From positions 124,001-188,000 of the forward strand of contig JAIQFS010000006.1 of assembly GCA_020073145.1 (NCBI GenBank): DNA of 64,000 nt. Direction: 5' to 3'. Positions within the stretch are counted from its first letter, which is position 1. Each line of letters opens with the position of its first letter. Source of the DNA: Terriglobia bacterium (GTDB lineage: Bacteria > Acidobacteriota > Terriglobia > Bryobacterales > Bryobacteraceae). The position numbers and the translations under genes are program-made. The notes beneath the pieces were generated by a model that saw only the letters and a program-made list of their open reading frames with translations, had not been told where the DNA came from and did no database searches. Below are positions 1 to 64,000 of the stretch, in pieces.

Positions 1-1
1 T

Positions 2-1825
2 ATCGACCGGAGCGCGCGGTCGCGTTTGCGGCTCGGCCGCGATTCCCGCCTCAGTGCGACGACCGAACAAGTGACGCGCCTGCTCAGTTTTGTGGCGGCG
101 GACGGAGGGGACATCCCCCTCACGTCAACTCAACAGACCGGATCGATCGATTCCTACATCTTCGGCGCACTCCAGACCAACAACATCACGCCCGCGTCCA
201 AAACCACGGACTGGGAGTTCATCCGGCGCGTGACGCTCGATTTGACCGGGCGCATTCCCACCCCGGCGCGCGTGCTTGCCTTTGTGGCCGATACCACGCC
301 AAATAAGCGGGCGAACCTGGTCAGCGAACTGCTGGCCTCGCCCCAGTGGGTCGACAAATGGACCATGTTCTATGGCGACTTGTTCCAGAACACGGCGACC
401 AAAAGCAGCACAGGCCTGTTGCGATTTCCGCAAGGCCGCAATGCCTTCTACCAGTGGATCAGGGATTCCCTGACCGCCAATAAGCCCTACAACCAGATGG
501 CCACGGAACTGATCGCCACGGCGGCGCCGAGCAGCTATGACGAAGGCCGCATCAACTACCTCATCGGCGGTGTCGTGACCGGAGGTCCCGTGCAGGACGT
601 GACCGACCAAATGACCGCCAACACGTTCGACACGTTCCTGGGCATCACGCACGTCAACTGCCTTTTGTGTCACAACGGCCGCGGCCATCTGGATCAGGTG
701 AGCCTGTGGGGCAGCCAGACCACGCGCTACCAGGCATGGCAGTTGTCGTCATTTCTATCGCACACTCAGGCTGCGCGGACGAATGTGACCGTGGGCACCA
801 GCACTCAGTATTATTGGTCGCTGCTCGACAACACCACGGGATTCACTACCGACTACAAACTGAACACGACCACCGGTAACCGGCCGGCTCGGGTCGCTCC
901 GTCCGGCTGCAAGTCCGGCCAGCCGTGCTTCTACGTAGCTCCGCAGTATCTCTTTAACGGCACCGTGCCGCAACCGGGAGAGACCTATCGCGCGGCGCTG
1001 GCCCGCAACATCACGGGCGATTTCCAGTTTGCGCGCGCCGCCGTGAACTATTTGTGGGCTTATTTCTTCGGGCAAGGGCTGGTCGACCCGCCCGACACGT
1101 TCGATCCGCTGCGGCTGGACCCCAACAACCCCCCGCCGGCCCCTTGGACCTTGCAGCCCAGCAATCCGGCGCTGTTGAACGCGCTGGCCCAGCACTTCAT
1201 CGACAGCGGCTATAACCTGAAATCGATCATGAGTGAGATCGCAAATTCGAACGCGTACCAGTTGTCTAGCCAGTACCCGGGGCAGTGGGATGCGTCCTGG
1301 CAGCCCTATTTCGCGCGCAAGTACGTGCGGCGATTGTGGGCCGAAGAAGTTCACGACGCGGTGGTGCAGTCGAGCGGCCTGTTGCCCAGCTACACCATCA
1401 CCGGCTTCACCGATCTGGGTTTCGCCAAGCCGAGCTACGCCATGCAACTACCCGACGTGGTGAACATGCCGCCGGGCGATATCGGCAACAACTTCCTCGA
1501 CAGTTTCCTGCGGGGCAACCGCGACGATCAGCCGCGCAAGCAGGACGGCTCGATCCTCCAGGCCTTGAACCTGATGAACAACCCGTTCGTGGAAGCGCGC
1601 CTGCAGGCCACCGGGACCGCGGCCAGCCCGCTGATTGCCGGCAACCTGACGCTCGCCAACAGCGACCTGATCAATACGCTGTACCTCAATATCCTGTCGC
1701 GCTTTCCCACCGGCGATGAAATGACCAAGGCGCAGGCGGCGATCGCTACGGGCAACCGGACCCAGGCTGTGCAGGATCTGGTCTGGTCGCTGTATAACAA
1801 AGTGGATTTCGTGTTCAATTACTGA
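2..1825 (+). CDS. DUF1549/DUF1553 (PSD1-type) protein, 5' partial
   Basis: The reading frame is open to the left edge, so the true start lies outside the window; an internal TTG at 26 is probably not the start. The visible ~600 residues look like the DUF1549 + DUF1553 pair found in large secreted proteins of Acidobacteria and Planctomycetes: an N-terminal helical part with the motif LDLTGRIPTP, a CLLCH haem-like motif near residue 214 (counting from the TTG at 26), and a C-terminal part with NPFVEARL and LSRFPTGDE. These proteins are usually exported and encoded beside a DUF1501 protein, as here (13 bp to the next start). Biochemical function is unknown; the CxxCH suggests haem or metal binding (inference). 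Confidence 0.85.
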   Translation: MDRSARSRLRLGRDSRLSATTEQVTRLLSFVAADGGDIPLTSTQQTGSIDSYIFGALQTNNITPASKTTDWEFIRRVTLDLTGRIPTPARVLAFVADTTPNKRANLVSELLASPQWVDKWTMFYGDLFQNTATKSSTGLLRFPQGRNAFYQWIRDSLTANKPYNQMATELIATAAPSSYDEGRINYLIGGVVTGGPVQDVTDQMTANTFDTFLGITHVNCLLCHNGRGHLDQVSLWGSQTTRYQAWQLSSFLSHTQAARTNVTVGTSTQYYWSLLDNTTGFTTDYKLNTTTGNRPARVAPSGCKSGQPCFYVAPQYLFNGTVPQPGETYRAALARNITGDFQFARAAVNYLWAYFFGQGLVDPPDTFDPLRLDPNNPPPAPWTLQPSNPALLNALAQHFIDSGYNLKSIMSEIANSNAYQLSSQYPGQWDASWQPYFARKYVRRLWAEEVHDAVVQSSGLLPSYTITGFTDLGFAKPSYAMQLPDVVNMPPGDIGNNFLDSFLRGNRDDQPRKQDGSILQALNLMNNPFVEARLQATGTAASPLIAGNLTLANSDLINTLYLNILSRFPTGDEMTKAQAAIATGNRTQAVQDLVWSLYNKVDFVFNY

Positions 1826-1838
1826 CGGCAGAGGGTCC

Positions 1839-3233
1839 ATGAGCGAACAGGAAAAGATCGACCGGGTTTTGAAGAAGTACCCGTGGGATCACCAGACGTT
1901 CTTCAACCGCCCGCACTGGACTCGCCGCCAGTTTTTCCAGGTGGCGGGCGCTGGGGTCACCGGAGCCTTTCTGGCCGAGCGGTACGCCAAGGCGGCGGAG
2001 GTGACCAATTCCGGAGCTACTACCCTCAACACCGCCAAGAACGTGATCTTCATTCTGCTGGCGGGAGCGCCCAGCCACACCGATACCTTCGATCTCAAGA
2101 TGGTGAGCGGCGTGACTCCCACCACCTTTGCGCCGCAAACCATCAACAACGTCCTGTGGCCCACGGGCCTGCTGCCGAAGCTCGGCGCGCAGCTTTCCGA
2201 TTTTGCTTTGGTGCGATCCATGCACGCGCACGCGCTGGTGCACTCTCTCGCCCAGACCTGGACTCAGATCGGGCGCAATCCGGCGGCGGCGTTGGGCAAC
2301 ATCGCTCCCAATATCGGCAGCGTGGTGGCGATTGAAAAGGAAGCGGACCGCCTGCCGGGACAGGTGTTCCCAACGTTCCTGGCGCTGAATTCGGGCGCGG
2401 GCGTCGGTGCCGGGTATTTGCCCGCAAGCTACGCTCCCTTCAAGGTCATCCCGCGCACCACCGGCATTCCGAATACCACCAACCCGGACGGTCAGACGCG
2501 ATTCACCACTCGCTGGAATCTGATGCATTCCCTGGACGACACCTTGCGCGTCAACTCGCCCGACGGCAAGCCGATGCAGGACTACAACGACTTTTACAGT
2601 TCGGCTCAGGCCATGATGTACAACCCCTCGGTGAACCAGGCCTTCGGCTTTACCACCGCGGATAGTGCTCGCTACGGCACTACCAGCTTAGGCAATGCCT
2701 GCCTGGTGGCGGTGCAGGTTCTCAAAGCGCAGCAGGGCACGCGTTTCGTCCAGATCACCTCCAACGACGGATGGGACATGCATTCCAATATCTACTCTGC
2801 CACCGCCGGTCTGCCGGCCAAAGGCGCGATTCTGGACAATGCGGTTTCGGCGCTGCTGAGCGACTTACAAGCCAACGGGTTGTTCGACAGCACGCTCGTG
2901 GTGATGGCGGGAGAGTTCGGCCGGACCGTCGGACCGCTTTCGGCGGCGGCGGGCCGAGATCACTACCTGCAGCAGTTCGCCTTCTTCGCGGGCGGCGGCG
3001 TGAAGGGCGGCCGCGTCGTCGGCGCTACCAATGCGCTGGGGTCGGACACGGTGGACTACGGCTGGTCTCAAAGCCGTTACGTGTACGCCGAAGACATCGA
3101 AGCCACCATCTACTCGGCGATGGGGATCGATTGGACCTCCGTTCGCCACGATGATCCGCTCGGACGCGGCTTCGAATACGTCCCGACCACTGGCCCGTTC
3201 CAGTTTGCGCCGGTCAACGAGCTGTTCGCGTAA
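1839..3233 (+). CDS. DUF1501 family protein with Tat signal
   Basis: 464 residues. A twin-arginine export signal is visible at residues ~28-50 (TRRQFF followed by a hydrophobic Gly/Ala-rich stretch), preceded by a 27-residue charged lead. The body has the DUF1501 hallmarks: LLAGAPSHTDTFDLK early on, SNDGWDMH in the middle, and VVMAGEFGRTVG near the end. This is the alkaline-phosphatase/sulfatase-like superfamily, so metal-dependent hydrolysis is possible, but no substrate is known. It starts 13 bp after the DUF1549 gene, so the two are almost certainly co-transcribed and exported together. The start ATG lies after a GGCAGAGGG Shine-Dalgarno-like stretch. Confidence 0.88.
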   Translation: MSEQEKIDRVLKKYPWDHQTFFNRPHWTRRQFFQVAGAGVTGAFLAERYAKAAEVTNSGATTLNTAKNVIFILLAGAPSHTDTFDLKMVSGVTPTTFAPQTINNVLWPTGLLPKLGAQLSDFALVRSMHAHALVHSLAQTWTQIGRNPAAALGNIAPNIGSVVAIEKEADRLPGQVFPTFLALNSGAGVGAGYLPASYAPFKVIPRTTGIPNTTNPDGQTRFTTRWNLMHSLDDTLRVNSPDGKPMQDYNDFYSSAQAMMYNPSVNQAFGFTTADSARYGTTSLGNACLVAVQVLKAQQGTRFVQITSNDGWDMHSNIYSATAGLPAKGAILDNAVSALLSDLQANGLFDSTLVVMAGEFGRTVGPLSAAAGRDHYLQQFAFFAGGGVKGGRVVGATNALGSDTVDYGWSQSRYVYAEDIEATIYSAMGIDWTSVRHDDPLGRGFEYVPTTGPFQFAPVNELFA

Positions 3234-3282
3234 CCGACCGGTGCCCTCTTGGCCACGTCTGTCAGGACGCGAGCCGAGCGAC

Positions 3283-6200
3283 TCACGCTGGAAGCGCAAT
3301 CCGCGAACCGGGGGCCGCCAGCGCCGCCCATGGGCCTGGCCCTTCCGGCGCCGCTGCCGTTTCGCCGGTGCGGCGGACGGCTCGCAGCAAGTCGAGCGCT
3401 TCGGGGAGCGCAAACTGCTCTCCGATGAACGACCCAACAAACCGGCCGCCGCGGATCTCACCGCGCGATTCCATGCGGCGCAGCACCACCAGCAACTCAC
3501 GCCAGGCAGGCGCCAGCGGCTCCCGATAGGCGGCATCGCGGAACAAGACTCCCCAGCGCAGCAAGAGCTGGCGGGCGAAGATCTCGGCGTTACCGCCGGC
3601 CGGGATCTCGGTATGGCGTAGCAGAGCCCAGCGGCCCGGTGCATGGCGAGGGCGCGCGCTGCGACCGCTGCCTTCGCCCCGGCGGCGCTTGGGATCCAGC
3701 AGCGCGCGCAGGTTCTCGAAACCATCGGCGGTGACCAGCCCGGCGGTCACCAGTTCCCAGAGGCCGTCTTCCACTTCGCTGGCCAGCCTTCCCGTGGCGC
3801 GCGTCAGGTCGGCAAAAAACGAGGCGCCGCGCGTTTCCAGCACTTCGAGAATCGCGCGCGCCGGGTGAGACAGCGCTTCCTTCGGCGACGGTTGCGGAGT
3901 GGCCAGCAGCCACGAGGCATCGTCGCGCAGAAATAGGGCTAGCGGGGCGACGCGCGTAGGCCGCACTCGCCGCGTTTCGTCGCTTTCGCGCTCGAAGGCA
4001 GGGTGGGGGGAAAGTCGGCCCCAACTGACCTCGCCGGCCAGGCACAGTTGATCCAGGTAATCGGACTGGTACTTGGCGACGCGGCGCGGCAGGACCTCGG
4101 CTTCCCAGGCGGCCGCGGCGAACTCGCTGCCTTGCAACTGCCGGATGATCTGGAGCGTACCATCCAGTCCATGCAGCTGATGGCCAGGCGCGAGGTGCTG
4201 CCAGCGGTTCAGAAAGGCGAAGAATTCGGCCGTGGTGACGGGCTCGATCTCGCGGCGCAATCGGCCCACGGTCAGCCGGTGGATGCGGGCGAGCAAACGG
4301 CGGTGGCACCATTCCAGTTCCGCGCCGCCCGTGAATTGGCCGCGCAGGATCTGGCCTTCGGCTTCCAGTTGAGCCAGCGCCTGATTCGCCAGGTCGCGCG
4401 GCATCGCCAGATCTCGGGACAACTGGGAAGCACGGAGCGGGCCGGAACATTCGAACCAGCCGCGCAGGATCTCGGCCGCGCAGCCTTCCACAGTTTCGGG
4501 AATCGCGCGCGTGCTGGCCGGTGCGGCGATGGGGGGATGCATCGCGGCGCCGGGGTAGACGCGCCGGACCAGATTCAGCCGCTCCGCGGGAACCCAGAAA
4601 TGGCGCCCTTCGATCGTCGCCGTGGTCGCACGGCGAGCCTCCACCAGCGTTGGGAAGAACTCAGCGCCCTCGGCGCTTCCAGAAACCAGGAGGCTGATGC
4701 CACATAACGCCTCGTGAAGCTCATCGGCATCGCGCATCGGGGGCCACGCTTCGGCCGTGACTTGCGCGATGGCTTCGGGGTCCAGGGCGCCGGCGTTCTC
4801 CGCGCCATCGTTGGGCAGACTGCGCCGCATCTGCACGGCCCGCGCCCGGCGTTCCTCCAGAGGAGCGTCATCCAGGAAGGCGTAAGGATTGGCATTGAGA
4901 ATCTCATGGGAGAACGGTGACGGCTCCGCTGTATCCACGGCCACCGTCTGGATGTCGCCGGCGCGCAACCCTTCGAGCAATGCCCGTAGGCCGTCGAGGT
5001 CCATGGCTTCATACAGGCAGTTGGCGATGGTTTCCTTGACCAGCGGGTGATCGGGGATGCGGATCTCACCCTCCAGGTTTTCGGCGCAGGCGGCCTGGTC
5101 CGGGAAAACGGCCGCCATCAGGTCGTCGGCGCGCATCCGCTGGATGGGCGGTGGCACCTTGCGCCCGCCCGAGTATCGCGGGATCGCCAGGGCCCGGCTC
5201 GCATTCCACTTCCAGCGCGCCCCAAACATAGGCGCCGCGAGCAAGGCTTGCACGAGCACCTCTTCCACAGTGTCAGGATGCAGGAACTCGAAGACGATCT
5301 CGAGCGGGAACGAATGTTGCTCCCCCAGCGAAATGCAGATGCCGTTATCGGTAGCGGCCGCTTGCAGTTCGAAATTGAACGAGCGGCAGAAGCGCTTGCG
5401 GAGCGCCAGGCCCCACGCGCGGTTGATGCGCGCGCCGAAGGGAGCGTGCAGTACCAGTTGCATCCCGCCGCCTTCATCGAAAAAGCGTTCCGCCACGATT
5501 CGGACGTCGGTCGGGATGCCGCCCAGCGCCGCTGCGCCCGCGGCAATGTATTCGATGGCCTGCTCCGCGCCCCGGCGGTCCAGGCCGCACTCCCGCTGCA
5601 GCCACTCGGGCTCGCGGCGTGCGGCAATGGCATCCCGCAACTGCGCCACGGCGCGAGACAGTTCCAGCGTGCGGCCGGGGGCTTCACCATTCCAGAACGG
5701 AATCGAGGGCGCCGCGCCCCGCGCGTTCTCGACGCGTACCCGCCCGGCCTCGATGCGCCGGATCCGCCACGACGTGGTGCCTAGCAGAAAGACATCGCCC
5801 ATCATGCTTTCGACGGCAAAATCTTCATCCACCGAGCCCACGGTTACCCCTTCGGGTTCCGCCACCACCAGATACTGGGCGGTATCGGGAATGGCGCCGC
5901 CCGAGGTGATGGCGGTCAGCCGCGCGCCGCGGCGTCCGCGCAAGCGCCGATTGACGGCGTCGCGGTGCAGATACGCGCCCGACCGGCCGCGCGCGGTGGC
6001 GATCCCTTCCGAGAGCGTCTCCAGCACGGCATCGAAATCCTCGCGCGGCAGCTCGCGGTATGGCCACGCCCGGCGCATCAGCGCGAACAAATCGTCTTCG
6101 GCGAAGTCTTCGGCGGCGCAGCAGGCCACCATCTGCTGGGCCAGGATATCGAGCGCGTTGCGCGGGATCGCCAGGCGGTCGAGTTCGCCGGCATGGATGG

Positions 6201-7365
6201 CGCACACCAGGGCCGCGCACTCAATCAGCTCATCGCGGGTGGTGGCGAAGAGCCGGCCTTTGGGAAGCGCGCCCACCCAGTGACCGGCGCGCCCCACGCG
6301 CTGCAACGCGACCCCGATGGAGCGCGGCGAGCCGATCTGGCACACCAGATCGACGGTGCCGATGTCGATGCCCAGCTCGAGAGAGGCGGTCGCCACCACG
6401 GCCCGCAATTCGCCGTTCTTCAGCCGTTTCTCGGCTTCCAGACGCAGCGCGCGCGACAGACTGCCGTGATGCGGCAGCACGGCGTCGGCCCCTAGACGCT
6501 CCGCCAGGTTGTGGGTTACCCGCTCCGACAGGCGGCGCGTGTTGACGAACACCAGCGTGGTGCGGTTCTCGCAAATCAACTGCGCGACGCGGTCGTAAAT
6601 CTCGCCCCACATCTCATTGGTGGCGACGGGGCCGAGTTCGTCCCCCGGCACTTCGACCGCCAGCTCCATCGCCCGCCGGTGGCCGACGTGAATCACTCGC
6701 GCGCCATCGCTCAGAAAAGCGGCCACGTCTTCCAGCGGCTTCACGGTCGCCGAGAGGCCAATGCGCTGCGGCTTCGGCAGGCCATGCTGCTCCACCAGGC
6801 GGTCGAGCCGTGCGAGCGTGAGCGCCAGATGGGAGCCGCGCTTGTCATCGGCCACTGCATGAATCTCGTCGACGATCAAAGTGCGGACTTGCGCCAGCAT
6901 CTCGCGCGGTTTACCGGCCGTGAGCAGAATGAAGAGCGATTCCGGTGTGGTCACTAGAATGTGCGGCCGCTCCCGCGTCATCCGCTGCCGCTCGCCTTGC
7001 GGAGTATCGCCGGTGCGCAAGGCCGTCCGGATGGGCGCCAGCTCAACCCCGCGGCGCACCGCCAGTTCCGCGATCTCGCCGAGCGGAATCTCCAGGTTCT
7101 TGTGAACGTCGTTACTCAGCGCCTTCAGCGGCGATACGTAGACCACCTGCGTCTGCTCCGGCAACGGGCCGAGACGCGCGAGCCGCACCAGTTCGTCGAT
7201 ACATTGCAGAAAGGCCGCTAGCGTTTTCCCGGAACCGGTGGGAGCCGATATCAAAACATCGCGCCCTTCGCGGATGGCCGGCCAGCCGAGTTTTTGCGGC
7301 TCGGTGGCTTCGCCAAAACGCGTGGCGAACCATTCGGCGACAAGGGGGTCGAATCCGGAGAGCAC
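3283..7365 (-). CDS. lhr: Lhr-type superfamily 2 ATP-dependent helicase
   Basis: About 1360 residues, close to the long Lhr form. N-terminal RecA-like domain with motif I APTGSGKT, motif II DEIH and motif III LSATVKP; second RecA domain with TASLELGIDIG and the arginine-finger motif QRVGRAGH; then a winged helix and the long C-terminal Lhr extension. Lhr proteins are 3'-5' translocases on single-stranded DNA linked to repair. The start is uncertain: GTG at 7365 begins the conserved FDPLVAEWF region and follows AAGGA directly with almost no spacing; a GTG at 7398 is the alternative, overlapping the upstream epimerase. The longer upstream extension is not conserved-looking and is left out. It follows the epimerase gene by 5 bp on the same strand. 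Confidence 0.93.
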   Translation of the reverse strand: MLSGFDPLVAEWFATRFGEATEPQKLGWPAIREGRDVLISAPTGSGKTLAAFLQCIDELVRLARLGPLPEQTQVVYVSPLKALSNDVHKNLEIPLGEIAELAVRRGVELAPIRTALRTGDTPQGERQRMTRERPHILVTTPESLFILLTAGKPREMLAQVRTLIVDEIHAVADDKRGSHLALTLARLDRLVEQHGLPKPQRIGLSATVKPLEDVAAFLSDGARVIHVGHRRAMELAVEVPGDELGPVATNEMWGEIYDRVAQLICENRTTLVFVNTRRLSERVTHNLAERLGADAVLPHHGSLSRALRLEAEKRLKNGELRAVVATASLELGIDIGTVDLVCQIGSPRSIGVALQRVGRAGHWVGALPKGRLFATTRDELIECAALVCAIHAGELDRLAIPRNALDILAQQMVACCAAEDFAEDDLFALMRRAWPYRELPREDFDAVLETLSEGIATARGRSGAYLHRDAVNRRLRGRRGARLTAITSGGAIPDTAQYLVVAEPEGVTVGSVDEDFAVESMMGDVFLLGTTSWRIRRIEAGRVRVENARGAAPSIPFWNGEAPGRTLELSRAVAQLRDAIAARREPEWLQRECGLDRRGAEQAIEYIAAGAAALGGIPTDVRIVAERFFDEGGGMQLVLHAPFGARINRAWGLALRKRFCRSFNFELQAAATDNGICISLGEQHSFPLEIVFEFLHPDTVEEVLVQALLAAPMFGARWKWNASRALAIPRYSGGRKVPPPIQRMRADDLMAAVFPDQAACAENLEGEIRIPDHPLVKETIANCLYEAMDLDGLRALLEGLRAGDIQTVAVDTAEPSPFSHEILNANPYAFLDDAPLEERRARAVQMRRSLPNDGAENAGALDPEAIAQVTAEAWPPMRDADELHEALCGISLLVSGSAEGAEFFPTLVEARRATTATIEGRHFWVPAERLNLVRRVYPGAAMHPPIAAPASTRAIPETVEGCAAEILRGWFECSGPLRASQLSRDLAMPRDLANQALAQLEAEGQILRGQFTGGAELEWCHRRLLARIHRLTVGRLRREIEPVTTAEFFAFLNRWQHLAPGHQLHGLDGTLQIIRQLQGSEFAAAAWEAEVLPRRVAKYQSDYLDQLCLAGEVSWGRLSPHPAFERESDETRRVRPTRVAPLALFLRDDASWLLATPQPSPKEALSHPARAILEVLETRGASFFADLTRATGRLASEVEDGLWELVTAGLVTADGFENLRALLDPKRRRGEGSGRSARPRHAPGRWALLRHTEIPAGGNAEIFARQLLLRWGVLFRDAAYREPLAPAWRELLVVLRRMESRGEIRGGRFVGSFIGEQFALPEALDLLRAVRRTGETAAAPEGPGPWAALAAPGSRIALPA

Positions 7366-7368
7366 TCC

Positions 7369-7378
7369 TTCTATTGTA
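7369..7378 (-). promoter_or_regulatory. -10-like element TACAATAGAA just before lhr
   Basis: On the minus strand TACAAT ends 7 nt before the lhr GTG at 7365, so a transcript started here would begin at or next to the start codon. The same TAC(A/C)(A/G)TAGAA string precedes three other genes in the window. No -35 match is seen. The element overlaps the end of the upstream epimerase gene, so it may be chance. Confidence 0.3.
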
Positions 7379-8318
7379 GACTCGCAGCCCGTTCCCACTC
7401 GATGATGCGGACCAGAGCTTCCTGGGGGAGGACCGCTTCGGCGTAGCCGAGCTCGGTGCGAATGCGCGAGGTGTCGTATACCAGATGGTGGGCGAAGTCG
7501 TGCGGCATGCGGCCGGCCTCGGGGATTTCGGAAGCCGGAGCGCGGACGATGCGACCGCGCCAGCCGGAGGCGCGAGCGAAGGCGTCCAGGCGCTCGGCCA
7601 TGGTGGGCGTCTGTGGTTCCCCCACGTTGTAAATCCGGCCGGCGGCTCGTGGGTGAGTCGCCGCCAGTACGACGGACTCGGCGACGTCTTCGAAGAACCC
7701 GTGCGTCCAGCGCCACCCGGCCCAATCCTCCTGGACGCGGATCTCCGCTTCGCCGCGCAGCATGGGCTGCAGCCATTGCTGAAAGCGGCGATACTCATTG
7801 GGGCCGCAAACCGCGGGAAACCGCAGAATGGTGGTTGGAAGCCGGGTTTGTTCCATGAGGGCGCGTTCGATGGAGATCTTCTCGTAGCGCGCCATCCAAT
7901 GATCTTCACTGGGCGCCATCTTACGGTAGGGGTAGCGCGATTCACGCAGAGGCGCGTCTTCGCTCAACGGGATCGGGTCGGGAGGGCCCGACTCCAGGCG
8001 TTGCAGACGGCCATAAGCCCGATAGACGTCGCCGCTCGAAACGACCACCGCACGGCCGGCGACGCCGCGGAAGACGCCCAGGAAGTGGCCGGCATCGGCC
8101 TCGGTCATGGCCCACATGTGCACCACGACGTCCGGCGCGGGATGGACCAGCTTGCCCGGCAGGTGAGCCAGGTCCCCGAGTACCCGGCGCACTCCCTCGG
8201 GGAAATCGGCCTCGTGCTGGCCGCGGTGGTAGACCGTCACCTCATGGCCGAGCGCGTGCAAGCGGCGCACGGCGAACGGCCCGGTCAAGCCGGTGCCGCC
8301 GAGAAACAGGATGCGCAC
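7371..8318 (-). CDS. NAD-dependent epimerase/dehydratase family protein
   Basis: 315 residues. N-terminal Rossmann nucleotide-binding loop GGTGLTG at residues 7-13, typical of extended short-chain dehydrogenases; later VVSSGDVYRAYG, where the Tyr region of the active site would be. The usual YxxxK pair is not clear: the sequence has SRYPYRKMAP. Start is GTG at 8318 with a strong AAGGAGGG Shine-Dalgarno 6 nt upstream. It precedes lhr by 5 bp and is divergent from the GNAT gene across 34 bp. Probably acts on a nucleotide-sugar or similar small molecule; substrate not predictable. Confidence 0.85.
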   Translation of the reverse strand: MRILFLGGTGLTGPFAVRRLHALGHEVTVYHRGQHEADFPEGVRRVLGDLAHLPGKLVHPAPDVVVHMWAMTEADAGHFLGVFRGVAGRAVVVSSGDVYRAYGRLQRLESGPPDPIPLSEDAPLRESRYPYRKMAPSEDHWMARYEKISIERALMEQTRLPTTILRFPAVCGPNEYRRFQQWLQPMLRGEAEIRVQEDWAGWRWTHGFFEDVAESVVLAATHPRAAGRIYNVGEPQTPTMAERLDAFARASGWRGRIVRAPASEIPEAGRMPHDFAHHLVYDTSRIRTELGYAEAVLPQEALVRIIEWERAASLQ

Positions 8319-8340
8319 GGATTTCCCTCCTTTCCGTGTC

Positions 8341-8350
8341 TACCATAGAA
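8341..8350 (+). promoter_or_regulatory. -10-like element TACCATAGAA before GNAT gene
   Basis: TACCAT ends 6 nt before the ATG at 8353, so a transcript from it would be leaderless; no Shine-Dalgarno is visible for this gene. No convincing -35. Same string family as at 7369, 28042 and 47282. Confidence 0.35.
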
Positions 8351-8352
8351 AG

Positions 8353-8922
8353 ATGATCGAGACGCCGCGCCTGCTCCTCCGCCGCTGGAAGGATTGCGAC
8401 CGCGAGCCGTTCTCCCGCATCAATTCCGATCCGCGGGTGATGGAGTTCTTTCCGGCGTGCCTGACGCGCGAACAGAGCGACTCGACGATCGAGCGCATCG
8501 AAGCTCACTTCGAGGAGCACGGCTTCGGCCTGTTCGCGGCGGAGATCCGGTCCAGCGGTGAGCTGGCGGGATTCGTGGGAGTAATGGTTCCGGCGTTCGA
8601 GGCGTATTTCACCCCCTGCGTGGAGATCGGCTGGCGTTTGGGCGCGGCTTATTGGAACGAGGGGCTGGCGACGGAAGGAGCGCGGGCGGTGATGCAGCAT
8701 GCGTTCGCGGCGCTAGGGCTGCGCGAACTCGTCTCGTTTGCCGTGCTGGCCAATATGCGCTCGCTCCGCGTGATGGAGAAGCTAGGAATGACTCACGACG
8801 GCGAATTCGATCACCCCGGCCTGCCCGAGGGTCATCCGCTGCGGCGCCACGTGCTCTACCGCAAAGCCGCGGCGCGCGTTCCCGGAACTTCCAGCGGGTT
8901 GGACAAGTGGTGCTCGGCATAG
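8353..8922 (+). CDS. GNAT family N-acetyltransferase (RimJ/RimL-like)
   Basis: 189 residues. The start MIETPRLLLRRW is the classic RimJ/RimL opening; the frame is open upstream, but an earlier ATG at 8293 would lie inside the divergent epimerase. The acetyl-CoA-binding region is recognisable as GWRLGAAYWNEGLATEGARAV, and the C-terminal part has the usual NMRSLRVMEKLGM. Likely acetylates a protein N-terminus or small amine. The last 67 bp overlap the end of the convergent nuoM-like gene, so its C-terminal tail after HVLYRKAA is antisense to coding sequence. Confidence 0.88.
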   Translation: MIETPRLLLRRWKDCDREPFSRINSDPRVMEFFPACLTREQSDSTIERIEAHFEEHGFGLFAAEIRSSGELAGFVGVMVPAFEAYFTPCVEIGWRLGAAYWNEGLATEGARAVMQHAFAALGLRELVSFAVLANMRSLRVMEKLGMTHDGEFDHPGLPEGHPLRRHVLYRKAAARVPGTSSGLDKWCSA

Positions 8923-10403
8923 TAGCCGGGCCGCACGCGTTCGACGATGTGCGCCACGGGCCGTTCCAGCACCCGGAAATACGGCTGCGGATACAGGCCA
9001 ATCCACAGCGCCCATGCGATCAAAGGCGCGAACAACGCCATCTCGCGCCTGGAGAGATCGAGCAGCCGCAGGTTCTTCTCTTGAGTCTCCCCCAGCATCG
9101 TCCGCTGGAAGAGCCAGAGCAGGTACGCGCCGCCCAGCGCAATCCCCACCACCGCCCATACCGCCCAGTTCAACGACATCTGGTAGGCGCCGCCCAGAAT
9201 CGTGATCTCTCCGATGAAGCCGTTGAGCGGCGGCATCCCCATGGAACTCAGCGCCGCAAACAGAAAGATCATGGTGAAGACCGGCATGACCCGCAGCAGG
9301 CCGCCGTACTCGGCAATCTCGCGCGTGTGCCGGCGTTCATACACCACGCCCACGATCAGGAAGAGCATGCCGGTCGAGATGCCGTGATTGATCTGCTGGA
9401 TGATCGACCCCGAAAGGCCCGCTGGGTTGAGCGCAAAGATGCCGAGCGTGCAAAAGCCCAGGTGGCTGACCGAGGAATAGGCGACGAGCTTCTTCCAATC
9501 CTTCTGCATGAGGCAGGCCAGCGCGCCGTAGACGATGGCGACGATCGACAGGATCGCCATCGCGTTGATGATGGTGGGATTCTTGGCTGACTCCGGCAGC
9601 AGAGGCAGGGAAAAGCGCAGGAAGCCGTAGGTCCCCATCTTCAGCAGCACGCTGGCCAAAATCACGGAGCCGGCGGTGGGCGCCTCGACGTGCGCGTCGG
9701 GCAGCCAGGTATGGAACGGCCACATCGGCACTTTCACCGCGAACCCCACGAAGAAGGCCCAGAAGACCCACCACTGGATGGCCGCGGACGGCTGCGCGCG
9801 CAGCAGGTCGGCGATGTCGAAGCTATAAACCTGGAACTGCCTGGAGTATTGGTAATACAGGGTGAGGATGCCGAGCAGCATCAGCACCGAACCGATCAGC
9901 GTATAGATGATGAACTTCATGGCGGCGTACACGCGCCGCGGGCCGCCCCAGATGGCGATGATGAAGTACATCGGCAGCAGCACGGTCTCCCAGAAAATGA
10001 AAAACAGCAGGAAATCGAGGGCCATGAATACGCCCAGCATGGCGGTCTGGAGGAGCAGGAACAGAGCGTAATATTCCTTCAACCGCTCCTGGATGGCGTT
10101 CCAGCTGGAGAGGATCGACAGGAACCCCAACAGTGTCGTGAGCATCACCAGCAGCAATCCCAGGCCATCGATGCCGATGTGATAGCTCGCGCCGAGCGTC
10201 GGAATCCACGGCGCTTGTTCCACGAACTGATAGTCCTTGGCCGAGTCGAAGAGGAAGACGAGGGGCAGGGAAACCAGAAATCCGGCCAGAGAAGCAAAGT
10301 TGGCCCACAAACGGATGGCGCGCTGATTGGAGGAAGGGAGAAACAGCAGCACCACCAGTCCTGCCAGCGGTGTGAACAGGACAATTGAGAGAATGTGGTC
10401 CAT
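8856..10403 (-). CDS. nuoM: NADH-quinone oxidoreductase subunit M (NuoM-like)
   Basis: 515 residues with about 14 membrane segments. Key proton-channel residues of complex I antiporter-like subunits are present: Glu139 in FIFWETVLLPMYF and Lys224 in FAVKVPMWPFHTWLPDAH, the latter being the proton_antipo_M signature. Start chosen at ATG 10403 (MDHILSI); an upstream in-frame start would add 10 residues. It stands alone: no nuoL, nuoN or other nuo gene lies on either side, and both neighbours face other directions. It could be part of a split complex I or of a related membrane antiporter/hydrogenase complex; NuoM is the best match. Confidence 0.9.
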   Translation of the reverse strand: MDHILSIVLFTPLAGLVVLLFLPSSNQRAIRLWANFASLAGFLVSLPLVFLFDSAKDYQFVEQAPWIPTLGASYHIGIDGLGLLLVMLTTLLGFLSILSSWNAIQERLKEYYALFLLLQTAMLGVFMALDFLLFFIFWETVLLPMYFIIAIWGGPRRVYAAMKFIIYTLIGSVLMLLGILTLYYQYSRQFQVYSFDIADLLRAQPSAAIQWWVFWAFFVGFAVKVPMWPFHTWLPDAHVEAPTAGSVILASVLLKMGTYGFLRFSLPLLPESAKNPTIINAMAILSIVAIVYGALACLMQKDWKKLVAYSSVSHLGFCTLGIFALNPAGLSGSIIQQINHGISTGMLFLIVGVVYERRHTREIAEYGGLLRVMPVFTMIFLFAALSSMGMPPLNGFIGEITILGGAYQMSLNWAVWAVVGIALGGAYLLWLFQRTMLGETQEKNLRLLDLSRREMALFAPLIAWALWIGLYPQPYFRVLERPVAHIVERVRPGYYAEHHLSNPLEVPGTRAAALR

Positions 10404-10507
10404 AACCCTGCTGTCGAAGCCACATAGTAGCACCAGTGCGGGGAAGAGGTGCGCGGCGACGGCTCACCGCAAATCGTAGACTCCCCGGAAACTTCAAAAG
10501 AAATCGA

Positions 10508-10513
10508 TATAAT
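10508..10513 (+). promoter_or_regulatory. -10 box TATAAT upstream of membrane protein
   Basis: A perfect TATAAT hexamer in the 148-bp gap between the divergent nuoM-like gene and the membrane protein starting at 10552. No -35 match at 16-18 bp upstream. Would give a leader of about 30 nt. Confidence 0.4.
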
Positions 10514-10551
10514 AATGAAACCGTCTCAGAGTAGGTCCCGGCCCAGCCGAA

Positions 10552-12417
10552 ATGCCTTCACTCGAAACATCCAACGCACGCCTCTCCACTGGCGTCATTT
10601 GGCGCGCCATCGCCCTGATCGCTGCCTTCTTGCTTCTCTCCGTCGACTACCTGTTCGTGTACTTCTCCAGCAATGATTTGTTGAATCTGCAACAGTCCCT
10701 CGGGCAGGGCTGGCGGCTGGCGCGCGGGTTGGTTTTCTTTTGGTCCAGCGAATTCTATCGTCCCGTGGGGGGGCTGCTGTACCTGGGACTGTATTCTCTG
10801 TTTGGCCTTCATTCCACTCCGTTCCAGCTGGTGATGCTGCTGGTCCTGACGGTCAATCTCGTGATCGCCTGGCGCGTCGGCACTCTTCTGCTGAAGGATT
10901 CGCGCTTGGCCGCTCTGGCGGTCCTGCTGGTCTTGTACCATGCTTCGCTACCCGGCGACCTCTGGTACAACTTCGGTAACTTCGCAACCATCTACGATGT
11001 CGTCTGCTTTACCTTCATGTACTCGGCGTTTTGCGTGTGGCTGCAGATTCGCAGCGCCAATCGGTTTCCCGGCGTGACGGCCATCTTCGTAATCGCGGCC
11101 CTGCAGATTCTGGCCCTCGGCGCCAAGGAAATGGTGGTGGCGCTTCCCGTGCTGATGCTTTTGCGGGAGCTTTTTTGGGGCGGCTTGGTGAGGCGGACCA
11201 GGCCGTGGATCGAATGGCGCGCCCTTCCTGCCATCGGCGTCCTGGCCTGGATCGCGGCCGTATTCCTTGCCGGCAAAAGCCAGGGAGCCTACTCCATCTT
11301 GAATAACCCGGCGTATCAGACCACCTACACACTCTCCGCCTACCTGCACAACATGTCGCGCTACCTCAGTCAACTGTGTTACTCCGGCGATTTTGCCCGG
11401 CCTGGACTAACAGCATGGTTCCTGGGTGGCGGCCTGGCGCTGGCCGCCGTTCTCCGCGCGCGTGTCATGGCCTTCGGGTGGCTCTGGTTCCTCGTCAGCG
11501 CCCTGCCGGTGGCATTCATACCGGCCAGAGCCGGGTCTGTCCTCTACATTCCGGCCCTGGGCCTCGCCGTTGGGCTCGCGGACTACTTGGGCCGCTTGTA
11601 CCAGGTGGCGGAGCGCCTCTTCCCGTCACCGCGCTGGCGCCATCTGGACCCGGCTGGCGCTCCGGTATTTGCCCTGGCCCTGGCCTCCCTGATGCCGGTT
11701 CACTGGCATCAGAAACAGCTCGGCGACGCCGCTGGAAAGCACGCCGCTCTGCAAAACCGGGACTTCGCGGCTGACTTGGCGCGGGCCGGCCCGTCCCGCC
11801 GGGGTGCCTCTCTCCTCTATCTGCGCGATCCGTTTGAGGCCGACGGATTCGACCCCGTGTTCCTGTCGTCGCTGCTCCTCGATGATCGCCAACTCAAGGT
11901 GGGCCGGGTGAAGACGAATCAAGTGCTGCTCTCTCCCGCGCTGATGGCCCAGTTCGATGACGTCTACGATTTTGATCGCGGCCATCTGCAACGCATCCCG
12001 AAAGCGGACATCCCCGAACGGACGGAACGCTTGCGCGCAGAATCCGGCTATGCCGATCCCGGTTCCGGCATCTATGTCACGCTCGATCCGCGGTGGTGGG
12101 CCGGGAAGGACTTTGTCCTGACGGTGCACTGCCCGGCCAAGGAGGCGCAATGCCGGCTCGCGTTGGAGTTGCTCGTGCCCAGTCCTCCTGTGTCGCCCTC
12201 GGAAGTCCGCACGGTTTCGCTGGACCTTCCCAGCGGCCACGGGCCCGATCTCCGGCTCGCGCCCAGTTTCAATCCGCAGCCCTTCGAGTTCCCCATGCCG
12301 GCCAGCGGTGGCGTCATCCCTCTGCGATTTCATGTGGACCCGGCGATTCCTCAGTCGCTCCTGAACGGGGACGAGCGGCCGCTGGCCGTCATCGTCTCCG
12401 GTGTGGATGTCCGGTAG
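10552..12417 (+). CDS. polytopic membrane protein, GT-C glycosyltransferase-like
   Basis: 621 residues. About ten hydrophobic segments fill residues 15-390, followed by a soluble C-terminal domain of ~220 residues. The N-terminal arrangement (first TM, loop with an acidic residue in SSNDLLNL, then FYRPVGGLLY) resembles lipid-linked-sugar GT-C transferases, where the loop Asp is catalytic. No family can be named with certainty. The soluble part, with WWAGKDFVLTVHCP and LRFHVDPAIP, looks beta-rich. It ends 6 bp from the convergent membrane protein, which has a similar GT-C-like topology; both may act in cell-surface glycan assembly (inference). Confidence 0.75.
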   Translation: MPSLETSNARLSTGVIWRAIALIAAFLLLSVDYLFVYFSSNDLLNLQQSLGQGWRLARGLVFFWSSEFYRPVGGLLYLGLYSLFGLHSTPFQLVMLLVLTVNLVIAWRVGTLLLKDSRLAALAVLLVLYHASLPGDLWYNFGNFATIYDVVCFTFMYSAFCVWLQIRSANRFPGVTAIFVIAALQILALGAKEMVVALPVLMLLRELFWGGLVRRTRPWIEWRALPAIGVLAWIAAVFLAGKSQGAYSILNNPAYQTTYTLSAYLHNMSRYLSQLCYSGDFARPGLTAWFLGGGLALAAVLRARVMAFGWLWFLVSALPVAFIPARAGSVLYIPALGLAVGLADYLGRLYQVAERLFPSPRWRHLDPAGAPVFALALASLMPVHWHQKQLGDAAGKHAALQNRDFAADLARAGPSRRGASLLYLRDPFEADGFDPVFLSSLLLDDRQLKVGRVKTNQVLLSPALMAQFDDVYDFDRGHLQRIPKADIPERTERLRAESGYADPGSGIYVTLDPRWWAGKDFVLTVHCPAKEAQCRLALELLVPSPPVSPSEVRTVSLDLPSGHGPDLRLAPSFNPQPFEFPMPASGGVIPLRFHVDPAIPQSLLNGDERPLAVIVSGVDVR

Positions 12418-12423
12418 GGACCT

Positions 12424-13869
12424 CTAGGTCGGGTTCGCGCCGGTGCCAGGCATGGAGCGGACAACTCCACCGGCGGGAGCACCCGCGCGGCGCCGGGCAA
12501 CCACTTTGCCAATCAGCAACGCCAGCATCAGGATGGATATGTCGGTCGCCACATTGAACAGCACCAGATGACGGAACGTTTCCGCGGCATCCGCCAGCAC
12601 CGCGATGCCATACTCCAGCACAGCTAGCATTTGCATCGTCAGTGCCAGCCCGGCGAAGGGCCGGTCCTCCGGAGATCGCAGCAGTAGCCACACGGAACTC
12701 CCCAATACCGCCAGTACCACCAGAATGAGGTGCCACGGCGCCCGCTCGAGCAGCCACGCGCGCAAGTCGCTCCAGGATCCGAAACCCGAGGCCCGGGCGT
12801 CTGGCTTGAATCCGTCTTCGACCGACTGGTTCGCGAACGGCCGCATCAACGGCGCCTGCCCGGAAAGATTCACGTACAGTGCGCGGCTGGGAACGGAAGG
12901 GTGGCGGAGGTAGTAGCGTAGCACCGTGGCGTAATTGCAGCGCACATGAAATTGCCGGGCCCATTCCGGGTTGTTCAGCGGCACATTGGGAACGAACGCC
13001 CACATTCCGAGATACGCCAGTTCCTCTTTGCCCAGGCCGAGCTCGCGTAGCGCGGCGAGCCGGTTGGGAGCTTCCGGCGCCAGCCGTAAGAACACCAGAT
13101 TGAAGACGCCTTCGTTCTTGTAGTCGTCCGTTGTGCGATTCACCAGCACCGCCGCCACCAGAACCAGCAGCGCCGACCCCGCCACCCACGCGGTGCGAAC
13201 CGCGCGGTCCTGGCTCCAGAATGCGAAGCATAGAAAAAGCGGGATGAAGAGCAGGGCCGGAAGCGCATGCTGCGACTTGGACGCTGCAAACAGCACGGCC
13301 GCGCCCGCCAGCAGCAGCGCCATCGTGCGGCTGTTGCGCCGCCGCACTACTTGCAGGCCCGCTCCCGCGCAAAGAACCAGCGAGACGAGGGCCACCGCGT
13401 CGGTGTACATCGAGTTCAGATACTGCACATAGGCCACATCGGTCCAGACCGCGACTGTCCACAGTCCGCCCCAGAGCCTCCAGCGGCTGTCGAGAGCGTA
13501 GATCCACAGCCCGATGCCCAACAGCAGAATGGCCCCGTGCACGCTCCCCAGCCAGCGGATATCGAACCGGGGGCCGGCGTGCAGGATTCTCTGCAAGCCG
13601 CGTGCCACCTTCAGCAGCAGGTACTCGGATGACCAGAAACCCCCGTAATAGCGATAGCGATCGGCCCGGACGTAGGTATACACGAAATCATTGAACTGAT
13701 GCGACTCCCAAGTCCCCGTCTCCGGCCCCAGCGCCAGCGGCCCCGCCATCTTCGGAAAATCGCCGTTGTTGGCAATCCCAACGGCCGGCCGCACCAGGAC
13801 CTCCGCGATCAGTAGGCCGGCGCAGAGCAAGAGCAGCAGGGGCCCAGCAATGCGATGGATCCCTTTCAC
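12424..13869 (-). CDS. polytopic membrane protein of unknown function
   Basis: 481 residues, GTG start. About eleven membrane segments: one at residues 8-28, then a periplasmic-looking loop with NNGDFPKMAGPL and DRYRYYGGFWSSEY, then clustered helices to residue ~465. The acidic first loop and topology are reminiscent of GT-C-like proteins, but no family is recognised. It is convergent with the 10552 gene (6-bp gap). On the minus strand TATACT lies about 80 nt upstream of its start (13952-13957), a possible -10 box. Confidence 0.7.
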   Translation of the reverse strand: MKGIHRIAGPLLLLLCAGLLIAEVLVRPAVGIANNGDFPKMAGPLALGPETGTWESHQFNDFVYTYVRADRYRYYGGFWSSEYLLLKVARGLQRILHAGPRFDIRWLGSVHGAILLLGIGLWIYALDSRWRLWGGLWTVAVWTDVAYVQYLNSMYTDAVALVSLVLCAGAGLQVVRRRNSRTMALLLAGAAVLFAASKSQHALPALLFIPLFLCFAFWSQDRAVRTAWVAGSALLVLVAAVLVNRTTDDYKNEGVFNLVFLRLAPEAPNRLAALRELGLGKEELAYLGMWAFVPNVPLNNPEWARQFHVRCNYATVLRYYLRHPSVPSRALYVNLSGQAPLMRPFANQSVEDGFKPDARASGFGSWSDLRAWLLERAPWHLILVVLAVLGSSVWLLLRSPEDRPFAGLALTMQMLAVLEYGIAVLADAAETFRHLVLFNVATDISILMLALLIGKVVARRRAGAPAGGVVRSMPGTGANPT

Positions 13870-14341
13870 CGGTCCAGGCTCTCCAGGGAACCGGGACTCT
13901 CACGCACGGACACCTCCCCATTTTCCCGATTTCGGTGCTTCACTGGATGCCAGTATACAACGCACGATTCCCTTCGTACCGCGTTTGGGGCACTCGCCCG
14001 CGCAAGCGGGGAACGCGCTCGACATCCCGGATGACGAACCGCCCAATGGCGAAGAACCGGCGAACTGCATTTCGCCGGCCCGCCGCTCCCGGTCTCCCCG
14101 GCACCCGGCTGGTACTGAAGGGGATCGCGCAAGTCTCCTGTCCCCTTCGGATCGGGGCCGGAGCCTTCCGGAACACTGCCTTGCCACCGGTACCGTTCCG
14201 GTACTTCTTGGCCTTCTCCCCGATGTGGTACCGTGGCAGGCTCTAGGTGACGGGTCAAGGGTGATCGCGGATGAACCCGGCCGCGCGGGTGAGAAGCCGC
14301 CGTTTCGGGGCTTTCGTGGGCCGCCACGTAGCGGGAGGATC
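13870..14341. other. 472-bp divergent intergenic region
   Basis: Lies between two divergent genes. All frames are largely open because of high GC, but none gives a recognisable protein or a good start. It holds a TATACT on the minus strand (13952-13957) and a GTACCG/CGGTAC inverted repeat near 14200. The in-frame leftward extension of the glycosidase gene through this region has low-complexity Arg/Pro/Ser composition and is judged non-coding. Confidence 0.5.
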
Positions 14342-16582
14342 ATGAACCAGCAACTCAGTGCCGGTCGGTTTGGTTCGGCATTGATTCCGGAGCATCTCGC
14401 AGTTACTCTACGGCTTACACCGGACATGGTCGTGAAAGGTGTGCGCAAGGTGTTTCAGCGCGGTGCGCGGAAACCGATGGCACGCTGGTTCGCAGTTCTT
14501 CCACTGCTCGCTCCGCAGCTGTTCGCAACCACTATCGTCGGTGCCGATGGGTTGGCCGTGGCTGTCGGGTCCGATGGAGAGTACACAGTGGCCGTGCCCG
14601 CCTTGGGCTGGAGCTTCCAAGGTAGTGTGGGCGCGCCGATTTCCAATATCGCAGTGGGATCCGGCGTTGACGGAATCGGCGCCTACAGCCAGATCTCTTT
14701 CGATTTTCGGTCCGATGCCGCGCGCCACGCGGCGATTCGTGCTTACGGCAGCCGTCATGCCGTGCTATTCACGGTGACCAACTCCACTCAGGCGCCCAAT
14801 ACATTTTCCTTTCCGAACTTGACACAGATTCCGCAAAATTTGCACCATCTCACATATTCGGGGGTTTTCGCGCCGCCGGTCTTTGGCGGCTCCGCGCCGG
14901 AGAGCCCCTGGATCTTCTTCGATTCCGCGCGCCATACTTTCATCCTCTCGTCCGCGCAGAATTTCATGGTGGCCTCTACCGCCTGGGGACCCAATGGGGA
15001 ATTGGCCAGCGGCATCGCGCGCCAAATCCAGATGCTGCCCCAAGGCTTCCAGCACCAGACCCTGCTGGTGCTCGAAAGCGGCATCAACCGCGCTTTCGAC
15101 GCATGGGGGCAGGCCCTCACCGACCTGCAGGGAAAAATCCGGCCGCCCAACGATGCGGATCTGATGCTCAATCAGGTGGGCTATTGGACGGATAATGGCG
15201 CCGCCTATTACTATCGCAGCGAGCCCGGTCTCTCCGTCGAGCAGACCTTGTCGTCCGTCAAAGCCGATTTCGACAGCCGCGGCATTGCGCTCGGATACAT
15301 GCAGCTGGACAGCTGGTTCTATCCCAAAGGACCGGGGGCGGTTTGGAACAACGGAGACGGCGGCATCTTTGAATACGCGGCCGATTCAACTCTGTTTCCG
15401 CAAGGCCTGCCCGCGTTCCAGAGGGAACTGAACGTTCCGTTGATCACGCACGCCCGATGGATCGATACCAGCAGTCCCTATCGCCGCCTTTATAAGATGT
15501 CGGGCGATGTCGTACTCGATCCACTCTATTGGAGTTCCATCGCCGGATATCTCGCCGCATCGGGAGTAGTCACTTACGAACAGGATTGGCTCGCGGGCAA
15601 CGCGGCCACGGCCTTCAATCTGGCCGATCCGGGCGCTTTCCTGGACAACATGGCGGCCGCGATGGCGCAACGGAATATCACCGTGCAATACTGCATGGCC
15701 TCTCCCCGGCACCTCCTCCAAAGTTCCAGATACAGTAACCTGACCACGGCGCGTACCAGCTACGACGGGTTTTCACGGCCCCAGTGGACTCACTTTCTGT
15801 ACACCTCGCGTCTGGCGAGTGCACTGGGAGTCTGGCCCTTTTCCGATGTCTTCATGAGTAGCCAGCTCGACAATCTGCTGGTCGCAACCCTGTCGGCGGG
15901 GCCTGTCGGCATCGGGGACCCGGTCGGCGCCCTGAACGCCAGGAACCTGCTTCACGCCGTGCGCCCGGACGGCGTCATCGTCAAGCCCGATGTGCCTCTC
16001 GCCCCCATCGACCGTAGTTTCCTGGACGCCGCCGGCAAGGTGGACGCTCCCCAGATCAACTCCACGTTCAGCGATTTCGGCGCTCTTCGAACCTTCTACA
16101 TCCTGGCTTATCTGAAGGGAACGAACAACCAGGCGACCTTCAGCCCGGCTGACGTGGGCATCGATCGTCCGGTGTTTCTGTTCGACTACTTCTCAGGGAC
16201 GGGGCGAGTTGTCGAGCCGTCCGATCTGGTCTCCGCGCCCGTGCTCAACAACGCCCTCTATTTTATTGCCGCTCCCATTGGCCCGTCCGGCATCGCCGTG
16301 CTGGGCGACACCGGACATTTTGTTTCCATGGGGAAAAAGCGGATTACCCAGTTTGCGGATGATGGCACGGTTCAACTCACGGTGGCTTTTGCAGAAGGGG
16401 AACAGTCGCGCACCATTCGCGGCTACTCTCCCACCAGGCCCGCTGTGCGGGCCAGTTCAGGCGCGGCCGGCCACCTCTTCTATAATTCGGTCAGCCATCT
16501 ATTTCAGGTAGCCGTCACGCCCGGAGAGGGACGAACAGCGTCCATCGATATTGGGCGCCGGAGCCGACCCGCCGGTCGGTAG
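14342..16582 (+). CDS. secreted GH36-like glycoside hydrolase (alpha-galactosidase-like)
   Basis: 746 residues from ATG 14342, which has a strong GGGAGG Shine-Dalgarno 4 nt upstream. A typical signal peptide (MARWFAVLPLLAPQLFA) begins only at a second ATG, 14477, so the shorter start is equally possible. The N-terminal ~250 residues are beta-rich; the middle resembles the GH36/GH31-clan TIM barrel: GYMQLDSWFY at the strand carrying the first acidic residue and VTYEQDWLAG at a later strand, then a C-terminal beta domain. This would be an exported or periplasmic sugar hydrolase. Exact family and substrate are not certain. Its last 84 bp overlap the convergent propeller gene. Confidence 0.72.
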   Translation: MNQQLSAGRFGSALIPEHLAVTLRLTPDMVVKGVRKVFQRGARKPMARWFAVLPLLAPQLFATTIVGADGLAVAVGSDGEYTVAVPALGWSFQGSVGAPISNIAVGSGVDGIGAYSQISFDFRSDAARHAAIRAYGSRHAVLFTVTNSTQAPNTFSFPNLTQIPQNLHHLTYSGVFAPPVFGGSAPESPWIFFDSARHTFILSSAQNFMVASTAWGPNGELASGIARQIQMLPQGFQHQTLLVLESGINRAFDAWGQALTDLQGKIRPPNDADLMLNQVGYWTDNGAAYYYRSEPGLSVEQTLSSVKADFDSRGIALGYMQLDSWFYPKGPGAVWNNGDGGIFEYAADSTLFPQGLPAFQRELNVPLITHARWIDTSSPYRRLYKMSGDVVLDPLYWSSIAGYLAASGVVTYEQDWLAGNAATAFNLADPGAFLDNMAAAMAQRNITVQYCMASPRHLLQSSRYSNLTTARTSYDGFSRPQWTHFLYTSRLASALGVWPFSDVFMSSQLDNLLVATLSAGPVGIGDPVGALNARNLLHAVRPDGVIVKPDVPLAPIDRSFLDAAGKVDAPQINSTFSDFGALRTFYILAYLKGTNNQATFSPADVGIDRPVFLFDYFSGTGRVVEPSDLVSAPVLNNALYFIAAPIGPSGIAVLGDTGHFVSMGKKRITQFADDGTVQLTVAFAEGEQSRTIRGYSPTRPAVRASSGAAGHLFYNSVSHLFQVAVTPGEGRTASIDIGRRSRPAGR

Positions 16583-18166
16583 CCCTCTCTGGTTGCACGC
16601 ACCGCTGGCTCTCTGAGCGCTTTGCGCGGCTACCGTCAATCCATAGACCGCCACCGTATTCGAGAACGTAGGAGTATAAACCCTGCCGTTCGCCACGGTC
16701 GGACTCACGAATTTTGGAAGTGCGCCGAGCGCGTCTCGATCCGGGCTCATATCGCTATTCCATAACTCCACCGCCAGATTGGAAGCGTTGAAGGCGTGCA
16801 GCGTTCCGGAATTGGAAGCGCTGGCGCCGTCGCTCGTCACTTCCCACAGAATCCCCGTTTGGTCGTTCGCCCCGTCGGCGGAGATCGTCATCCCGATGCG
16901 CGCGCTCTGGGTTGGCGTAGATCCCGTGGAAACCGGGGACGGCGAAAGGCTGCTTCCGTCGATCTCATAACTCGCGACGGGCGAAGCGTGCGGCTGCACA
17001 AAGACATATGCACCCCCGGGCCGGCTCCAAACAGCGAAGTTGAACATGTATCCCGCCCCCACGGGGTAGGCTCCATCACTGCTCAAATGTCCCATGGCGT
17101 CTCCGTTGAGCACATAGAGCTCTCCGGCTTTGTCCGCGCCGATCAGAGTGTGGGTGCCCTCGATCAGCGCCGGCCCTCCCGACAAATCGACGTCGTTGTC
17201 GGACAGAAATTGCCAGCTTGTTGGAGTGTGCCAATCGATGGGATTGCCCAGCGTTCCGGGCAGCTTGAGGAAGCTCTCGCCAAAGTCCTGTGTCCCGTCA
17301 TAGTCGCCGTTCCCGGTCACCGCGTAAATGTTTCCCACCTCATCGGCGGCCAGCCCGCGGCCGGATTGCCAGATCGCGCCGCCTTCGCCGGTTGGCGTCG
17401 TCATGAACACTCCCGTCTGCTTCGTCACATCGGAGGCGTCATAACTGATGATCCAGCCGTGCCACGGGCTTTGGTCGGCATGGGACCCAAAGGCGATGTA
17501 CACCGAGCCATTCGCCAAGAGCAGCCCGGGACGTTGGATATGATGCGTCGCGTCCAGAGAAATCGTCTGGACCGGCTGCGCGCCCGCGCCCGTGCCGGCG
17601 ACCGTGGCGGTAATCGTTGTCGGGCCGTTCAGCTTTTCCGCTCCGCTTCTGAGATCGAGCGCGTGCAGAGAGAACGACGGCCCATCGTCCTGCAGCGTCT
17701 CCGACACGACGTACAACACCCCCCGCTCGAGATCGATCGTGCCCGTGCTCAGAATGCCGATCTCCGGATCGATATCGACCGACGAAGGAACCGACGGGCC
17801 CAGGTTCACTTGCCACAGCGGGCGTTGGACCGAGACCGCATCGGCATCAAAAGCATAGACGCTGTTGTGCATCGTGCACACAATGAGGACGTCGCGAGTC
17901 CCGCGTCCCGGAATGGACAAGGCCGATACATAAAGCACCTGGGCGTACACCTGGCCATCTACCGGAAACGACCCGATCTTTCCAAAACTATCGGGAGTGA
18001 CCGTAGCTGGGCTCAGTTGCGTCTCCTGCAGGTTTGAGTTGGTGCGGCCGTTCGAACCGTTGGCCGTAAGAATGTTGACTTGAGCCGGACACAGCCCGCA
18101 GCAGAGCGCAAGGAGCCCGAGCGATCGTGCAGCGGTCCTTCGGTGGCCAACAAACGGACGGGTCAT
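16499..18166 (-). CDS. secreted PQQ-like beta-propeller protein
   Basis: 555 residues. Signal peptide at the N-terminus (Arg-rich start, LGLLALCCGLCPAQ). The body shows repeated blade strands such as NSVYAFDAD, LHALDLRSG, TLIGADKAGELYVLNGD and GTLHAFNASNLAVELW, the WD/PQQ-type beta-propeller pattern also seen in outer-membrane BamB-like and pyrroloquinoline quinone proteins. No cofactor-binding or catalytic motif is clear, so it is more likely a binding or scaffold protein. Convergent with the glycosidase, sharing 84 bp of 3' end. Confidence 0.75.
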   Translation of the reverse strand: MTRPFVGHRRTAARSLGLLALCCGLCPAQVNILTANGSNGRTNSNLQETQLSPATVTPDSFGKIGSFPVDGQVYAQVLYVSALSIPGRGTRDVLIVCTMHNSVYAFDADAVSVQRPLWQVNLGPSVPSSVDIDPEIGILSTGTIDLERGVLYVVSETLQDDGPSFSLHALDLRSGAEKLNGPTTITATVAGTGAGAQPVQTISLDATHHIQRPGLLLANGSVYIAFGSHADQSPWHGWIISYDASDVTKQTGVFMTTPTGEGGAIWQSGRGLAADEVGNIYAVTGNGDYDGTQDFGESFLKLPGTLGNPIDWHTPTSWQFLSDNDVDLSGGPALIEGTHTLIGADKAGELYVLNGDAMGHLSSDGAYPVGAGYMFNFAVWSRPGGAYVFVQPHASPVASYEIDGSSLSPSPVSTGSTPTQSARIGMTISADGANDQTGILWEVTSDGASASNSGTLHAFNASNLAVELWNSDMSPDRDALGALPKFVSPTVANGRVYTPTFSNTVAVYGLTVAAQSAQRASGACNQRGLPTGGSAPAPNIDGRCSSLSGRDGYLK

Positions 18167-18772
18167 ATAAGAAGAAGCGAGGGATTACGGTTTCATCCGC
18201 CTAGTAGAATTGCGCCCGGCTGCGTCATAAGTTGCACCGAATTCGCATCTCTCCCGAGTTCCACATTTGAAATTGGACATAGCATGTTCTTGCGATTCGA
18301 TACGGTTAACGCGGCGACGTCCTGGGCGCGCCCTGGAGTTGCCAGCGTGGGCAGATTCCGGGCCAGACGTGTGGACTCCGTGTTGGAGTGACGGATGGTA
18401 CGTGAATCGGGTTTCATCCTGACACCGGCTCGTACCAAGTCAAGATAAGAAACCCCGGCTCTTCCGTAAAGACTTCCGTTGGATATCGGATCATTTGATT
18501 GATATAGAAAGTTAACGTCTGTCGTGAGCTCCCTTTCTTGTCGGCCTCTCGAACTGAAAACCCGGCTCCGTGCGGCGTGACGTGCGCTCCAGGCGATCGT
18601 TTGGTACGGTGACGCACACTCCCAACCCGGGGTGAGCCATAATTCGCCGGCATGGAGGGCCTTCGCGAGACGATCGCATCCGGCCCTTCATTTCCATTCC
18701 GGAGACTCCCCTCTGAAAAGCCGTGGTCACGCTATACTAGCTTGTAGATTCAAAGGGTTCCGCACGGAAATT
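18167..18772. other. 606-bp intergenic region before the haem operon
   Basis: Lower GC than its surroundings. Short frames occur on both strands (for example 18193-18438 minus) but none has a Shine-Dalgarno, codon bias or recognisable motif. It must hold the promoters of the minus-strand propeller gene and the plus-strand haem operon. A TATACT hexamer at 18733-18738 is the only clear element. Confidence 0.5.
18733..18738 (+). promoter_or_regulatory. -10 box TATACT of the haem operon
   Basis: TATACT lies 34 bp before the first ATG of the operon at 18773, a normal spacing for a promoter with a ~28-nt leader. No good -35 partner is present, so activation by a regulator or a different sigma factor is possible. 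Confidence 0.4.
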
Positions 18773-19594
18773 ATGGCTGCAATGAGCGTCATCTGGTTGC
18801 GCGTGGCTGTGGCGTTGTACTCGCTCGGCCTGTTGCATTCCATCCTCATGCTGGTCCGGCGTCGCGAGCAGTTGTACCACGTCGCCCTGGGCGCCTTTGC
18901 CCTGGGGGCCGTTTTCCACTTCGTCTCGATTGTGGACGAAGGCATTCTGACCAACCGCTGCCCCATCACCAACACCTTCGAGACCCTTTCCTTCTGTTCA
19001 TTTCTGGTTGCAGTTCTGTATCTCTTCATTCAGTGGCGCTACAAGATGGAGAGCCTGAGCGCGTTCATCTTTCCCCTTGTATTCGTCATGTCGCTGATCG
19101 GTACGCTGGGCAACCCGGTCAGTGCCTGGACCAGTCCGGTGGTGCGCAATGCTTGGCTGACCGTCCACATTGTCCTGGTCCTGCTCGGTTTTGCGGCGCT
19201 GGTGGTCACTGCCGTGGCGTCTCTGCTCTATCTCTTTCAAGAGCGGGAGCTCAAGGCCAAGAAGCCGCGCAAGTTCTACTATCGCTTGCCCGCTCTCGGC
19301 ACGCTGGATGACCTGATCTCTAAATCCATGGCCATCGGCTTCGTCCTGATGACCCTCGCCGTCATTGCTGCCAGCACCTGGGCGTTCATCGAAATGAAGG
19401 CCGGCTGGATCAGCCAACCCAAAATCGCCATTTCGTTTTTCACGTGGGGGATTTATCTGGTCCTGGTGTGCCTGCGCACCACGGCGGGCTGGCGCGGGCG
19501 CAAGGCCGCTCTCATGACCGTTGCCGTGGTGGGTTTCTCGATCCTCACCTGGGCGGCCCACTCCAGTCTGGGCGCTCTGTTGCAGAAGCAATGA
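18773..19594 (+). CDS. ccsA: CcsA/HemX-like cytochrome c assembly membrane protein
   Basis: 273 residues, eight membrane segments. Belongs to the CcsA/CcmC/HemX superfamily; the haem-handling part is recognised by conserved His in HIVLVLLGFAAL and AHSSLGALL and by loop residues NTFETLSF. In hemX-hemA operons this protein controls glutamyl-tRNA reductase level or moves haem to c-type cytochromes. The WGxFWxWD motif of true CcmC/CcsA is not evident, favouring the HemX-like branch. Its stop overlaps the hemA start (ATGA), which implies translational coupling. Start chosen at ATG 18773; ATG 18782 is possible. Confidence 0.85.
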   Translation: MAAMSVIWLRVAVALYSLGLLHSILMLVRRREQLYHVALGAFALGAVFHFVSIVDEGILTNRCPITNTFETLSFCSFLVAVLYLFIQWRYKMESLSAFIFPLVFVMSLIGTLGNPVSAWTSPVVRNAWLTVHIVLVLLGFAALVVTAVASLLYLFQERELKAKKPRKFYYRLPALGTLDDLISKSMAIGFVLMTLAVIAASTWAFIEMKAGWISQPKIAISFFTWGIYLVLVCLRTTAGWRGRKAALMTVAVVGFSILTWAAHSSLGALLQKQ

Positions 19595-20856
19595 AACTTC
19601 TTTTGACCGGAGTCAGCCATAAGACGGCGCCCGTGGAGGTGCGGGAATGTCTGGCTTTCCACGAGGAGACTCTCGCGGCGGCGTTGAAAGACTTGCAAGC
19701 GCGCCCCGGTGTCACCGAAGCAGTAATCCTGTCGACCTGTAACCGAGTTGAGATTACGGTCACTACGGAAGACGACGCTGATCCGCAGGTTACGGTCGAT
19801 TCGTTTCTGGCCGACCACAAGCCCGTCAGCGCCGAGACCATCGCGCCGCACTTATACCGCTACGAAGGGCGCGAGGCCATCCATCATCTGTTCCGAGTGG
19901 CGTCCAGCCTGGATTCCATGGTGGTGGGCGAGCCCCAGATCCTCGGCCAGCTGAAGGCCGCGTACACCGCCGCCAAAGATGCCGGCTCGGTGTGCGGATG
20001 GCTCGATGGCCTGCTGACCCGCGCTTTCGGCGTGGCCAAGCGGGTCCGCTCCGAGACCGGCATCGGCCAGATGGCGGTTTCGGTCAGCTATGCCGCGGTC
20101 GAACTGGCCCGCAAGATTTTCGGCTCGCTCTCCGGCCGCACCATCATGATCGTCGGGGCGGGGAAGATGTCCGAGCTGGCGGCCCGCCACTTGCGCCGCT
20201 CCGGCGCCTCCCACGTGTTCGTCACCAACCGGACTTATGAGCGCGCCGTCGAAATGGCCAAGCTCTTTCAGGGCACGCCGGTCGAATACCAGCGGTTCAT
20301 CGGGATGCTGCCCGAGGTCGACATTCTGATCGCCTCCAGCGGCGCGCCTCACTATATCCTCCACAAGGAGGAAATGCAGCGCGTCATTGCCGCCCGGCGC
20401 AACAAGCCCGCCTTCCTGATCGATATCGCCGTGCCGCGCAACATCGACCCGGCCGTCAACGACCTCGACAACGTCTTCCTCTACGACATCGACGACCTGG
20501 AGGAAGTCGTCAGCGCCAACAAGCGGGAGCGGATGAAGGAAGCCGACCGCGCCGAAGCCCTCGTTTTGGACGAAGTCGAACGCATGATGGCGCGTCTCAA
20601 GGTGGTGGAGATCACGCCCACGATCATCGGGCTGCAGGAGCAGCTCGAGCAGATCCGCGCCGCCGAGATCGACAAAGTGCGGCGGCGCTACGGCCCCTTC
20701 ACGCCGCAGCAGGAAGAGGCCCTCGAAGCGGCTACCCGTGCCATCGTCAACAAGGTAGCGCATGGGCCCATCTCCGAGCTGCGGGTCCAGGCAGCCAAGC
20801 CCGACGGGGCCCATGCCGTCGCGCTCATCAAGAAAGTCTTTCATCTTCAGGATTGA
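19591..20856 (+). CDS. hemA: glutamyl-tRNA reductase
   Basis: 421 residues. Reduces glutamyl-tRNA to glutamate-1-semialdehyde with NADPH, the first committed step of C5-pathway tetrapyrrole synthesis in the cytoplasm. The N-terminal catalytic domain has TGVSHKTAPVEVRE and the nucleophile Cys50 in LSTCNRVEI; the NADPH-binding domain has IVGAGKMSELAARHL; the C-terminal dimerisation helices follow. Overlaps the upstream gene by 4 bp (ATGA) and ends 2 bp before hemC. Confidence 0.97.
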   Translation: MKLLLTGVSHKTAPVEVRECLAFHEETLAAALKDLQARPGVTEAVILSTCNRVEITVTTEDDADPQVTVDSFLADHKPVSAETIAPHLYRYEGREAIHHLFRVASSLDSMVVGEPQILGQLKAAYTAAKDAGSVCGWLDGLLTRAFGVAKRVRSETGIGQMAVSVSYAAVELARKIFGSLSGRTIMIVGAGKMSELAARHLRRSGASHVFVTNRTYERAVEMAKLFQGTPVEYQRFIGMLPEVDILIASSGAPHYILHKEEMQRVIAARRNKPAFLIDIAVPRNIDPAVNDLDNVFLYDIDDLEEVVSANKRERMKEADRAEALVLDEVERMMARLKVVEITPTIIGLQEQLEQIRAAEIDKVRRRYGPFTPQQEEALEAATRAIVNKVAHGPISELRVQAAKPDGAHAVALIKKVFHLQD

Positions 20857-20858
20857 TC

Positions 20859-21758
20859 ATGCTTGTGATCGCGTCGCGCGGCTCCCAACTCGCCTTGTGG
20901 CAAGCCCATTGGGTGCGTGAGCAGCTGGCCCAGGCCGGACACGAATGCCGCATTGAAGTCATCAAGACCACCGGCGACAAGATCACCGATGTTCCCTTGG
21001 CCCAGGTCGGAGGCAAAGGCCTGTTCACCAAGGAAATCGAGGAAGCGCTGCTCGAAGGCCGCGCCGATCTGGCCGTCCACAGTCTCAAGGATCTTCCCAC
21101 CGAGTTACCCGCCGGTCTGGTGCTGGCGGCCGTTCCCGTGCGCGAAGACCCGCGCGATGCCATCGTCGGCCGGCCGCTGGCGGACCTGCCCCAGGGCGCC
21201 ACCGTCGGAACCAGTTCCTTGCGGCGCGCGGCCCAGTTGCGTCACCTTCGCCCCGATCTCAAAATCGAGTCCGTGCGCGGAAACCTCGACACGCGTCTGC
21301 GCAAGCTCGACGAGGGGCGCTACCAGGCCATCGTGCTGGCCTCGGCCGGGCTGAAGCGTCTGGGCTGGGGCGATCGGATCGCTGAGCCCCTGCCGCCCGA
21401 AGTCATGTGTTCGTCCGTAGGCCAGGGGGCTCTCGGAATTGAAACTCGCACCTCCGGCCCCGGTCATGATGCTTGCGCGGCCCTGGACCACGCGGACACC
21501 CGCGCCGCAGTCACCGCTGAACGCGCCTTGCTGGCGGCTTTGGGAGGCGGTTGCCAGGTCCCCATCGGAGCCTATGCGATCGTAGCTGGCGGGCTTCTCA
21601 ACATCGTCGCGGTGGTGGCTTCGCCCGATGGCGCTGAACTCGTGCGCGGCCACTCCGAAGGCCCCGGTGCTGAAGCCGCGCGCATCGGCCGCGCCCTGGG
21701 AACCGACCTGCTCGGCCGCGGCGCGCGCCGCATTCTCGATGCGGTCTACAGCCTATGA
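20859..21758 (+). CDS. hemC: porphobilinogen deaminase (hydroxymethylbilane synthase)
   Basis: 299 residues. Joins four porphobilinogen into hydroxymethylbilane. Visible hallmarks: RGSQLALWQ at the start, catalytic Asp78 in HSLKDLPTELP, the substrate-binding TSSLRRAAQL and RGNLDTRLRKL, and Cys232 in GGGCQVPIGAYA, which carries the dipyrromethane cofactor. ATG 20859 is chosen over an in-frame TTG at 20853 because the TTG lies inside hemA. Overlaps the following gene by 4 bp. Confidence 0.97.
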   Translation: MLVIASRGSQLALWQAHWVREQLAQAGHECRIEVIKTTGDKITDVPLAQVGGKGLFTKEIEEALLEGRADLAVHSLKDLPTELPAGLVLAAVPVREDPRDAIVGRPLADLPQGATVGTSSLRRAAQLRHLRPDLKIESVRGNLDTRLRKLDEGRYQAIVLASAGLKRLGWGDRIAEPLPPEVMCSSVGQGALGIETRTSGPGHDACAALDHADTRAAVTAERALLAALGGGCQVPIGAYAIVAGGLLNIVAVVASPDGAELVRGHSEGPGAEAARIGRALGTDLLGRGARRILDAVYSL

Positions 21759-23236
21759 GTAAGGTCTACCTCGTCGGCGCGGGCCCCGGCGATCCCGACC
21801 TCATTACCTGGAAAGGCCGCCGTCTCCTCGAACAGGCCGACGCCGTTCTGTTCGATCATCTCGCGCCCGACGCGCTCGTCGATCTGGCCCCGCCCCACGC
21901 CGAACGCATTTACGTCGGCAAGAAGAAGTCGCTCCACGCCTTCACCCAGGAAGAGATCTGCGCCATGCTGATCGAGCGCGCCCGCCGCGGTCTCACCGTC
22001 GTCCGGCTGAAGGGCGGCGATCCCTTCATCTTCGGGCGCGGCGGCGAAGAGGCCGAGGCCCTCGCCCAGGCTGGCATCCCCTTCGAAGTGGTTCCCGGCG
22101 TGACCACTCCGCTCGGCATCGCGGCCTATGCCGGTGTTCCTCTTACCCATCGCGAGCACACCTCGGTGGTGACGTTCGTCACCGGACACGCCGTCCACGC
22201 CATCGATTGGGATAAGGTCGGGCTGGCCGAGACCCTGGTGATTTTCATGGGCCTGACCACATTCGGCGAAATCGCCCGCCAGTTGATCGCGCGCGGCCGC
22301 TCCGCCGACACCCCGGCCATGGCCGTCCGCTGGGCCACCCGCCCCGATCAGGAGACCATCGCGGGCACCCTGGCCACGCTTCCCGGTCTGATCGAACGCC
22401 ACGCACTGAAGCCTCCCGCTACCCTGATCGTTGGGGAAGTGGTGCGCTTGCGCGAGAAGCTCGATTGGTATGAGCACTTGCCTCTGTTCGGCAAGCGCAT
22501 CGTGGTCACCCGCGCCAAAGGCCAGGCCGAAGCCCTTTCGGCGCGGCTGCACGCCCTGGGCGCCCACGTCTTGGAGTTGCCCACCATCGAGATCCAGCCG
22601 GCTGCCGATTATGGGCCCCTGGACCAGGCCATCGCCTCGCTCGCCTGCTATGACTGGCTGATCTTCACCAGCGCCAACGGCGTGCGGTTCTTCCTCGACC
22701 GGTTGGACCGCTCCGTCACCGACTTGCGCGGGCTACGGGCTAGGATCTGCGCCATCGGTCCAGCCACGCGCGCCGCCGTCGAGGCCCTGCACCTCAAGGT
22801 CGACCTCATGGGCAAGGAGTACGTGGCCGAAGGGTTGCTCGAAGCCTTCGCATCGCACGACCTTTCCGGGAAGCGCGTGCTGCTGCCCCGGGCCGCCGTG
22901 GCGCGCGACCTGGTCCCCACCGAACTGGCCCGTCGCGGCGCCCAAGTGGATGTGGTCGAAGCCTACCGCACGGTGGTTCCCGAACAAGCCGCCAGGCAGG
23001 CCCGGGAGATTTTTGCCCGCCCGCACCAGCCGCACGCCATCACGTTCACCAGCTCGTCCACCGTCCAGAATTTCGCGCAAGCCGCGAGTGTCGCCGCGCT
23101 GGAAGGAGTGCGCGTGGTCTCCATCGGCCCCGTGACCTCGAACACCGCCGGCAATCTCGGCATCCGCGTCGACGCCGAGGCCCAGCCGTTCACCGTAGAC
23201 GGCTTAGTCGGCGCCGTTCTTCGGCTATTCTCGTGA
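21755..23236 (+). CDS. cobA-hemD: uroporphyrinogen-III C-methyltransferase / uroporphyrinogen-III synthase fusion
   Basis: 493 residues, two enzymes in one chain. Residues 1-~245 are SUMT (CobA/SirA): YLVGAGPGDPDLIT, VVRLKGGDPFIFGRGGEE and the MGL motif after VIFMG. Residues ~250-493 are uroporphyrinogen-III synthase: KRIVVTRAKGQAEAL, ELPTIEIQP, FTSANGVRFF and ITFTSSSTVQNF. HemD cyclises hydroxymethylbilane to uroporphyrinogen III; SUMT then methylates it toward precorrin-2 for sirohaem or B12. The fusion is known in Clostridia and some other phyla. It is the last gene of the operon, overlapping hemC by ATGA. Confidence 0.95.
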   Translation: MSKVYLVGAGPGDPDLITWKGRRLLEQADAVLFDHLAPDALVDLAPPHAERIYVGKKKSLHAFTQEEICAMLIERARRGLTVVRLKGGDPFIFGRGGEEAEALAQAGIPFEVVPGVTTPLGIAAYAGVPLTHREHTSVVTFVTGHAVHAIDWDKVGLAETLVIFMGLTTFGEIARQLIARGRSADTPAMAVRWATRPDQETIAGTLATLPGLIERHALKPPATLIVGEVVRLREKLDWYEHLPLFGKRIVVTRAKGQAEALSARLHALGAHVLELPTIEIQPAADYGPLDQAIASLACYDWLIFTSANGVRFFLDRLDRSVTDLRGLRARICAIGPATRAAVEALHLKVDLMGKEYVAEGLLEAFASHDLSGKRVLLPRAAVARDLVPTELARRGAQVDVVEAYRTVVPEQAARQAREIFARPHQPHAITFTSSSTVQNFAQAASVAALEGVRVVSIGPVTSNTAGNLGIRVDAEAQPFTVDGLVGAVLRLFS

Positions 23237-23333
23237 AGCGAAATCCCGTAATGCCTTGAAAACAATCCCCTTTTGATAGGGAAAACCCATCCGGGCCCCT
23301 CTCCCGATCCCTCCCGCCCAACCTCCCCTTCCG

Positions 23334-23362
23334 TTACCATTCTTCAACCGATACGTCATAAT
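23334..23362 (+). promoter_or_regulatory. possible promoter of the sigma-factor operon
   Basis: TTACCA at 23334-23339, 17-bp spacer, CATAAT at 23357-23362; ATG at 23373, leaving a leader of only a few nucleotides. Each hexamer matches the housekeeping consensus at 4-5 of 6 positions. An ECF autoregulated promoter was not recognised. Confidence 0.4.
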
Positions 23363-23372
23363 CTACGGGTAC

Positions 23373-23984
23373 ATGGCCCAGCAAGCAGCCGGAGCGGCAG
23401 GCGCCCGCTTGAGTCCACAAGTAGATGCGCTAATCCGGGCGGCCCAACGCGGTGACCAGGGCGCTTTTGAGGAATTGGTCCGCCTGTACGACCAGAGTGT
23501 GCTCCGGCAGGCCATGAACCTGTTGCGCTCCCCCGAGGAGGCTCGGGATGTGTACCAAGAGGTCTTTCTCAAGGTCTTCCGGAACCTGCAGACGTTCCGC
23601 TTCGATTGCAGTTTCCCTACTTGGCTGTACCGCATCGTGACTAACGTGTGTCTGGACCATCTGCGGAAGCGCGTTGTGCGCAAAGAAGAGCCGGCCGTGG
23701 TGGAGACCGGCGAGGGCCCCGTCGACCGGATGGAGAATTTCGAGGAAGGATCGGCCCACGCCGATCCCGAGCGCCAGCTCTGGAACCGGCAGTTGCAGGC
23801 GCGGATTGAAGAAGGGCTGCAAGACCTGACGCCGCGCGAACGCATGGTCTTCGAACTGCGCCATTACGACGGAATGCGCTTGCGGAATATCGGCGAGATC
23901 CTCGGCACCACCGAGGACGCGGCCAAGAATTGCCTCTTTCGGGCCACCCAGAAGATGCGCTCGACGTTGGGAGATTTCGTATGA
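23373..23984 (+). CDS. RNA polymerase sigma factor, ECF (sigma-70 family)
   Basis: 203 residues. Region 2 (~residues 20-95) has FEELVRLYDQSV, the DVYQEVFLKVFRNL core-binding helix and FPTWLYRIVTNVCLDHLRK for -10 recognition; region 4 (~140-195) has LTPRERMVFELRHYDGM and a helix-turn-helix ending NCLFRATQKMR. No region 1.1 or 3, so it is an ECF-type factor directing RNA polymerase to stress or envelope genes. It overlaps the following zinc anti-sigma gene by 4 bp, the normal arrangement for a cognate pair. Confidence 0.95.
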   Translation: MAQQAAGAAGARLSPQVDALIRAAQRGDQGAFEELVRLYDQSVLRQAMNLLRSPEEARDVYQEVFLKVFRNLQTFRFDCSFPTWLYRIVTNVCLDHLRKRVVRKEEPAVVETGEGPVDRMENFEEGSAHADPERQLWNRQLQARIEEGLQDLTPRERMVFELRHYDGMRLRNIGEILGTTEDAAKNCLFRATQKMRSTLGDFV

Positions 23985-24913
23985 CGTGCGATTCGGTTTT
24001 GAAAGCCATCCCGCTCTACTTCTACGGCGAGCTGTCGCCCGCGGAAGAGGAAAGCGTCGAGCAGCATCTGCACGAGTGCGCCGCCTGCGCCCGGCAGATG
24101 GAGCAGCAGCGCGCGCTCGCCGCGGGGCTCGACCGCCGCCGCGCTGAAGTTCCGACGATGCTTCTGGAAGACTGCCGCGCCGATTTGATGGCGGCGATTC
24201 AAGGCGGAGCGGGCGCTGCCGAAACTCCCGCGGCCAGCCCCTGGAAGCTCTTCCTCCATGCCTTGGAGCATAGCTTCTCCAACTGGACTCGCTACCGCCA
24301 GCCGGTGGGGGCCGTGGCGCTTCTGGCCATCGCATTTTTTGCGGGACGGTTCACCCAGACCCAGCCGGGCTTGTCCTCCGCTTCCCTGGCGACGCCCTCC
24401 GAACCGGCTTTTTCCACCGTGCGATCGATCCAGCCCGATACCGCCGGCGGAGTCCAGATCGCGCTCGATGAAACGCGCCGCCGTGTCGTCTCCGGCCGTA
24501 TGGACGATCAGAATATCCAGCGATTGCTGTTGACCGCGGCCCGGGAAGACAATCCCGCCGTGCGGGTCGAGTCGGTGGATCTGCTCAAAAGCCACTCCGA
24601 TTCCAGCGCCGTCCGCGACGCCCTGCTCAACGCCGTCGCCCATGACCCCAATGACGGAGTGCGGCTCAAGGCCGTCGAGGGCCTCAAGCCCCTGGCCGCC
24701 GACCCCGACGTGCGCAAGGTGCTGGCCCAGGTCCTGCTGGCCGATAACAACTCGGCGGTGCGCATGCAAGTGGTGGATCTGTTGGTTGAGCATCGCGACG
24801 ACGCCATTGTGGGTGTTCTCCAGAATCTCATGCAGAAAGAGAACAACAGCTATGTGCGCCTGAAGTCGGAAAAGGCGCTGAAGGAAATGAATGCTTCAAT
24901 CGGGACCTTCTAA
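23981..24913 (+). CDS. zinc-binding anti-sigma factor with periplasmic HEAT repeats
   Basis: 310 residues. The N-terminal anti-sigma domain carries the ZAS motif His29-x3-Cys33-x2-Cys36 (HLHECAAC). One transmembrane helix lies near residues 107-123 (VGAVALLAIAFFAG). The C-terminal ~140 residues outside the membrane are about four HEAT-like repeats, with units such as PAVRVESVDLLKSH, DGVRLKAVEGLKPL and SAVRMQVVDLLVEH. Family knowledge: ZAS domains hold the ECF sigma factor inactive. Inference: the HEAT array senses a periplasmic protein. Start ATG 23981 overlaps the sigma gene stop. Confidence 0.88.
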   Translation: MTCDSVLKAIPLYFYGELSPAEEESVEQHLHECAACARQMEQQRALAAGLDRRRAEVPTMLLEDCRADLMAAIQGGAGAAETPAASPWKLFLHALEHSFSNWTRYRQPVGAVALLAIAFFAGRFTQTQPGLSSASLATPSEPAFSTVRSIQPDTAGGVQIALDETRRRVVSGRMDDQNIQRLLLTAAREDNPAVRVESVDLLKSHSDSSAVRDALLNAVAHDPNDGVRLKAVEGLKPLAADPDVRKVLAQVLLADNNSAVRMQVVDLLVEHRDDAIVGVLQNLMQKENNSYVRLKSEKALKEMNASIGTF

Positions 24914-26075
24914 GCGGGGTGGGAATTCAGCCTGCCGCCGCGCGCTCCTCGCCGGCCTGCTCGCGGTTCTGCCTGCTGCCCTGTTCGCCCAGGCCTCCTT
25001 GGTGCGGGAAGGCGGCCGCTGGGTGCAAACCATCACCGGCTCCGCGCCCGCCGCCGCCCGGCTGCGCGTGCTCTGCCAGGGGCCGGTCCATCTGGAAGGC
25101 GGAACCGCCAATGAGATCGCGTATACCGCAAAGGTGAGCGTGCGTGCCCGGAATGAAGGCGAAGCGCGGCGCCTCCTGGAAGGGTTTGGCGTCCGGAAAT
25201 CCACCTCGGGCGAATGGGCGGTGCTGGTGGCGGGCGGCGGGAAGGGGACTGCGAGCCTCACTCTGCGGACGCCACGCTTGGCCGGAGTCCTCATTTCCAC
25301 CGCGGAAGGGGGCGTCGAAGCCAACGGCGTTGAGGGATTCCTCACCGCGGACACCCGGGCCGGCGAAATGAAGTGCGACCGTATCGCCGGCGAGTGCCGC
25401 TTGACCACAGGAGGCGGCGACATTCTGGTCGGCGAAATCGGCGGGGGATTGCAAAGTTCCACTGGCGGTGGACGCATCGTGGTGAAATCGGTCCGCGGCG
25501 ATGCCGTGCTGGAGACCGCGGGCGGCGATATTCAGGTGGGCGACGCCGGCGCGGCTGTGCGGGCGGATACTGCCGGCGGCGCTGTGCGCATCAATAGCGC
25601 CGGCGGGTCCGTGACGGCCTCCACCGGCGGCGGCCCCATCGTCATCGGCAAAGCCGGAGGCATCGTCATCACCCGCAATATGGCCGGCCCGGTGCAAGTG
25701 GGCGCGGCTACCGGCGTGCGCAGCGAATCCGGCACCGGGGGCATTCGGCTGAACAATATCGCCGGGCCCATGCGCGTCTCCACGGCCGTGGGGAATATCA
25801 TGGCCACCCTCCTCGCCGGCCGCCCGCTGTTGGATTCCTACCTGGCCACCGGCGATGGTGACATTACCGTGCTCATTCCGTCCAATGTGGGTGTGACCGT
25901 CCGGGCCCAAAACGATCTGGCCGACTCGCTCACGCGCATCGTCTCCGACTTCCCGGACCTTCCCGTTCGGATGCGGGGAATGCAGGTGGTTGCCGAAGGC
26001 GCCATCAACGGCGGCGGCCCGCTGTTGCGGATTTCCGGGACCGGCGGCACGATCTTTATTAAGCGGCAACGATAG
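24891..26075 (+). CDS. secreted DUF4097-like beta-helix protein
   Basis: 394 residues. Signal peptide ALLAGLLAVLPAALFAQ. The rest is a repetitive beta-strand protein with Gly-rich turns: TTGGGDILVGEIGGGL, TAGGDIQVGDAG, TAGGAVRINSAGG, STGGGPIVIGKAGG. This is the DUF4097 (putative adhesin) pattern, a right-handed beta-helix. In other bacteria DUF4097 genes often sit beside sigma/anti-sigma or PspC genes. It overlaps the anti-sigma gene by 23 bp, so it is translated from the same mRNA. Likely periplasmic or surface-exposed; a partner of the HEAT domain is an attractive guess. Confidence 0.85.
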   Translation: MLQSGPSKRGGNSACRRALLAGLLAVLPAALFAQASLVREGGRWVQTITGSAPAAARLRVLCQGPVHLEGGTANEIAYTAKVSVRARNEGEARRLLEGFGVRKSTSGEWAVLVAGGGKGTASLTLRTPRLAGVLISTAEGGVEANGVEGFLTADTRAGEMKCDRIAGECRLTTGGGDILVGEIGGGLQSSTGGGRIVVKSVRGDAVLETAGGDIQVGDAGAAVRADTAGGAVRINSAGGSVTASTGGGPIVIGKAGGIVITRNMAGPVQVGAATGVRSESGTGGIRLNNIAGPMRVSTAVGNIMATLLAGRPLLDSYLATGDGDITVLIPSNVGVTVRAQNDLADSLTRIVSDFPDLPVRMRGMQVVAEGAINGGGPLLRISGTGGTIFIKRQR

Positions 26076-26085
26076 GGGTTTGACT

Positions 26086-26916
26086 ATGAGATTGGGAGTT
26101 TCTGTTTTCGTGACCCTGGCGGCAGCCAGCCTGGCAGCAACGGCCGGGTTTGCGCAAGACGCGCGCCACGCGAACATCGTCACTGTTCAGCGCCAGGGAA
26201 CCAGCTACTTAGGCATCGGCGCGCTCGAAGTCTCGCCGGAACGGGCCAAGGCGCTCAGTCTCAAGGAGGAGCGCGGCGTTGAGGTGGCCCACGTGGAAGA
26301 CGATAGCCCGGCCTCCAAGGCGGGCCTGAAGACTGGCGATGTCGTGTTGGAATACAACGGTGAAAAGGTGGAAGGCACCGAACAGTTCATCCGCATGGTG
26401 CGCGAAACACCGCCCGGCCGGCAAGTGAAGATCGTGGTCTGGCGCAACGGCGCCTCCGAAAATGTCACGGCCACCGTGGGGGCCCGGAGAAACACCATCA
26501 TCGAAACTCCCGGCGGCTCCGTCACCGTGCCGGTGCCGCCCATGCCGCCCATCGAGATCCCTCGCTTCGAGATGTCTTGGCAGACTCCTCTGCTGGGCAT
26601 CGAGGGCGAATCGCTGGGAAGCGAAGCGCAGCTTGCCGAGTTCTTCGGCGTGAAGCAAGGCGTGCTGGTCAAGTCTGTGGTGCGGAACTCAGCCGCGGAA
26701 AAAGGTGGACTCAAGGCCGGTGACGTCATCGTCAAAGTGGATGATGCCGAAGTGAGCAGTCCGCGCGAGATCACCAGTGCCTTGCGCGCCAACCACGCGA
26801 AGACCAATTTTACGCTCACCGTGGTCCGCAATAAGAAGGAAATGCCGATCCCGGTCTCCATCCCGGATCGCAGCGGGCGCAATAATCAGTCCGTGGCCTG
26901 GGCCTTCCCCGCCTAA
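26086..26916 (+). CDS. secreted protein with two PDZ domains
   Basis: 276 residues. Signal peptide at residues 1-~23 ending GFAQ. PDZ1 spans ~38-125 (YLGIGALEVSPERAKAL, AGLKTGDVVLEYNGEKV) and PDZ2 ~165-265 (LLGIEGESLG, GGLKAGDVIVKVDDAEV). No protease domain is attached, unlike DegP/DegS, so it is a peptide-binding adaptor. It starts 10 bp after the DUF4097 gene as the fourth member of the sigma-factor operon. By analogy with RseP/DegS it could bind exposed C-termini of misfolded envelope proteins (inference). Confidence 0.88.
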   Translation: MRLGVSVFVTLAAASLAATAGFAQDARHANIVTVQRQGTSYLGIGALEVSPERAKALSLKEERGVEVAHVEDDSPASKAGLKTGDVVLEYNGEKVEGTEQFIRMVRETPPGRQVKIVVWRNGASENVTATVGARRNTIIETPGGSVTVPVPPMPPIEIPRFEMSWQTPLLGIEGESLGSEAQLAEFFGVKQGVLVKSVVRNSAAEKGGLKAGDVIVKVDDAEVSSPREITSALRANHAKTNFTLTVVRNKKEMPIPVSIPDRSGRNNQSVAWAFPA

Positions 26917-27002
26917 CCCGATGAGTCGTTAGGCCAGGTTGTGCACCTGCCGATCCGCTGGCAGCGGGTCCAGGGAGCAAGGCCCAATTTCCAGCAGGGC
27001 CT

Positions 27003-28034
27003 TCAGCCCGCCGCCTGCATCGCCTTCGGAGCCGGCTGGGCGTGGCCCAGAATCTTGTGCGGACGGTAAGGCTTCTCCAGCACCGCTACTTCCTCGGCGC
27101 TGAGCTTCAGTTCCACCGCCCCAATCAGGTCTTTCAGATGCTGCGGCTTGGTAGCGCCGATGATCGGCGCCGTCACTCCCGGAGCCTGCAAGACCCAGGC
27201 GCATGCCACCTGCGCCGGTGAGACTCCCCGCTTTTTCGCGACTTCCGCCACCGCGTCGGCTACCTGGAAATCGTCCTCGCTGTAGTACATGTCTTTGGCG
27301 AAGGTGTCCACCTCGGAACGCGTCGTGGAACCGCCGTCGCGCCGCCGCGTGCCTGTGAGAAAGCCGCGCGCCAGCGGGCTCCAGGGAATCAGTGCCAGTC
27401 CCTGATCCATGCACAGCGGTATCATCTCGCGCTCTTCCTCCCGATAAACCAGGTTGTAATGATTCTGCATGGCGTCAAAGCGGTGCCAGCCGTGTTCCTT
27501 GGCTGTGTATAGCGCTTTCGAAAGCTGCCACGCTGCCATGCTGCTGGCCCCCAGATACCGCACCTTGCCGGCACGAACCAGCGAATCCAGGGCGTCGAGC
27601 GTCTCTTCGATCGGGGTCACCGGGTCCCACCGGTGGATCTGGTAAAGATCGATGTAGTCCGTCTGCAGGCGCCGCAGAGAGTTCTCGCAACCTTCCAGAA
27701 TGTGCTTGCGGCTCAACCCGCGCTGGTTCGGGCTTCTGCCCATGACCCCATGGACCTTGGTGGCCACCACCACTTCGTCGCGCGACGCCATCTCTTTCAG
27801 GTACATGCCCGTGATCTCTTCACTCTGCCCGGCCGAGTAGACATCCGCCGTGTCGAAGAAATTAATCCCAGCCTCGAGGGCCAGGGCGAAGTGCTCGCGA
27901 GCGGCCTCCTGACTGACATGCCAGCCGCGTGTTCCCAGCGCCCAGTCGGGTAGCGGACCCCCTCCGTAACTCATGCAGCCCAGGCAGAGCCGCGAAACCG
28001 TGATTCCTGTTTTACCGAGTGTCTTATATTGCAT
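27003..28034 (-). CDS. aldo/keto reductase
   Basis: 343 residues. (beta/alpha)8 NADPH-dependent reductase. Catalytic tetrad visible: Asp and Tyr in FFDTADVYSAGQSEE, Lys in VVVATKVHG, His in LYQIHRWD; NADPH-binding IPWSPLARGFLTGT and PIIGATKPQHL. Best resembles the YajO/AKR13-type subfamily. Substrate is unknown. Divergent from the histidine kinase, sharing a 232-bp control region. ATG at 28034 is preceded by a TACAGTAGAA element. Confidence 0.93.
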   Translation of the reverse strand: MQYKTLGKTGITVSRLCLGCMSYGGGPLPDWALGTRGWHVSQEAAREHFALALEAGINFFDTADVYSAGQSEEITGMYLKEMASRDEVVVATKVHGVMGRSPNQRGLSRKHILEGCENSLRRLQTDYIDLYQIHRWDPVTPIEETLDALDSLVRAGKVRYLGASSMAAWQLSKALYTAKEHGWHRFDAMQNHYNLVYREEEREMIPLCMDQGLALIPWSPLARGFLTGTRRRDGGSTTRSEVDTFAKDMYYSEDDFQVADAVAEVAKKRGVSPAQVACAWVLQAPGVTAPIIGATKPQHLKDLIGAVELKLSAEEVAVLEKPYRPHKILGHAQPAPKAMQAAG

Positions 28035-28041
28035 GGTCTGT

Positions 28042-28051
28042 TTCTACTGTA
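28042..28051 (-). promoter_or_regulatory. -10-like element TACAGTAGAA before aldo/keto reductase
   Basis: On the minus strand, TACAGT ends 11 nt before the ATG at 28034. Same string family as upstream of lhr, the GNAT gene and the TIGR00300 gene. No -35 match. Confidence 0.35.
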
Positions 28052-28212
28052 GAGGAACGAGCGCATCGCGTCCCGAACTCCACTCATGGATTTCCTCTGC
28101 ACACGATACAATGCCGGGCGCGTCCCCGTCCATCCGCCTCGGCAGCGGCGGCCCGGCAGTCAGACCCTCTGGTCCGGTCTCCCGTTCATCGCGTTCGATC
28201 CGATCCCTGCTG

Positions 28213-28218
28213 TATACT
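28213..28218 (+). promoter_or_regulatory. -10 box TATACT before hybrid histidine kinase
   Basis: TATACT 48 bp ahead of the kinase ATG at 28267, with AAGGGCGGA as a plausible ribosome-binding site between. No clear -35. Confidence 0.35.
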
Positions 28219-28266
28219 GATAGCAAGCCTTGGTGTAAGATCCCTTCTCAAAGGGCGGAATCCCGC

Positions 28267-31044
28267 ATGAACCCAGATTTGCATTCTACGGACGCCACGC
28301 GTCTGCCGCAGGACGAAAGTGAGGAACGGTTTCGGTCAATTCTCGCTTCCATGGCGGAAGGTGTGGTCTTTCTGGACGCCGAGGGGCGGATCACCTTCTG
28401 CAATCCTGGCGCGGAACGCATCCTGGGACTCAGCGCCGATCAGATTCTGGGCAATAACCCTCGCGACCCCACGTGGACTGTCATTCGAGAAGACGGTTCG
28501 CTCTTTCCTAGTGCCGAACAACCTGCCAGGGTCACGCTTCGCACCGGCCGCCCCTGCACCGGGGTCATCATGGGTCTTCACCGGCCGGATGGCAAGACCA
28601 TCTGGATTTCCGTCAACTCCGAGCCCCTGAGGCGGAGTGGCGAGCCTGCTCCCTTTGGCGTGGTCAGCACCTTCACCGACGTCACCCAGCAGCGTCAGGC
28701 TGGCGTCGCCCTCAAAGAGAGCGAGAAGCTGTTCCGCACTCTGGTCGAAAACCAGCAGGAAGGAATCGGCATCGTCGATCTGGACGAGCGGTTCTTGTTT
28801 GCGAATCCCGCGGGCGAAGCCATTTTTGGCGTGCCGCCCGGCGGTCTGCTGGGCCGTTCTCTGCTCGATTTCCTCCCTTTGGCCAGCGCGGATTTGGTGC
28901 GGCGCCAGACCGAATCCCGGATTGCCGGCACGCCCAGCCTCTACGAACTCCATTTCACCCGCGAGTCGGACCGATGCCCGCGCATCATCCTGGTCTCGGC
29001 CGCGCCCTACCTGAATGATTCCGGTCGAATCGCCGGCGCTGTCGGTGTCTTTCGCGATATCACCGACCGCAAAACGGTCGAAAGCTCCCTCCAGGCCAGC
29101 GAGGAGCGCCTCCGCCTGGCCACCGAGGCCATCCGGCTCGGCACCTTCGATGTCAATCTGCAAACCGGCGAGCGCATCTGGTCCGATCTGACCCGGCAGT
29201 TCTTTGGATTCCTCCCCGGCGCCGAGATCACCACGGAAGATTTTATCGACGCCGTGCATCCCGACGACCGCCAACGCGTCCGGGTGGAACTGGCAGCTCT
29301 GTTTAACCCCGGCGACGGGAAATCCTCGTCGGAATTCCGCACCATCGATGCGCAGAACGGACGGGAACGCTGGGTGTCCTCCTGGGGCCAGACCTTTTTC
29401 GACGAGCAACGCCGCCCTGTCCGCCTGGTCGGGGTCACCCTCGACGTCACCGAGCGCAAGCGGGCCGAAGAAGCGCTGCGAGAGAGCCAGGCCCGCCTGC
29501 AGCTTACCTTCGACCAGGCGCCCATCGGGGCTGCCATGGTGTCACCGGGATTCCGCTTCTTGCAGGCCAACGATGCCTTGTGCCGCTTCCTAGGCTATAC
29601 GGCGGACGAACTCATCGGAAAGACGATCGCTGAAGTCACTCATCCGGAACACCGGACCTCCAACCTGGAACAGGGGCGCCTCATGATCGAGGGCCAGCTC
29701 GATCTAGTCCGGGCCGACAAACGCTATCTGCGCAAAGACGGCAGCGTGGTTTGGGCTCATATTACCGTCCGGCTCTTGAAGGATCCCTCTGGCCGGGCCC
29801 TCTATTTCATAACTATGGTGGAGGACATCACCGAGCGTAAGCGCGCCGCCGAGGAACAAGAACGCTTGCAGGCGCAACTGGCGCAAGCACAGAAAATGGA
29901 ATCCATTGGACGCCTGGCCGGTGGCGTCGCCCACGATTTCAACAACCTCCTCACGGTGATCAATGGCTACTCCACCCTGGCGTTGCAACGCATACCCCCG
30001 AGCGACCCGCTGGCCCGCACCATCGAGGAAATTCTCAGAGCCGGCGAAACCGCGGCCGCACTCATCCGCCAACTCCTGGCCTTCAGCCGGAAACAGGTGC
30101 TCCGCCAGGAACCCGTTTCCTTGAACCAGATGGTGGGCGGCATGGAGAAGATGCTCGTCCGGCTCATGGGCGACGATGTCGAGATCGTCACCCGGCTGCT
30201 ACCGTCTCTCGAACTCGTACTCGCCGACCGCCATCAGATTGAACAGGTCATCCTGAATCTTGCCGTGAATGGACGCGCCGCCATGCCGCAAGGCGGCACG
30301 CTGACCATTGAGACCGATCGCGTGAATTGGGGGAACTATTGCCCGCACTGCCTGGACACCGTGCGGCCCGGCCAGTATGTGCGCGTGACCGTCAGCGATA
30401 CGGGAATCGGCATGGACGCGGAGACCCGGCGGCACCTGTTCGAGCCCTTCTTTACCACCAAGGAAATCGGCCACGGTACCGGTCTCGGTCTGGCCACCGT
30501 GCATGGAATCATTTTGCAGAGCGGCGGCCATATCGATGTCGAGAGCCAGCCTGGACAAGGCACGTCGTTCCGCATCTATCTGCCGGCGGTGGAGGCCTGT
30601 GTCGCCCTGGCGCCGGCTCCCGAGGAAGCCGCTGCTCTGCCGCCGCAGACCGGTACTGAGACCATCCTGCTGGTGGAAGATCAGGACGAGGTCCGCCAGT
30701 TTGCCGCCGCCGTGCTCCAACAGTACGGTTACCGCGTCCTTCTTGCGGCCTCGGCGGATGATGCCCTGCTCCAGTGCGCCGGCCAGACCGTCGACCTACT
30801 CTTGACCGACGTCGTGATGCCCAGAACCAGCGGCTGCGAGTTGGCCGCCGAGTTGCTCTCCCGTCAGCCGCTCACTAAAGTTCTCTTCATGTCGGGATAC
30901 TCCGAGGAAATGCTGCTGGAACACGGGGACGCCATGAACGGCGCCATGCTCCTCCAAAAGCCATTCACTCCGGCAGTGCTGGCCGCCAAAGTCCGTGAGG
31001 TTCTCGGCGGCACTGACTCATCCGGTCGCCAGGCCCTCCTGTAA
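28267..31044 (+). CDS. four-PAS hybrid sensor histidine kinase with receiver domain
   Basis: 925 residues, no transmembrane helix or signal peptide seen, so a cytoplasmic sensor. PAS domains at about 18-140, 150-265, 278-395 and 405-520, each closing with a PAC motif (FTDVTQQR, FRDITDRK, LDVTERKR, VEDITERK). Phosphoacceptor His556 in GGVAHDFNNLL; ATPase domain with the N-box NLAVNGRAAM, where the usual NARDAM has changed, then DTGIGM, FEPFFTTK and GTGLGLATVHG; C-terminal receiver with phospho-acceptor Asp848 in LLTDVVMP. Family type is the soil-bacterial PAS-rich hybrid kinase. No separate response regulator is adjacent. Confidence 0.93.
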   Translation: MNPDLHSTDATRLPQDESEERFRSILASMAEGVVFLDAEGRITFCNPGAERILGLSADQILGNNPRDPTWTVIREDGSLFPSAEQPARVTLRTGRPCTGVIMGLHRPDGKTIWISVNSEPLRRSGEPAPFGVVSTFTDVTQQRQAGVALKESEKLFRTLVENQQEGIGIVDLDERFLFANPAGEAIFGVPPGGLLGRSLLDFLPLASADLVRRQTESRIAGTPSLYELHFTRESDRCPRIILVSAAPYLNDSGRIAGAVGVFRDITDRKTVESSLQASEERLRLATEAIRLGTFDVNLQTGERIWSDLTRQFFGFLPGAEITTEDFIDAVHPDDRQRVRVELAALFNPGDGKSSSEFRTIDAQNGRERWVSSWGQTFFDEQRRPVRLVGVTLDVTERKRAEEALRESQARLQLTFDQAPIGAAMVSPGFRFLQANDALCRFLGYTADELIGKTIAEVTHPEHRTSNLEQGRLMIEGQLDLVRADKRYLRKDGSVVWAHITVRLLKDPSGRALYFITMVEDITERKRAAEEQERLQAQLAQAQKMESIGRLAGGVAHDFNNLLTVINGYSTLALQRIPPSDPLARTIEEILRAGETAAALIRQLLAFSRKQVLRQEPVSLNQMVGGMEKMLVRLMGDDVEIVTRLLPSLELVLADRHQIEQVILNLAVNGRAAMPQGGTLTIETDRVNWGNYCPHCLDTVRPGQYVRVTVSDTGIGMDAETRRHLFEPFFTTKEIGHGTGLGLATVHGIILQSGGHIDVESQPGQGTSFRIYLPAVEACVALAPAPEEAAALPPQTGTETILLVEDQDEVRQFAAAVLQQYGYRVLLAASADDALLQCAGQTVDLLLTDVVMPRTSGCELAAELLSRQPLTKVLFMSGYSEEMLLEHGDAMNGAMLLQKPFTPAVLAAKVREVLGGTDSSGRQALL

Positions 31045-31077
31045 CTAAACGCGGGCGCGGCGGCGGGGCCCGGCCTG

Positions 31078-31083
31078 TATAGT
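31078..31083 (+). promoter_or_regulatory. -10-like TATAGT before RidA gene
   Basis: TATAGT, with TG just before it, ends 6 nt before the ATG at 31090. A transcript from it would have essentially no leader. Confidence 0.35.
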
Positions 31084-31089
31084 GGTGGC

Positions 31090-31554
31090 ATGGAGAACTC
31101 GTTCGAGGCCCGGCTCAGGGAGTTGGGGATCGACTTGCCTGCCGCGCCGGCGCCGCTTGCCAACTACGTCCCCTTCACGATTTCAGGCAGCCTTTTGTTC
31201 CTCGCCGGCCAGGGACCGCGCGCCGCCGATGGCCGCTGGATGGAGGGACGCGTCGGAGAGGACGTCTCGGCCGAAGATGCGTATCGGCACGCGCGCCTTG
31301 CCGGTCTCCGTCTGCTCGCCGCCGTCCAGGCGGCGCTCGGTTCTCTCGACCGCGTGCGCCGCGTTCTGAAGGTCACTGGCTTCGTCAACGCCGCCGCCGA
31401 TTTTGGCGGCCACCCCGCGGTCATCAATGGCTGCTCCGACCTCTTCGTCGAGGTGTTCGGGGAAGCCGGCCGCCACGCCCGCAGCGCCATTGGCGTGGCC
31501 AGTCTCCCGCACAACATCACCGTGGAAGTCGAAGCCGTGTTGGAGATTGGATAA
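31090..31554 (+). CDS. RidA/YjgF family protein
   Basis: 154 residues, longer than classic RidA (~128) and close to the YjgF-like subgroup that begins with RLRELGIDLP. Trimeric fold, with FLAGQGPRAADGRW and RRVLKVTGFVNAAADF; the active-site Arg region near the C-terminus reads RSAIGVASLPHNITVEVEA, with Arg kept. RidA proteins hydrolyse reactive enamine/imine intermediates released by PLP dehydratases. That fits its position 3 bp before a threonine-dehydratase-like gene. Confidence 0.92.
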   Translation: MENSFEARLRELGIDLPAAPAPLANYVPFTISGSLLFLAGQGPRAADGRWMEGRVGEDVSAEDAYRHARLAGLRLLAAVQAALGSLDRVRRVLKVTGFVNAAADFGGHPAVINGCSDLFVEVFGEAGRHARSAIGVASLPHNITVEVEAVLEIG

Positions 31555-31557
31555 GCC

Positions 31558-32523
31558 ATGACCCTCCCCGATCGGGCCCGCCTGGAGGCCGCCGCCGCAC
31601 AGGTGCATCGCGTCATTCCGCCGACTCCCCAAATCCGTTGGCCGCTGTTGTGCGAGCGCGCCGGCGCGGAGGTTTGGGTGAAGCACGAAAACCATACCCC
31701 CGTCGGCGCATTCAAAGTGCGCGGCGGCGTGGTCTACATGGAGGAGCTGAAGCGGCGCGAACCCCAGGTTGCCGGAGTGATCGCCGCCACCCGCGGGAAT
31801 CATGGGCAGAGCGTGGCCTTCGCCGCCCAGCGCGTGGGTTTGCGCTCGGTCATCGTGGCCCCGCGCGGCAACAGCCGCGAGAAAAACGCAGCCATGCGCG
31901 CGCTGGGCGCCGAGCTGATTGAGCACGGCGGCGATTTCCAGGAGGCCTTTGAGCACGCTGCCTGTCTGGCTCAAACCGAGCGGCTGCATTTCGTCCGATC
32001 CTTCGATTCCGCGCTGGTCGCCGGTGTGGCGAGCTATGCGCTCGAGCTCTTCCGCGGCGTCGAGGCGGTCGACGCCCTCTATGTCCCCATCGGGATGGGC
32101 TCGGGAATCTGCGGCGCCATCGCGGTCCGCGAGGCCTTCGGGTTCCGGACCGAAATCGTCGGTGTGGTCGCCGCCGGAGCGCCCGCGTATGCCCGGTCAT
32201 TTGCCGCCGGCAAACCCGTATCGACGGACTCGGCCGAGACCATCGCCGATGGCCTGGCCTGCCGCGTGCCCGATCCGGACGCCCTCGACGTGATTCGCCA
32301 AGGCGTGGCGCGCATCGTGACCGTCGACGACAGCCAGATCCGCGCCGCCATGCGCCACCTGTTCTCCGATACCCACAATGTCGCCGAAGGCGCCGGTGCG
32401 GCCGCCCTCGCCGGACTCCTGCGGGAGCGCGACCGCTGGGCCGACCGCCGCGTGGCGGTGGTGTTGAGCGGCGGCAACGTCGATCGCCAGCTCTTTGCCC
32501 GGACCCTGGCGGAGAGCGACTGA
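31558..32523 (+). CDS. threonine dehydratase-like PLP enzyme
   Basis: 321 residues, fold-type II PLP enzyme without a regulatory ACT domain. PLP-lysine is Lys53 in PVGAFKVRGG; substrate loop ATRGNHGQSVAF; glycine loop for phosphate IGMGSGICG; C-terminal SGGNVD. It most likely removes water and ammonia from threonine, serine or a hydroxy-amino acid, forming the enamine that RidA (3 bp upstream) clears. Alternatives such as hydroxyaspartate dehydratase or racemase cannot be excluded. Overlaps the next gene by 1 bp. Confidence 0.92.
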   Translation: MTLPDRARLEAAAAQVHRVIPPTPQIRWPLLCERAGAEVWVKHENHTPVGAFKVRGGVVYMEELKRREPQVAGVIAATRGNHGQSVAFAAQRVGLRSVIVAPRGNSREKNAAMRALGAELIEHGGDFQEAFEHAACLAQTERLHFVRSFDSALVAGVASYALELFRGVEAVDALYVPIGMGSGICGAIAVREAFGFRTEIVGVVAAGAPAYARSFAAGKPVSTDSAETIADGLACRVPDPDALDVIRQGVARIVTVDDSQIRAAMRHLFSDTHNVAEGAGAAALAGLLRERDRWADRRVAVVLSGGNVDRQLFARTLAESD

Positions 32524-33539
32524 TGCGCGTCGGCATCCTTGGCACCGGAGCCGTCTCTCGCAAACACGCCGAAGCCTATCGGAATATCGGGTATGAGCTC
32601 GTGGCCTGCAGCGGTCTCGATCCCTCGCGCGGCCAGGTCTTCGCCGCGCAGCACCGGTGCGAACACGTCGAACGCTGGCAGGATCTCTGCCGTCACCCCC
32701 GCGTCGATTTCGTCGACCTCTGCACCTTCCCCGATTTCCGGCTCGAGCCCGTCGCACTCTGCGCCCAGGCGGGAAAGCCGGTGCTCATGGAGAAGCCCAT
32801 CTCCGTCACGCTCGAGTCCGCCCGCCGCATGCTCGATGCGGCTCGCGCAGCCGGCATCCTGCTGGGCGTGGTCAGCCAGCATCGATTCGATGTCGCCAGC
32901 CAGTTTCTCAAGCGCGCCATCGACGCCGGCCGGCTCGGCGCTCTTCTCCAGGCCGACGCCTATGTCAAGTGGTACCGCCCGCCCGTCTATTATGCGCGGC
33001 CCGTCAAAGGAACCTGGGCGGTCGAAGGCGGCGGTGCCCTCCTCACCCAGGCCGTTCATCAAGTCGATCTGCTGCTCTGGCTGGCCGGACCGGTCCGCCA
33101 CGTCTCCGGCGAATGGCAGCTCGGCGCGGTCCACCGCATGGAATCTGAAGACGTCGTCAGCACCGTGATGCGATACGCTTCCGGCTCCACCGGGGTCCTC
33201 CAGGCGGCCACCGCGTTTTGGCCCGGCCTGCCCGAGCGCCTCGAAATCCACGGCACATGCGGCGTCGCCATTCTCACCGGCGATCAGCTCACCACTTGGG
33301 AAGTCCAGGAGGACGCCGGCGAACCCCCGCCGCTTTCCCAAGCCCTCCAGTCCGGCGCAGCCGACCCGCTCGCCATTTCCCTGGCCCCCTTCGAACGCCA
33401 GTTCCTCGATTTCGGCGCGGCCATCGAAGCCGGCCGCCCGCCCTTGGTCGCGGGCGAGGATGGGTATCGCGCGCTGGCGCTGGTCGATGCCATTTATCGC
33501 TCGTGCCGCGAGGGCCGCAGGATCGCGCTCGATGCCTGA
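32523..33539 (+). CDS. Gfo/Idh/MocA family oxidoreductase
   Basis: 338 residues. N-terminal Rossmann motif GILGTGAVSRKHAEAY; the family signature EKPI in VLMEKPISVTLESARRML near residue 90; C-terminal substrate domain with GGGALLTQAVHQVDLLLWL, holding the probable catalytic His. NAD(P)-dependent oxidation or reduction of a sugar or cyclitol is expected. It overlaps the PLP enzyme gene by 1 bp (TGATG), so it is part of the same operon. Confidence 0.93.
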   Translation: MRVGILGTGAVSRKHAEAYRNIGYELVACSGLDPSRGQVFAAQHRCEHVERWQDLCRHPRVDFVDLCTFPDFRLEPVALCAQAGKPVLMEKPISVTLESARRMLDAARAAGILLGVVSQHRFDVASQFLKRAIDAGRLGALLQADAYVKWYRPPVYYARPVKGTWAVEGGGALLTQAVHQVDLLLWLAGPVRHVSGEWQLGAVHRMESEDVVSTVMRYASGSTGVLQAATAFWPGLPERLEIHGTCGVAILTGDQLTTWEVQEDAGEPPPLSQALQSGAADPLAISLAPFERQFLDFGAAIEAGRPPLVAGEDGYRALALVDAIYRSCREGRRIALDA

Positions 33540-33582
33540 CCGCCGGGGGCATGATAGGATACTCCCTCGGAGGGTGCAATCG

Positions 33583-34029
33583 ATGAATCCCAGGTTCCGG
33601 TTCGGCCGTTGGCTGGTGCTCTTGATCCTTGGCGCGGTCTTGGTCGTGGCTTCCGCATTCCGGATCCTGAAGGCCCAGCAGAAGCCGAACTCCAACTTCA
33701 CGGGCGGCGTCGTGACGCGGTTGGATGAGAAACCCGAGGGCAATATTGCCCATTTCCGCTTTGAGCCTGGGTCTCGCACCAAGTGGCACAGCCACGCGGG
33801 CGGGCAGATCATCCTGGTGGAAGAAGGGGTCGGCCTCTATCAGAACCGGGGCGGCCCGGTCATGGAATTGCGCGCCGGCGAAACCGTATATTGCCCTCCC
33901 GGCGTGGAGCACTGGCATGGCGCGGCGCCCCACCAGGGTGGTGTCCAATACAACATCAGCCGCGGCGGCATCACTTGGCTCGAAGAAGTCACCGACAAGG
34001 ATTTCAACACGCCCCCGCAACATAAGTGA
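33583..34029 (+). CDS. membrane-anchored cupin protein
   Basis: 148 residues. N-terminal signal anchor at residues ~9-26 (WLVLLILGAVLVVASAF) and a single cupin domain. Metal ligands are clear: His-x-His in TKWHSHAGGQIILVEEG with the Glu after, and the second motif PGVEHWHGAAP. This is the type common in quercetinase/carboxymuconolactone-associated small cupins. Preceded by GGAGG at 33569-33573 about 9 nt before the ATG. Lies 43 bp after the Gfo/Idh gene, same strand. Function unknown; may be a dioxygenase or a binding protein. Confidence 0.88.
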   Translation: MNPRFRFGRWLVLLILGAVLVVASAFRILKAQQKPNSNFTGGVVTRLDEKPEGNIAHFRFEPGSRTKWHSHAGGQIILVEEGVGLYQNRGGPVMELRAGETVYCPPGVEHWHGAAPHQGGVQYNISRGGITWLEEVTDKDFNTPPQHK

Positions 34030-34069
34030 CAACCGGGCGGCGTCCGGCTGGGCCCGAAAGCGGTAAGCG

Positions 34070-34729
34070 CTATTTCTCTGGCAGCAGCGGCTTGCGATCC
34101 GCCGGTAAGTGCTGATCGGCGGCGGTCAAGATTACAGCGGCCATCGCGAAATCCCCCATCACCCCGGCCACCTCGAGCGCCCCCTGCTTCCCGAACAGAG
34201 ACACCGCCTTGGCGAACACCGCCGGGCTCACATGGTGCTGCCGAAAAACTTCCCGGCCCATCCGAATCACCGTCGCTTCTTTTTCGGGCAGCCCCGCAAC
34301 GTCTTTATTGAACTTCACCACGTCGATCGTCGATTGATCCAGCCCGGCGCGCAGGCCGCCCGTCTCGTGTCCGGTCCATTCGTACTGCTGGTCGAACTCC
34401 CGCGCCGTCACCAGCGCGCACAATTCGAAATAACGCCGGCCGATCACGCTCTCGTCCCGCAGGTATAGGTTGATCCGCTGCATGGGCTCGGCGAACTGGG
34501 GGCTATGCAGCGAGAGCCCGCCCGGACCCATCAGCGGCGTGGTGCGGTTGGTCCCCGCCACCAGGTCGTAGACCCGCTTGCCGTTCTCGTCCAGATCGGC
34601 GCGTTGCACCACCGGAAGACGCGCCAGGGACTCCGGCAGTACGTCGGCCGGCAGCGCCTGCTTTCCCGACTGGCCGTCCATCATCGCGGCCATCGCCGTC
34701 AAAGCCGCCGCCCACACCAATGTTCGCAT
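34070..34729 (-). CDS. exported carboxymuconolactone decarboxylase (AhpD-like) protein
   Basis: 219 residues. A short signal peptide (RTLVWAAALTAMAAMM) and an alpha-helical CMD fold: LCALVTAREFDQQYEWTGHE corresponds to the AhpD active-site helix, but the CxxC pair is replaced by a Glu/His pattern, so it is not a peroxidase. Proteins of this type are frequent in Solibacter genomes. Convergent with the cupin gene (40 bp apart), divergent from the ankyrin gene. Confidence 0.85.
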   Translation of the reverse strand: MRTLVWAAALTAMAAMMDGQSGKQALPADVLPESLARLPVVQRADLDENGKRVYDLVAGTNRTTPLMGPGGLSLHSPQFAEPMQRINLYLRDESVIGRRYFELCALVTAREFDQQYEWTGHETGGLRAGLDQSTIDVVKFNKDVAGLPEKEATVIRMGREVFRQHHVSPAVFAKAVSLFGKQGALEVAGVMGDFAMAAVILTAADQHLPADRKPLLPEK

Positions 34730-34767
34730 AGCAGTTCAGCCTACCAGAAACCTCGCTCGGGCGCGAT

Positions 34768-34776
34768 TGTTATAAT
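34768..34776 (+). promoter_or_regulatory. extended -10 promoter, TGT-TATAAT
   Basis: A perfect TATAAT (34771-34776) with the extended TGn motif at 34768-34770. Start of transcription would be near 34783, leaving a ~16-nt leader before the ATG at 34799. This rules out the in-frame ATG at 34775, which lies inside the -10 box. Extended -10 promoters need no -35, and none is seen. Confidence 0.6.
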
Positions 34777-34798
34777 GGCTCCGAATCCGGGGGTGTGT

Positions 34799-36760
34799 AT
34801 GCTGCAGAAGTTAGTGGCGGTAGGAGCAATTCTGACGACGGGTTGGGTCGGTGCTCGCGCCGAGGATAATGCAGCCAGGCTCTATTCCGTCATTCGCGCC
34901 AATGATCTCACCGGGCTCAAAATGCTCCTCGATCAAGGCATCGGTCCGAATACCCCCGATAGCCGGCAAATCACGCCCTTGATGGTCGCCGCCGAGATCG
35001 GGTCGGTGGACGCCATGAGCCTGCTGATTGCGCGCGGCGCCGATGTCAACGCCCAGAACGCTTCCGGCTCCACCGCGCTCATGTGGTCGGTCACCGATGC
35101 CCGGAAGATTCGGCTGCTGCTCGATCACGACGCCGACGTCAACCGGGCCGCTCGCAGTGGGCGCACGGCCCTGATCTTGGCGGCGTATACCAATCCCTCC
35201 TCGGAAGTGGTGCGGCTCCTGCTCGCAAGAGGCGCGGACGCCAAGGCCATGGATAAGCGGCAGGAAACCGCGGTGAATGCCGCCGCCTTTGGCAACGACA
35301 CCGCGGCCCTTCGCCTGTTGGTGGCCGCTGGCGGCGATGTCAACCAGGCCGAAACCTTCATCGGCTGGACTCCGCTCATGAACGCCGCCGGTAACGGCAA
35401 CTTGGAAGCCGTGCGCTTTCTGTTGTCCAAGGGCGCCAAGGTCAATGCCGTTTCCATGCGCGAACATTTGCCGCAGGTGAAGAATGGAACCGTGGCGTTT
35501 GGAGGCTTCACCCCGTTGCTCACCGCCGCGGCCTTCGCGCCGCCGGAGCTCGTCAAGACCCTCCTGGACGCCGGCGCTGAAGTCAATGTGGCGGATATTC
35601 GCGGCTTCACGCCCTTGATGCTGGCCATCGGCACCGACCGCCAGAACCCCGAGAACGTGCGCCTGCTGCTGTCCCACGGCGCCGACACCCACGCTCAGAA
35701 TCTGGATGACGAGACGGCCCTGGATTGGGCCCGCAAGATCGGCACGTCCCGCACCATCGAAGCGCTCGGCGGCAGTTCCAAGCCGCTGGTGCGAACCATT
35801 TCCGCCGCGGACACACCCGCCCTCCGGACGGCGGTGGAACGCAGCGTCGGTCTCCTCGAGAAGACCACCGCGCAATTCTTCCAAAAGAGCGCCTGCTTCG
35901 CCTGTCACGAGCAGGTCGCGGCCGACATCGCGGCGACGGCCGCGCATGCCAAGGGGATCGCCGTCGACCAGAAGGCGGCAGCCGAACGGCAGCGGCAGAC
36001 CGTCGGTCTGAATCCTTCCGGACCCACGTCGATGGAAGGCCCGGCCCCTCTGGGCGGCGCGGACAATGCGCTGTATGCCGCCGAGGATCTGGTCCGGACC
36101 GGCTACGCACCCAATCCACAGACCGATTTTCTCGCCGCCAACCTCGCCATGCAGCAGGCCGCCGACGGCAGCTGGCGCTTGGGCGGCTACTCGCGCAGTC
36201 CGATGCAGGACAGCAATTTCTCCCGGACCGCCATGGCGCTTCGTGCCTTGAAGGCCTACGGCACGCCCGGCCGCGACGCCGAAATGAAGGCGCGCATTGA
36301 GCGCGCCAAACAGTGGCTCCTGCACGCTGAGCCCGTCATCCTCGAAGACTGCGATATGGCCCTCCTCGGAGTGTCTACCGCCGGTGCCGGCCGCGCCGAG
36401 CTGCAGAAGCTGGCCGAACCCATCCTCGCGCGCCAGCAGCCCGATGGCGGATGGGCCCAGCGGGATGCCTTCCCCAGCGATGCCTACGCCACCGGCATGA
36501 CCCTCACCGCGTTGGCCGATGCCGGCATCCTGCAGCCCAGCCAGGAAGCCTATCGCAAAGGCGTCCGCTTCCTGCTCTCCACGCAGGCCGTCGATGGCTC
36601 CTGGCACGTCGTCAGCCGCGCCACCAAGTTCCAGCCGTATTTCGATAGCGGCTTCCCCTACGATCACGACCAGTGGATCTCCACCATGGCCACCGCCTGG
36701 TCGGTGAATGCGCTCGCCCTTGCCATCGACGCGCCGGCCGCGGTCGCGGGAGTCCGTTAA
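34799..36760 (+). CDS. secreted ankyrin-repeat / CxxCH / QW-repeat fusion protein
   Basis: 653 residues. Signal peptide (LVAVGAILTTGWVGARA). Residues ~30-335 hold about eight ankyrin repeats (GSTALMWSVTDARKIRLLL, GFTPLMLAIGTD and others). A single c-type haem motif Cys366-x2-Cys369-His370 follows in SACFACHEQ. Residues ~440-645 contain terpene-cyclase-like toroid repeats with QW motifs (QQAADGSW, QQPDGGW, QAVDGSW). The DxDD catalytic motif of squalene-hopene cyclase is not seen, so the toroid probably binds rather than cyclises. Periplasmic location implied. Promoter at 34768. Confidence 0.85.
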   Translation: MLQKLVAVGAILTTGWVGARAEDNAARLYSVIRANDLTGLKMLLDQGIGPNTPDSRQITPLMVAAEIGSVDAMSLLIARGADVNAQNASGSTALMWSVTDARKIRLLLDHDADVNRAARSGRTALILAAYTNPSSEVVRLLLARGADAKAMDKRQETAVNAAAFGNDTAALRLLVAAGGDVNQAETFIGWTPLMNAAGNGNLEAVRFLLSKGAKVNAVSMREHLPQVKNGTVAFGGFTPLLTAAAFAPPELVKTLLDAGAEVNVADIRGFTPLMLAIGTDRQNPENVRLLLSHGADTHAQNLDDETALDWARKIGTSRTIEALGGSSKPLVRTISAADTPALRTAVERSVGLLEKTTAQFFQKSACFACHEQVAADIAATAAHAKGIAVDQKAAAERQRQTVGLNPSGPTSMEGPAPLGGADNALYAAEDLVRTGYAPNPQTDFLAANLAMQQAADGSWRLGGYSRSPMQDSNFSRTAMALRALKAYGTPGRDAEMKARIERAKQWLLHAEPVILEDCDMALLGVSTAGAGRAELQKLAEPILARQQPDGGWAQRDAFPSDAYATGMTLTALADAGILQPSQEAYRKGVRFLLSTQAVDGSWHVVSRATKFQPYFDSGFPYDHDQWISTMATAWSVNALALAIDAPAAVAGVR

Positions 36761-36802
36761 CCTGTGGCATAAGGGCCCCGGGGCAGACCATCTGAGCTCC
36801 TG

Positions 36803-38098
36803 ATGCCCTCTTCGCTCTCCTCCCCGGCCACGCTTGCCGAGCGCACCGTCCGCCGCGTCAACCGGCGGCTGATGCCGTACTTGATCCTGCTCTACATCGT
36901 GGCCTACCTCGACCGCGTCAACGTCGGCTACGCCGGGTTGCAGATGACCCGCGAGCTCGGCTTTTCGAATGAAGTCTTCGGCTTCGGCGGCGGCATCTTT
37001 TTCATCGGGTACATTCTCCTCGAGATCCCCGGCGGCCTCCTGGCCGAAGTCTGGAGCGCCCGCAAATGGATGGCCCGCATCCTGCTCACTTGGGGATTCC
37101 TCGCCTCGGCCACCGGCCTGATTCAGACCGTCCATCAATTCTATTGGCTGCGTTTCTTTCTGGGCCTGGCGGAAGCCGGGTTTCTGCCGGCGTTGCTGGT
37201 TTATATCAGCCACTGGTACCGCCCCGCCGATCGCGGCAAAGCCATCGCCATGTTCATGGCCGGAATCCCCGCATCGCAGATTCTCGGCGGGCCGCTCGCC
37301 GCCATCTTCCTGAAAGTCCACTGGCTGGGCTACAGCGGCTGGCGCTGGCTCCTGCTGTTCGAGGGAGTCCCCGCCTTGATCCTCGGAGTCGTGACCCTGT
37401 TCTTCCTCACCGAGCGGCCGCAGAACGCTCGCTGGCTGCGGCCCGATGAGCGCGATTGGCTGGTGGGGGAGCTGGATCGCGAACGCGCCGCCCGCCCCTC
37501 CCACGCCTCCCCCTGGAAGGCGCTCGCGAATCCCCGCGTGCTGCTGCTGTCCGCGACCCTGTTCTTCGGCCTCACCGCCACTTACGGCATCAGTCTGTGG
37601 ATGCCCAAAATCGTGGAAAAGCTGTCGGCCTTCGGAGTGTCACGAGTCAGCCTCATCGCCGCCGTCCCGTACCTGGTTGCTTTGCCCGTCATGCTGGCCA
37701 CCGGCTGGCATTCGGACCGCACTGGCGAGCGGCGCTGGCATGCCGCCGTCCCGCGCATGGTAGCCGGCCTCGCTCTCGCTTTCTGCATCGTTTCGAGCCA
37801 ACACGTGTGGATCAGCGTGGCCGCGCTTTCCGTCGCCGCCGCCGGTTTCTATAGCTCCCACGCCGGGTTCTGGCCCATTCCCAATATGTTTCTGGGCCGC
37901 GCCGCGGCCGCGGCCAGCATCGGACTCATCAACTCCTTCGGAAACCTGGGCGGCTTCGTCGGGCCTTACATCATCGGGTACCTCACCGACAAGACCGGCG
38001 GTTTCGGCGCCAGCCTCCTGTTTCTTGCCGCCTGTTCCGTGGCATCGGGCCTGCTGATTCTCTCCGTGAGATTTGCGCCGGACGGCCGCGGAGAGTAG
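36803..38098 (+). CDS. MFS transporter, anion:cation symporter family
   Basis: 431 residues, twelve membrane helices. Opening LMPYLILLYIVAYLDRVNVGYAG is the diagnostic start of the ACS family (hexuronate, galactonate, tartrate and phthalate permeases). The loop 2-3 signature reads LLAEVWSARKWMARI. Likely a proton-driven carboxylate or sugar-acid importer. It sits 42 bp after the ankyrin gene and 27 bp before the next secreted protein, so it may belong to one catabolic transcript; substrate unknown. Confidence 0.93.
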   Translation: MPSSLSSPATLAERTVRRVNRRLMPYLILLYIVAYLDRVNVGYAGLQMTRELGFSNEVFGFGGGIFFIGYILLEIPGGLLAEVWSARKWMARILLTWGFLASATGLIQTVHQFYWLRFFLGLAEAGFLPALLVYISHWYRPADRGKAIAMFMAGIPASQILGGPLAAIFLKVHWLGYSGWRWLLLFEGVPALILGVVTLFFLTERPQNARWLRPDERDWLVGELDRERAARPSHASPWKALANPRVLLLSATLFFGLTATYGISLWMPKIVEKLSAFGVSRVSLIAAVPYLVALPVMLATGWHSDRTGERRWHAAVPRMVAGLALAFCIVSSQHVWISVAALSVAAAGFYSSHAGFWPIPNMFLGRAAAAASIGLINSFGNLGGFVGPYIIGYLTDKTGGFGASLLFLAACSVASGLLILSVRFAPDGRGE

Positions 38099-38125
38099 TA
38101 TGTCTGAGGATTGAGGAGACGCGTT

Positions 38126-38893
38126 ATGAGAATCCAGTTCTGGAGTAGGGCTGCAGTGGCGACGGCCGCGTTGGCGATGCTCTATCTCGCGCTGCCATCG
38201 GCCGCGCAGGAAGACCGCCCGTATGAGCCGCCCAAAGGGCCGGCGCCGCGCTTGTGGAACGGCAAGCCGGACTTTCGCGGTGTCTGGCAAACCCCGCGCA
38301 TGGCCGACATCACCAAAGACGAGCGCTGCTGCAAGGGCGTCAAGGATCTTCCGTTCACGCCCTGGGGCAAACAGCGTTGGGAGAGTTACGACGCAGCCAA
38401 GGGCGACTATGCCGGCAGCTGCCTCCCGTTCGGCTTGCTCCGTTCCGTCGGCGGGCCGCACCCCGTCCAGATCATGCAGGACGACCGGTTCATCACGATG
38501 CTCTGGGAGCAGAATACCTGGTTTCATGTCACCCCCATCGACGGCCGCCCGCATCCCAAGGACCCCGATGCCACCTGGTTCGGGAACTCGGTAGGACATT
38601 GGGAAGGCGACACCCTCGTGATCGATACCATTGCCTTCAACGGAAAAACCCGAATCGACACCATCGGCCATCCCCACAGCGATCAGCTCCACACCATCGA
38701 GCGTTTCAAGCGCCGCGACCTGGGCCACATCGACTACGTGCTCACCATCGACGACCCCAAGACCTTTACCCGGCCCTTCGATAGCGTGCGCGTCTGGACC
38801 CTGCGGCCGGACTGGCAGATCATGGAGTACTCCTGCGAAGAGAACAACAAGGACCTCACCGAAGGCCACATCAAACCGGGAGTCAACCCCTAA
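38126..38893 (+). CDS. secreted protein of unknown function (Solibacter-type)
   Basis: 255 residues. Starts at ATG 38126 after a GAGGAGA Shine-Dalgarno; an in-frame TTG at 38111 lies on that site. Signal peptide ATAALAMLYLALPSAAQ. Body has PDFRGVWQTP, a Cys-rich ERCCKGV, PFGLLRSVGGPHPVQIMQ, and GNSVGHWEGDTLVIDT, a pattern seen in a large acidobacterial paralogous family of exported proteins. No catalytic motif known. It overlaps the MetE-C-like gene by 1 bp. Confidence 0.8.
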   Translation: MRIQFWSRAAVATAALAMLYLALPSAAQEDRPYEPPKGPAPRLWNGKPDFRGVWQTPRMADITKDERCCKGVKDLPFTPWGKQRWESYDAAKGDYAGSCLPFGLLRSVGGPHPVQIMQDDRFITMLWEQNTWFHVTPIDGRPHPKDPDATWFGNSVGHWEGDTLVIDTIAFNGKTRIDTIGHPHSDQLHTIERFKRRDLGHIDYVLTIDDPKTFTRPFDSVRVWTLRPDWQIMEYSCEENNKDLTEGHIKPGVNP

Positions 38894-40074
38894 TGAAGCG
38901 CAGCACGAATCGCATCCTCACCACCCATGCCGGCCGCCTGGACGGCCCGCGCGAACTCACGGAGATGACCCGCGGCATTATCGCGGGACACGCGCTCGAC
39001 TTCAGCAAGCTGATGCCCCTGGTGCGGGCCGGTATCGTCGACGTGGCGCGGCGGCAGGCCGCGGCGGGCATCGACATCATCAGCGACGGCGAGCTGGGCA
39101 AAATCGGGTTTGGCGGAACCACATATTACGGAAGGCGCTTGAGTGGCTTGGCCACCCGCAAGCTGAAGCCCGGCGAAGCGCCCTTCATGGCGCTCCAGAC
39201 CAACGAGCGCATCGAGTTCGCCGAGTTCTACAGCGACTTGCAGTTCATGCCCGCGCCTCCCGAACGCGCCATCTGCAATGGACCGGTGCAATACATCGGG
39301 CATGAGGAGGTGAAGCGCGATCTCGAATTCTTTAAGGCCGCGCTGGCCGAATCCGGCGTGAAGGCGGAAGAGACCTTCATGTGCGTCCTGGCCCCCGGTT
39401 GGCTGCATCACTTCTTCTACAACGAGCATTACAAGACCGACGACGAATACTTATTCGCTCTCGCCGACGCCATTAAGCATGAGTACAAGGCCATCGTCGA
39501 TGCCGGCTTCGTCCTCCAGATCGACGACCCGGCTTTGCCCGACACCTACGACATGATTGTGCCGCTGCCCTCCATTGAGGAGTACCGGAAGATCGCCGCC
39601 GTCACCATTGAGGCCCTGAACCACGCGCTCACCGGCCTGCCCGAAGACCGCGTGCGCTACCACATCTGCTGGGGAAGCTGGCATGGTCCGCACACCCACG
39701 ACCTGCCGCTGAAGCACGTAGTGGACCTGATGCTCAAGGTGAAGGCTGGCGCTTATTCGGTGGAAGCGGCCAACCCGCGTCACGAGCATGAGTGGAAAAT
39801 CTGGAAAGACGTGAGGCTCCCCGCCGGCAAGATTCTCATTCCCGGCGTGGTCAGCCACGCCAGCAACGTCGTCGAGCATCCGGAACTGGTGGCCGATCGC
39901 ATCGTGCGCTTCGCCGGCCTGGTCGGCCGCGAAAACATCATCGCCGGCACCGATTGCGGCATGGGCGCGCGCGTCCACCCTCAGATCGCCTGGGCCAAGT
40001 TGAAAGCCTTAAGCGAGGGCGCCGCCCTCGCCACCAAGCAGCTCTGGGGCCGCCCCCAAAGCGCGGCCGAATAA
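38893..40074 (+). CDS. MetE C-terminal-like (cobalamin-independent methionine synthase II family) protein
   Basis: 393 residues. (beta/alpha)8 barrel related to the C-terminal catalytic half of MetE and to epoxyalkane:coenzyme M transferase. Zinc-site residues are recognisable: His in ICWGSWHGPHTHDL, Glu in VEAANPRHEHEW, Cys in AGTDCGMGAR. Lacks the N-terminal MetE half, so it moves a group onto a thiol rather than using triglutamyl folate in the classic way (family knowledge, substrate unknown). Ends 56 bp from the convergent monooxygenase. Confidence 0.88.
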   Translation: MKRSTNRILTTHAGRLDGPRELTEMTRGIIAGHALDFSKLMPLVRAGIVDVARRQAAAGIDIISDGELGKIGFGGTTYYGRRLSGLATRKLKPGEAPFMALQTNERIEFAEFYSDLQFMPAPPERAICNGPVQYIGHEEVKRDLEFFKAALAESGVKAEETFMCVLAPGWLHHFFYNEHYKTDDEYLFALADAIKHEYKAIVDAGFVLQIDDPALPDTYDMIVPLPSIEEYRKIAAVTIEALNHALTGLPEDRVRYHICWGSWHGPHTHDLPLKHVVDLMLKVKAGAYSVEAANPRHEHEWKIWKDVRLPAGKILIPGVVSHASNVVEHPELVADRIVRFAGLVGRENIIAGTDCGMGARVHPQIAWAKLKALSEGAALATKQLWGRPQSAAE

Positions 40075-40130
40075 AAAGAAGCCTCCCGGAAGTCGGGACG
40101 CATCACCCGCTCGTCTACACTTGACCCTCA

Positions 40131-41777
40131 CTACGCCGGGGAGCGCGCCGCCCGTTCCCCCAGCACAAAGCCCTCGTAGCCTCGCGCCGCCACCTCGTCG
40201 CACTTCTGCCGGTACGCCGGGACGCCTCCAATGTACGGCAGGAAGACCCGAGGCTTGCCCGGAATATTCGCGCCCATATACCACGAGTTCGCCAGCGGAA
40301 ACAGCGTCTGGTGTGCCGTCTCGTTGACGTGGTTCAGCCACTCGTTTTCCGCGCCCGCGCTGGCTTCGATGGTGGCAATGCCATGGTCCCGCAGGTGCGC
40401 CACGCAATCCGCGATCCACTCCACGTGCTGCTCGATGGACAACGCCATGTTGCTCAGCACCGACGGGCTGCCTGGCCCCGTAATGGTGAACAGGTTGGGG
40501 AACCCCGCCGCCATCAGCCCCAAATACGTGCGCGGCCCCGCCGCCCACTTCTCCTTCAATGCCTCTCCGTGCCGGCCGCGAATCTCGATGCCGTTCAGCG
40601 CCCCGGTCATCGCGTCGAACCCGGTCGCGAACACGATGCTGTCCACTTCGAACTCGCGGTCTCTGGTTCTGAGCCCGGTCCGCGTGAGCGCTTCTACCGG
40701 TGTGGCCCGCGCGTCAATCAGCGTCACGTTGTCCCGGTTGTAGGTCTCGAAGTAGCCCGTGTCGATGCACAAACGCTTGGTCGCGATCGGATAATCCTTC
40801 GGCGTCAGCATCTCGGCCACCGCCGGATTGCGCACAATCCCGCGAATCTTGTTCCGCACGAACTCCGCCGCCGTGTCGTTGGATTCTCGATTGATCACAA
40901 TATCCGGAAACGCCGCAATCATGCCGAACCCGCCGGCCTGCCACCCCTGTTCGTACACGCGCTCCCGCTCCGCCGCCGCCACCTCCAGCGCGGAGTGCGC
41001 GGCCGGCTTGCTCTGAACCAGGAGGCCAAACGGTGTGGATTCGGCTATCGCCCGGTACTTCGGTCCATTCTCCTGCCAATCCTGTTTCACGTCCTCCGCA
41101 ATCGGTCCGTTGTGTGCCGGCACGCTGAAATTGGGTGTCCGTTGGAAGACGTATACCTGCGACGCCTGCCCCGCGATCACCGGTATCGATTGGATTCCCG
41201 ACGATCCGGTGCCGATGACGGCCACCCGCTGCCCCGTGAAATCCACGCCCTCGTGCGGCCAGTGTCCCGTGTGGTACTGCTTCCCCTGGAATATCTCCAG
41301 GCCCTCAAAATCCGGCACGCGCGCCGCCGACAGGCATCCCGTTGCCATGATGCAGAACGTTGCCGCCACCCGGTCGCCGCCATCCGTCTCGATCAACCAC
41401 TGCTTTTCCGATTCGTTGAAAACCGCCACAGCGATCTTCGTGTCGAACTGGATGTCCCGCCTCAAGTCGAAGCGGTCCGCCACGTGGTTGAGATAGCGCA
41501 AGATCTCCGGCTGCGCCGCATACCGCTCCGTCCACTGCCATTCCTTCCGCAGTTCTTCGGAGAAGGTATAGGAATATTCCAGGCTCTCCACATCGCAGCG
41601 CGCCCCCGGATAGCGGTTCCAATACCAGGTGCCGCCCACGCCGCTGCCCGCTTCGTAGATGCGCGCCGAGAACCCGAGCTCGCGCAGCCGGTGCAGCATG
41701 TAGAGCCCCGCGAATCCCGCCCCCACGATCGCCGCATCCAGAGTCGCCATCGATTTTGCTGTTGTCATGAACGTCAT
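40131..41777 (-). CDS. flavin-containing Baeyer-Villiger-type monooxygenase
   Basis: 548 residues from ATG 41777 (alternative 41768). FAD-binding GAGFAG at ~19-24, then SGVGGTWYWNRYPGARCD; the Baeyer-Villiger fingerprint FxGxxxHxxxWP is intact as FQGKQYHTGHWP near residue 160; NADPH-binding GTGSSG follows; second fingerprint FATGFDAMTGAL late. Converts ketones to esters or lactones with O2 and NADPH. Resembles the cyclohexanone monooxygenase group. Divergent from blaI with 251 bp between starts. Confidence 0.93.
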   Translation of the reverse strand: MTFMTTAKSMATLDAAIVGAGFAGLYMLHRLRELGFSARIYEAGSGVGGTWYWNRYPGARCDVESLEYSYTFSEELRKEWQWTERYAAQPEILRYLNHVADRFDLRRDIQFDTKIAVAVFNESEKQWLIETDGGDRVAATFCIMATGCLSAARVPDFEGLEIFQGKQYHTGHWPHEGVDFTGQRVAVIGTGSSGIQSIPVIAGQASQVYVFQRTPNFSVPAHNGPIAEDVKQDWQENGPKYRAIAESTPFGLLVQSKPAAHSALEVAAAERERVYEQGWQAGGFGMIAAFPDIVINRESNDTAAEFVRNKIRGIVRNPAVAEMLTPKDYPIATKRLCIDTGYFETYNRDNVTLIDARATPVEALTRTGLRTRDREFEVDSIVFATGFDAMTGALNGIEIRGRHGEALKEKWAAGPRTYLGLMAAGFPNLFTITGPGSPSVLSNMALSIEQHVEWIADCVAHLRDHGIATIEASAGAENEWLNHVNETAHQTLFPLANSWYMGANIPGKPRVFLPYIGGVPAYRQKCDEVAARGYEGFVLGERAARSPA

Positions 41778-41958
41778 TACGCCCCCCGCGCCGATTGGAT
41801 CCAACCACCATACAACAGCTCCGGGGGCCTGTCTCTTGCCCCCCTCACCTGGCTGCAGCGCCCAGCCGACACCCATGCCCGCCGGCAAACCGGCCGCTTT
41901 TCCCCGGTCCGGAACCACCGTGCCTATCGCCGCTGGAAGAGCCCGCCGAAGAATCTTC

Positions 41959-41987
41959 TTGACAAGCCTCTTCTCTGGTGCTAATTT
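41959..41987 (+). promoter_or_regulatory. promoter of the blaI-blaR1 operon
   Basis: TTGACA (perfect -35) at 41959-41964, 17-bp spacer, TAATTT at 41982-41987. Transcription should start near 41994, inside the palindrome that follows, so a bound repressor would block it. Confidence 0.65.
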
Positions 41988-42006
41988 TCTAGCATGATGC
42001 TAGAAA
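41986..42006 (+). promoter_or_regulatory. 21-bp palindromic operator for the BlaI-type repressor
   Basis: Perfect inverted repeat with arms TTTCTAGCAT and ATGCTAGAAA around one central base. It covers the end of the -10 box and the start of transcription. BlaI/MecI repressors bind dyads of this size as dimers, so autoregulation of the operon is strongly suggested. The dyad is a different sequence from the staphylococcal TACA/TGTA operator. Confidence 0.75.
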
Positions 42007-42028
42007 TTCAGCATGGGGCCCGCCGCTG

Positions 42029-42409
42029 ATGGCACTCGCGGGATGGAGCCGTCGCGAACGGCAGATCATGGAAATCCTGTACCAGCGCGGAAAAACCTCC
42101 GCTTCCGAGGTCCGCGCCGCCATGCCCGATGCGCCCAGCTATTCGGCCGTGCGCGCCATGCTGCGCGTCCTCGAGGACAAGGGCCACGTCACCCATCAGG
42201 CCGAAGGTTTGAAGTACGTGTATGTCCCCGTGGTCAACCGCGACAAGGCCAAGCGCTCCGCCATGAAGAACCTGCTCGACACGTTTTTCAGCGATTCGCC
42301 CGAACAGGCGGTCGCCGCGCTCTTGGATGTCTCGTCCCGCCGTCTCACCAGCCAGGAGTTGGATCGGATGGCCGAAATGATCGAAAAAGCGAAGAGGGAG
42401 GGTAAGTAA
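42029..42409 (+). CDS. blaI: BlaI/MecI/CopY family transcriptional repressor
   Basis: 126 residues. Winged helix at residues ~5-70 (GWSRRERQIMEILYQRGKT, YSAVRAMLRVLEDKGHV) and a C-terminal dimerisation part (ALLDVSSRRLTSQELDRM). In this family the repressor is cut or released when the partner BlaR1-type membrane protease is triggered. The palindrome at 41986 is its likely target. Stop codon touches the ATG of the blaR1-like gene, so the two are translated together. Confidence 0.93.
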   Translation: MALAGWSRRERQIMEILYQRGKTSASEVRAAMPDAPSYSAVRAMLRVLEDKGHVTHQAEGLKYVYVPVVNRDKAKRSAMKNLLDTFFSDSPEQAVAALLDVSSRRLTSQELDRMAEMIEKAKREGK

Positions 42410-44368
42410 ATGTTCGGTTCGGTTTGGTCCCCGGAATATTTCCTCGTGATCGTCGCGCTCAAAGGCTCGCTGGTGTTGAGCGCGGCTTGGCTGGTTTCGC
42501 TTCTGCTCCGTCGTCGCTCCGCCGCCCTCCGGCATGTGGTGTGGGTCTCGGCCTTTGCCGCCTTGCTGGCTTTGCCTCTGTTGACTCTGTCGCTGCCGGT
42601 GCTGCGCATGCCGGTCGCCCCCGCCTTGTTACCGGCGGGCGTGGTTTTTCACGCGGCGGCTTCTGCTTCGCCCGATGCTCCCGCTGCGGCCGTGCATCCG
42701 CCGGTCAGTCCATCGGCGCCGGCTGAACCCCTGCCGTGGTACCTCAATTCGGCTCGACCCATAGTCTGGCTGTGGTTCATGGGCGCCCTTGCCGCGCTCG
42801 GCCAGATGCTCGCTAGTTGGTTGACCCTGTGGCGCGTCCGCCGACGGGCCCCTGCTTTTCCAGTAGGCGATCTCGGCCCCCTCGCCCCGCCGCTCCCCGC
42901 TGTCGATATTCTGCAGACCCCCAGCGGCAGCATGCCTATGGCTTTCGGCCTGTTCCGTCCCGCCGTCTTCCTCCCGGCTGACGCCGTCCAGTGGAGCCCC
43001 GAACGCCGCCGCCTGGTCTTGCTGCATGAACTGGCCCACGTCAGCCGCGGCGACCTCGCCACGCACCTGCTCGCCCGTGTCGCCTGGTGTCTATATTGGT
43101 GGAACCCGCTGGCCTGGACCTCCTGGCGCCGGTTCCTGAAGGAGCGCGAGCGCGCCGCTGACGACCGCGTCCTGGCCGCCGGAGCCCTCCCCTCCGACTA
43201 TGCCGGCCATCTGCTCGATATCGCCCGCGCCATGCGCTTGTCGGCTTCCCTGGAATCCGCGGCCCTCGCCATGGCCCGCGGCTCTCAACTCGAGGGCCGC
43301 CTCCTCGCCATTCTCGATTCCAGCGTCAATCGCCGCGCTCCCTCCCGCGCCTCCGTCGCCCTCGCCGCCCTCGCCGCTGTCGCCCTCGTGGCGCCCTTTG
43401 CCGCCTTGCAGGCCCAACCGCAATCCGCCACGCTCCCCGCCGATGTCGATGCCACCATTCGCGCCGCCGTGTCCCAGCATAACCACGACATGCTCGAAAG
43501 CGCCGCCAAGGCCGCTGAGGTCTTACTCCAGTACGATACGGCTCGCACCCTCTTGGATTCTTCGCTGGCCATTCGGGAACAGTCCTCCGGCCAGCAGAGC
43601 GTGGATTACGGCACCGGACTGCTCAAGATCGGAGACCTCGAACGCAGCCGCGGCAACTCCAAGGAGGCCGAAGCCTTCTACACCAAGGCCGTCTCCGTCT
43701 TGGGCACCCGGCCCGAAGCCGTCCCTGCCCTCTTGAATCTGGGCACGGCGGCTTGGCACAACAAGGATACCGGGCTAGCCATGGATTATTTTCAGAAGGC
43801 TCAGGTGGCCGACCCCACTCACGCCGGCCCCGCCACCATGTGGATGGCGGTGATGCAGGACCGTCAGAATCTTCCCGATGAAGCCGAAGCGCTCTTCAAG
43901 AGTGCGCTGGCGCTGGAAGCTCCGAACTCGGCCGAGGCCGCTGTCACCATGGAACTGTATGGCTTCTTCCTGAACCGCCAGAAGCGCCAGGACGAAGCGA
44001 AATCCGTCGCGGATCAGGCGGCGGCCGTGCGCAAGTCGCTGGGCGCGCAAGTGGCGGTCCGCCGCGCATCCATTACCACGGCGGTGCGCGTCGGCAATGG
44101 CGTCACCGCGCCCGCGCTTCTCACCAAAGTCGAGCCCCAATACACCGAAGAAGCGCGCCTTGCGAAGTATCAAGGAACCGTGATTGTCAGCGTGGACATC
44201 GACGCCAACGGCGTCGCTCAGAACATGAGAGTGGTCCGCGGTCTGGGCCTCGGTCTGGATGAGCAGGCCCTCAAGGCTATTGCCCAGTGGACCTTCAAGC
44301 CCGGCACCCAGAACGGGCAGCCGGTGCCGGTCATGGCCACCATCGAGGTCAACTTCCGGCTCCTATAA
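42410..44368 (+). CDS. BlaR1-type M56 metalloprotease fused to TPR and TonB C-terminal domains
   Basis: 652 residues. N-terminal part has four membrane helices and the zinc site HELAH at 206-210 with the third ligand in ERERAADDRV: a membrane-embedded M56 peptidase. After another helix near 318-335 comes a ~180-residue TPR region (LKIGDLERSRGNSKEAEAFY, ALFKSALALEAPNS). Residues ~570-650 form a TonB-type C-terminal domain (YTEEARLAKYQGTVIVSV, WTFKPGTQNG). There is no penicillin-binding sensor domain, so the signal is probably not a beta-lactam. Directly follows blaI. Confidence 0.9.
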   Translation: MFGSVWSPEYFLVIVALKGSLVLSAAWLVSLLLRRRSAALRHVVWVSAFAALLALPLLTLSLPVLRMPVAPALLPAGVVFHAAASASPDAPAAAVHPPVSPSAPAEPLPWYLNSARPIVWLWFMGALAALGQMLASWLTLWRVRRRAPAFPVGDLGPLAPPLPAVDILQTPSGSMPMAFGLFRPAVFLPADAVQWSPERRRLVLLHELAHVSRGDLATHLLARVAWCLYWWNPLAWTSWRRFLKERERAADDRVLAAGALPSDYAGHLLDIARAMRLSASLESAALAMARGSQLEGRLLAILDSSVNRRAPSRASVALAALAAVALVAPFAALQAQPQSATLPADVDATIRAAVSQHNHDMLESAAKAAEVLLQYDTARTLLDSSLAIREQSSGQQSVDYGTGLLKIGDLERSRGNSKEAEAFYTKAVSVLGTRPEAVPALLNLGTAAWHNKDTGLAMDYFQKAQVADPTHAGPATMWMAVMQDRQNLPDEAEALFKSALALEAPNSAEAAVTMELYGFFLNRQKRQDEAKSVADQAAAVRKSLGAQVAVRRASITTAVRVGNGVTAPALLTKVEPQYTEEARLAKYQGTVIVSVDIDANGVAQNMRVVRGLGLGLDEQALKAIAQWTFKPGTQNGQPVPVMATIEVNFRLL

Positions 44369-45673
44369 CTTCTTCCCGATCGCCGCGTAGTCCAGCCCGC
44401 CGAAGAACGCTTCGCGAAATTCGGCGGGCAGTCCGGCCAGCGACGGCATGGTCTCCACCGCAGGCGCCAGCCGCTTGACCTCGATCCCGCCGATCCCGAA
44501 TTCCTCCAGGTAGAACATCAGCAGCGGGTGCGGAATCGGCCGCGTGTGCGTGGGATCCAGATAAAAGTGCGTCGCGAAGATCGCCAGGCACTCGGGGTTC
44601 GGCGTCTCGATCGCGATCGTCCCATCCCGCGCCAGCCGGCTCGCCGCCAGCCGGATCATTTCCGGCAGCCGCTCCGGCGGCAGATGTTCCACCACCTGCG
44701 AGCAGAAAATCCCGTCGAGCGATTCTTCCGGCTGTCGCGCCAGATACTCGAACAAGTCGGCCACCTCCGCGTCCAATCCCTTCTGCCGGCAGAGCGCCAC
44801 CGACTCCGCGCTGAGATCGATGCCGCGTGCCGCCACCCCGGCCGCCCGCATCATCTCCAGAAATTCGCCGCGCCCGCATCCGATGTCGAGCACGTTCTTC
44901 CTCCCCGCGAAATACGGCCGATAGACCTTCTGTCCAGCCTTGACGTACTCCTCCGTCCCTCGGAAGCGCTCCGCGAACCGCCCGTAATCGAACGTGGGGT
45001 ACGGCGCTGCCGGGCCCGCCGGTTGCTGCAAGGCAGAGCCTTGCGCAACCGGCCGCAGTTCCACCCGCTGTCGCACCAGCCGCAGTTCCGCATGAATCAG
45101 CCGCTCCGATTCCAGCCGGATGTGGTTCGCCGCGCTTTCCAGCGCCCTCGTGAAATCGCCGTGCTGGGTTCGCACCTCGTGTTGGAACGAGTCTTGCAGC
45201 TCCGCCACGCTGCGCAGAAATTGAACCTCGCTCTGGTGCAGCTTTTCCTCCCATCCCGCGCGCCACGACGCCCAATGCTCGCTCAGGTCCCGCGTCTCTG
45301 CGGTGTTCCGTTCCTGAACTGCCGCCATCCATTCCGCCAGATCGCGCAGCGCCCGGTTGCTCTCGTTCAGCGCTTCGATGGCGGCGTCAACGCACTCCAC
45401 CACCTTGCGGTTGAACACCACTTGGTCGCGCACGTGCCAGTCGAGCACTCGCGCCACCAGCCGCTTCCAGCCCTGCACCAGCGCGTTCACCGGCCCGCCC
45501 GGCCGTGGGTTCACCGTGCCGATGGAGGCCACTTTGCCTAAAGCGGCGTCGCGCGCGTGCACCAGCGGCAGCAGGTCCGGCAGGGAAATCTGCCCGGCCG
45601 TGCCCTGCGGATGCCGCGCCTCGACTTTCTCGCGCACCTCCCGCAGGATCGCGATCAGTTCAGCGCTTTCCAC
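44363..45673 (-). CDS. coiled-coil SAM-dependent methyltransferase
   Basis: 436 residues, GTG start. N-terminal ~215 residues are helical and charged (coiled coil likely around 95-210). The C-terminal half is a class I methyltransferase with the SAM loop NVLDIGCGRGEFLEMM near residue 262, ARGIDLSAESV for the ribose-binding acid and SQVVEHLPPERL. The domain order resembles WbdD-type surface-polysaccharide methyltransferases. It overlaps queF by 14 bp upstream and the blaR1-like gene by 6 bp (convergent). A palindromic repeat is inserted at 45019-45052 within the linker. Confidence 0.88.
   Translation of the reverse strand: MESAELIAILREVREKVEARHPQGTAGQISLPDLLPLVHARDAALGKVASIGTVNPRPGGPVNALVQGWKRLVARVLDWHVRDQVVFNRKVVECVDAAIEALNESNRALRDLAEWMAAVQERNTAETRDLSEHWASWRAGWEEKLHQSEVQFLRSVAELQDSFQHEVRTQHGDFTRALESAANHIRLESERLIHAELRLVRQRVELRPVAQGSALQQPAGPAAPYPTFDYGRFAERFRGTEEYVKAGQKVYRPYFAGRKNVLDIGCGRGEFLEMMRAAGVAARGIDLSAESVALCRQKGLDAEVADLFEYLARQPEESLDGIFCSQVVEHLPPERLPEMIRLAASRLARDGTIAIETPNPECLAIFATHFYLDPTHTRPIPHPLLMFYLEEFGIGGIEVKRLAPAVETMPSLAGLPAEFREAFFGGLDYAAIGKKL
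45019..45052. repeat. palindromic hairpin repeat inside methyltransferase gene
   Basis: Outer arms CCGGTTGC / GCAACCGG, inner arms CAAGGC / GCCTTG, loop AGA, with 2-nt and 1-nt bulges. Folds into a 14-bp hairpin and adds residues AQGSALQQ to the protein linker. The same core, AAGGC-3-GCCTT, recurs at 62135. Confidence 0.6.
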
Positions 45674-46070
45674 GCCCCACCTTCCGGGCCCGGCTCCACT
45701 CCGCCGTCACTACCGTGGCCAGCCCGCCGCGCGGCGTGAACTCGCCCACCACTGTCGCGCTGACCGGCTTCGCTGCCTTCACCACGTCGCGCAGCACGCG
45801 GTTGACCACGTTCTCCTGAAAAATCCCCAGGTCGCGGTAGGCCAGCAGGTACATCTTGTAGGACTTCAGCTCCAGGCACAGACGGTCCGGCACGTAGCGC
45901 AGCACCACCCGCCCGAAATCGGGCAGGCCCGTCTTAGGGCAGACGGACGTGAACTCCGGCATCACGATTTCGATTTCGTAATCCGGATACTGATTCGGCC
46001 AGGTTTCGATCTCCGGCAGCTTCGCCTTCACCCCCGCCGCGGCGTGTTCGTCGGTGTAGCCGCGCTTCAT
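45660..46070 (-). CDS. queF: NADPH-dependent 7-cyano-7-deazaguanine reductase (preQ0 reductase)
   Basis: 136 residues, the short unimodular QueF. Active-site Cys44 in TSVCPKTGLPDFG with Asp51 following; Glu and His in the later QueF motif LELKSYKMYL. Reduces preQ0 nitrile to preQ1 amine in queuosine tRNA-modification synthesis. Start ATG 46070 overlaps the TIGR00300 stop by 4 bp, and its 3' end overlaps the methyltransferase start by 14 bp. No other queuosine gene is nearby. Confidence 0.95.
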   Translation of the reverse strand: MKRGYTDEHAAAGVKAKLPEIETWPNQYPDYEIEIVMPEFTSVCPKTGLPDFGRVVLRYVPDRLCLELKSYKMYLLAYRDLGIFQENVVNRVLRDVVKAAKPVSATVVGEFTPRGGLATVVTAEWSRARKVGRGKR

Positions 46071-47275
46071 GCCAACGCCTTCGAGAGTAAGTCGAGGAAC
46101 AGCCCCACGTCCGCCACCACCCCCACCGCCTGCCCCGTGCCGCGATCGCTCACCTTGGTGGCCACCGACGGGTTGATGTCCACGCACACAATCTTGACCC
46201 AGCTCGGCAGCATGTTGCCGGTGGCGATGGAATGCAGCATGGTGCCCAGGCACAGCACCAGCCCCGCGCCCTTGAGTTGCTCGGCGTAGACATCCTGGGC
46301 GCAGTTCATGTCCGTGATGGTCTCCGGCAGCGGCCCGTCGTCGCGCAGGCTGCCCGCCAGCACAAACGGCACTCCCGCCTTGACGCACTCGTACAGCACG
46401 CCCGATTGCAGCCGTCCCGACTCCACCGCCTGGCGCACCGACCCGGCGTGGTACATGGCGTTGATGGCGCGCATGTGGTTGCGGTGGCCGTGCTCTTCCT
46501 GGCGGCCATCGGCCAGCCGCACCCCCAGCGACGTGCCGAACAGCGCCGATTCGATGTCATGCACGCCCAGCGCATTGCCGCTGAGCAGCGCGTGCACAAA
46601 GCCGCGGCGGATCAGCGACGCGAGCCCCGCCACCCCGCCCGTGTGCACCACTACCGGACCGGCCACCGCCACCACTTTCTGCTTCTGCTCGATGGCGTGA
46701 CGCACCAGCGCCGCCGTCTGGCGCACCGCCGTCTCCACCTGCCGCTCTGACGAGATGCCGTTCGACATGAAGGCGAACGACAGCCGGTCGCGCTCCTTCG
46801 ATTCGGGAATCACGCGGATCCCGCGCAGTCCCACCACCATCCGGTCGCCGCGCCGCACGTCGCGCAGCCGCCGGCAGGAGGCGCGTCCGTCCGCCACCAC
46901 AATCATCGCGTCCATGCGTTGGCTCTCGACTTCAATCCACTTCTGCCCGTGCCGCACGTAGGTCCGGTGGTTGGTGGTGGAGTAGAAATCTTCGGGCGCG
47001 CACTTGTCCCGCTCCACTTCGCGCAGCGCGGCATCGGTGCCGTCGGCCGGCGCGCACCCCAGCCCCAGCAACTCCTGGAGCAGGTGCTCCATCGAGCTCT
47101 CATCCGGCGCCTCCACCCTCAGCCGCAGGTACGATGGCTCGCTGTTGGTGCGGCCAATGCGAAATTGCTCCACTTCGAATTTGGCGTTGTGCTCCACCAC
47201 CTTATCGAAGATGTTCTCCATCACGTGGGAATCGATCAGGTGGCCTTCGGCCTCGACTACTTCTTGCAATTGCAT
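46067..47275 (-). CDS. TIGR00300 family protein (archaeal-type ornithine cyclodeaminase/LOR-SDH domain)
   Basis: 402 residues. N-terminal half begins VVEAEGHLIDSH and has RIGRTNSEPSYLRLRVEA; the C-terminal half is nucleotide-binding with AGPVVVHTGG, LLSGNALGVHDIE, GSLRDDGPLPETITDM and VCVDINPSVATKV. This is the LOR/SDH bifunctional conserved domain. Relatives include the archaeal ornithine cyclodeaminase and the C-terminal part of cyanobacterial ArgZ/AgrE, which convert ornithine to proline with NAD. First gene of the operon with queF and the methyltransferase. The start at ATG 47275 is the start of the conserved sequence. Confidence 0.88.
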   Translation of the reverse strand: MQLQEVVEAEGHLIDSHVMENIFDKVVEHNAKFEVEQFRIGRTNSEPSYLRLRVEAPDESSMEHLLQELLGLGCAPADGTDAALREVERDKCAPEDFYSTTNHRTYVRHGQKWIEVESQRMDAMIVVADGRASCRRLRDVRRGDRMVVGLRGIRVIPESKERDRLSFAFMSNGISSERQVETAVRQTAALVRHAIEQKQKVVAVAGPVVVHTGGVAGLASLIRRGFVHALLSGNALGVHDIESALFGTSLGVRLADGRQEEHGHRNHMRAINAMYHAGSVRQAVESGRLQSGVLYECVKAGVPFVLAGSLRDDGPLPETITDMNCAQDVYAEQLKGAGLVLCLGTMLHSIATGNMLPSWVKIVCVDINPSVATKVSDRGTGQAVGVVADVGLFLDLLSKALA

Positions 47276-47281
47276 AGAAAT

Positions 47282-47291
47282 TTCTATTGTA
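47282..47291 (-). promoter_or_regulatory. -10-like element TACAATAGAA before TIGR00300 gene
   Basis: On the minus strand TACAAT ends 10 nt before the ATG at 47275 and is followed by AGAA, as ahead of lhr and the GNAT gene. Lies in a 63-bp divergent gap. No Shine-Dalgarno is visible for this gene, which fits a very short leader. Confidence 0.4.
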
Positions 47292-47302
47292 CGGGATCGC
47301 TC

Positions 47303-47332
47303 TTGACGCCAGGCGCGGCCATCAGGTACGAT
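47303..47332 (+). promoter_or_regulatory. promoter of the Cys-rich secreted gene
   Basis: TTGACG at 47303-47308, 18-bp spacer, TACGAT at 47327-47332. The start of transcription would fall at the GTG start codon (47339), predicting a leaderless mRNA. Confidence 0.45.
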
Positions 47333-47338
47333 ACCGCC

Positions 47339-47698
47339 GTGCGGCGAATTCCAGCCTGGGCCTTGTTGGCGCTGTTCAGCTTCTCGCTGATCGCGCCGGC
47401 CCTGGCGTGGAATCCCGATTCCAAACTGCCCGCCTGCTGCCGTCGGGAGGGCAAGCACCATTGCGCGATGGACAACGCACTGTCGCCCGCCAGTCCCGCC
47501 GTCCAGGCGCTGTGCCCGTTCTATCCGCAGACCGGCGCGGCGCCAGCGTACGCAAAGACCGCGGTGGCGTGGGCCGCATCCCAGGCGGTGGCCGCGGTTT
47601 TCAGCCACCCGGCGGGCCGGGCCCGAACCGAAGGCCTCTCTCGCGTCTCGTTTAGCCGCACGCGTCAAAAACGCGGACCTCCTTCCTTTCTTTCCTGA
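47339..47698 (+). CDS. small Cys/His-rich secreted protein
   Basis: 119 residues from GTG 47339. Signal peptide WALLALFSFSLIAPALA, then a short mature part with a metal-binding-looking cluster LPACCRREGKHHCAM (Cys33, Cys34, His40, His41, Cys42) and Cys59. The C-terminal tail is Arg/Ser-rich. It sits 51 bp before a TonB-dependent receptor gene on the same strand. Small Cys/His-rich exported proteins next to TonB receptors are often linked to copper or other metal handling; that is inference. The GTG choice rests on the signal peptide beginning there. Confidence 0.65.
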   Translation: MRRIPAWALLALFSFSLIAPALAWNPDSKLPACCRREGKHHCAMDNALSPASPAVQALCPFYPQTGAAPAYAKTAVAWAASQAVAAVFSHPAGRARTEGLSRVSFSRTRQKRGPPSFLS

Positions 47699-47749
47699 CC
47701 ATTCGGAGAGGCCGGGCGCCCGCTGCGTCCGTGCGTAAGGAGCGTTTCA

Positions 47750-49969
47750 TTGAACATCCGCGCGAAAATTTGTGCTGTCTGTACGGTATTGTTCCCGCTA
47801 ACCGCCTGGGCCGTGGTCTTCGGTTCGGTCCGCGGCGTGGTACACGATCCCGCGCACCGGCCCATTGAGGGCGCGCAGGTCGTCGTGAAAGCGAACGACT
47901 CGGACTACTCCCGGCAACTGGTGACCGGTTCGGACGGTGCGTTCGAGGTTACCGCGCTGCCCGTCGGCGCCTACCGCGTGACCGTCACCCACGATGGTTT
48001 CGCCCCGGCGATGCAACAGATCGTGGTGTCTTCGGGTGCCGCGCCGGTGCTGCATTTTCCCCTGGCAATCGGAGCCCGCAGCGAGCAGGTGACGGTGTCC
48101 GAGAACGCCCTGGCGGCCGAGCCGGAACACGTCACGCCCTCCACCATCGTCAGCCGCCAGGAAATCGCGGCGACCCCGGGCGCGGATCTGAGCAACAGCC
48201 TGAGCGCCATCACGGACTACGTGCCGGGAGCGTGGATCACGCACGACCAGCTTCATGTCCGCGGCGGCCATCAGGTGAGCTGGGCCATCGACGGCGTGCC
48301 CATTCCCAATACCAACATCGCCAGCAACGTGGGGCCGCAGATCGACCCCAAGGACATCGACTACCTCGAAGCCCAGCGCGGCGGCTATTCCTCGGCCTAC
48401 GGCGACCGCACTTATGGCGTGTTCAACGTGGTTCCACGAACCGGCTTCGAGCGCAACGACAGCGGCGAGCTGTTCACGACCTTCGGCGCATTTCACCAGA
48501 CCAACGACCAGGTCAACTTCGGAAGCCACACCGAGAAATTCGCCTGGTTCGGCAGCGTCAACGGCAACCGCGGCGACTATGGCCTGGAGACTCCCGGTCC
48601 GGACGTGCGGCATGACCGCGTGTGGGGGCTTGGCGGGATGGGGAGTCTGATTTATAACCGCGACGCCTCCAACCAGTTTCGTCTGGTGACGTCGCTGCGC
48701 CGCGACGATTACCAGATTCCCACCGATCCGGCCGGGGACGCGGGGGACGCCCGCGACATCGAGCGCGAGCGCGACGCGCTGGCCAGCTTTTCCTGGGTGC
48801 GCGTCTTCCGGCCAGGGCTGCTGCTCACCGTCTCGCCCTTCTACCACTACAATCGCGCCAACTACGATGGCGATCCCGCGACCGCTCCGGTCAGCACCAC
48901 GCAACACCGCGGGTCGCAGTACGCGGGCGCGCAACTCTCGCTCAATGCGGTCACCAACCGGCACAACGCCACCGCCGGCCTGTACGGATTCGGGCAGACC
49001 GATGACGAGCTCGTCCACCTGCTCGCCAACGATGGATCGGGGCTTTCGGTGGCGCAAGATCGCGGCACCAGCGGCCATCTGGAGGCGGCCTTTCTCGAAG
49101 ATCAGTACAAACCCTTCGCCTGGCTGGCGCTCACGGGCGGCGTGCGCCTGACCCATTTCAGCGGCGCGATTTCGGAAAACGCGGCCAGCCCGCGCCTCGG
49201 AGGCTCGCTGCGCATTCCCTACGTGCACTGGGTGCTGCGCGGCTTCTGGGGCCAGTATTATCAGGCGCCGCCCCTTTCCACCGTGAGCGGCCCGCTCCTG
49301 GGTTTCGCGGTGTCTTCCGGCTTGGGATTCATTCCATTGCGCGGCGAGCGCGACCAGGAGCACCAGTTCGGGATTACCATTCCGGTCCGCGGCTGGGCGC
49401 TGGAAGTGAACGACTATCACCAGCGCGCCCGCAATTATTTCGACCACAACGCCATCGGCGGCTCGAACGTGTTCTTTCCGCTGACCATTGACGGCGCACG
49501 GCTCTACGGCTGGGAGGTGACGGTGCGCTCGCCACGCCTGGCCCGCCGCGGTGACGTCTATCTGAGCTATGCCCATGCGCGCGCTGAAGCCGCCGGCGCC
49601 ATCAGCGGCGGCCTGACGGATTTCTCGCCCCCCGGCAGCGGCTATTTCCTGCTGGATCACGATCAGACGCAAACGCTCCACGCCGGCTTCCACTGGAGTT
49701 TCCCCGGGCGCGTGACGGCCGGCGGCGACGCGTCCTATGGCTCGGGCTTCACCGACGGCTCCGCGGCAATTCCGGCCCACCTGCCCGGCCACACCACGTT
49801 CGATCTGTCGCTCAGCAAGGACCTGGGCGAGCGCCTGAACCTGTCCGTCACCGCCTTGAATCTGGCCAACCGGCGCTTCCTGCTCGACAACAGCGAGACC
49901 TTCGGTGGTACGCACTATGCCGAGCCGAGGCAGATCTACGTCCAGCTTCGCTACCGCTTTCACTGGTAG
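47750..49969 (+). CDS. TonB-dependent outer-membrane receptor with N-terminal carboxypeptidase-regulatory-like domain
   Basis: 739 residues. TTG start with AAGGAG at 47737-47742, 7 nt upstream. Signal peptide, then a CarboxypepD_reg-like beta sandwich at ~25-105 (GSVRGVVHDPAHRPIEGAQV), plug domain at ~125-235 (VRGGHQVSWAIDGVPIPN, IDYLEAQRGGYSSAYG) and a 22-strand barrel ending with an aromatic strand VQLRYRFHW. Energised by TonB/ExbBD to import a scarce ligand across the outer membrane. Ligand unknown; the Cys/His-rich neighbour hints at a metal complex. Confidence 0.93.
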   Translation: MNIRAKICAVCTVLFPLTAWAVVFGSVRGVVHDPAHRPIEGAQVVVKANDSDYSRQLVTGSDGAFEVTALPVGAYRVTVTHDGFAPAMQQIVVSSGAAPVLHFPLAIGARSEQVTVSENALAAEPEHVTPSTIVSRQEIAATPGADLSNSLSAITDYVPGAWITHDQLHVRGGHQVSWAIDGVPIPNTNIASNVGPQIDPKDIDYLEAQRGGYSSAYGDRTYGVFNVVPRTGFERNDSGELFTTFGAFHQTNDQVNFGSHTEKFAWFGSVNGNRGDYGLETPGPDVRHDRVWGLGGMGSLIYNRDASNQFRLVTSLRRDDYQIPTDPAGDAGDARDIERERDALASFSWVRVFRPGLLLTVSPFYHYNRANYDGDPATAPVSTTQHRGSQYAGAQLSLNAVTNRHNATAGLYGFGQTDDELVHLLANDGSGLSVAQDRGTSGHLEAAFLEDQYKPFAWLALTGGVRLTHFSGAISENAASPRLGGSLRIPYVHWVLRGFWGQYYQAPPLSTVSGPLLGFAVSSGLGFIPLRGERDQEHQFGITIPVRGWALEVNDYHQRARNYFDHNAIGGSNVFFPLTIDGARLYGWEVTVRSPRLARRGDVYLSYAHARAEAAGAISGGLTDFSPPGSGYFLLDHDQTQTLHAGFHWSFPGRVTAGGDASYGSGFTDGSAAIPAHLPGHTTFDLSLSKDLGERLNLSVTALNLANRRFLLDNSETFGGTHYAEPRQIYVQLRYRFHW

Positions 49970-50007
49970 GAGACCGCGGGCGCAGACCGCGAGTCTCCGG
50001 GCATTGC

Positions 50008-50017
50008 TACCATGAAA
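50008..50017 (+). promoter_or_regulatory. -10-like TACCATGAAA before yyaL
   Basis: TACCAT ends 11 nt before the ATG at 50025. Variant of the recurrent TACaaTAGAA string. No -35 and no Shine-Dalgarno for this start. Confidence 0.25.
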
Positions 50018-50024
50018 GCGCCCC

Positions 50025-52133
50025 ATGCCCACCAATCGCCTCTCCCGCGAGAAGAGCCCTTACCTGCTGCAGCACGCCCACAATCCCGTGGACTGGTATC
50101 CGTGGGGTCCCGAAGCCTTTGACAAAGCGCGCGCGGAGAACAAGCCGATTTTTCTTTCCATCGGCTACTCCACCTGCCACTGGTGCCACGTCATGGAGCG
50201 GGAATCGTTCGAGAACGACGCCATCGCCGCCCAACTGAACCGCGATTTCGTTCCCATCAAGGTGGATCGCGAAGAGCGTCCCGATGTCGATCGCGTCTAC
50301 ATGACCTTCGTGCAGGCTAGCACCGGCGGCGGCGGCTGGCCGATGTCGGTGTGGCTGACTCCCGATTTGAAACCCTTCTTCGGGGGTACGTATTTTCCGC
50401 CGGAAAACCGCTACGGCCATCCCGGTTTCGGCTCGGTTCTGACGCAGATCGCCGCCGCGTGGCTCTCCGACCGCCAGCAGATCCTCGGCTCCGCGCGCGA
50501 CGTCATCGAGCAGTTGCGCAAAACCGTGGCAGTGGCTCCCCTGCGTCCGGGAGCCCCGATCCTCGACGCCGCCCAGCTCGACAGCGGTTTCTTCGTCTTC
50601 CGGCGCACCTTCGATTCGCGGCTCGGCGGGTTCGGCGGCGCGCCCAAGTTCCCCCGGCCGTCGGTGCACAATTTCTTGCTGCGCTACTACGCCCGCACCA
50701 AGAACCGCGAAGCGCTCGACATGGTGCTGGTGACGCTCCGCGAGATGGCCAAGGGTGGCATGCACGACCAGTTGGGCGGCGGCTTCCACCGCTATTCGGT
50801 CGACGAACGCTGGTTCGTGCCGCACTTCGAGAAAATGCTCTACGATCAGGCGCAGCTCGCCATCTCCTACCTGGAAGCCTTTCAGATCACCGGAGACGGC
50901 GAGTTTGCCGAAACCGCCCGGCGCATCTTCGACTACGTGCGGCGCGATATGACGGACGCCGGCGGCGCGTTTTACTCGGCCGAGGACGCCGACAGCGCCA
51001 TCGACCCGGCGCGGCCTCACGAAAAGGGAGAAGGGGCGTTTTACATCTGGACGGCGGAAGAGATCCGCGAGCGCGCCGGCGACACGCCGGCGGCCTGGTT
51101 CCACTATCGTTACGGCGTCGAGCAAACCGGCAACGTCGCTCACGATCCACACAGCGAATTCACCGGCAAGAACATTTTGTATCGGGCGCACACCATCGAG
51201 GAAACCGCCGCTCATTTCGGCGCGCCGCTCGAAGACGTCCAGGCCGGGCTTGCGAACGCCGGCCGCGTCCTCTTCGAAGCCCGCTCCAAGCGAATTCGCC
51301 CCCACCTCGATGACAAGATTCTGACCGCGTGGAATGGCCTCATGATCTCGGCCTTTGCCCTGGGAGGCGCGGTGCTCGGCGAGCCGGCCTACGCCGAAGC
51401 GGCGCGCCGTGCGGCCGATTTCCTGATCGACCGGATGTACGACTCTGCGACCGGCCTCCTCCTGCGCCGCTATCGCGACGGCGAAGCGCTCATCCCTGGA
51501 TTTCTGGACGACTACGCCCTGTTCGTGCAGGCGCTGCTCGATCTCTACGAAGCCCAGTTCGACCGCCGTCATCTCGAACTCGCCAGCCGCCTGATGGAGA
51601 AACAGCGGGAACTCTTCGAAGACGCAGCGCAGGGCGGCTTCTTCAGCACGACCGCGGACGACGCCAGCATCGTGCTGCGCGCCAAAGAGGATTATGACGG
51701 CGCCGAGCCCTCCGGCAACTCCGTGGCCTTCGGCAATCTGCTGCGGCTCGCCCAGATCACTGGCCGGGCCGACTTCACCGAGTCGGCGGACCACCTTCTG
51801 GCCGCTTTTGGATCGCGCCTTTCGGTGGCGCCCATGGCCATCCCCCAACTTCTCGCCGCTTGCGAGTTCCGGTTGAGCGAGCCGCGCCAGATCCTCATCG
51901 CCGGCGATCGCGATGCCCTCGATACCCAGGCGCTGCTGCGCACGGTGCACGCGAGGTTTGTCCCCAACCGGGTCCTGCTGCTGTTGGATTCCGAAGAAAC
52001 CCGCGCCGCGCTCGCGGCCGGCGCGCCGGCGGTGGCGTCCCGAGAACCCCAGCCGCGGCCAGAAGGAGCGGCGACAACGAGGAGGAAGATATGGAAAGAC
52101 CAGGCGCAACGACGATGCGGGGTAATCCCCTGA
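50025..52133 (+). CDS. YyaL/DUF255 thioredoxin-domain protein (SSP411-like)
   Basis: 702 residues. N-terminal thioredoxin-like domain at ~1-165 with [18 protein letters not shown] and the CHWC redox-like motif Cys51-Cys54; the rest is an (alpha/alpha)6 barrel like N-acylglucosamine 2-epimerases ([46 protein letters not shown]). Widespread in bacteria and eukaryotes (SPATA20), function poorly known. Its C-terminal tail after ASREPQPRP overlaps the first 43 bp of the tpx gene and looks like random sequence. Confidence 0.93.
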
Positions 52134-52612
52134 CGCTGATCGGCCCCGAACTAAAAACTGGCGACGCCGCGCCGGATTTCGCGGTCGTGGATAACGGGCT
52201 CAAACCCGTCACGTTGAAAGATACCGGCAATCATGTGCGCATCATCAGCGTGGTGCCGTCGCTCGATACGCCGGTCTGCGACGCCCAAACCAAACGCTTC
52301 AATGAAGAGGCGGCCAAACTGCCCGACGTCGATATTCTGACGGTCAGCATGGACCTGCCCTTCGCCCAGAAACGCTGGTGCGGCGCATTTGGCGTGGACA
52401 AAGTCAAAATGCTGTCCGACCACCGGGAAGGCTCCTTCGGCACCGCCTACGGCACTCTGATCAAGGATATGCGCATCGAGAGCCGGGCCATTTTCGTGAT
52501 CGATCAGAACAACCGGATCAAGCACGTCGAGTACGTCAAGGAAGTGGCGGACTTCCCCAACTACGAAGCTGCCTTGTCCGCCGCGAAGAGCGCAGCCGCG
52601 GCACGGGCCTGA
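52091..52612 (+). CDS. tpx: thiol peroxidase (atypical 2-Cys peroxiredoxin)
   Basis: 173 residues. Peroxidatic Cys63 in [17 protein letters not shown], resolving Cys97 in KRWCGAFG, both at the usual Tpx spacing. Reduces hydrogen peroxide and alkyl peroxides with thioredoxin, probably periplasm-free/cytoplasmic here as no signal peptide is seen. Start ATG 52091 has a strong GGAGGA Shine-Dalgarno 4 nt upstream, inside the yyaL gene; tpx overlaps yyaL by 43 bp. Confidence 0.95.
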
Positions 52613-52622
52613 GCGGCAAGCC

Positions 52623-54023
52623 TTGCAGGCGGCGGGGCCGGGCTGGTTCCGTCGCCGCAGTTTCGAGGGCCGACTGAATTCTACGTCACCAACCCCGGCG
52701 CTGGCTTCTGAAAGCGTTCTGACGCGCGCGGCAGAGAACCCGCTGCTGCGCGGCGGACTGACCCTGGCCATTGGTCTGCTGGTGGGCAACGTCATCGGCT
52801 TCGCTCGTGTGGCCCTGACGGCGTATCTGCTGGGAACCCACAGCCGGGCGGATTCGCTGGCCGTGGCGATGGGTCCCTTCGACACCGTGAATTCCCTGGT
52901 CACCAACAGCATGCTGTTCGCCTTCGTGCCGATGCTCGCGGGACGGAGCGGACCCGAGCGCGCGGCCCTGTTCTTCAAGTTGTGCCGTTCGCTGATCTGG
53001 GTCTTCGTCGGGCTCGCGGCCGGCATCATGGCGGCTGCGCCCTGGCTGATGCGCGTGCTCGCCCCCGGCCTCGATGCGGATGCCTTCCACGCCGCCGTCA
53101 ACATCTTCCGCGTGCTGGCCGTCTCCATCACCGCCGTGGGCGTGGCGGCTCTGTACTCGGCCCTGCTGTACACGGAGCGCCGGTTCGCGCCCACCGCGTT
53201 TTACCAGGCCTCCATCAACCTGTGCACCTTGGTGGCCGCGCTCGGCCTGTGGAAGGTGGCGGGCGTCTATGCCTTCGCCATCGGCTACACCGCCGGCGCC
53301 TGCTTGCAGCTCGCCATCGTCTCCTACGTCGGCCGCTCCAGCCTGCAGACGGCCGCGCTGCCGGTTTGCGACCTGCATTGGCGCGAGATTCTCGGGAAGC
53401 CCGCCTTCTTTCTGGTCTACGCGGCGGGCCTGGGCTTGAATATCACGTTCACGCGAGCCTACGCGACGCACGCCGGCTCCGGGATGGCCGCCGCCCTGGA
53501 GTATTGCATTCGCGGCGTGGGCGTTCCCCTGGCCTTGCTGGTCCAGCCCTTTTCCAATTCGCTGTTGCCCGAGATCGCCAGGCTGCGCGCCGCCTGCCGC
53601 CTGCCCGATGCGGTCCGCTTGATCGGCCGTACGGTGGCGCTGGCGGCCCTGGTGGCCGTGGCCGGTTGCGGGTTTGCCCTGCTGTTCCGCCACCCCGCCA
53701 TCGCCCTGCTGTTCCAGCGCGGTAGTTTCACCGCCGAATCCACCGAGCTCGTCTCGGCCGTGTTTCTGGGTTTGGGACCGTGCCTCGTGGGCTGGAGCTT
53801 GTTTGAGATTCTCTCGCGGTCGCTGTTTGCCTTGGACCGCCGCTGGCCGCCCGTCGTGGCCGCCTTTATCCCGGTCGTGGTGAATGCCACCGTGACCCTG
53901 CGGTTCGGAGTTTCCAGCCCCTACTGGATTGGAGCTGGCGCCTCGGCCGGTACGCTCGCCGGCTTTGCCGTGCTCTTTCTGGTCTGGGTCGGCAACCGCC
54001 GCCGCTGGCTGGAGCAGACCTAG
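52623..54023 (+). CDS. murJ: MurJ/MviN-like lipid flippase
   Basis: 466 residues, about 13-14 membrane helices. Follows the MurJ/MOP-superfamily plan: AIGLLVGNVIGFARVALTAYLLG, ADSLAVAMGPFDTVNSLVTN, VALYSALLYTERRFAPTAFYQ, FQRGSFTAESTELV, and a late LSRSLFALDRRWPPV. MurJ moves lipid II across the inner membrane for peptidoglycan; relatives move other lipid-linked sugars, so a paralogue with another substrate is possible. TTG start at 52623 is uncertain; the conserved part begins near residue 40. Starts 10 bp after tpx. Confidence 0.88.
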   Translation: MQAAGPGWFRRRSFEGRLNSTSPTPALASESVLTRAAENPLLRGGLTLAIGLLVGNVIGFARVALTAYLLGTHSRADSLAVAMGPFDTVNSLVTNSMLFAFVPMLAGRSGPERAALFFKLCRSLIWVFVGLAAGIMAAAPWLMRVLAPGLDADAFHAAVNIFRVLAVSITAVGVAALYSALLYTERRFAPTAFYQASINLCTLVAALGLWKVAGVYAFAIGYTAGACLQLAIVSYVGRSSLQTAALPVCDLHWREILGKPAFFLVYAAGLGLNITFTRAYATHAGSGMAAALEYCIRGVGVPLALLVQPFSNSLLPEIARLRAACRLPDAVRLIGRTVALAALVAVAGCGFALLFRHPAIALLFQRGSFTAESTELVSAVFLGLGPCLVGWSLFEILSRSLFALDRRWPPVVAAFIPVVVNATVTLRFGVSSPYWIGAGASAGTLAGFAVLFLVWVGNRRRWLEQT

Positions 54024-54052
54024 ACCCCCGTACCCCAGGACCCCTTTCCCTT

Positions 54053-54265
54053 ATGCCCGAGGAGCGCATCTACGTAGCTTGCGACAAATGCGGTCGGCCC
54101 GTGTCCACCGGCGTGGTGATGGACCCGGAAGCCCTGCTGGCCCCCGATCACCGCTTCGGGGAGAACCGCACCCACTGCCCGGCCTGCGGCCACTGGATTG
54201 TCTGGGGCAAAACCAAGATCTGGCCCGAAAGTACGGTCCAGCAGCGGTTTGGCAAGATCCCGTAA
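54053..54265 (+). CDS. small zinc-ribbon protein
   Basis: 70 residues. Two CxxC pairs, Cys10/Cys13 (ACDKCGRP) and Cys42/Cys45 (HCPACGHW), the usual zinc ribbon. Lies 29 bp after the flippase on the same strand. Start ATG 54053 has no strong Shine-Dalgarno. Function unknown; could bind nucleic acid or be a redox-sensing partner. Confidence 0.7.
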   Translation: MPEERIYVACDKCGRPVSTGVVMDPEALLAPDHRFGENRTHCPACGHWIVWGKTKIWPESTVQQRFGKIP

Positions 54266-54435
54266 CAACCTCGGACGAAAGATAGAGGCCGGTCCGCGCC
54301 CTGCGCATGGTACCATCCCCGCAATAGGAGTGAGAGGGGTTTCCATTTCGCCCCGAATCACGGGGCGCGGTCGTTCGCTGTTCCATTCAACACCGCGCCT
54401 TTTCCTTCCATTGCCGTGGCGCCTCCGTTCGCATC

Positions 54436-54600
54436 GTTGAGGCCGTGGTAGACTGGTGACGTTCAGACAGGATGGGCGCCAGCTCTTGAAGGCTGTAGTT
54501 TGTCCCCGTAGTTCTGCGGGGCCTTTCAGAATGCGCTGCTCCTGGAGGAACCGTTCCGTGTAGGTCACAAGCATGTGATGTGCATGCTTGTTTGCGGAGC
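54436..54600 (+). ncRNA. possible structured RNA (6S-like long hairpin)
   Basis: Boundaries are approximate. A nested set of pairings forms one long rod: GTGAC 54456-54460 with GTCAC 54564-54568; CAGGA 54468-54472 with TCCTG 54540-54544; GCGC 54476-54479 with GCGC 54533-54536; TGAAGG 54487-54492 with CCTTTCA 54522-54528; and a capping hairpin CCCCGTAG / CTGCGGGG at 54504-54521. Internal loops separate the helices, as in 6S RNA. A 9-bp hairpin at 54567-54591 follows. No protein frame fits this stretch. Identity as 6S is a guess. Confidence 0.3.
54567..54591 (+). terminator. 9-bp hairpin upstream of tRNA-Pro
   Basis: Arms ACAAGCATG and CATGCTTGT with a 7-nt loop, followed by TTGCGG. No real U-run, so a terminator role is weakly supported. 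It competes with the outermost pairing of the candidate RNA. Confidence 0.3.
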
Positions 54601-54612
54601 TTACGGAGGAAT

Positions 54613-54690
54613 CGGGCCGTGGCGCAGCCTGGCTAGCGCGCTTGCTTGGGGTGCAAGAGGTCGCGAGTTCGAATCTCGCCGGCCCGACCA
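54613..54690 (+). tRNA. tRNA-Pro (anticodon GGG)
   Basis: 78 nt including an encoded CCA. Acceptor stem CGGGCCG / CGGCCCG pairs fully; anticodon stem CTTGC / GCAAG with loop TTGGGGT, giving anticodon GGG; T-arm with GTTCGAATC. The anticodon reads proline CCC and CCU codons. Precedes miaE by ~125 bp on the same strand. Confidence 0.97.
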
Positions 54691-54814
54691 AAGTCTCCGG
54701 AGACTTTCAGCCAATCAAAGTACTCTTCCCCGGAGTCCAACCGGACTCCCGCTCGCCCGTTGGCAGCCGGCGGCCGCTGCGGCCCAGGCCGTCGAGATCG
54801 GTTACTGTGAAAGG

Positions 54815-55480
54815 GTGAGTCCCGCAGGACCGGTCGAGTTCGAGGCGCTGCCCCTTCTTTCGCGCACTCCGAGGGAGTGGGGCCGGGCCGTCTTGGCAGA
54901 CCCCATCAGTCTGCTGATCGACCACGCGTTTCTCGAAAAGAAAGCCGCCACCAACGCGCTGGAATTGTTGACGCGCTGGCCCAGTGACTGGGTGGAGGGC
55001 TGGGTCGAGGCGATAACCGCGGTCGCCAAGGATGAAGTGGCCCACTTAGCGCAGGTCACACGCCTCCTGATGCGGAAGGGGGGACGCCTCGATCGGTTTC
55101 ACAAGAACCCGTACGCGAATGCGCTCCGCCAACTGGTGCGGAAGGGAGAGCCGGTTGAGATTTTGGACCGGCTCCTCATCGCAGCCCTGATCGAAGTTCG
55201 TTCCTGCGACCGGTTCTCGGTTCTGGCGGCGGCTTCCGAGGATGTCGAGTTGGCCGCCTTCTATCGCGCGCTCACCGCTTCGGAAGCGGGTCACTATCGG
55301 GTCTTCCTCGACCTCGCCCGGAAATTCACGGAGCCGTCCGAACTGGACGCTCGTTGGCGGCAGATGCTCGCCGCCGAACAGCGCATCCTGGCCGACCAGG
55401 AGCCCGGTCCTCGCATCCACTCCGGCGTGCCCGGCCAATCACGCGGGGCCGGCGGCTGGGAATCGGCTATAATCGGATAG
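54815..55480 (+). CDS. miaE: tRNA-(ms2io6A)-hydroxylase-like di-iron protein
   Basis: 221 residues from GTG 54815; the frame is open leftward through the tRNA but that part is not coding. Four-helix di-iron carboxylate enzyme: DHAFLEKKAATNALEL, AKDEVAHLAQV (ExxH), ALIEVRSCDRF and ASEAGHYRVF (second ExxH). Hydroxylates 2-methylthio-isopentenyl adenosine at tRNA position 37. A tRNA gene lies just upstream, but that is probably chance. C-terminal ~25 residues are unusual and poorly ordered. Confidence 0.9.
   Translation: MSPAGPVEFEALPLLSRTPREWGRAVLADPISLLIDHAFLEKKAATNALELLTRWPSDWVEGWVEAITAVAKDEVAHLAQVTRLLMRKGGRLDRFHKNPYANALRQLVRKGEPVEILDRLLIAALIEVRSCDRFSVLAAASEDVELAAFYRALTASEAGHYRVFLDLARKFTEPSELDARWRQMLAAEQRILADQEPGPRIHSGVPGQSRGAGGWESAIIG
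55468..55473 (+). promoter_or_regulatory. -10 box TATAAT before small zinc protein
   Basis: Perfect TATAAT inside the end of miaE, 19 bp before the ATG at 55493. No -35 match; may serve the small zinc-ribbon gene. Confidence 0.4.
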
Positions 55481-55492
55481 GGGTATCTGTTT

Positions 55493-55678
55493 ATGTCCCA
55501 TAGCGCCACGGACTGGTCCTCCAAAGAGGCGGTCGCCAGGGAGCCGCAATCCAAATGCCCGCGCTGCGGGTGCTGGTCTGCCACGGACCGATGTCCGCAG
55601 TGCGGAGTGCACCGGTTGAGCGGCGAGGTTCGTCCCCGCGTGGACCGTGAGCCGCGACCCTTGCTCCATCCCGTCTAG
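55493..55678 (+). CDS. small Cys-rich zinc-ribbon protein
   Basis: 61 residues. CPRCGC (Cys22, Cys25, Cys27) and CPQCG (Cys34, Cys37) form a compact zinc knuckle/ribbon. Its ATG is 12 bp after the miaE stop, and a TATAAT lies 19 bp upstream. Composition outside the ribbon is Arg-rich. Real but unassigned; could be a tiny regulatory protein. Confidence 0.55.
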   Translation: MSHSATDWSSKEAVAREPQSKCPRCGCWSATDRCPQCGVHRLSGEVRPRVDREPRPLLHPV

Positions 55679-56009
55679 ACCCGGCAGGCGCCCGCATCCG
55701 CAGGCTCGAGTAGGCTTCCGTGGCTGGGAGGCTGGTTCGTGCGTTCCAGGAATGCGTCGATCGCTTCTCGAGCGACGCCAGGTCGGATCCCGCTGGTGAA
55801 GATGGAGCGGCCAACTACCGAATCGCAGTAGCGCGGGTAACGCCGCGAAGAGGTGAAACCAGCGTCGCGCCCTGGACCCCTGCGCGCCGTTCCGGCTAGG
55901 TGGTATTCGCGACGGGCCGTTCCGGCGGGAACATTGCATGGTCCTTGCGACTCGAAAACCCGAAAACCAAAACCGCGGCCTTCAAAAAGGGTTGACCGGT
56001 CGCTTCACA
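55679..56009. other. 331-bp region without a confident gene
   Basis: Open frames on both strands lack starts and Shine-Dalgarno sites. A minus-strand frame ending near 55676 reads somewhat protein-like (GRSIFTSGIRPGVAREAIDA) but has no start codon, so it may be a decayed fragment. Nothing else recognised. Confidence 0.4.
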
Positions 56010-56742
56010 TCAGTTCTCCGTCGGCGGCTCCGCGCTCTCGACCACAAGCACGTGCAGCGGGCCTTTGGCCTTTTCCGACTTCAATCCCCATTGGTCTCGC
56101 AGTGCTTGGAAGAGCGAGGGCCCGGCGAACTCCGGCTGCGCTGCCGGATCGACGGGACGCAGTGGGGTGAATTGGTAATCCAGATGCATTCTGTATCGGC
56201 CCTTGAGCCCGGTCTGATCCAGCACGATGGTGCCGAGCAACGCTCGGGATGGAGGCAAAGACAACAGCTCCGCGGCCGAAAACAGGGTCGCGCCCTCCAG
56301 GAACATCCCCGCCGAGCGTGCCATCCCTCCGGTCCAGAACCAGAGCGTAAACGTCGCCCGTGCGGGTTTCGTTGCGGATCTTCAGCGCAAAACGTTCTTC
56401 CAGGAGCGTCCGGAGCATCATCCGGAGTTGACGTCGTGTCGAGGGCCCCGGGGCCTTTCCTTCGATGGCGTAGGCGGTCTTGTTGACCCACTCCGGGCCG
56501 CCGGTAACCTTGAACGCCGTGCTGAGTCCCTCGCCGTACGCCGTGTAAATCAGCCATACCAGGGTCATGCTGGGGATCGAAAGCCGGTCGGGACCCGATG
56601 GCATCACGAGATTGCGCACGGCGTCCGGCGGCGCTGGTTTGATCGTCGCAACCTCGAACCGGGGCGCGGACTGAGGCCAGATCGACGCTGCCAGACAGAG
56701 CAAGAGCGCAAGCTCGGAGGGAGTCGCCGGTATACCCTTCAT
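56010..56742 (-). pseudogene. frameshifted TIGR03435-family protein
   Basis: The N-terminal part (ATG 56742) has a signal peptide and FEVATIKPAPPDAVRN, LVWLIYTAYG, VTGGPEWVNKTAYAIEGKA and LRTLLEERFALKI, all typical of TIGR03435, down to about YALVLDRRDGTLGG. Then the family pattern continues in another frame (ATG 56324 frame): GTIVLDQTGLKGRYRMHLDY, PSLFQALRDQWGLK, KGPLHVLVVESAEPPTEN. So a frameshift lies near 56300-56330. TIGR03435 proteins are abundant secreted proteins of Solibacter, function unknown. Either a true pseudogene or a sequence error. Confidence 0.75.
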
Positions 56743-56909
56743 CGTGCGGAGGCCTCGATGGTCGATCCTACGGCTTTCCGCGAGCTTTTCCAATCTCCTA
56801 AAAGATACCGGTCCGGCGAAGACATGTCACGATGCCGGCATGCCTGGCCGGTGGTCCCGAAGGCCTCCGGCGCACTTACCTGGGATTGAGAAGAGGGTGG
56901 TGAGAAGGG

Positions 56910-57212
56910 TTACTCTTCTTCGTGCTCGACTGCAGCCCCAGCCGAGGGCCCCGTGGCCATCAGGGCCGCCAGTTCCGCCACGCCGATGGGTTTGCCTTTC
57001 ACCGGCGATTTCGGATCGACGCGCGCCGGCTCGAGGACGAATTGCGACACCGCCTTCAGTTCCTGCTCGAGATTGAAGTCAGGAACATGGCGCAACGCGG
57101 GTAACTGCGCCACGCCATGCTCGTTGACGACACACTCCATCCCGTTGGGGAGTTGAAAACGAATCTTCAGTTGTTTCCGAATGGAGAGCTTGCGCAACTC
57201 GGCAAGCGTCAC
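56910..57212 (-). CDS. small conserved protein of unknown function, dksA operon
   Basis: 100 residues. Starts ATG 57212, overlapping the DksA-like stop by 4 bp. Helical N-terminus (MTLAELRKLSIRKQLKIRFQL), a short beta strand pair (NGMECVVNEHGVAQLP), then an Ala/Glu-rich tail. No domain recognised. The coupling to a DksA-like factor suggests a role in the same regulatory process. Confidence 0.7.
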   Translation of the reverse strand: MTLAELRKLSIRKQLKIRFQLPNGMECVVNEHGVAQLPALRHVPDFNLEQELKAVSQFVLEPARVDPKSPVKGKPIGVAELAALMATGPSAGAAVEHEEE

Positions 57213-57604
57213 TTTTCAGCTTCCTGGAAGTCGTCGACTGGCTGACCCAACGCCGCCCGGGCGGCAATGGCTTCCTGGCAGGCGACGCAATAGCGCGCCC
57301 ATGGCACCGCTTCCAGACGCTTCACCGAGATCGGCTCTTCGCATTCCAGACAAACCCCGTAGGTCCCTTGCTCGATGCGATGCAGCCCGTCGGAAATCTC
57401 GCGCAGCAGTTTCATGTCGATGGTGTTCCGGTTCAGGAAGATCCATTCTTCGTGATGCTGCTGGCTCAGATCGCCCTCGTCCGAGGGGACATCCAGTCGT
57501 GCGACCACTTGAGCCGCCTTTTGAGCGGACATACTGCGGCGCACTTCCTCAGCTTTCTTCTCCAGCATGTTTCGATATGTTGCCAGCTTCAGAGTGCTCT
57601 TCAT
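57209..57604 (-). CDS. TraR/DksA family zinc-finger protein
   Basis: 131 residues. Coiled-coil N-terminal half (TYRNMLEKKAEEVRRSM) and a C-terminal four-Cys zinc finger: Cys85, Cys88 (GVCLECEEPI) and Cys106, Cys109 (YCVACQEAI). DksA-type proteins enter the secondary channel of RNA polymerase and, with ppGpp, retune promoters. The coiled-coil tip has SDEGDLS in place of the classic DxxDxA, so strength of action is uncertain. First gene of a two-gene operon behind a strong promoter. Confidence 0.9.
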   Translation of the reverse strand: MKSTLKLATYRNMLEKKAEEVRRSMSAQKAAQVVARLDVPSDEGDLSQQHHEEWIFLNRNTIDMKLLREISDGLHRIEQGTYGVCLECEEPISVKRLEAVPWARYCVACQEAIAARAALGQPVDDFQEAEK

Positions 57605-57688
57605 ATTTCAACCAATTCCATTCGACGCACGCACTGCTTAAAAAGTTGCAGAGCCTTGGGGGGAGGTTCTTGCGGCGCGAATTTTGAA

Positions 57689-57717
57689 AGTATACCGAGG
57701 AAAATCGGAAAAGTCAA
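57689..57717 (-). promoter_or_regulatory. sigma-70 promoter of the dksA-like operon
   Basis: On the minus strand TTGACT (57717-57712), exactly 17 bp, TATACT (57694-57689). Near-consensus. Leader of about 75 nt to the ATG at 57604. Confidence 0.75.
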
Positions 57718-57755
57718 TTGTTACGTATCATTTACAGGGAAATCCGGAGATGGGC

Positions 57756-57774
57756 ACCACCTTGAGGCGGTGGT
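57756..57774 (-). terminator. inverted repeat downstream of etfA
   Basis: ACCACC and GGTGGT around a 7-nt loop, 33 nt after the etfA stop. No U-run follows, so termination is only possible, not shown. Confidence 0.3.
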
Positions 57775-57806
57775 ATCCTTTGGTTAGGGCTTGCTAACTT
57801 GCTCAG

Positions 57807-58796
57807 CTACTTGGATTTCTGGATCGCCTCGATCAATTCGGGCACCACCTGGAACAGATCCCCAACGATCCCGTAGTCGGCCACTTCGAAGATGGGGGCA
57901 TTGGCATCCTTGTTGATGGCCACCACGACTCGCGACCCTTTCATGCCCACAAGGTGCTGAATCGCACCCGAAATTCCAACGGCGAGGTACATCTTCGGTG
58001 CGACCGTCTGGCCGGAACTGCCCACCTGGCGCTCCATCGGCAGCCAGCCGGCGTCGCAGATGGGGCGCGAGGCCGCCAACTCGGCGCCCAGCGCATCGGC
58101 CAGCTTTTGCAGCAGCGGAATGTTGTCCGCTTCCTTGATGCCTCGGCCCACCGAGACGATCAGCTCGGCGGCGCTCAGGTCCACCGCGCGCTGCGATTCG
58201 CGAAACAAGTCTTGTGGCTGGGTCCGGATGTCGCTGGGCGTAAGAGCGGGTGCGACCAACTCCACCGGCGCTGCGCCGGCCGTCACCCGGTCGGCCCGAT
58301 ATGCGCCTGCCTGGAGCGAAGCGAAGTTCGGAGCGCCGGTCGCGAACCGCACGTCGGCATTCACCTTGCCCTGGAAGAGCTGCCGCACCAGCACCACCTC
58401 GCCTTGATCCACGCGGTGCGCCACCACGTCGCTGACCGCCACGCGGCCTAGTGAGGTCGCCAGCTTTGGCAAAAAGTCGCGGACTTGGTAAGTATGGGGG
58501 AACAATACCAGTGAAGGCTTGACCTGGTCCAGCAGCTGCCGCAACGCCGAAGAGTACGCGTCCGGCGTGTAGTCTCGGAGCAGCTCATGCTCCACGCCGT
58601 ACACTTTCTCCAGTTGCCGGGACGCCAGCTCGCCGCCCAGCTCGACGATTCCCGCGCCGAGCACGGCGGCGCTCGCGGGCTGATTCAGCTCGCGGGCCAT
58701 CTGTTGCGCGGCCGCCAGCGTCTCCCACGACATGCGGTTCCACGCGGGCTTCCCTTCAGGGGACGGGCGCTGTTCCAGCACCGCCAGGATGCTCAT
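57807..58796 (-). CDS. etfA: electron transfer flavoprotein alpha subunit
   Basis: 329 residues. C-terminal FAD domain shows the ETF-alpha pattern: SVGRGIKEADNIPLLQKLADALGAELAASRPICDAGWLP, QVGSSGQTVAPKMYLAVGISGAIQHLVGM and NKDANAPIFEVADYGIVGDLFQVVPEL (each seen in pieces). Holds FAD and passes electrons from acyl-CoA and other dehydrogenases to the quinone pool. Overlaps etfB by 4 bp; forms the heterodimer with it. Confidence 0.97.
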   Translation of the reverse strand: MSILAVLEQRPSPEGKPAWNRMSWETLAAAQQMARELNQPASAAVLGAGIVELGGELASRQLEKVYGVEHELLRDYTPDAYSSALRQLLDQVKPSLVLFPHTYQVRDFLPKLATSLGRVAVSDVVAHRVDQGEVVLVRQLFQGKVNADVRFATGAPNFASLQAGAYRADRVTAGAAPVELVAPALTPSDIRTQPQDLFRESQRAVDLSAAELIVSVGRGIKEADNIPLLQKLADALGAELAASRPICDAGWLPMERQVGSSGQTVAPKMYLAVGISGAIQHLVGMKGSRVVVAINKDANAPIFEVADYGIVGDLFQVVPELIEAIQKSK

Positions 58797-59566
58797 AAGA
58801 CCCGCGCCTCGAACTTGAGCTTCTCCACGAGTTTGGCGGCCGCTTCCTTGGGACTACCATCGAACAACTGCGTTCGCTTCGTACGCTCGGGGAGGTAGAT
58901 GCGCTCAAGCACCAGGCTTGGCGAGCCGGCCGGCACGCCCAGATCCGCGGGAGTCAGGCGTTTGACCTCTTTGGTCTTGGCTTTCTTGATGCCCATCAAG
59001 GTGGCGTACCGCAGCTTGTTGATCCCGGACTGGATGGTGAGCAGCGCGGGGAGCGGCATGTCCACATGCTGAAACCAGCCGTCTTCGAGCTCCCGCTTAA
59101 CGCGGATGCCGGCGCCCTGCACATCGACCTGCATGACGATGGTGGCGTGCGGCAGGCCGAGTAGTTCCGCCAAAATCGGCCCGGTCTGTCCATAGCCTAG
59201 GTCGTCTGACTGGAGACCCGTGAGAACCAGGTCAGCGGCTTCGCGCTGCAGGGCCGCGGCCAGCAGCCGCGCCGACCCCAGCGGGTCGGCCGCTCCCGCC
59301 TCTTCGTTCTCAATATGGATGGCGCGGTCGGCGCCCTTGGCCAAAGCTTCGCGGATGGTCTGGGCCGCGCGCGCCGGGCCGGCGCATAGCACAACCACTT
59401 CGCCGCCGTGCTTTTCCTTCATCTGCAGGGCTTCTTCGAGCGCGTAGGCGTCGGGCTCGTTGATCTCGTAACTCAGGTCGGCTTCCTCAATCCACCGGCT
59501 CGGAGAAGCGATGCGCAGTTGCGAATCGCGTGCGGGCACCTGCTTGATGGCGACGACGATCTTCAT
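58793..59566 (-). CDS. etfB: electron transfer flavoprotein beta subunit
   Basis: 257 residues. Opens MKIVVAIKQVPARDSQLRI; YEINEPDAYALEEALQMKE and the AMP-binding region DLVLTGLQSDDLGYGQTGPILAELLG are diagnostic of ETF-beta. Start ATG 59566 overlaps the fabF stop by 4 bp. Partner of EtfA, encoded next. Confidence 0.97.
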   Translation of the reverse strand: MKIVVAIKQVPARDSQLRIASPSRWIEEADLSYEINEPDAYALEEALQMKEKHGGEVVVLCAGPARAAQTIREALAKGADRAIHIENEEAGAADPLGSARLLAAALQREAADLVLTGLQSDDLGYGQTGPILAELLGLPHATIVMQVDVQGAGIRVKRELEDGWFQHVDMPLPALLTIQSGINKLRYATLMGIKKAKTKEVKRLTPADLGVPAGSPSLVLERIYLPERTKRTQLFDGSPKEAAAKLVEKLKFEARVL

Positions 59567-60804
59567 TCCTGATAGCGCTTGAAGATCAGGCAGCCGTTGG
59601 TGCCGCCGAACCCGAAACTGTTGGATAGGGCGTAGTCGATCTTCATCGGCCGCGCCTGGTTGGGCACGTAGTCGAGATCGCACACCGGGTCGGGGTTGTC
59701 ATGGTTCATGGTGGGGGGAGCAATCTGGTCGCGCAAGGCCAACACCGTGATCCCGGCTTCCAGGCCGCCGGCGCCGCCCAGCAGGTGGCCGGTCATGGAT
59801 TTGGTGGAGCTGACCGCCAGTTTGTAGGCGTGCTCGCCGAAGGTGCGTTTGATGGCGGCGGTCTCGATCCGGTCGCCCACTTCCGTGGACGTGCCGTGGG
59901 CATTGATGTACTGGACTTGTTCGGGAGTGAGGCCGGCGTCGCGTAGGGCGTTGCGCATCACACGGTAGGCGCCATCGCCATCGTTCGGCGGCGCGGTCAC
60001 GTGGAAGGCGTCGGCGCTCATGCCATAGCCCACCACTTCAGCCAGGATGCGGGCGTTGCGGCCGCGGGCCGACTGCAATTCTTCCAGAATCAGCATCCCA
60101 GCGCCTTCCCCCACCACGAACCCGTCGCGGTCCCGGTCCCACGGCCGCGACGCGCGCAGCGGCTCCTGGTTGCGCGTCGACAGGGCGCGCATAGCGGCGA
60201 ATCCTCCGATGCCCATCGGTGTGATGCAGGCTTCGGTCCCGCCGCAGATCATCATGTCGGCGTCGCCGCGCTGGATAATGCGAAACGAATCGCCGATGGA
60301 GTGGGCGCTGGTCGTACAGGCGGTGGCGGTGGCTGAGTTCGGTCCTTTGGCTCCGCTGCGGATGGAGACGTAGCCCGAAGCCAGGTTGATGATGGTGGCC
60401 GGAATGAAAAAGGGCGAGATGCGCCGCGGACCCTGTTCCAGCAGCGTCTGGTGCTCCCGCTCGATCACTTCAAATCCGCCGATTCCGCTGCCGATGTAGA
60501 CGCCCGCCTGCTCCTCGTTCTCCTTGGTCACCTTGTAGCCGGAGCTGCTCAGCGCGCACTCCGCCGCCGCAATGGCGAACTGGATGAAGCGTCCCATCTT
60601 CTTGATTTCTTTTTTCTCGATGTAGTTGGCCGGATCGAAGCCCTTCACCTCACCGGCAATCTGGCAGGAAAACGCGGACGCGTCGAACCGGGTGATGGGA
60701 CCAATTCCCGATTTCCCCGAGCGAATGGCCTCCCAGGTTGTTTCGGTCCCGATCCCCAGCGGCGTCAGTAAACCGACGCCGGTGACTACCACTCTGCGCG
60801 ACAA
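59563..60804 (-). CDS. fabF: beta-ketoacyl-ACP synthase II
   Basis: 413 residues, TTG start with AGGGAG upstream. Thiolase-fold condensing enzyme: nucleophile Cys163 in TATACTTSAHSIG, His in NAHGTSTEVGD, His in SMTGHLLGGAGG, and a C-terminal NSFGFGGTN. Extends acyl-ACP with malonyl-ACP in type II fatty-acid synthesis. 27 bp after acpP, and translationally coupled to etfB. Confidence 0.97.
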   Translation of the reverse strand: MSRRVVVTGVGLLTPLGIGTETTWEAIRSGKSGIGPITRFDASAFSCQIAGEVKGFDPANYIEKKEIKKMGRFIQFAIAAAECALSSSGYKVTKENEEQAGVYIGSGIGGFEVIEREHQTLLEQGPRRISPFFIPATIINLASGYVSIRSGAKGPNSATATACTTSAHSIGDSFRIIQRGDADMMICGGTEACITPMGIGGFAAMRALSTRNQEPLRASRPWDRDRDGFVVGEGAGMLILEELQSARGRNARILAEVVGYGMSADAFHVTAPPNDGDGAYRVMRNALRDAGLTPEQVQYINAHGTSTEVGDRIETAAIKRTFGEHAYKLAVSSTKSMTGHLLGGAGGLEAGITVLALRDQIAPPTMNHDNPDPVCDLDYVPNQARPMKIDYALSNSFGFGGTNGCLIFKRYQE

Positions 60805-60831
60805 AACAAGTCTCCCTGGCGAGAACGGCGG

Positions 60832-61071
60832 CTATTTCTTGGCGGTCTTGGCTTCAATGTAATCGATGGCGTCCTTGACGGTGGTGATCTTTTCGGCGTC
60901 TTCGTCCGGGATCTCCAGCTCGAAAGCCTCCTCGAAGGCCATGACGAGTTCCACGATGTCCAGCGAATCGGCCCCCAGGTCGTCGACGAACGACGCATTG
61001 TTGTCGACTTGGCTTTCATCGACGCCGAGCTGCTCGACAATAATCTGCTTCACCTTCTGCTCAACTGCCAT
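60832..61071 (-). CDS. acpP: acyl carrier protein
   Basis: 79 residues, acidic four-helix protein. Ser36 in [14 protein letters not shown] takes the 4'-phosphopantetheine arm. Carries growing acyl chains for FabF, encoded 27 bp downstream. Strong GGAGGA Shine-Dalgarno (61074-61081 region). Confidence 0.98.
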
Positions 61072-61101
61072 GACTCCTCCTGGATATGTGCAAGCCCGTT
61101 G

Positions 61102-61131
61102 ATTTTAACTGGCCTTGCGAACCGTACGCAA
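61102..61131 (-). promoter_or_regulatory. acpP promoter with inverted repeat in spacer
   Basis: On the minus strand TTGCGT (61131-61126), 18-bp spacer, TAAAAT (61107-61102). Across the spacer lies an inverted repeat CTTGCG / CGCAAG at 61114-61119 and 61127-61132, which could be an operator. Leader ~25 nt. Confidence 0.5.
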
Positions 61132-61252
61132 GTGACAGAACTCCGTCCCTCGGATGCGCCGCCCGTTTCGGTCTGCGGTCGAATACACCCATTTTGACAT
61201 GGAATGGTCTGTTGAAGGCTATAGGCATCGAGAGCTGGAGCCTCCGTGGAAT

Positions 61253-61274
61253 GTCCCCTGGCTCCCCAGGGGAC
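61253..61274 (-). terminator. 9-bp hairpin between peptidase operon and acpP
   Basis: GTCCCCTGG and CCAGGGGAC around a 4-nt loop, about 80 nt past the end of the minus-strand gene at 61357. Very stable, no U-run. Plausible transcription end or RNA-stability element. Confidence 0.45.
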
Positions 61275-61356
61275 CGGCCTCAGTCTGCCGAGCGTCGCGA
61301 AAACCCTTCCTGATCGAGAGATCGGCAGGTGTGAAAAGCCCTCCTGCCAGACGCGC

Positions 61357-62214
61357 CTACTTCGCCTTCGGCAGAACCTTCACGCTCCCCGGCAGGGTGA
61401 ACAGGTCGTCGGTCAGGTTGCGGTTGATCTCCACCGAATCGGAAAACATCTCGTAGATTTTCTCGCCATTTCGTTCGCGGTGCACGTCGAAGGGCCACTT
61501 CACCCCGCCTCCCACGTCTCGGTATTTTGAAAACGCGGTGACTTCGACGTCCCAATCCTTGGTATCGGGATTGCGGCGTCGGAAGGACTGGCGTACCGGG
61601 AGTTTCGTGCTCTGGCTGAAGTACACCGTTACCGTCCGGTTGTCGGCATCGGTGATATCCACAATCTCTACGGGCAGGTTCTGGAAGATGTCGGCGCCTT
61701 GGGAAGAGAGAATCAGACCCGGCTCGCCAAGCCGTTGCCGCAAGATATAGAAGATGTTGCGCAGCGTGCTGTCTTTATACGCGTCGTAGCGCTGGTCGGT
61801 CAAGGGGCGCGCGCCGCGAAATGTAAGTTCCCAGGCGCCCAAGTCGGTGAACAGCACCGAGCTGTACCCATCCTTGCCGAAGGACTGGCGCTCGCGGGAC
61901 GAGAGTTGCCCCGGGGCCGGCGTCAAATAGCGCGTATAGATTTTGGCGATCGACAGGCCCGAGAGCTCCTCCCGATAAAAAGAATACGCGCGCCCGGACT
62001 CGGTGCGATCTTCCATGTTCCGAAAAGCGTCGCCGCCCAGTGCCTGCACGGCTTGGTCGACCACGCGCTTGCCGCGTTCCGCCTGCGTCTCTCCGAAACC
62101 GGCCCCCGCCGCACAGAGAACCACAACCAGGCAGCGGCATAAGGCTCTGCCTTGTGCCGGCGAGAGCCACTCGCCTCGCTGCCAAGCGGGTACGCCGCAA
62201 CATTTCCGTTTCAT
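61357..62214 (-). CDS. exported LolA-fold-like protein of unknown function
   Basis: 285 residues. A hydrophobic segment CRCLVVVLCAAGAGFG at ~26-41 acts as signal peptide after an odd ~25-residue lead. The body has AVQALGGDAFRNMEDRTESGRAY, DLGAWELTFRG and a run of antiparallel strands (VEIVDITDADNRTVTVYFSQS, VTAFSKYRDVGGGVKWPFDV), a pattern like outer-membrane lipoprotein-sorting proteins. Overlaps the M16 gene by 4 bp. The palindrome at 62135 lies in the lead sequence, so the start could be further downstream. Confidence 0.72.
   Translation of the reverse strand: MKRKCCGVPAWQRGEWLSPAQGRALCRCLVVVLCAAGAGFGETQAERGKRVVDQAVQALGGDAFRNMEDRTESGRAYSFYREELSGLSIAKIYTRYLTPAPGQLSSRERQSFGKDGYSSVLFTDLGAWELTFRGARPLTDQRYDAYKDSTLRNIFYILRQRLGEPGLILSSQGADIFQNLPVEIVDITDADNRTVTVYFSQSTKLPVRQSFRRRNPDTKDWDVEVTAFSKYRDVGGGVKWPFDVHRERNGEKIYEMFSDSVEINRNLTDDLFTLPGSVKVLPKAK
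62135..62159. repeat. palindromic hairpin repeat in the start of the LolA-like gene
   Basis: Arms CGGCATAAGGC and GCCTTGTGCCG around a 3-nt TCT loop, one T-G wobble. The AAGGC-3-GCCTT core equals that at 45019-45052 while the outer arms differ. Confidence 0.55.
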
Positions 62215-63695
62215 GGACGTCCCTCCGCTGGCGGAATGGTGAGATCGATCGTCTTTACCGCGCTTCCCAGGGTGTCGAGCGCCTTTCCGAAGTTCTTCGG
62301 ATTGCCGGCCGCTACAACCGTGAAGGTTCCCGGATGCAGGCGTTGTTGGGCCACCCGCAGGACGTCGGCCTTGGTCACCGCGGCCAGCGCTTTCTGATAC
62401 TGCTGGATGAAGTCCCTGGGATAGCCGTAATACTCGTAGGTCAGCAGGCGCCCGAGCGTCTTGGCCCGGGTGTCGTACGCGAAAACCAGACTATTGAGCG
62501 CCGTCTCCTTGGCGGTCTTCAGCTCATCGTCGCTGACCTCCGCGCTTCGGATCTTGGCCACTTCCTCCTGGATGGCTTGGAGCGTCTCGACCGTGGATGC
62601 GGATTTAGTGCTGCCCGAGATTTCAAACAGGCCGGGGTGATCGTACGTAGCGCCCCAGTCCGCCGAGATCTCATACGCGTCTCCCATGCGGGTCCGGACG
62701 CGCTGGAACAGACGGCTCCGGAAGCCTCCGCCCAAAATGTCGGACATCACTTCCAGCGCCGGATAGTCCTTGTCCCGCAGGTCGCCGCCCAATTGTCCCA
62801 TCACGAAGAAAGTCTGCGTTACGTCGGTCTTCACCGCGAGATAGGTGCCCGGGGCGGCGCGTTCGCGGACCGTGGGAAACGCCGGAACCGGCGGCTGCTT
62901 GGGAGTCCAGCCGGCGAATAGCTTCTCGATCTTCGCCTTCATCTCGGCCGTGTTGAAATCGCCCCACACCGCCAGTGTGACGTTGGCCGGAAAAAAATAG
63001 CGGTGGTAGAAGTCGTCCAGGTCCTGACGGCCAATGCGGTTGAGCGTGGCGTATTCGATCTGCCAGCCGTACGGGGTGTCGCGGCCATACGCGATGTTGG
63101 CGAATTCCCGATCGGCGATGCCGTGCGCGTCGTCGTTGCGGCGTGCGATGCTGCTGCTCAGCTGGCTCTTGGCCAGGTCGACTTTATCTTGCCGGAATTC
63201 CGGCTCGGTGAGCACGTCGTGGAAGGCGCCCAGAACCTCGTCGGCGTTTTCCTTCAGGGCGTTGAAGGAGACGGTCCCGCTGCTCTCTCCAATCTCAGCT
63301 TCCACGCCGGCCGCCATGTCCTCCAGTTCCAGATCCAGCCGATCGCCGGTCTTGGTCCGGGTCCCGCCGGTGCGCATCACCATGCCGGTTACGGTGGCCA
63401 GGCCAATCTTGTCCGGCGGGTCGAAGAGGTTGCCGGTGCGGATTCGCGCGCTGCCGTTGATGACGGGAAGCTCGTGATCCTCGAGGAGAAACAGTTTCAT
63501 CCCGTTCGGCAGGGTCACGGTTTCCACATCGGGAATGTGAATCGCTCCGAGCGGCGGAAACTTGAGGTCGTTGACCGAAGGGACGGGAAGACGGGAAGCC
63601 GCCGTCTGCGCAGGGCGCGGCGCGCGGGCAGGCGCCGCGCCCTGCGTCCAGGCCGGTGCCGCCGCAAATATCAGGACGGTCACTAGAGTTTTCAT
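62211..63695 (-). CDS. M16 (pitrilysin-type) peptidase subunit, non-catalytic
   Basis: 494 residues with a signal peptide. Two M16 half-domains are present (LPNGMKLFLLEDHELPVING; FFVMGQLGGDLRDKDYPALEV; SRLFQRVRTRMGDAYEISA). The zinc motif HxxEH expected after the first strand is missing: the position reads TVTGMVMRTGGT. So this is the R-type helper subunit that works with a catalytic partner, very likely the gene next upstream (minus), whose end overlaps by 4 bp. Periplasmic. Confidence 0.9.
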   Translation of the reverse strand: MKTLVTVLIFAAAPAWTQGAAPARAPRPAQTAASRLPVPSVNDLKFPPLGAIHIPDVETVTLPNGMKLFLLEDHELPVINGSARIRTGNLFDPPDKIGLATVTGMVMRTGGTRTKTGDRLDLELEDMAAGVEAEIGESSGTVSFNALKENADEVLGAFHDVLTEPEFRQDKVDLAKSQLSSSIARRNDDAHGIADREFANIAYGRDTPYGWQIEYATLNRIGRQDLDDFYHRYFFPANVTLAVWGDFNTAEMKAKIEKLFAGWTPKQPPVPAFPTVRERAAPGTYLAVKTDVTQTFFVMGQLGGDLRDKDYPALEVMSDILGGGFRSRLFQRVRTRMGDAYEISADWGATYDHPGLFEISGSTKSASTVETLQAIQEEVAKIRSAEVSDDELKTAKETALNSLVFAYDTRAKTLGRLLTYEYYGYPRDFIQQYQKALAAVTKADVLRVAQQRLHPGTFTVVAAGNPKNFGKALDTLGSAVKTIDLTIPPAEGRP

Positions 63696-64000
63696 TGCGG
63701 GCCTCCCGGCTTTCCCCCCGGCGCGGGCGCCTGCGTGGCGGTCGTGTAGGCCACCGTGCGCGACGGCGTCACGAAGTACTGGCGGGCCACCCGTTGCACA
63801 TCGTCCGCCGTCACCTTGTCGATTTCATCGAGCGAAGTGAATAGTTTCCGCCAGTCGCCGTAGGCCGCGTAGTAGGAAGCCAGCAGGTTGGCCAGGCCGG
63901 CGTTGCTGGCCAGCCGGCGAATCACACCCGCTCGCGCCTTGGTCTTCTCCCGCGCCAGGGTTTCGGCGTCTACCTGCTGAGCTTCAAATCGTTGCAACAA
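63692..64000 (-). CDS. M16 peptidase, catalytic partner, cut by window edge
   Basis: Only the C-terminal ~102 residues are inside the window; the gene continues past 64000. Typical pitrilysin C-terminus: RLASNAGLANLLASYYAAYGDWRK, VTADDVQRVARQYF. The HxxEH part would be outside. Paired with the helper subunit (4-bp overlap). Confidence 0.85.
   Translation of the reverse strand: MLQRFEAQQVDAETLAREKTKARAGVIRRLASNAGLANLLASYYAAYGDWRKLFTSLDEIDKVTADDVQRVARQYFVTPSRTVAYTTATQAPAPGGKPGGPQ

Follow-up and report, generated by a model that had tools for sequence, protein, structure and literature searches.

A candidate c-type haem attachment motif within a predicted terpene-cyclase-type toroid fused to ankyrin repeats in an acidobacterial protein

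Squalene-hopene cyclase (SHC) consists of two domains and carries a DxDD acid, and the repeats of cyclases may bear acids where an inner helix begins. The SHC-like proteins 8PAJ and 8PAK from myxobacteria and MstE from Scytonema have the same one-domain, six-hairpin type of alpha/alpha toroid, of about 350 residues, as the protein described here. Among exported haem proteins, the di-haem peroxidases, MauG and the rubber oxygenase RoxA each hold one relay haem and one open haem in the chain. Small relay cytochromes usually have a distal His or Met, and where this ligand is a Met it commonly belongs to an MP motif. Both c-type cytochromes and the toroids of terpene cyclases have a long history of study, but no alpha/alpha toroid that has a c-type haem attached inside it is known to us. 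A literature search of titles and abstract openings, which covered few subscription papers, returned nothing on such a protein, and Pfam and NCBIfam scans of the protein and of eleven relatives matched only general domain models.

The present analysis concerns one gene in a 64,000-nucleotide stretch of DNA (the window) from a soil-type bacterium, the product of which joins a likely signal peptide, an ankyrin repeat array and a toroid with a CxxCH motif (Table 1). The reading favoured here, tentatively and without our calling it probable, is that of a c-type haem protein that is exported, has an open iron at the toroid mouth, carries out redox or peroxidase/oxygenase-like chemistry and docks through its ankyrin arm.

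The window gene and the predicted fold of its product

The window protein has full-length homologues, the closest of which is 68% identical (among 31 aligned). Its N-terminus, MLQKLVAVGAILTTGWVGARA, is signal-peptide-like when read by eye and a crude heuristic concurs. Both bear out the export proposed in an earlier sequence-only reading, and the protein is probably periplasmic or located at the surface. The same heuristic returned signal-peptide-like starts for 62 of 79 family ORFs versus 192 of 540 neighbour ORFs, the search range being narrower for the latter. An exact TATAAT lies at 34771-34776, 22 nt 5' of the ATG at 34799 and inside the 69-nt gap to the divergent gene. Its position would favour the start at 34799 over the in-frame ATG at 34775. 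A full sigma-70 site was not found by the promoter scan.

Table 1. Features of the toroid gene and of selected neighbouring genes, in window positions.
Feature	Residues	Position	Strand	Basis
Gene: signal peptide, ankyrin array and CxxCH-toroid, 653 aa		34799..36760	+	ORF translation
Likely signal peptide, VGARA|ED	1-21	34799..34861	+	Sequence reading and crude heuristic
Ankyrin repeat array	about 22-325	34862..35773	+	Pfam Ank_2, E 8.4e-48
Six-hairpin alpha/alpha toroid with haem motif inside	336-645	35804..36733	+	AlphaFold model
CFACH, candidate c-type haem attachment, turn of hairpin 1	366-370	35894..35908	+	Sequence and model
QW-type motif, hairpin 3	449-459	36143..36175	+	Sequence, alignment, model
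RSP	466-468	36194..36202	+	Alignments
QW-type motif, DGGW, hairpin 5	543-552	36425..36454	+	Sequence, alignment, model
DAYATG, start of inner helix 5	561-566	36479..36496	+	Alignment and model
QW-type motif, DGSW, hairpin 6	593-602	36575..36604	+	Sequence, alignment, model
Divergent ORF without Pfam match, upstream of toroid gene		34070-34729		
Cupin, upstream of toroid gene		33460-34029		
Cytochrome c assembly protein, about 15 kb upstream of toroid gene		18971-19549		PF01578 over cut-off

The ankyrin array scores 161.3 bits against Ank_2, over the Pfam cut-off of 27.3. In the full-length model (pLDDT 88.5, pTM 0.89) it forms about nine helix pairs, extending to residue 322, and model residues 23-330 align with the DARPin 6mol at Z 25.9 (VIA-align; 286 aligned, rmsd 2.7), so the count of about eight repeats made from the sequence was a fair one. 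The pTM of this model suggests that the array and the toroid pack together in a defined way. The host genome is rich in further ankyrin ORFs, of about 500-700 aa, and a comparison with the whole window protein gave 57 matching stretches. The three of these ORFs that were read (L004, L006 and L007) are without CxxCH.

Residues 325-653 are predicted by AlphaFold as a single-domain toroid, with a mean pLDDT of 90.8 and a pTM of 0.90. The hairpins, which we paired ourselves from the helix list (residue numbers are model numbers plus 324), comprise helices 336-364/372-384, 391-403/420-433, 440-451/473-487, 490-509/515-527, 532-543/562-574 and 583-595/622-641, and the QW motifs are placed in the turns of the third, fifth and sixth. 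From SHC structures, we take the first helix of each pair to be the outer one and the CxxCH and QW turns to lie at the end of the toroid where class II cyclases have their catalytic acid. The top Foldseek matches are 8PAK (E 6.6e-7) and 8PAJ, followed by SHC and drimenyl diphosphate synthase, and the best PDB matches include OSC beside SHC. In VIA-align, 1w6k (271 aligned, rmsd 3.2), 8paj and 8pak all reach Z 22.8, and 2sqc reaches Z 21.9, or 22.2 when the toroid part of the full-length model is used. The best cyclase-type matches span Z 21.5-22.8, and complement thioester domains and GH105-type glycosidases follow at Z 19-21. Whether the C-terminal part is some other fold had been raised beforehand; in AlphaFold, Foldseek and VIA-align alike it models as a toroid. 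At the level of domain models, SQHop_cyclase_N barely reaches its Pfam cut-off (26.3 versus 26.2 bits), and SQHop_cyclase_C and Prenyltrans stay under theirs.

Since the nearest folds of the toroid are class II cyclases, the protein might be a working, exported class II terpene cyclase that uses a different acid. We consider this very improbable. The DxDD motif occurs in 0 of 89 rows and 0 of 56 further members of the family and is missing from paralogue P0003. A motif search of the window protein returned none either, which agrees with the earlier description of QW repeats without DxDD. The window protein also scores under the cut-offs of the curated squalene/hopene cyclase models (TIGR01507, 22.3 versus 431.1 bits; TIGR01787, 35 versus 322.7 bits). 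The cyclase reading was rejected for the absent motif and the failed cut-offs, and the view that the protein is something other than a cyclase, already taken from the sequence, stands because the cyclase acid is missing. In addition, export would presumably separate the protein from cytosolic isoprenoid precursors, and the genome already contains a separate SHC-like gene (C18) with DIDDTA, which is without CxxCH in the 634 residues covered. Generic domain labels could misname such proteins squalene-hopene cyclases despite the missing acid.

The CxxCH motif and the case for haem

The window protein has one CxxCH in its predicted-exported chain, CFACH, at the residues where the sequence-only reading had located a single motif. 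That reading had placed it ahead of the toroid. The motif is indeed present, but in the model it lies inside hairpin 1, between helices 336-364 and 372-384. Because it occupies the turn of hairpin 1 as the QW motifs occupy those of hairpins 3, 5 and 6, CxxCH is part of the toroid and not of a linker. Which hairpin it replaces rests on the model helix order, since hhalign against another QW-type protein of the same genome aligned only 63 columns.

Conservation of the motif was followed in two sets. The first, of 87 modules, derives from a scan of named genomes with an SDAYATG-like and a QxxDGSW-like pattern, neither of which includes CxxCH. It comprises 87 matches, minus one weak and two incomplete modules, plus three rows from the host genome; of the incomplete modules, one reads N over CxxCH and the other starts later, at a contig end. 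The second consists of 56 further, non-redundant members from profile searches, including relatives as weak as E 2e-13. All of the aligned modules (87 of 87) have CxxCH. So do 55 of the 56 further members, and the remaining one begins beyond that segment; the alignments used for the profile searches contained CxxCH and may favour its carriers. Most of the 87 modules are only 32-47% identical to the window module, and, as the search patterns were free of CxxCH, the conservation of the motif is above chance.

A candidate covalent c-type haem would be attached through C366, C369 and H370. Across the segment with CxxCH, the toroid profile matches a cytochrome c555 trimer chain. The E of 7.9e-8 is that of the chain as a whole, and each stretch taken singly fails to pass 0.01. 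Cytochrome c assembly genes are present in the genome, with three PF01578 matches over the cut-off, one of them inside the window. The motif might instead act without haem, by binding a metal ion or by forming a disulphide that staples hairpin 1, and for this it can be said that the Pfam scan of the window protein, listed up to E 10, returned no cytochrome family and that the toroids of protein prenyltransferases bind zinc. A His beside both Cys in 87 of 87 and 55 of 56 sequences is unexpected for a disulphide, however, and the likely export, the assembly genes and the PSCyt1 cytochrome domains fused in sister proteins also argue for haem, so that a haem-free CxxCH appears improbable.

Family, domain order and conserved sites

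Three clear copies of the module occur in the host genome, namely the window gene and the paralogues on C79 and C21, together with a fourth, distant copy on C13 (E 6.7e-63, with CISCH and DGYATG). The scan of named genomes confirmed 141 loci, of which the best 80 were used; these are mostly from Acidobacteriota and Planctomycetota. In a phylum-wide sample the module was found in 13 of 396 genomes at E 1e-40. A survey of the class gave matches in 120 of 399 genomes at E 1e-10, of which the weak ones near 1e-11 may be true cyclases. Of 246 sampled Planctomycetota genomes, 43 match at 1e-10, and in 31 the best match reaches 1e-40 or lower. These counts may be low because each genome contributed only 5 to 13 scored candidates to the surveys. 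The further members drawn from the class and Planctomycetota surveys come from the best 30 loci of each. For L099, a Verrucomicrobiia record, a survey of its phylum at 1e-15 matched the seed genome alone (1 of 145). Among 72,556 plasmid records there was no match to the window module itself, and a single one, from Sphingobium, encodes a protein related to the distant member L120. This protein is 45% identical to L120, is annotated as a hypothetical protein and has CVSCH. Phage records gave no match to the module, and a viral origin was rejected, the one weak BFVD match (E 9.5e-4) being to a glucuronyl hydrolase. Two loci, L082 and L049, hold three haem-toroid gene copies each within at most about 14 kb, with differing domain orders; one of the three copies in L049 is partial.

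The module is found in several domain orders. In a tally of 89 proteins, ankyrin plus toroid, the order of the window protein, recurs in 39, which answers the question of whether this order exists elsewhere. PSCyt1 plus ankyrin plus toroid was found in 21, toroid plus ankyrin in 14 and toroid alone in 15. Five of the toroid-alone proteins were regarded as cut, by a contig end or as a short ORF, and do not enter the tree label count. For example, the C79 paralogue has PSCyt1 (E 1.8e-12 in P0002), then ankyrins, then the module, and the C21 paralogue (P0003) has the module first and ankyrins after. Copies without ankyrins include L073 and L113, and stand-alone toroid members measure about 320-400 aa. 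In a quick tree of the 87 modules, the toroid plus ankyrin form (13 rows) is one group (SH-aLRT 99, 1 change), and the ankyrin plus toroid and PSCyt1 plus ankyrin plus toroid labels require 9 and 8 changes, respectively. The tally and the tree together indicate that the ankyrin link exists in both orders. The PSCyt1 label switched several times, partly perhaps through missed weak domains. The PSCyt1 forms carry two CxxCH per chain, and all of them (21 of 21) have an MP motif after the CxxCH of PSCyt1. A second CxxCH also occurs after the toroid in L170. In L095 (2261-4990) the haem toroid bears a transglutaminase-like N-terminus (E 1.5e-4), with Transglut_core at 22.4 bits, barely under the Pfam cut-off of 23.

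A distal ligand was sought among the His and Met columns that follow CxxCH in the toroid. The best is H623 (45/87) in the aligned modules and position 621 (29/56) in the further members, so that neither set has a conserved distal His or Met; such a residue defines only six-coordinate c-type cytochromes. H623, H603 or H/Y621 could serve as distal ligands in subsets. Other positions are better kept. R466 and P468 of the RSP motif are both found in 87 of 87 modules of the close set, and P468 persists in 56 of 56 further members. SDAYATG is the best-kept site at any inner-helix start, with D561 in 52, Y563 in 48 and T565 in 55 of the 56 profile-found members, residue 563 otherwise being F (3), L (3), M (1) or H (1). 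For Y563 in the close set, 86/87 overstates the conservation, as one of the two patterns that retrieved the 80 loci was SDAYATG itself. The profile-found members lessen the weight on Tyr563 and strengthen that on CxxCH. By analogy, Tyr563 might stand in for the middle cyclase acid. This stays an analogy because the repeat alignments fix DAYATG to no one cyclase repeat: with 8PAK and 8PAJ it falls opposite DADST, in the better-scoring 8PAK alignment opposite STAFDT, and several different SHC repeats pair with it. A single common active site is not supported, since R466 (33/56), R607 (30/56), Q625 (32/56) and Y563 vary outside the close set. Positions reaching 3 bits number 34 of 93 in the turns on the CxxCH side versus 2 of 26 on the other side. 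With the CxxCH turn left out the difference between sides is not significant (Mann-Whitney, p 0.19), and higher conservation on the CxxCH side is suggestive only.

These data bear on whether the haem only passes electrons, with the toroid and ankyrins as scaffold and docking surfaces. Such an electron-transfer cytochrome would suit the fusion of PSCyt1 in 21 of 89 proteins, the one CxxCH and the occurrence of ankyrins on either side of the toroid, but a toroid without conserved distal His or Met is not what is usual for a relay, and the retention of P468, T565 and D561 points beyond a scaffold, though these may be kept for the fold. We regard pure electron transfer as unlikely.

The neighbourhood of the gene was compared as well. 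Downstream of it are an MFS transporter, an ORF without Pfam match and a Meth_synt_2 protein, and a flavin monooxygenase-like gene lies downstream on the opposite strand. Neighbour clustering over 83 sources, in which clusters of 4 or more sources were counted, returned no common partner, the largest non-family cluster being present in 7 sources. In 36 larger regions (L191, L219, L224 and L225 were left out because the family gene was not picked up), the strongest synteny is among five regions that share whole gene blocks including a FAD_binding_3 gene, and may reflect common descent only. A conserved operon partner was thus rejected, as none recurs widely in either comparison. In the syntenic Planctomycetota loci L192, L193, L194, L195 and L197, a FAD-dependent gene (PF01494 FAD_binding_3, E 9.7e-57 in L192) precedes a stand-alone haem toroid on the same strand. 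Elsewhere in the window, 1839-3230 encodes a DUF1501 protein (PF07394, E 7e-63) whose cluster is found in 5 of 83 sources, and 38111-38893 a likely secreted protein without Pfam match. An ORF resembling the latter in appearance (PDxxGVW) lies upstream of the C21 paralogue (L003).

The sequence-only reading had suggested a periplasmic sensor or carrier. In such a role, the haem or the toroid would bind a gas or a hydrophobic ligand, and the ankyrin arm would report or deliver it. A haem site that is probably open, a toroid fold that is that of terpene-handling enzymes and an ankyrin arm predicted to pack with the toroid are all in keeping with this. It is nevertheless a rather unlikely reading: the Pfam scan of the window protein lists no output domain, none of the neighbouring genes is a widely recurring partner, nothing was found that points to signalling, and some copies, such as L073 and L113, have no ankyrins. 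The missing distal ligand and the PSCyt1 fusions would fit a redox or peroxidase/oxygenase-like haem at least equally well.

Proposed function and comparison with known systems

The proposal of an exported redox or peroxidase/oxygenase-like haem protein was built on several computed results, namely the fold prediction, domain order, motif position, conservation and co-linkage. Export, haem attachment, open coordination and a haem facing the cavity are what we infer from them. One haem c would be held by C366, C369 and H370 at the turn of the first of six hairpins, in a single-domain toroid that would have the class II terpene cyclase fold with the DxDD acid lost. Since it would be attached in that turn, the haem would sit at one mouth of the toroid and share this end with the other outer-to-inner turns, which contain P468, D561-x-Y563 and the 596-621 turn. 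The iron is probably open, that is, five-coordinate or weakly ligated, because no distal ligand is conserved, and it may face the toroid cavity. There a ligand bound in the toroid, perhaps a hydrophobic one, could meet a site of redox or peroxidase/oxygenase-like chemistry; both the reaction and the ligand are our guess. The ankyrin array may act as a rigid docking arm for a partner. In the paralogues, the fused PSCyt1 would serve as a relay cytochrome within the chain and contribute a second haem, for which a Met is the candidate ligand. We favour such chemistry over pure relay, sensing or carriage with modest confidence.

A broader reading, which we regard as possible but doubtful, is that the family is a new class of c-type haem enzymes, in which a terpene-cyclase toroid was made into a haem-gated oxidoreductase. 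This large exported family would belong to Acidobacteriota and Planctomycetota, and Sphingobium would hold a distant relative. CxxCH would then have taken the place of the first QW turn, the catalytic acid would have been given up, and docking ankyrins and relay cytochromes would have been gained, lost and reordered. If haem binding holds, this is an unstudied exported haem family in the two phyla, and the wide spread of the relatives points to an unstudied kind of haem protein. The small stand-alone members make the family directly testable.

The known systems resemble the window protein in different respects. First, among haem proteins, PSCyt1 (PF07635, a planctomycete cytochrome domain) shares a chain with the toroid in 21 of 89 relatives, including P0002. 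It is a separate domain and is absent from the window protein. The two-haem arrangement of the PSCyt1 forms, and of these only, is reminiscent of di-haem peroxidases, MauG and RoxA. Those proteins have two CxxCH and the window protein has one, and no di-haem peroxidase, known haem enzyme or cytochrome is among the 50 Foldseek and VIA-align matches listed. Secondly, complement thioester domains and GH105-type hydrolases are alpha/alpha toroids like that of the window protein (Z about 19-21), but they are 8-14% identical to it and absent from the sequence matches, and we know of no haem in them. Third, 8PAJ/8PAK and MstE share 15-20% identity with the window toroid over about 270 residues (Z 19-23), and 8PAJ/8PAK also have QW-type repeats. 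The acid-rich DADST repeat of 8PAJ/8PAK corresponds to DAYATG of the haem-toroid family as a repeat-level match, not a positional one, and none of their alignments with the family covers the CxxCH segment. Unlike these proteins, the window protein is likely exported and is fused to ankyrins. Lastly, SHC of A. acidocaldarius (1SQC/2SQC) matches the 87-row profile at the repeat level (E 6.9e-29) and has the same toroid fold, whereas the window protein has one toroid, no DxDD and a CxxCH in hairpin 1.
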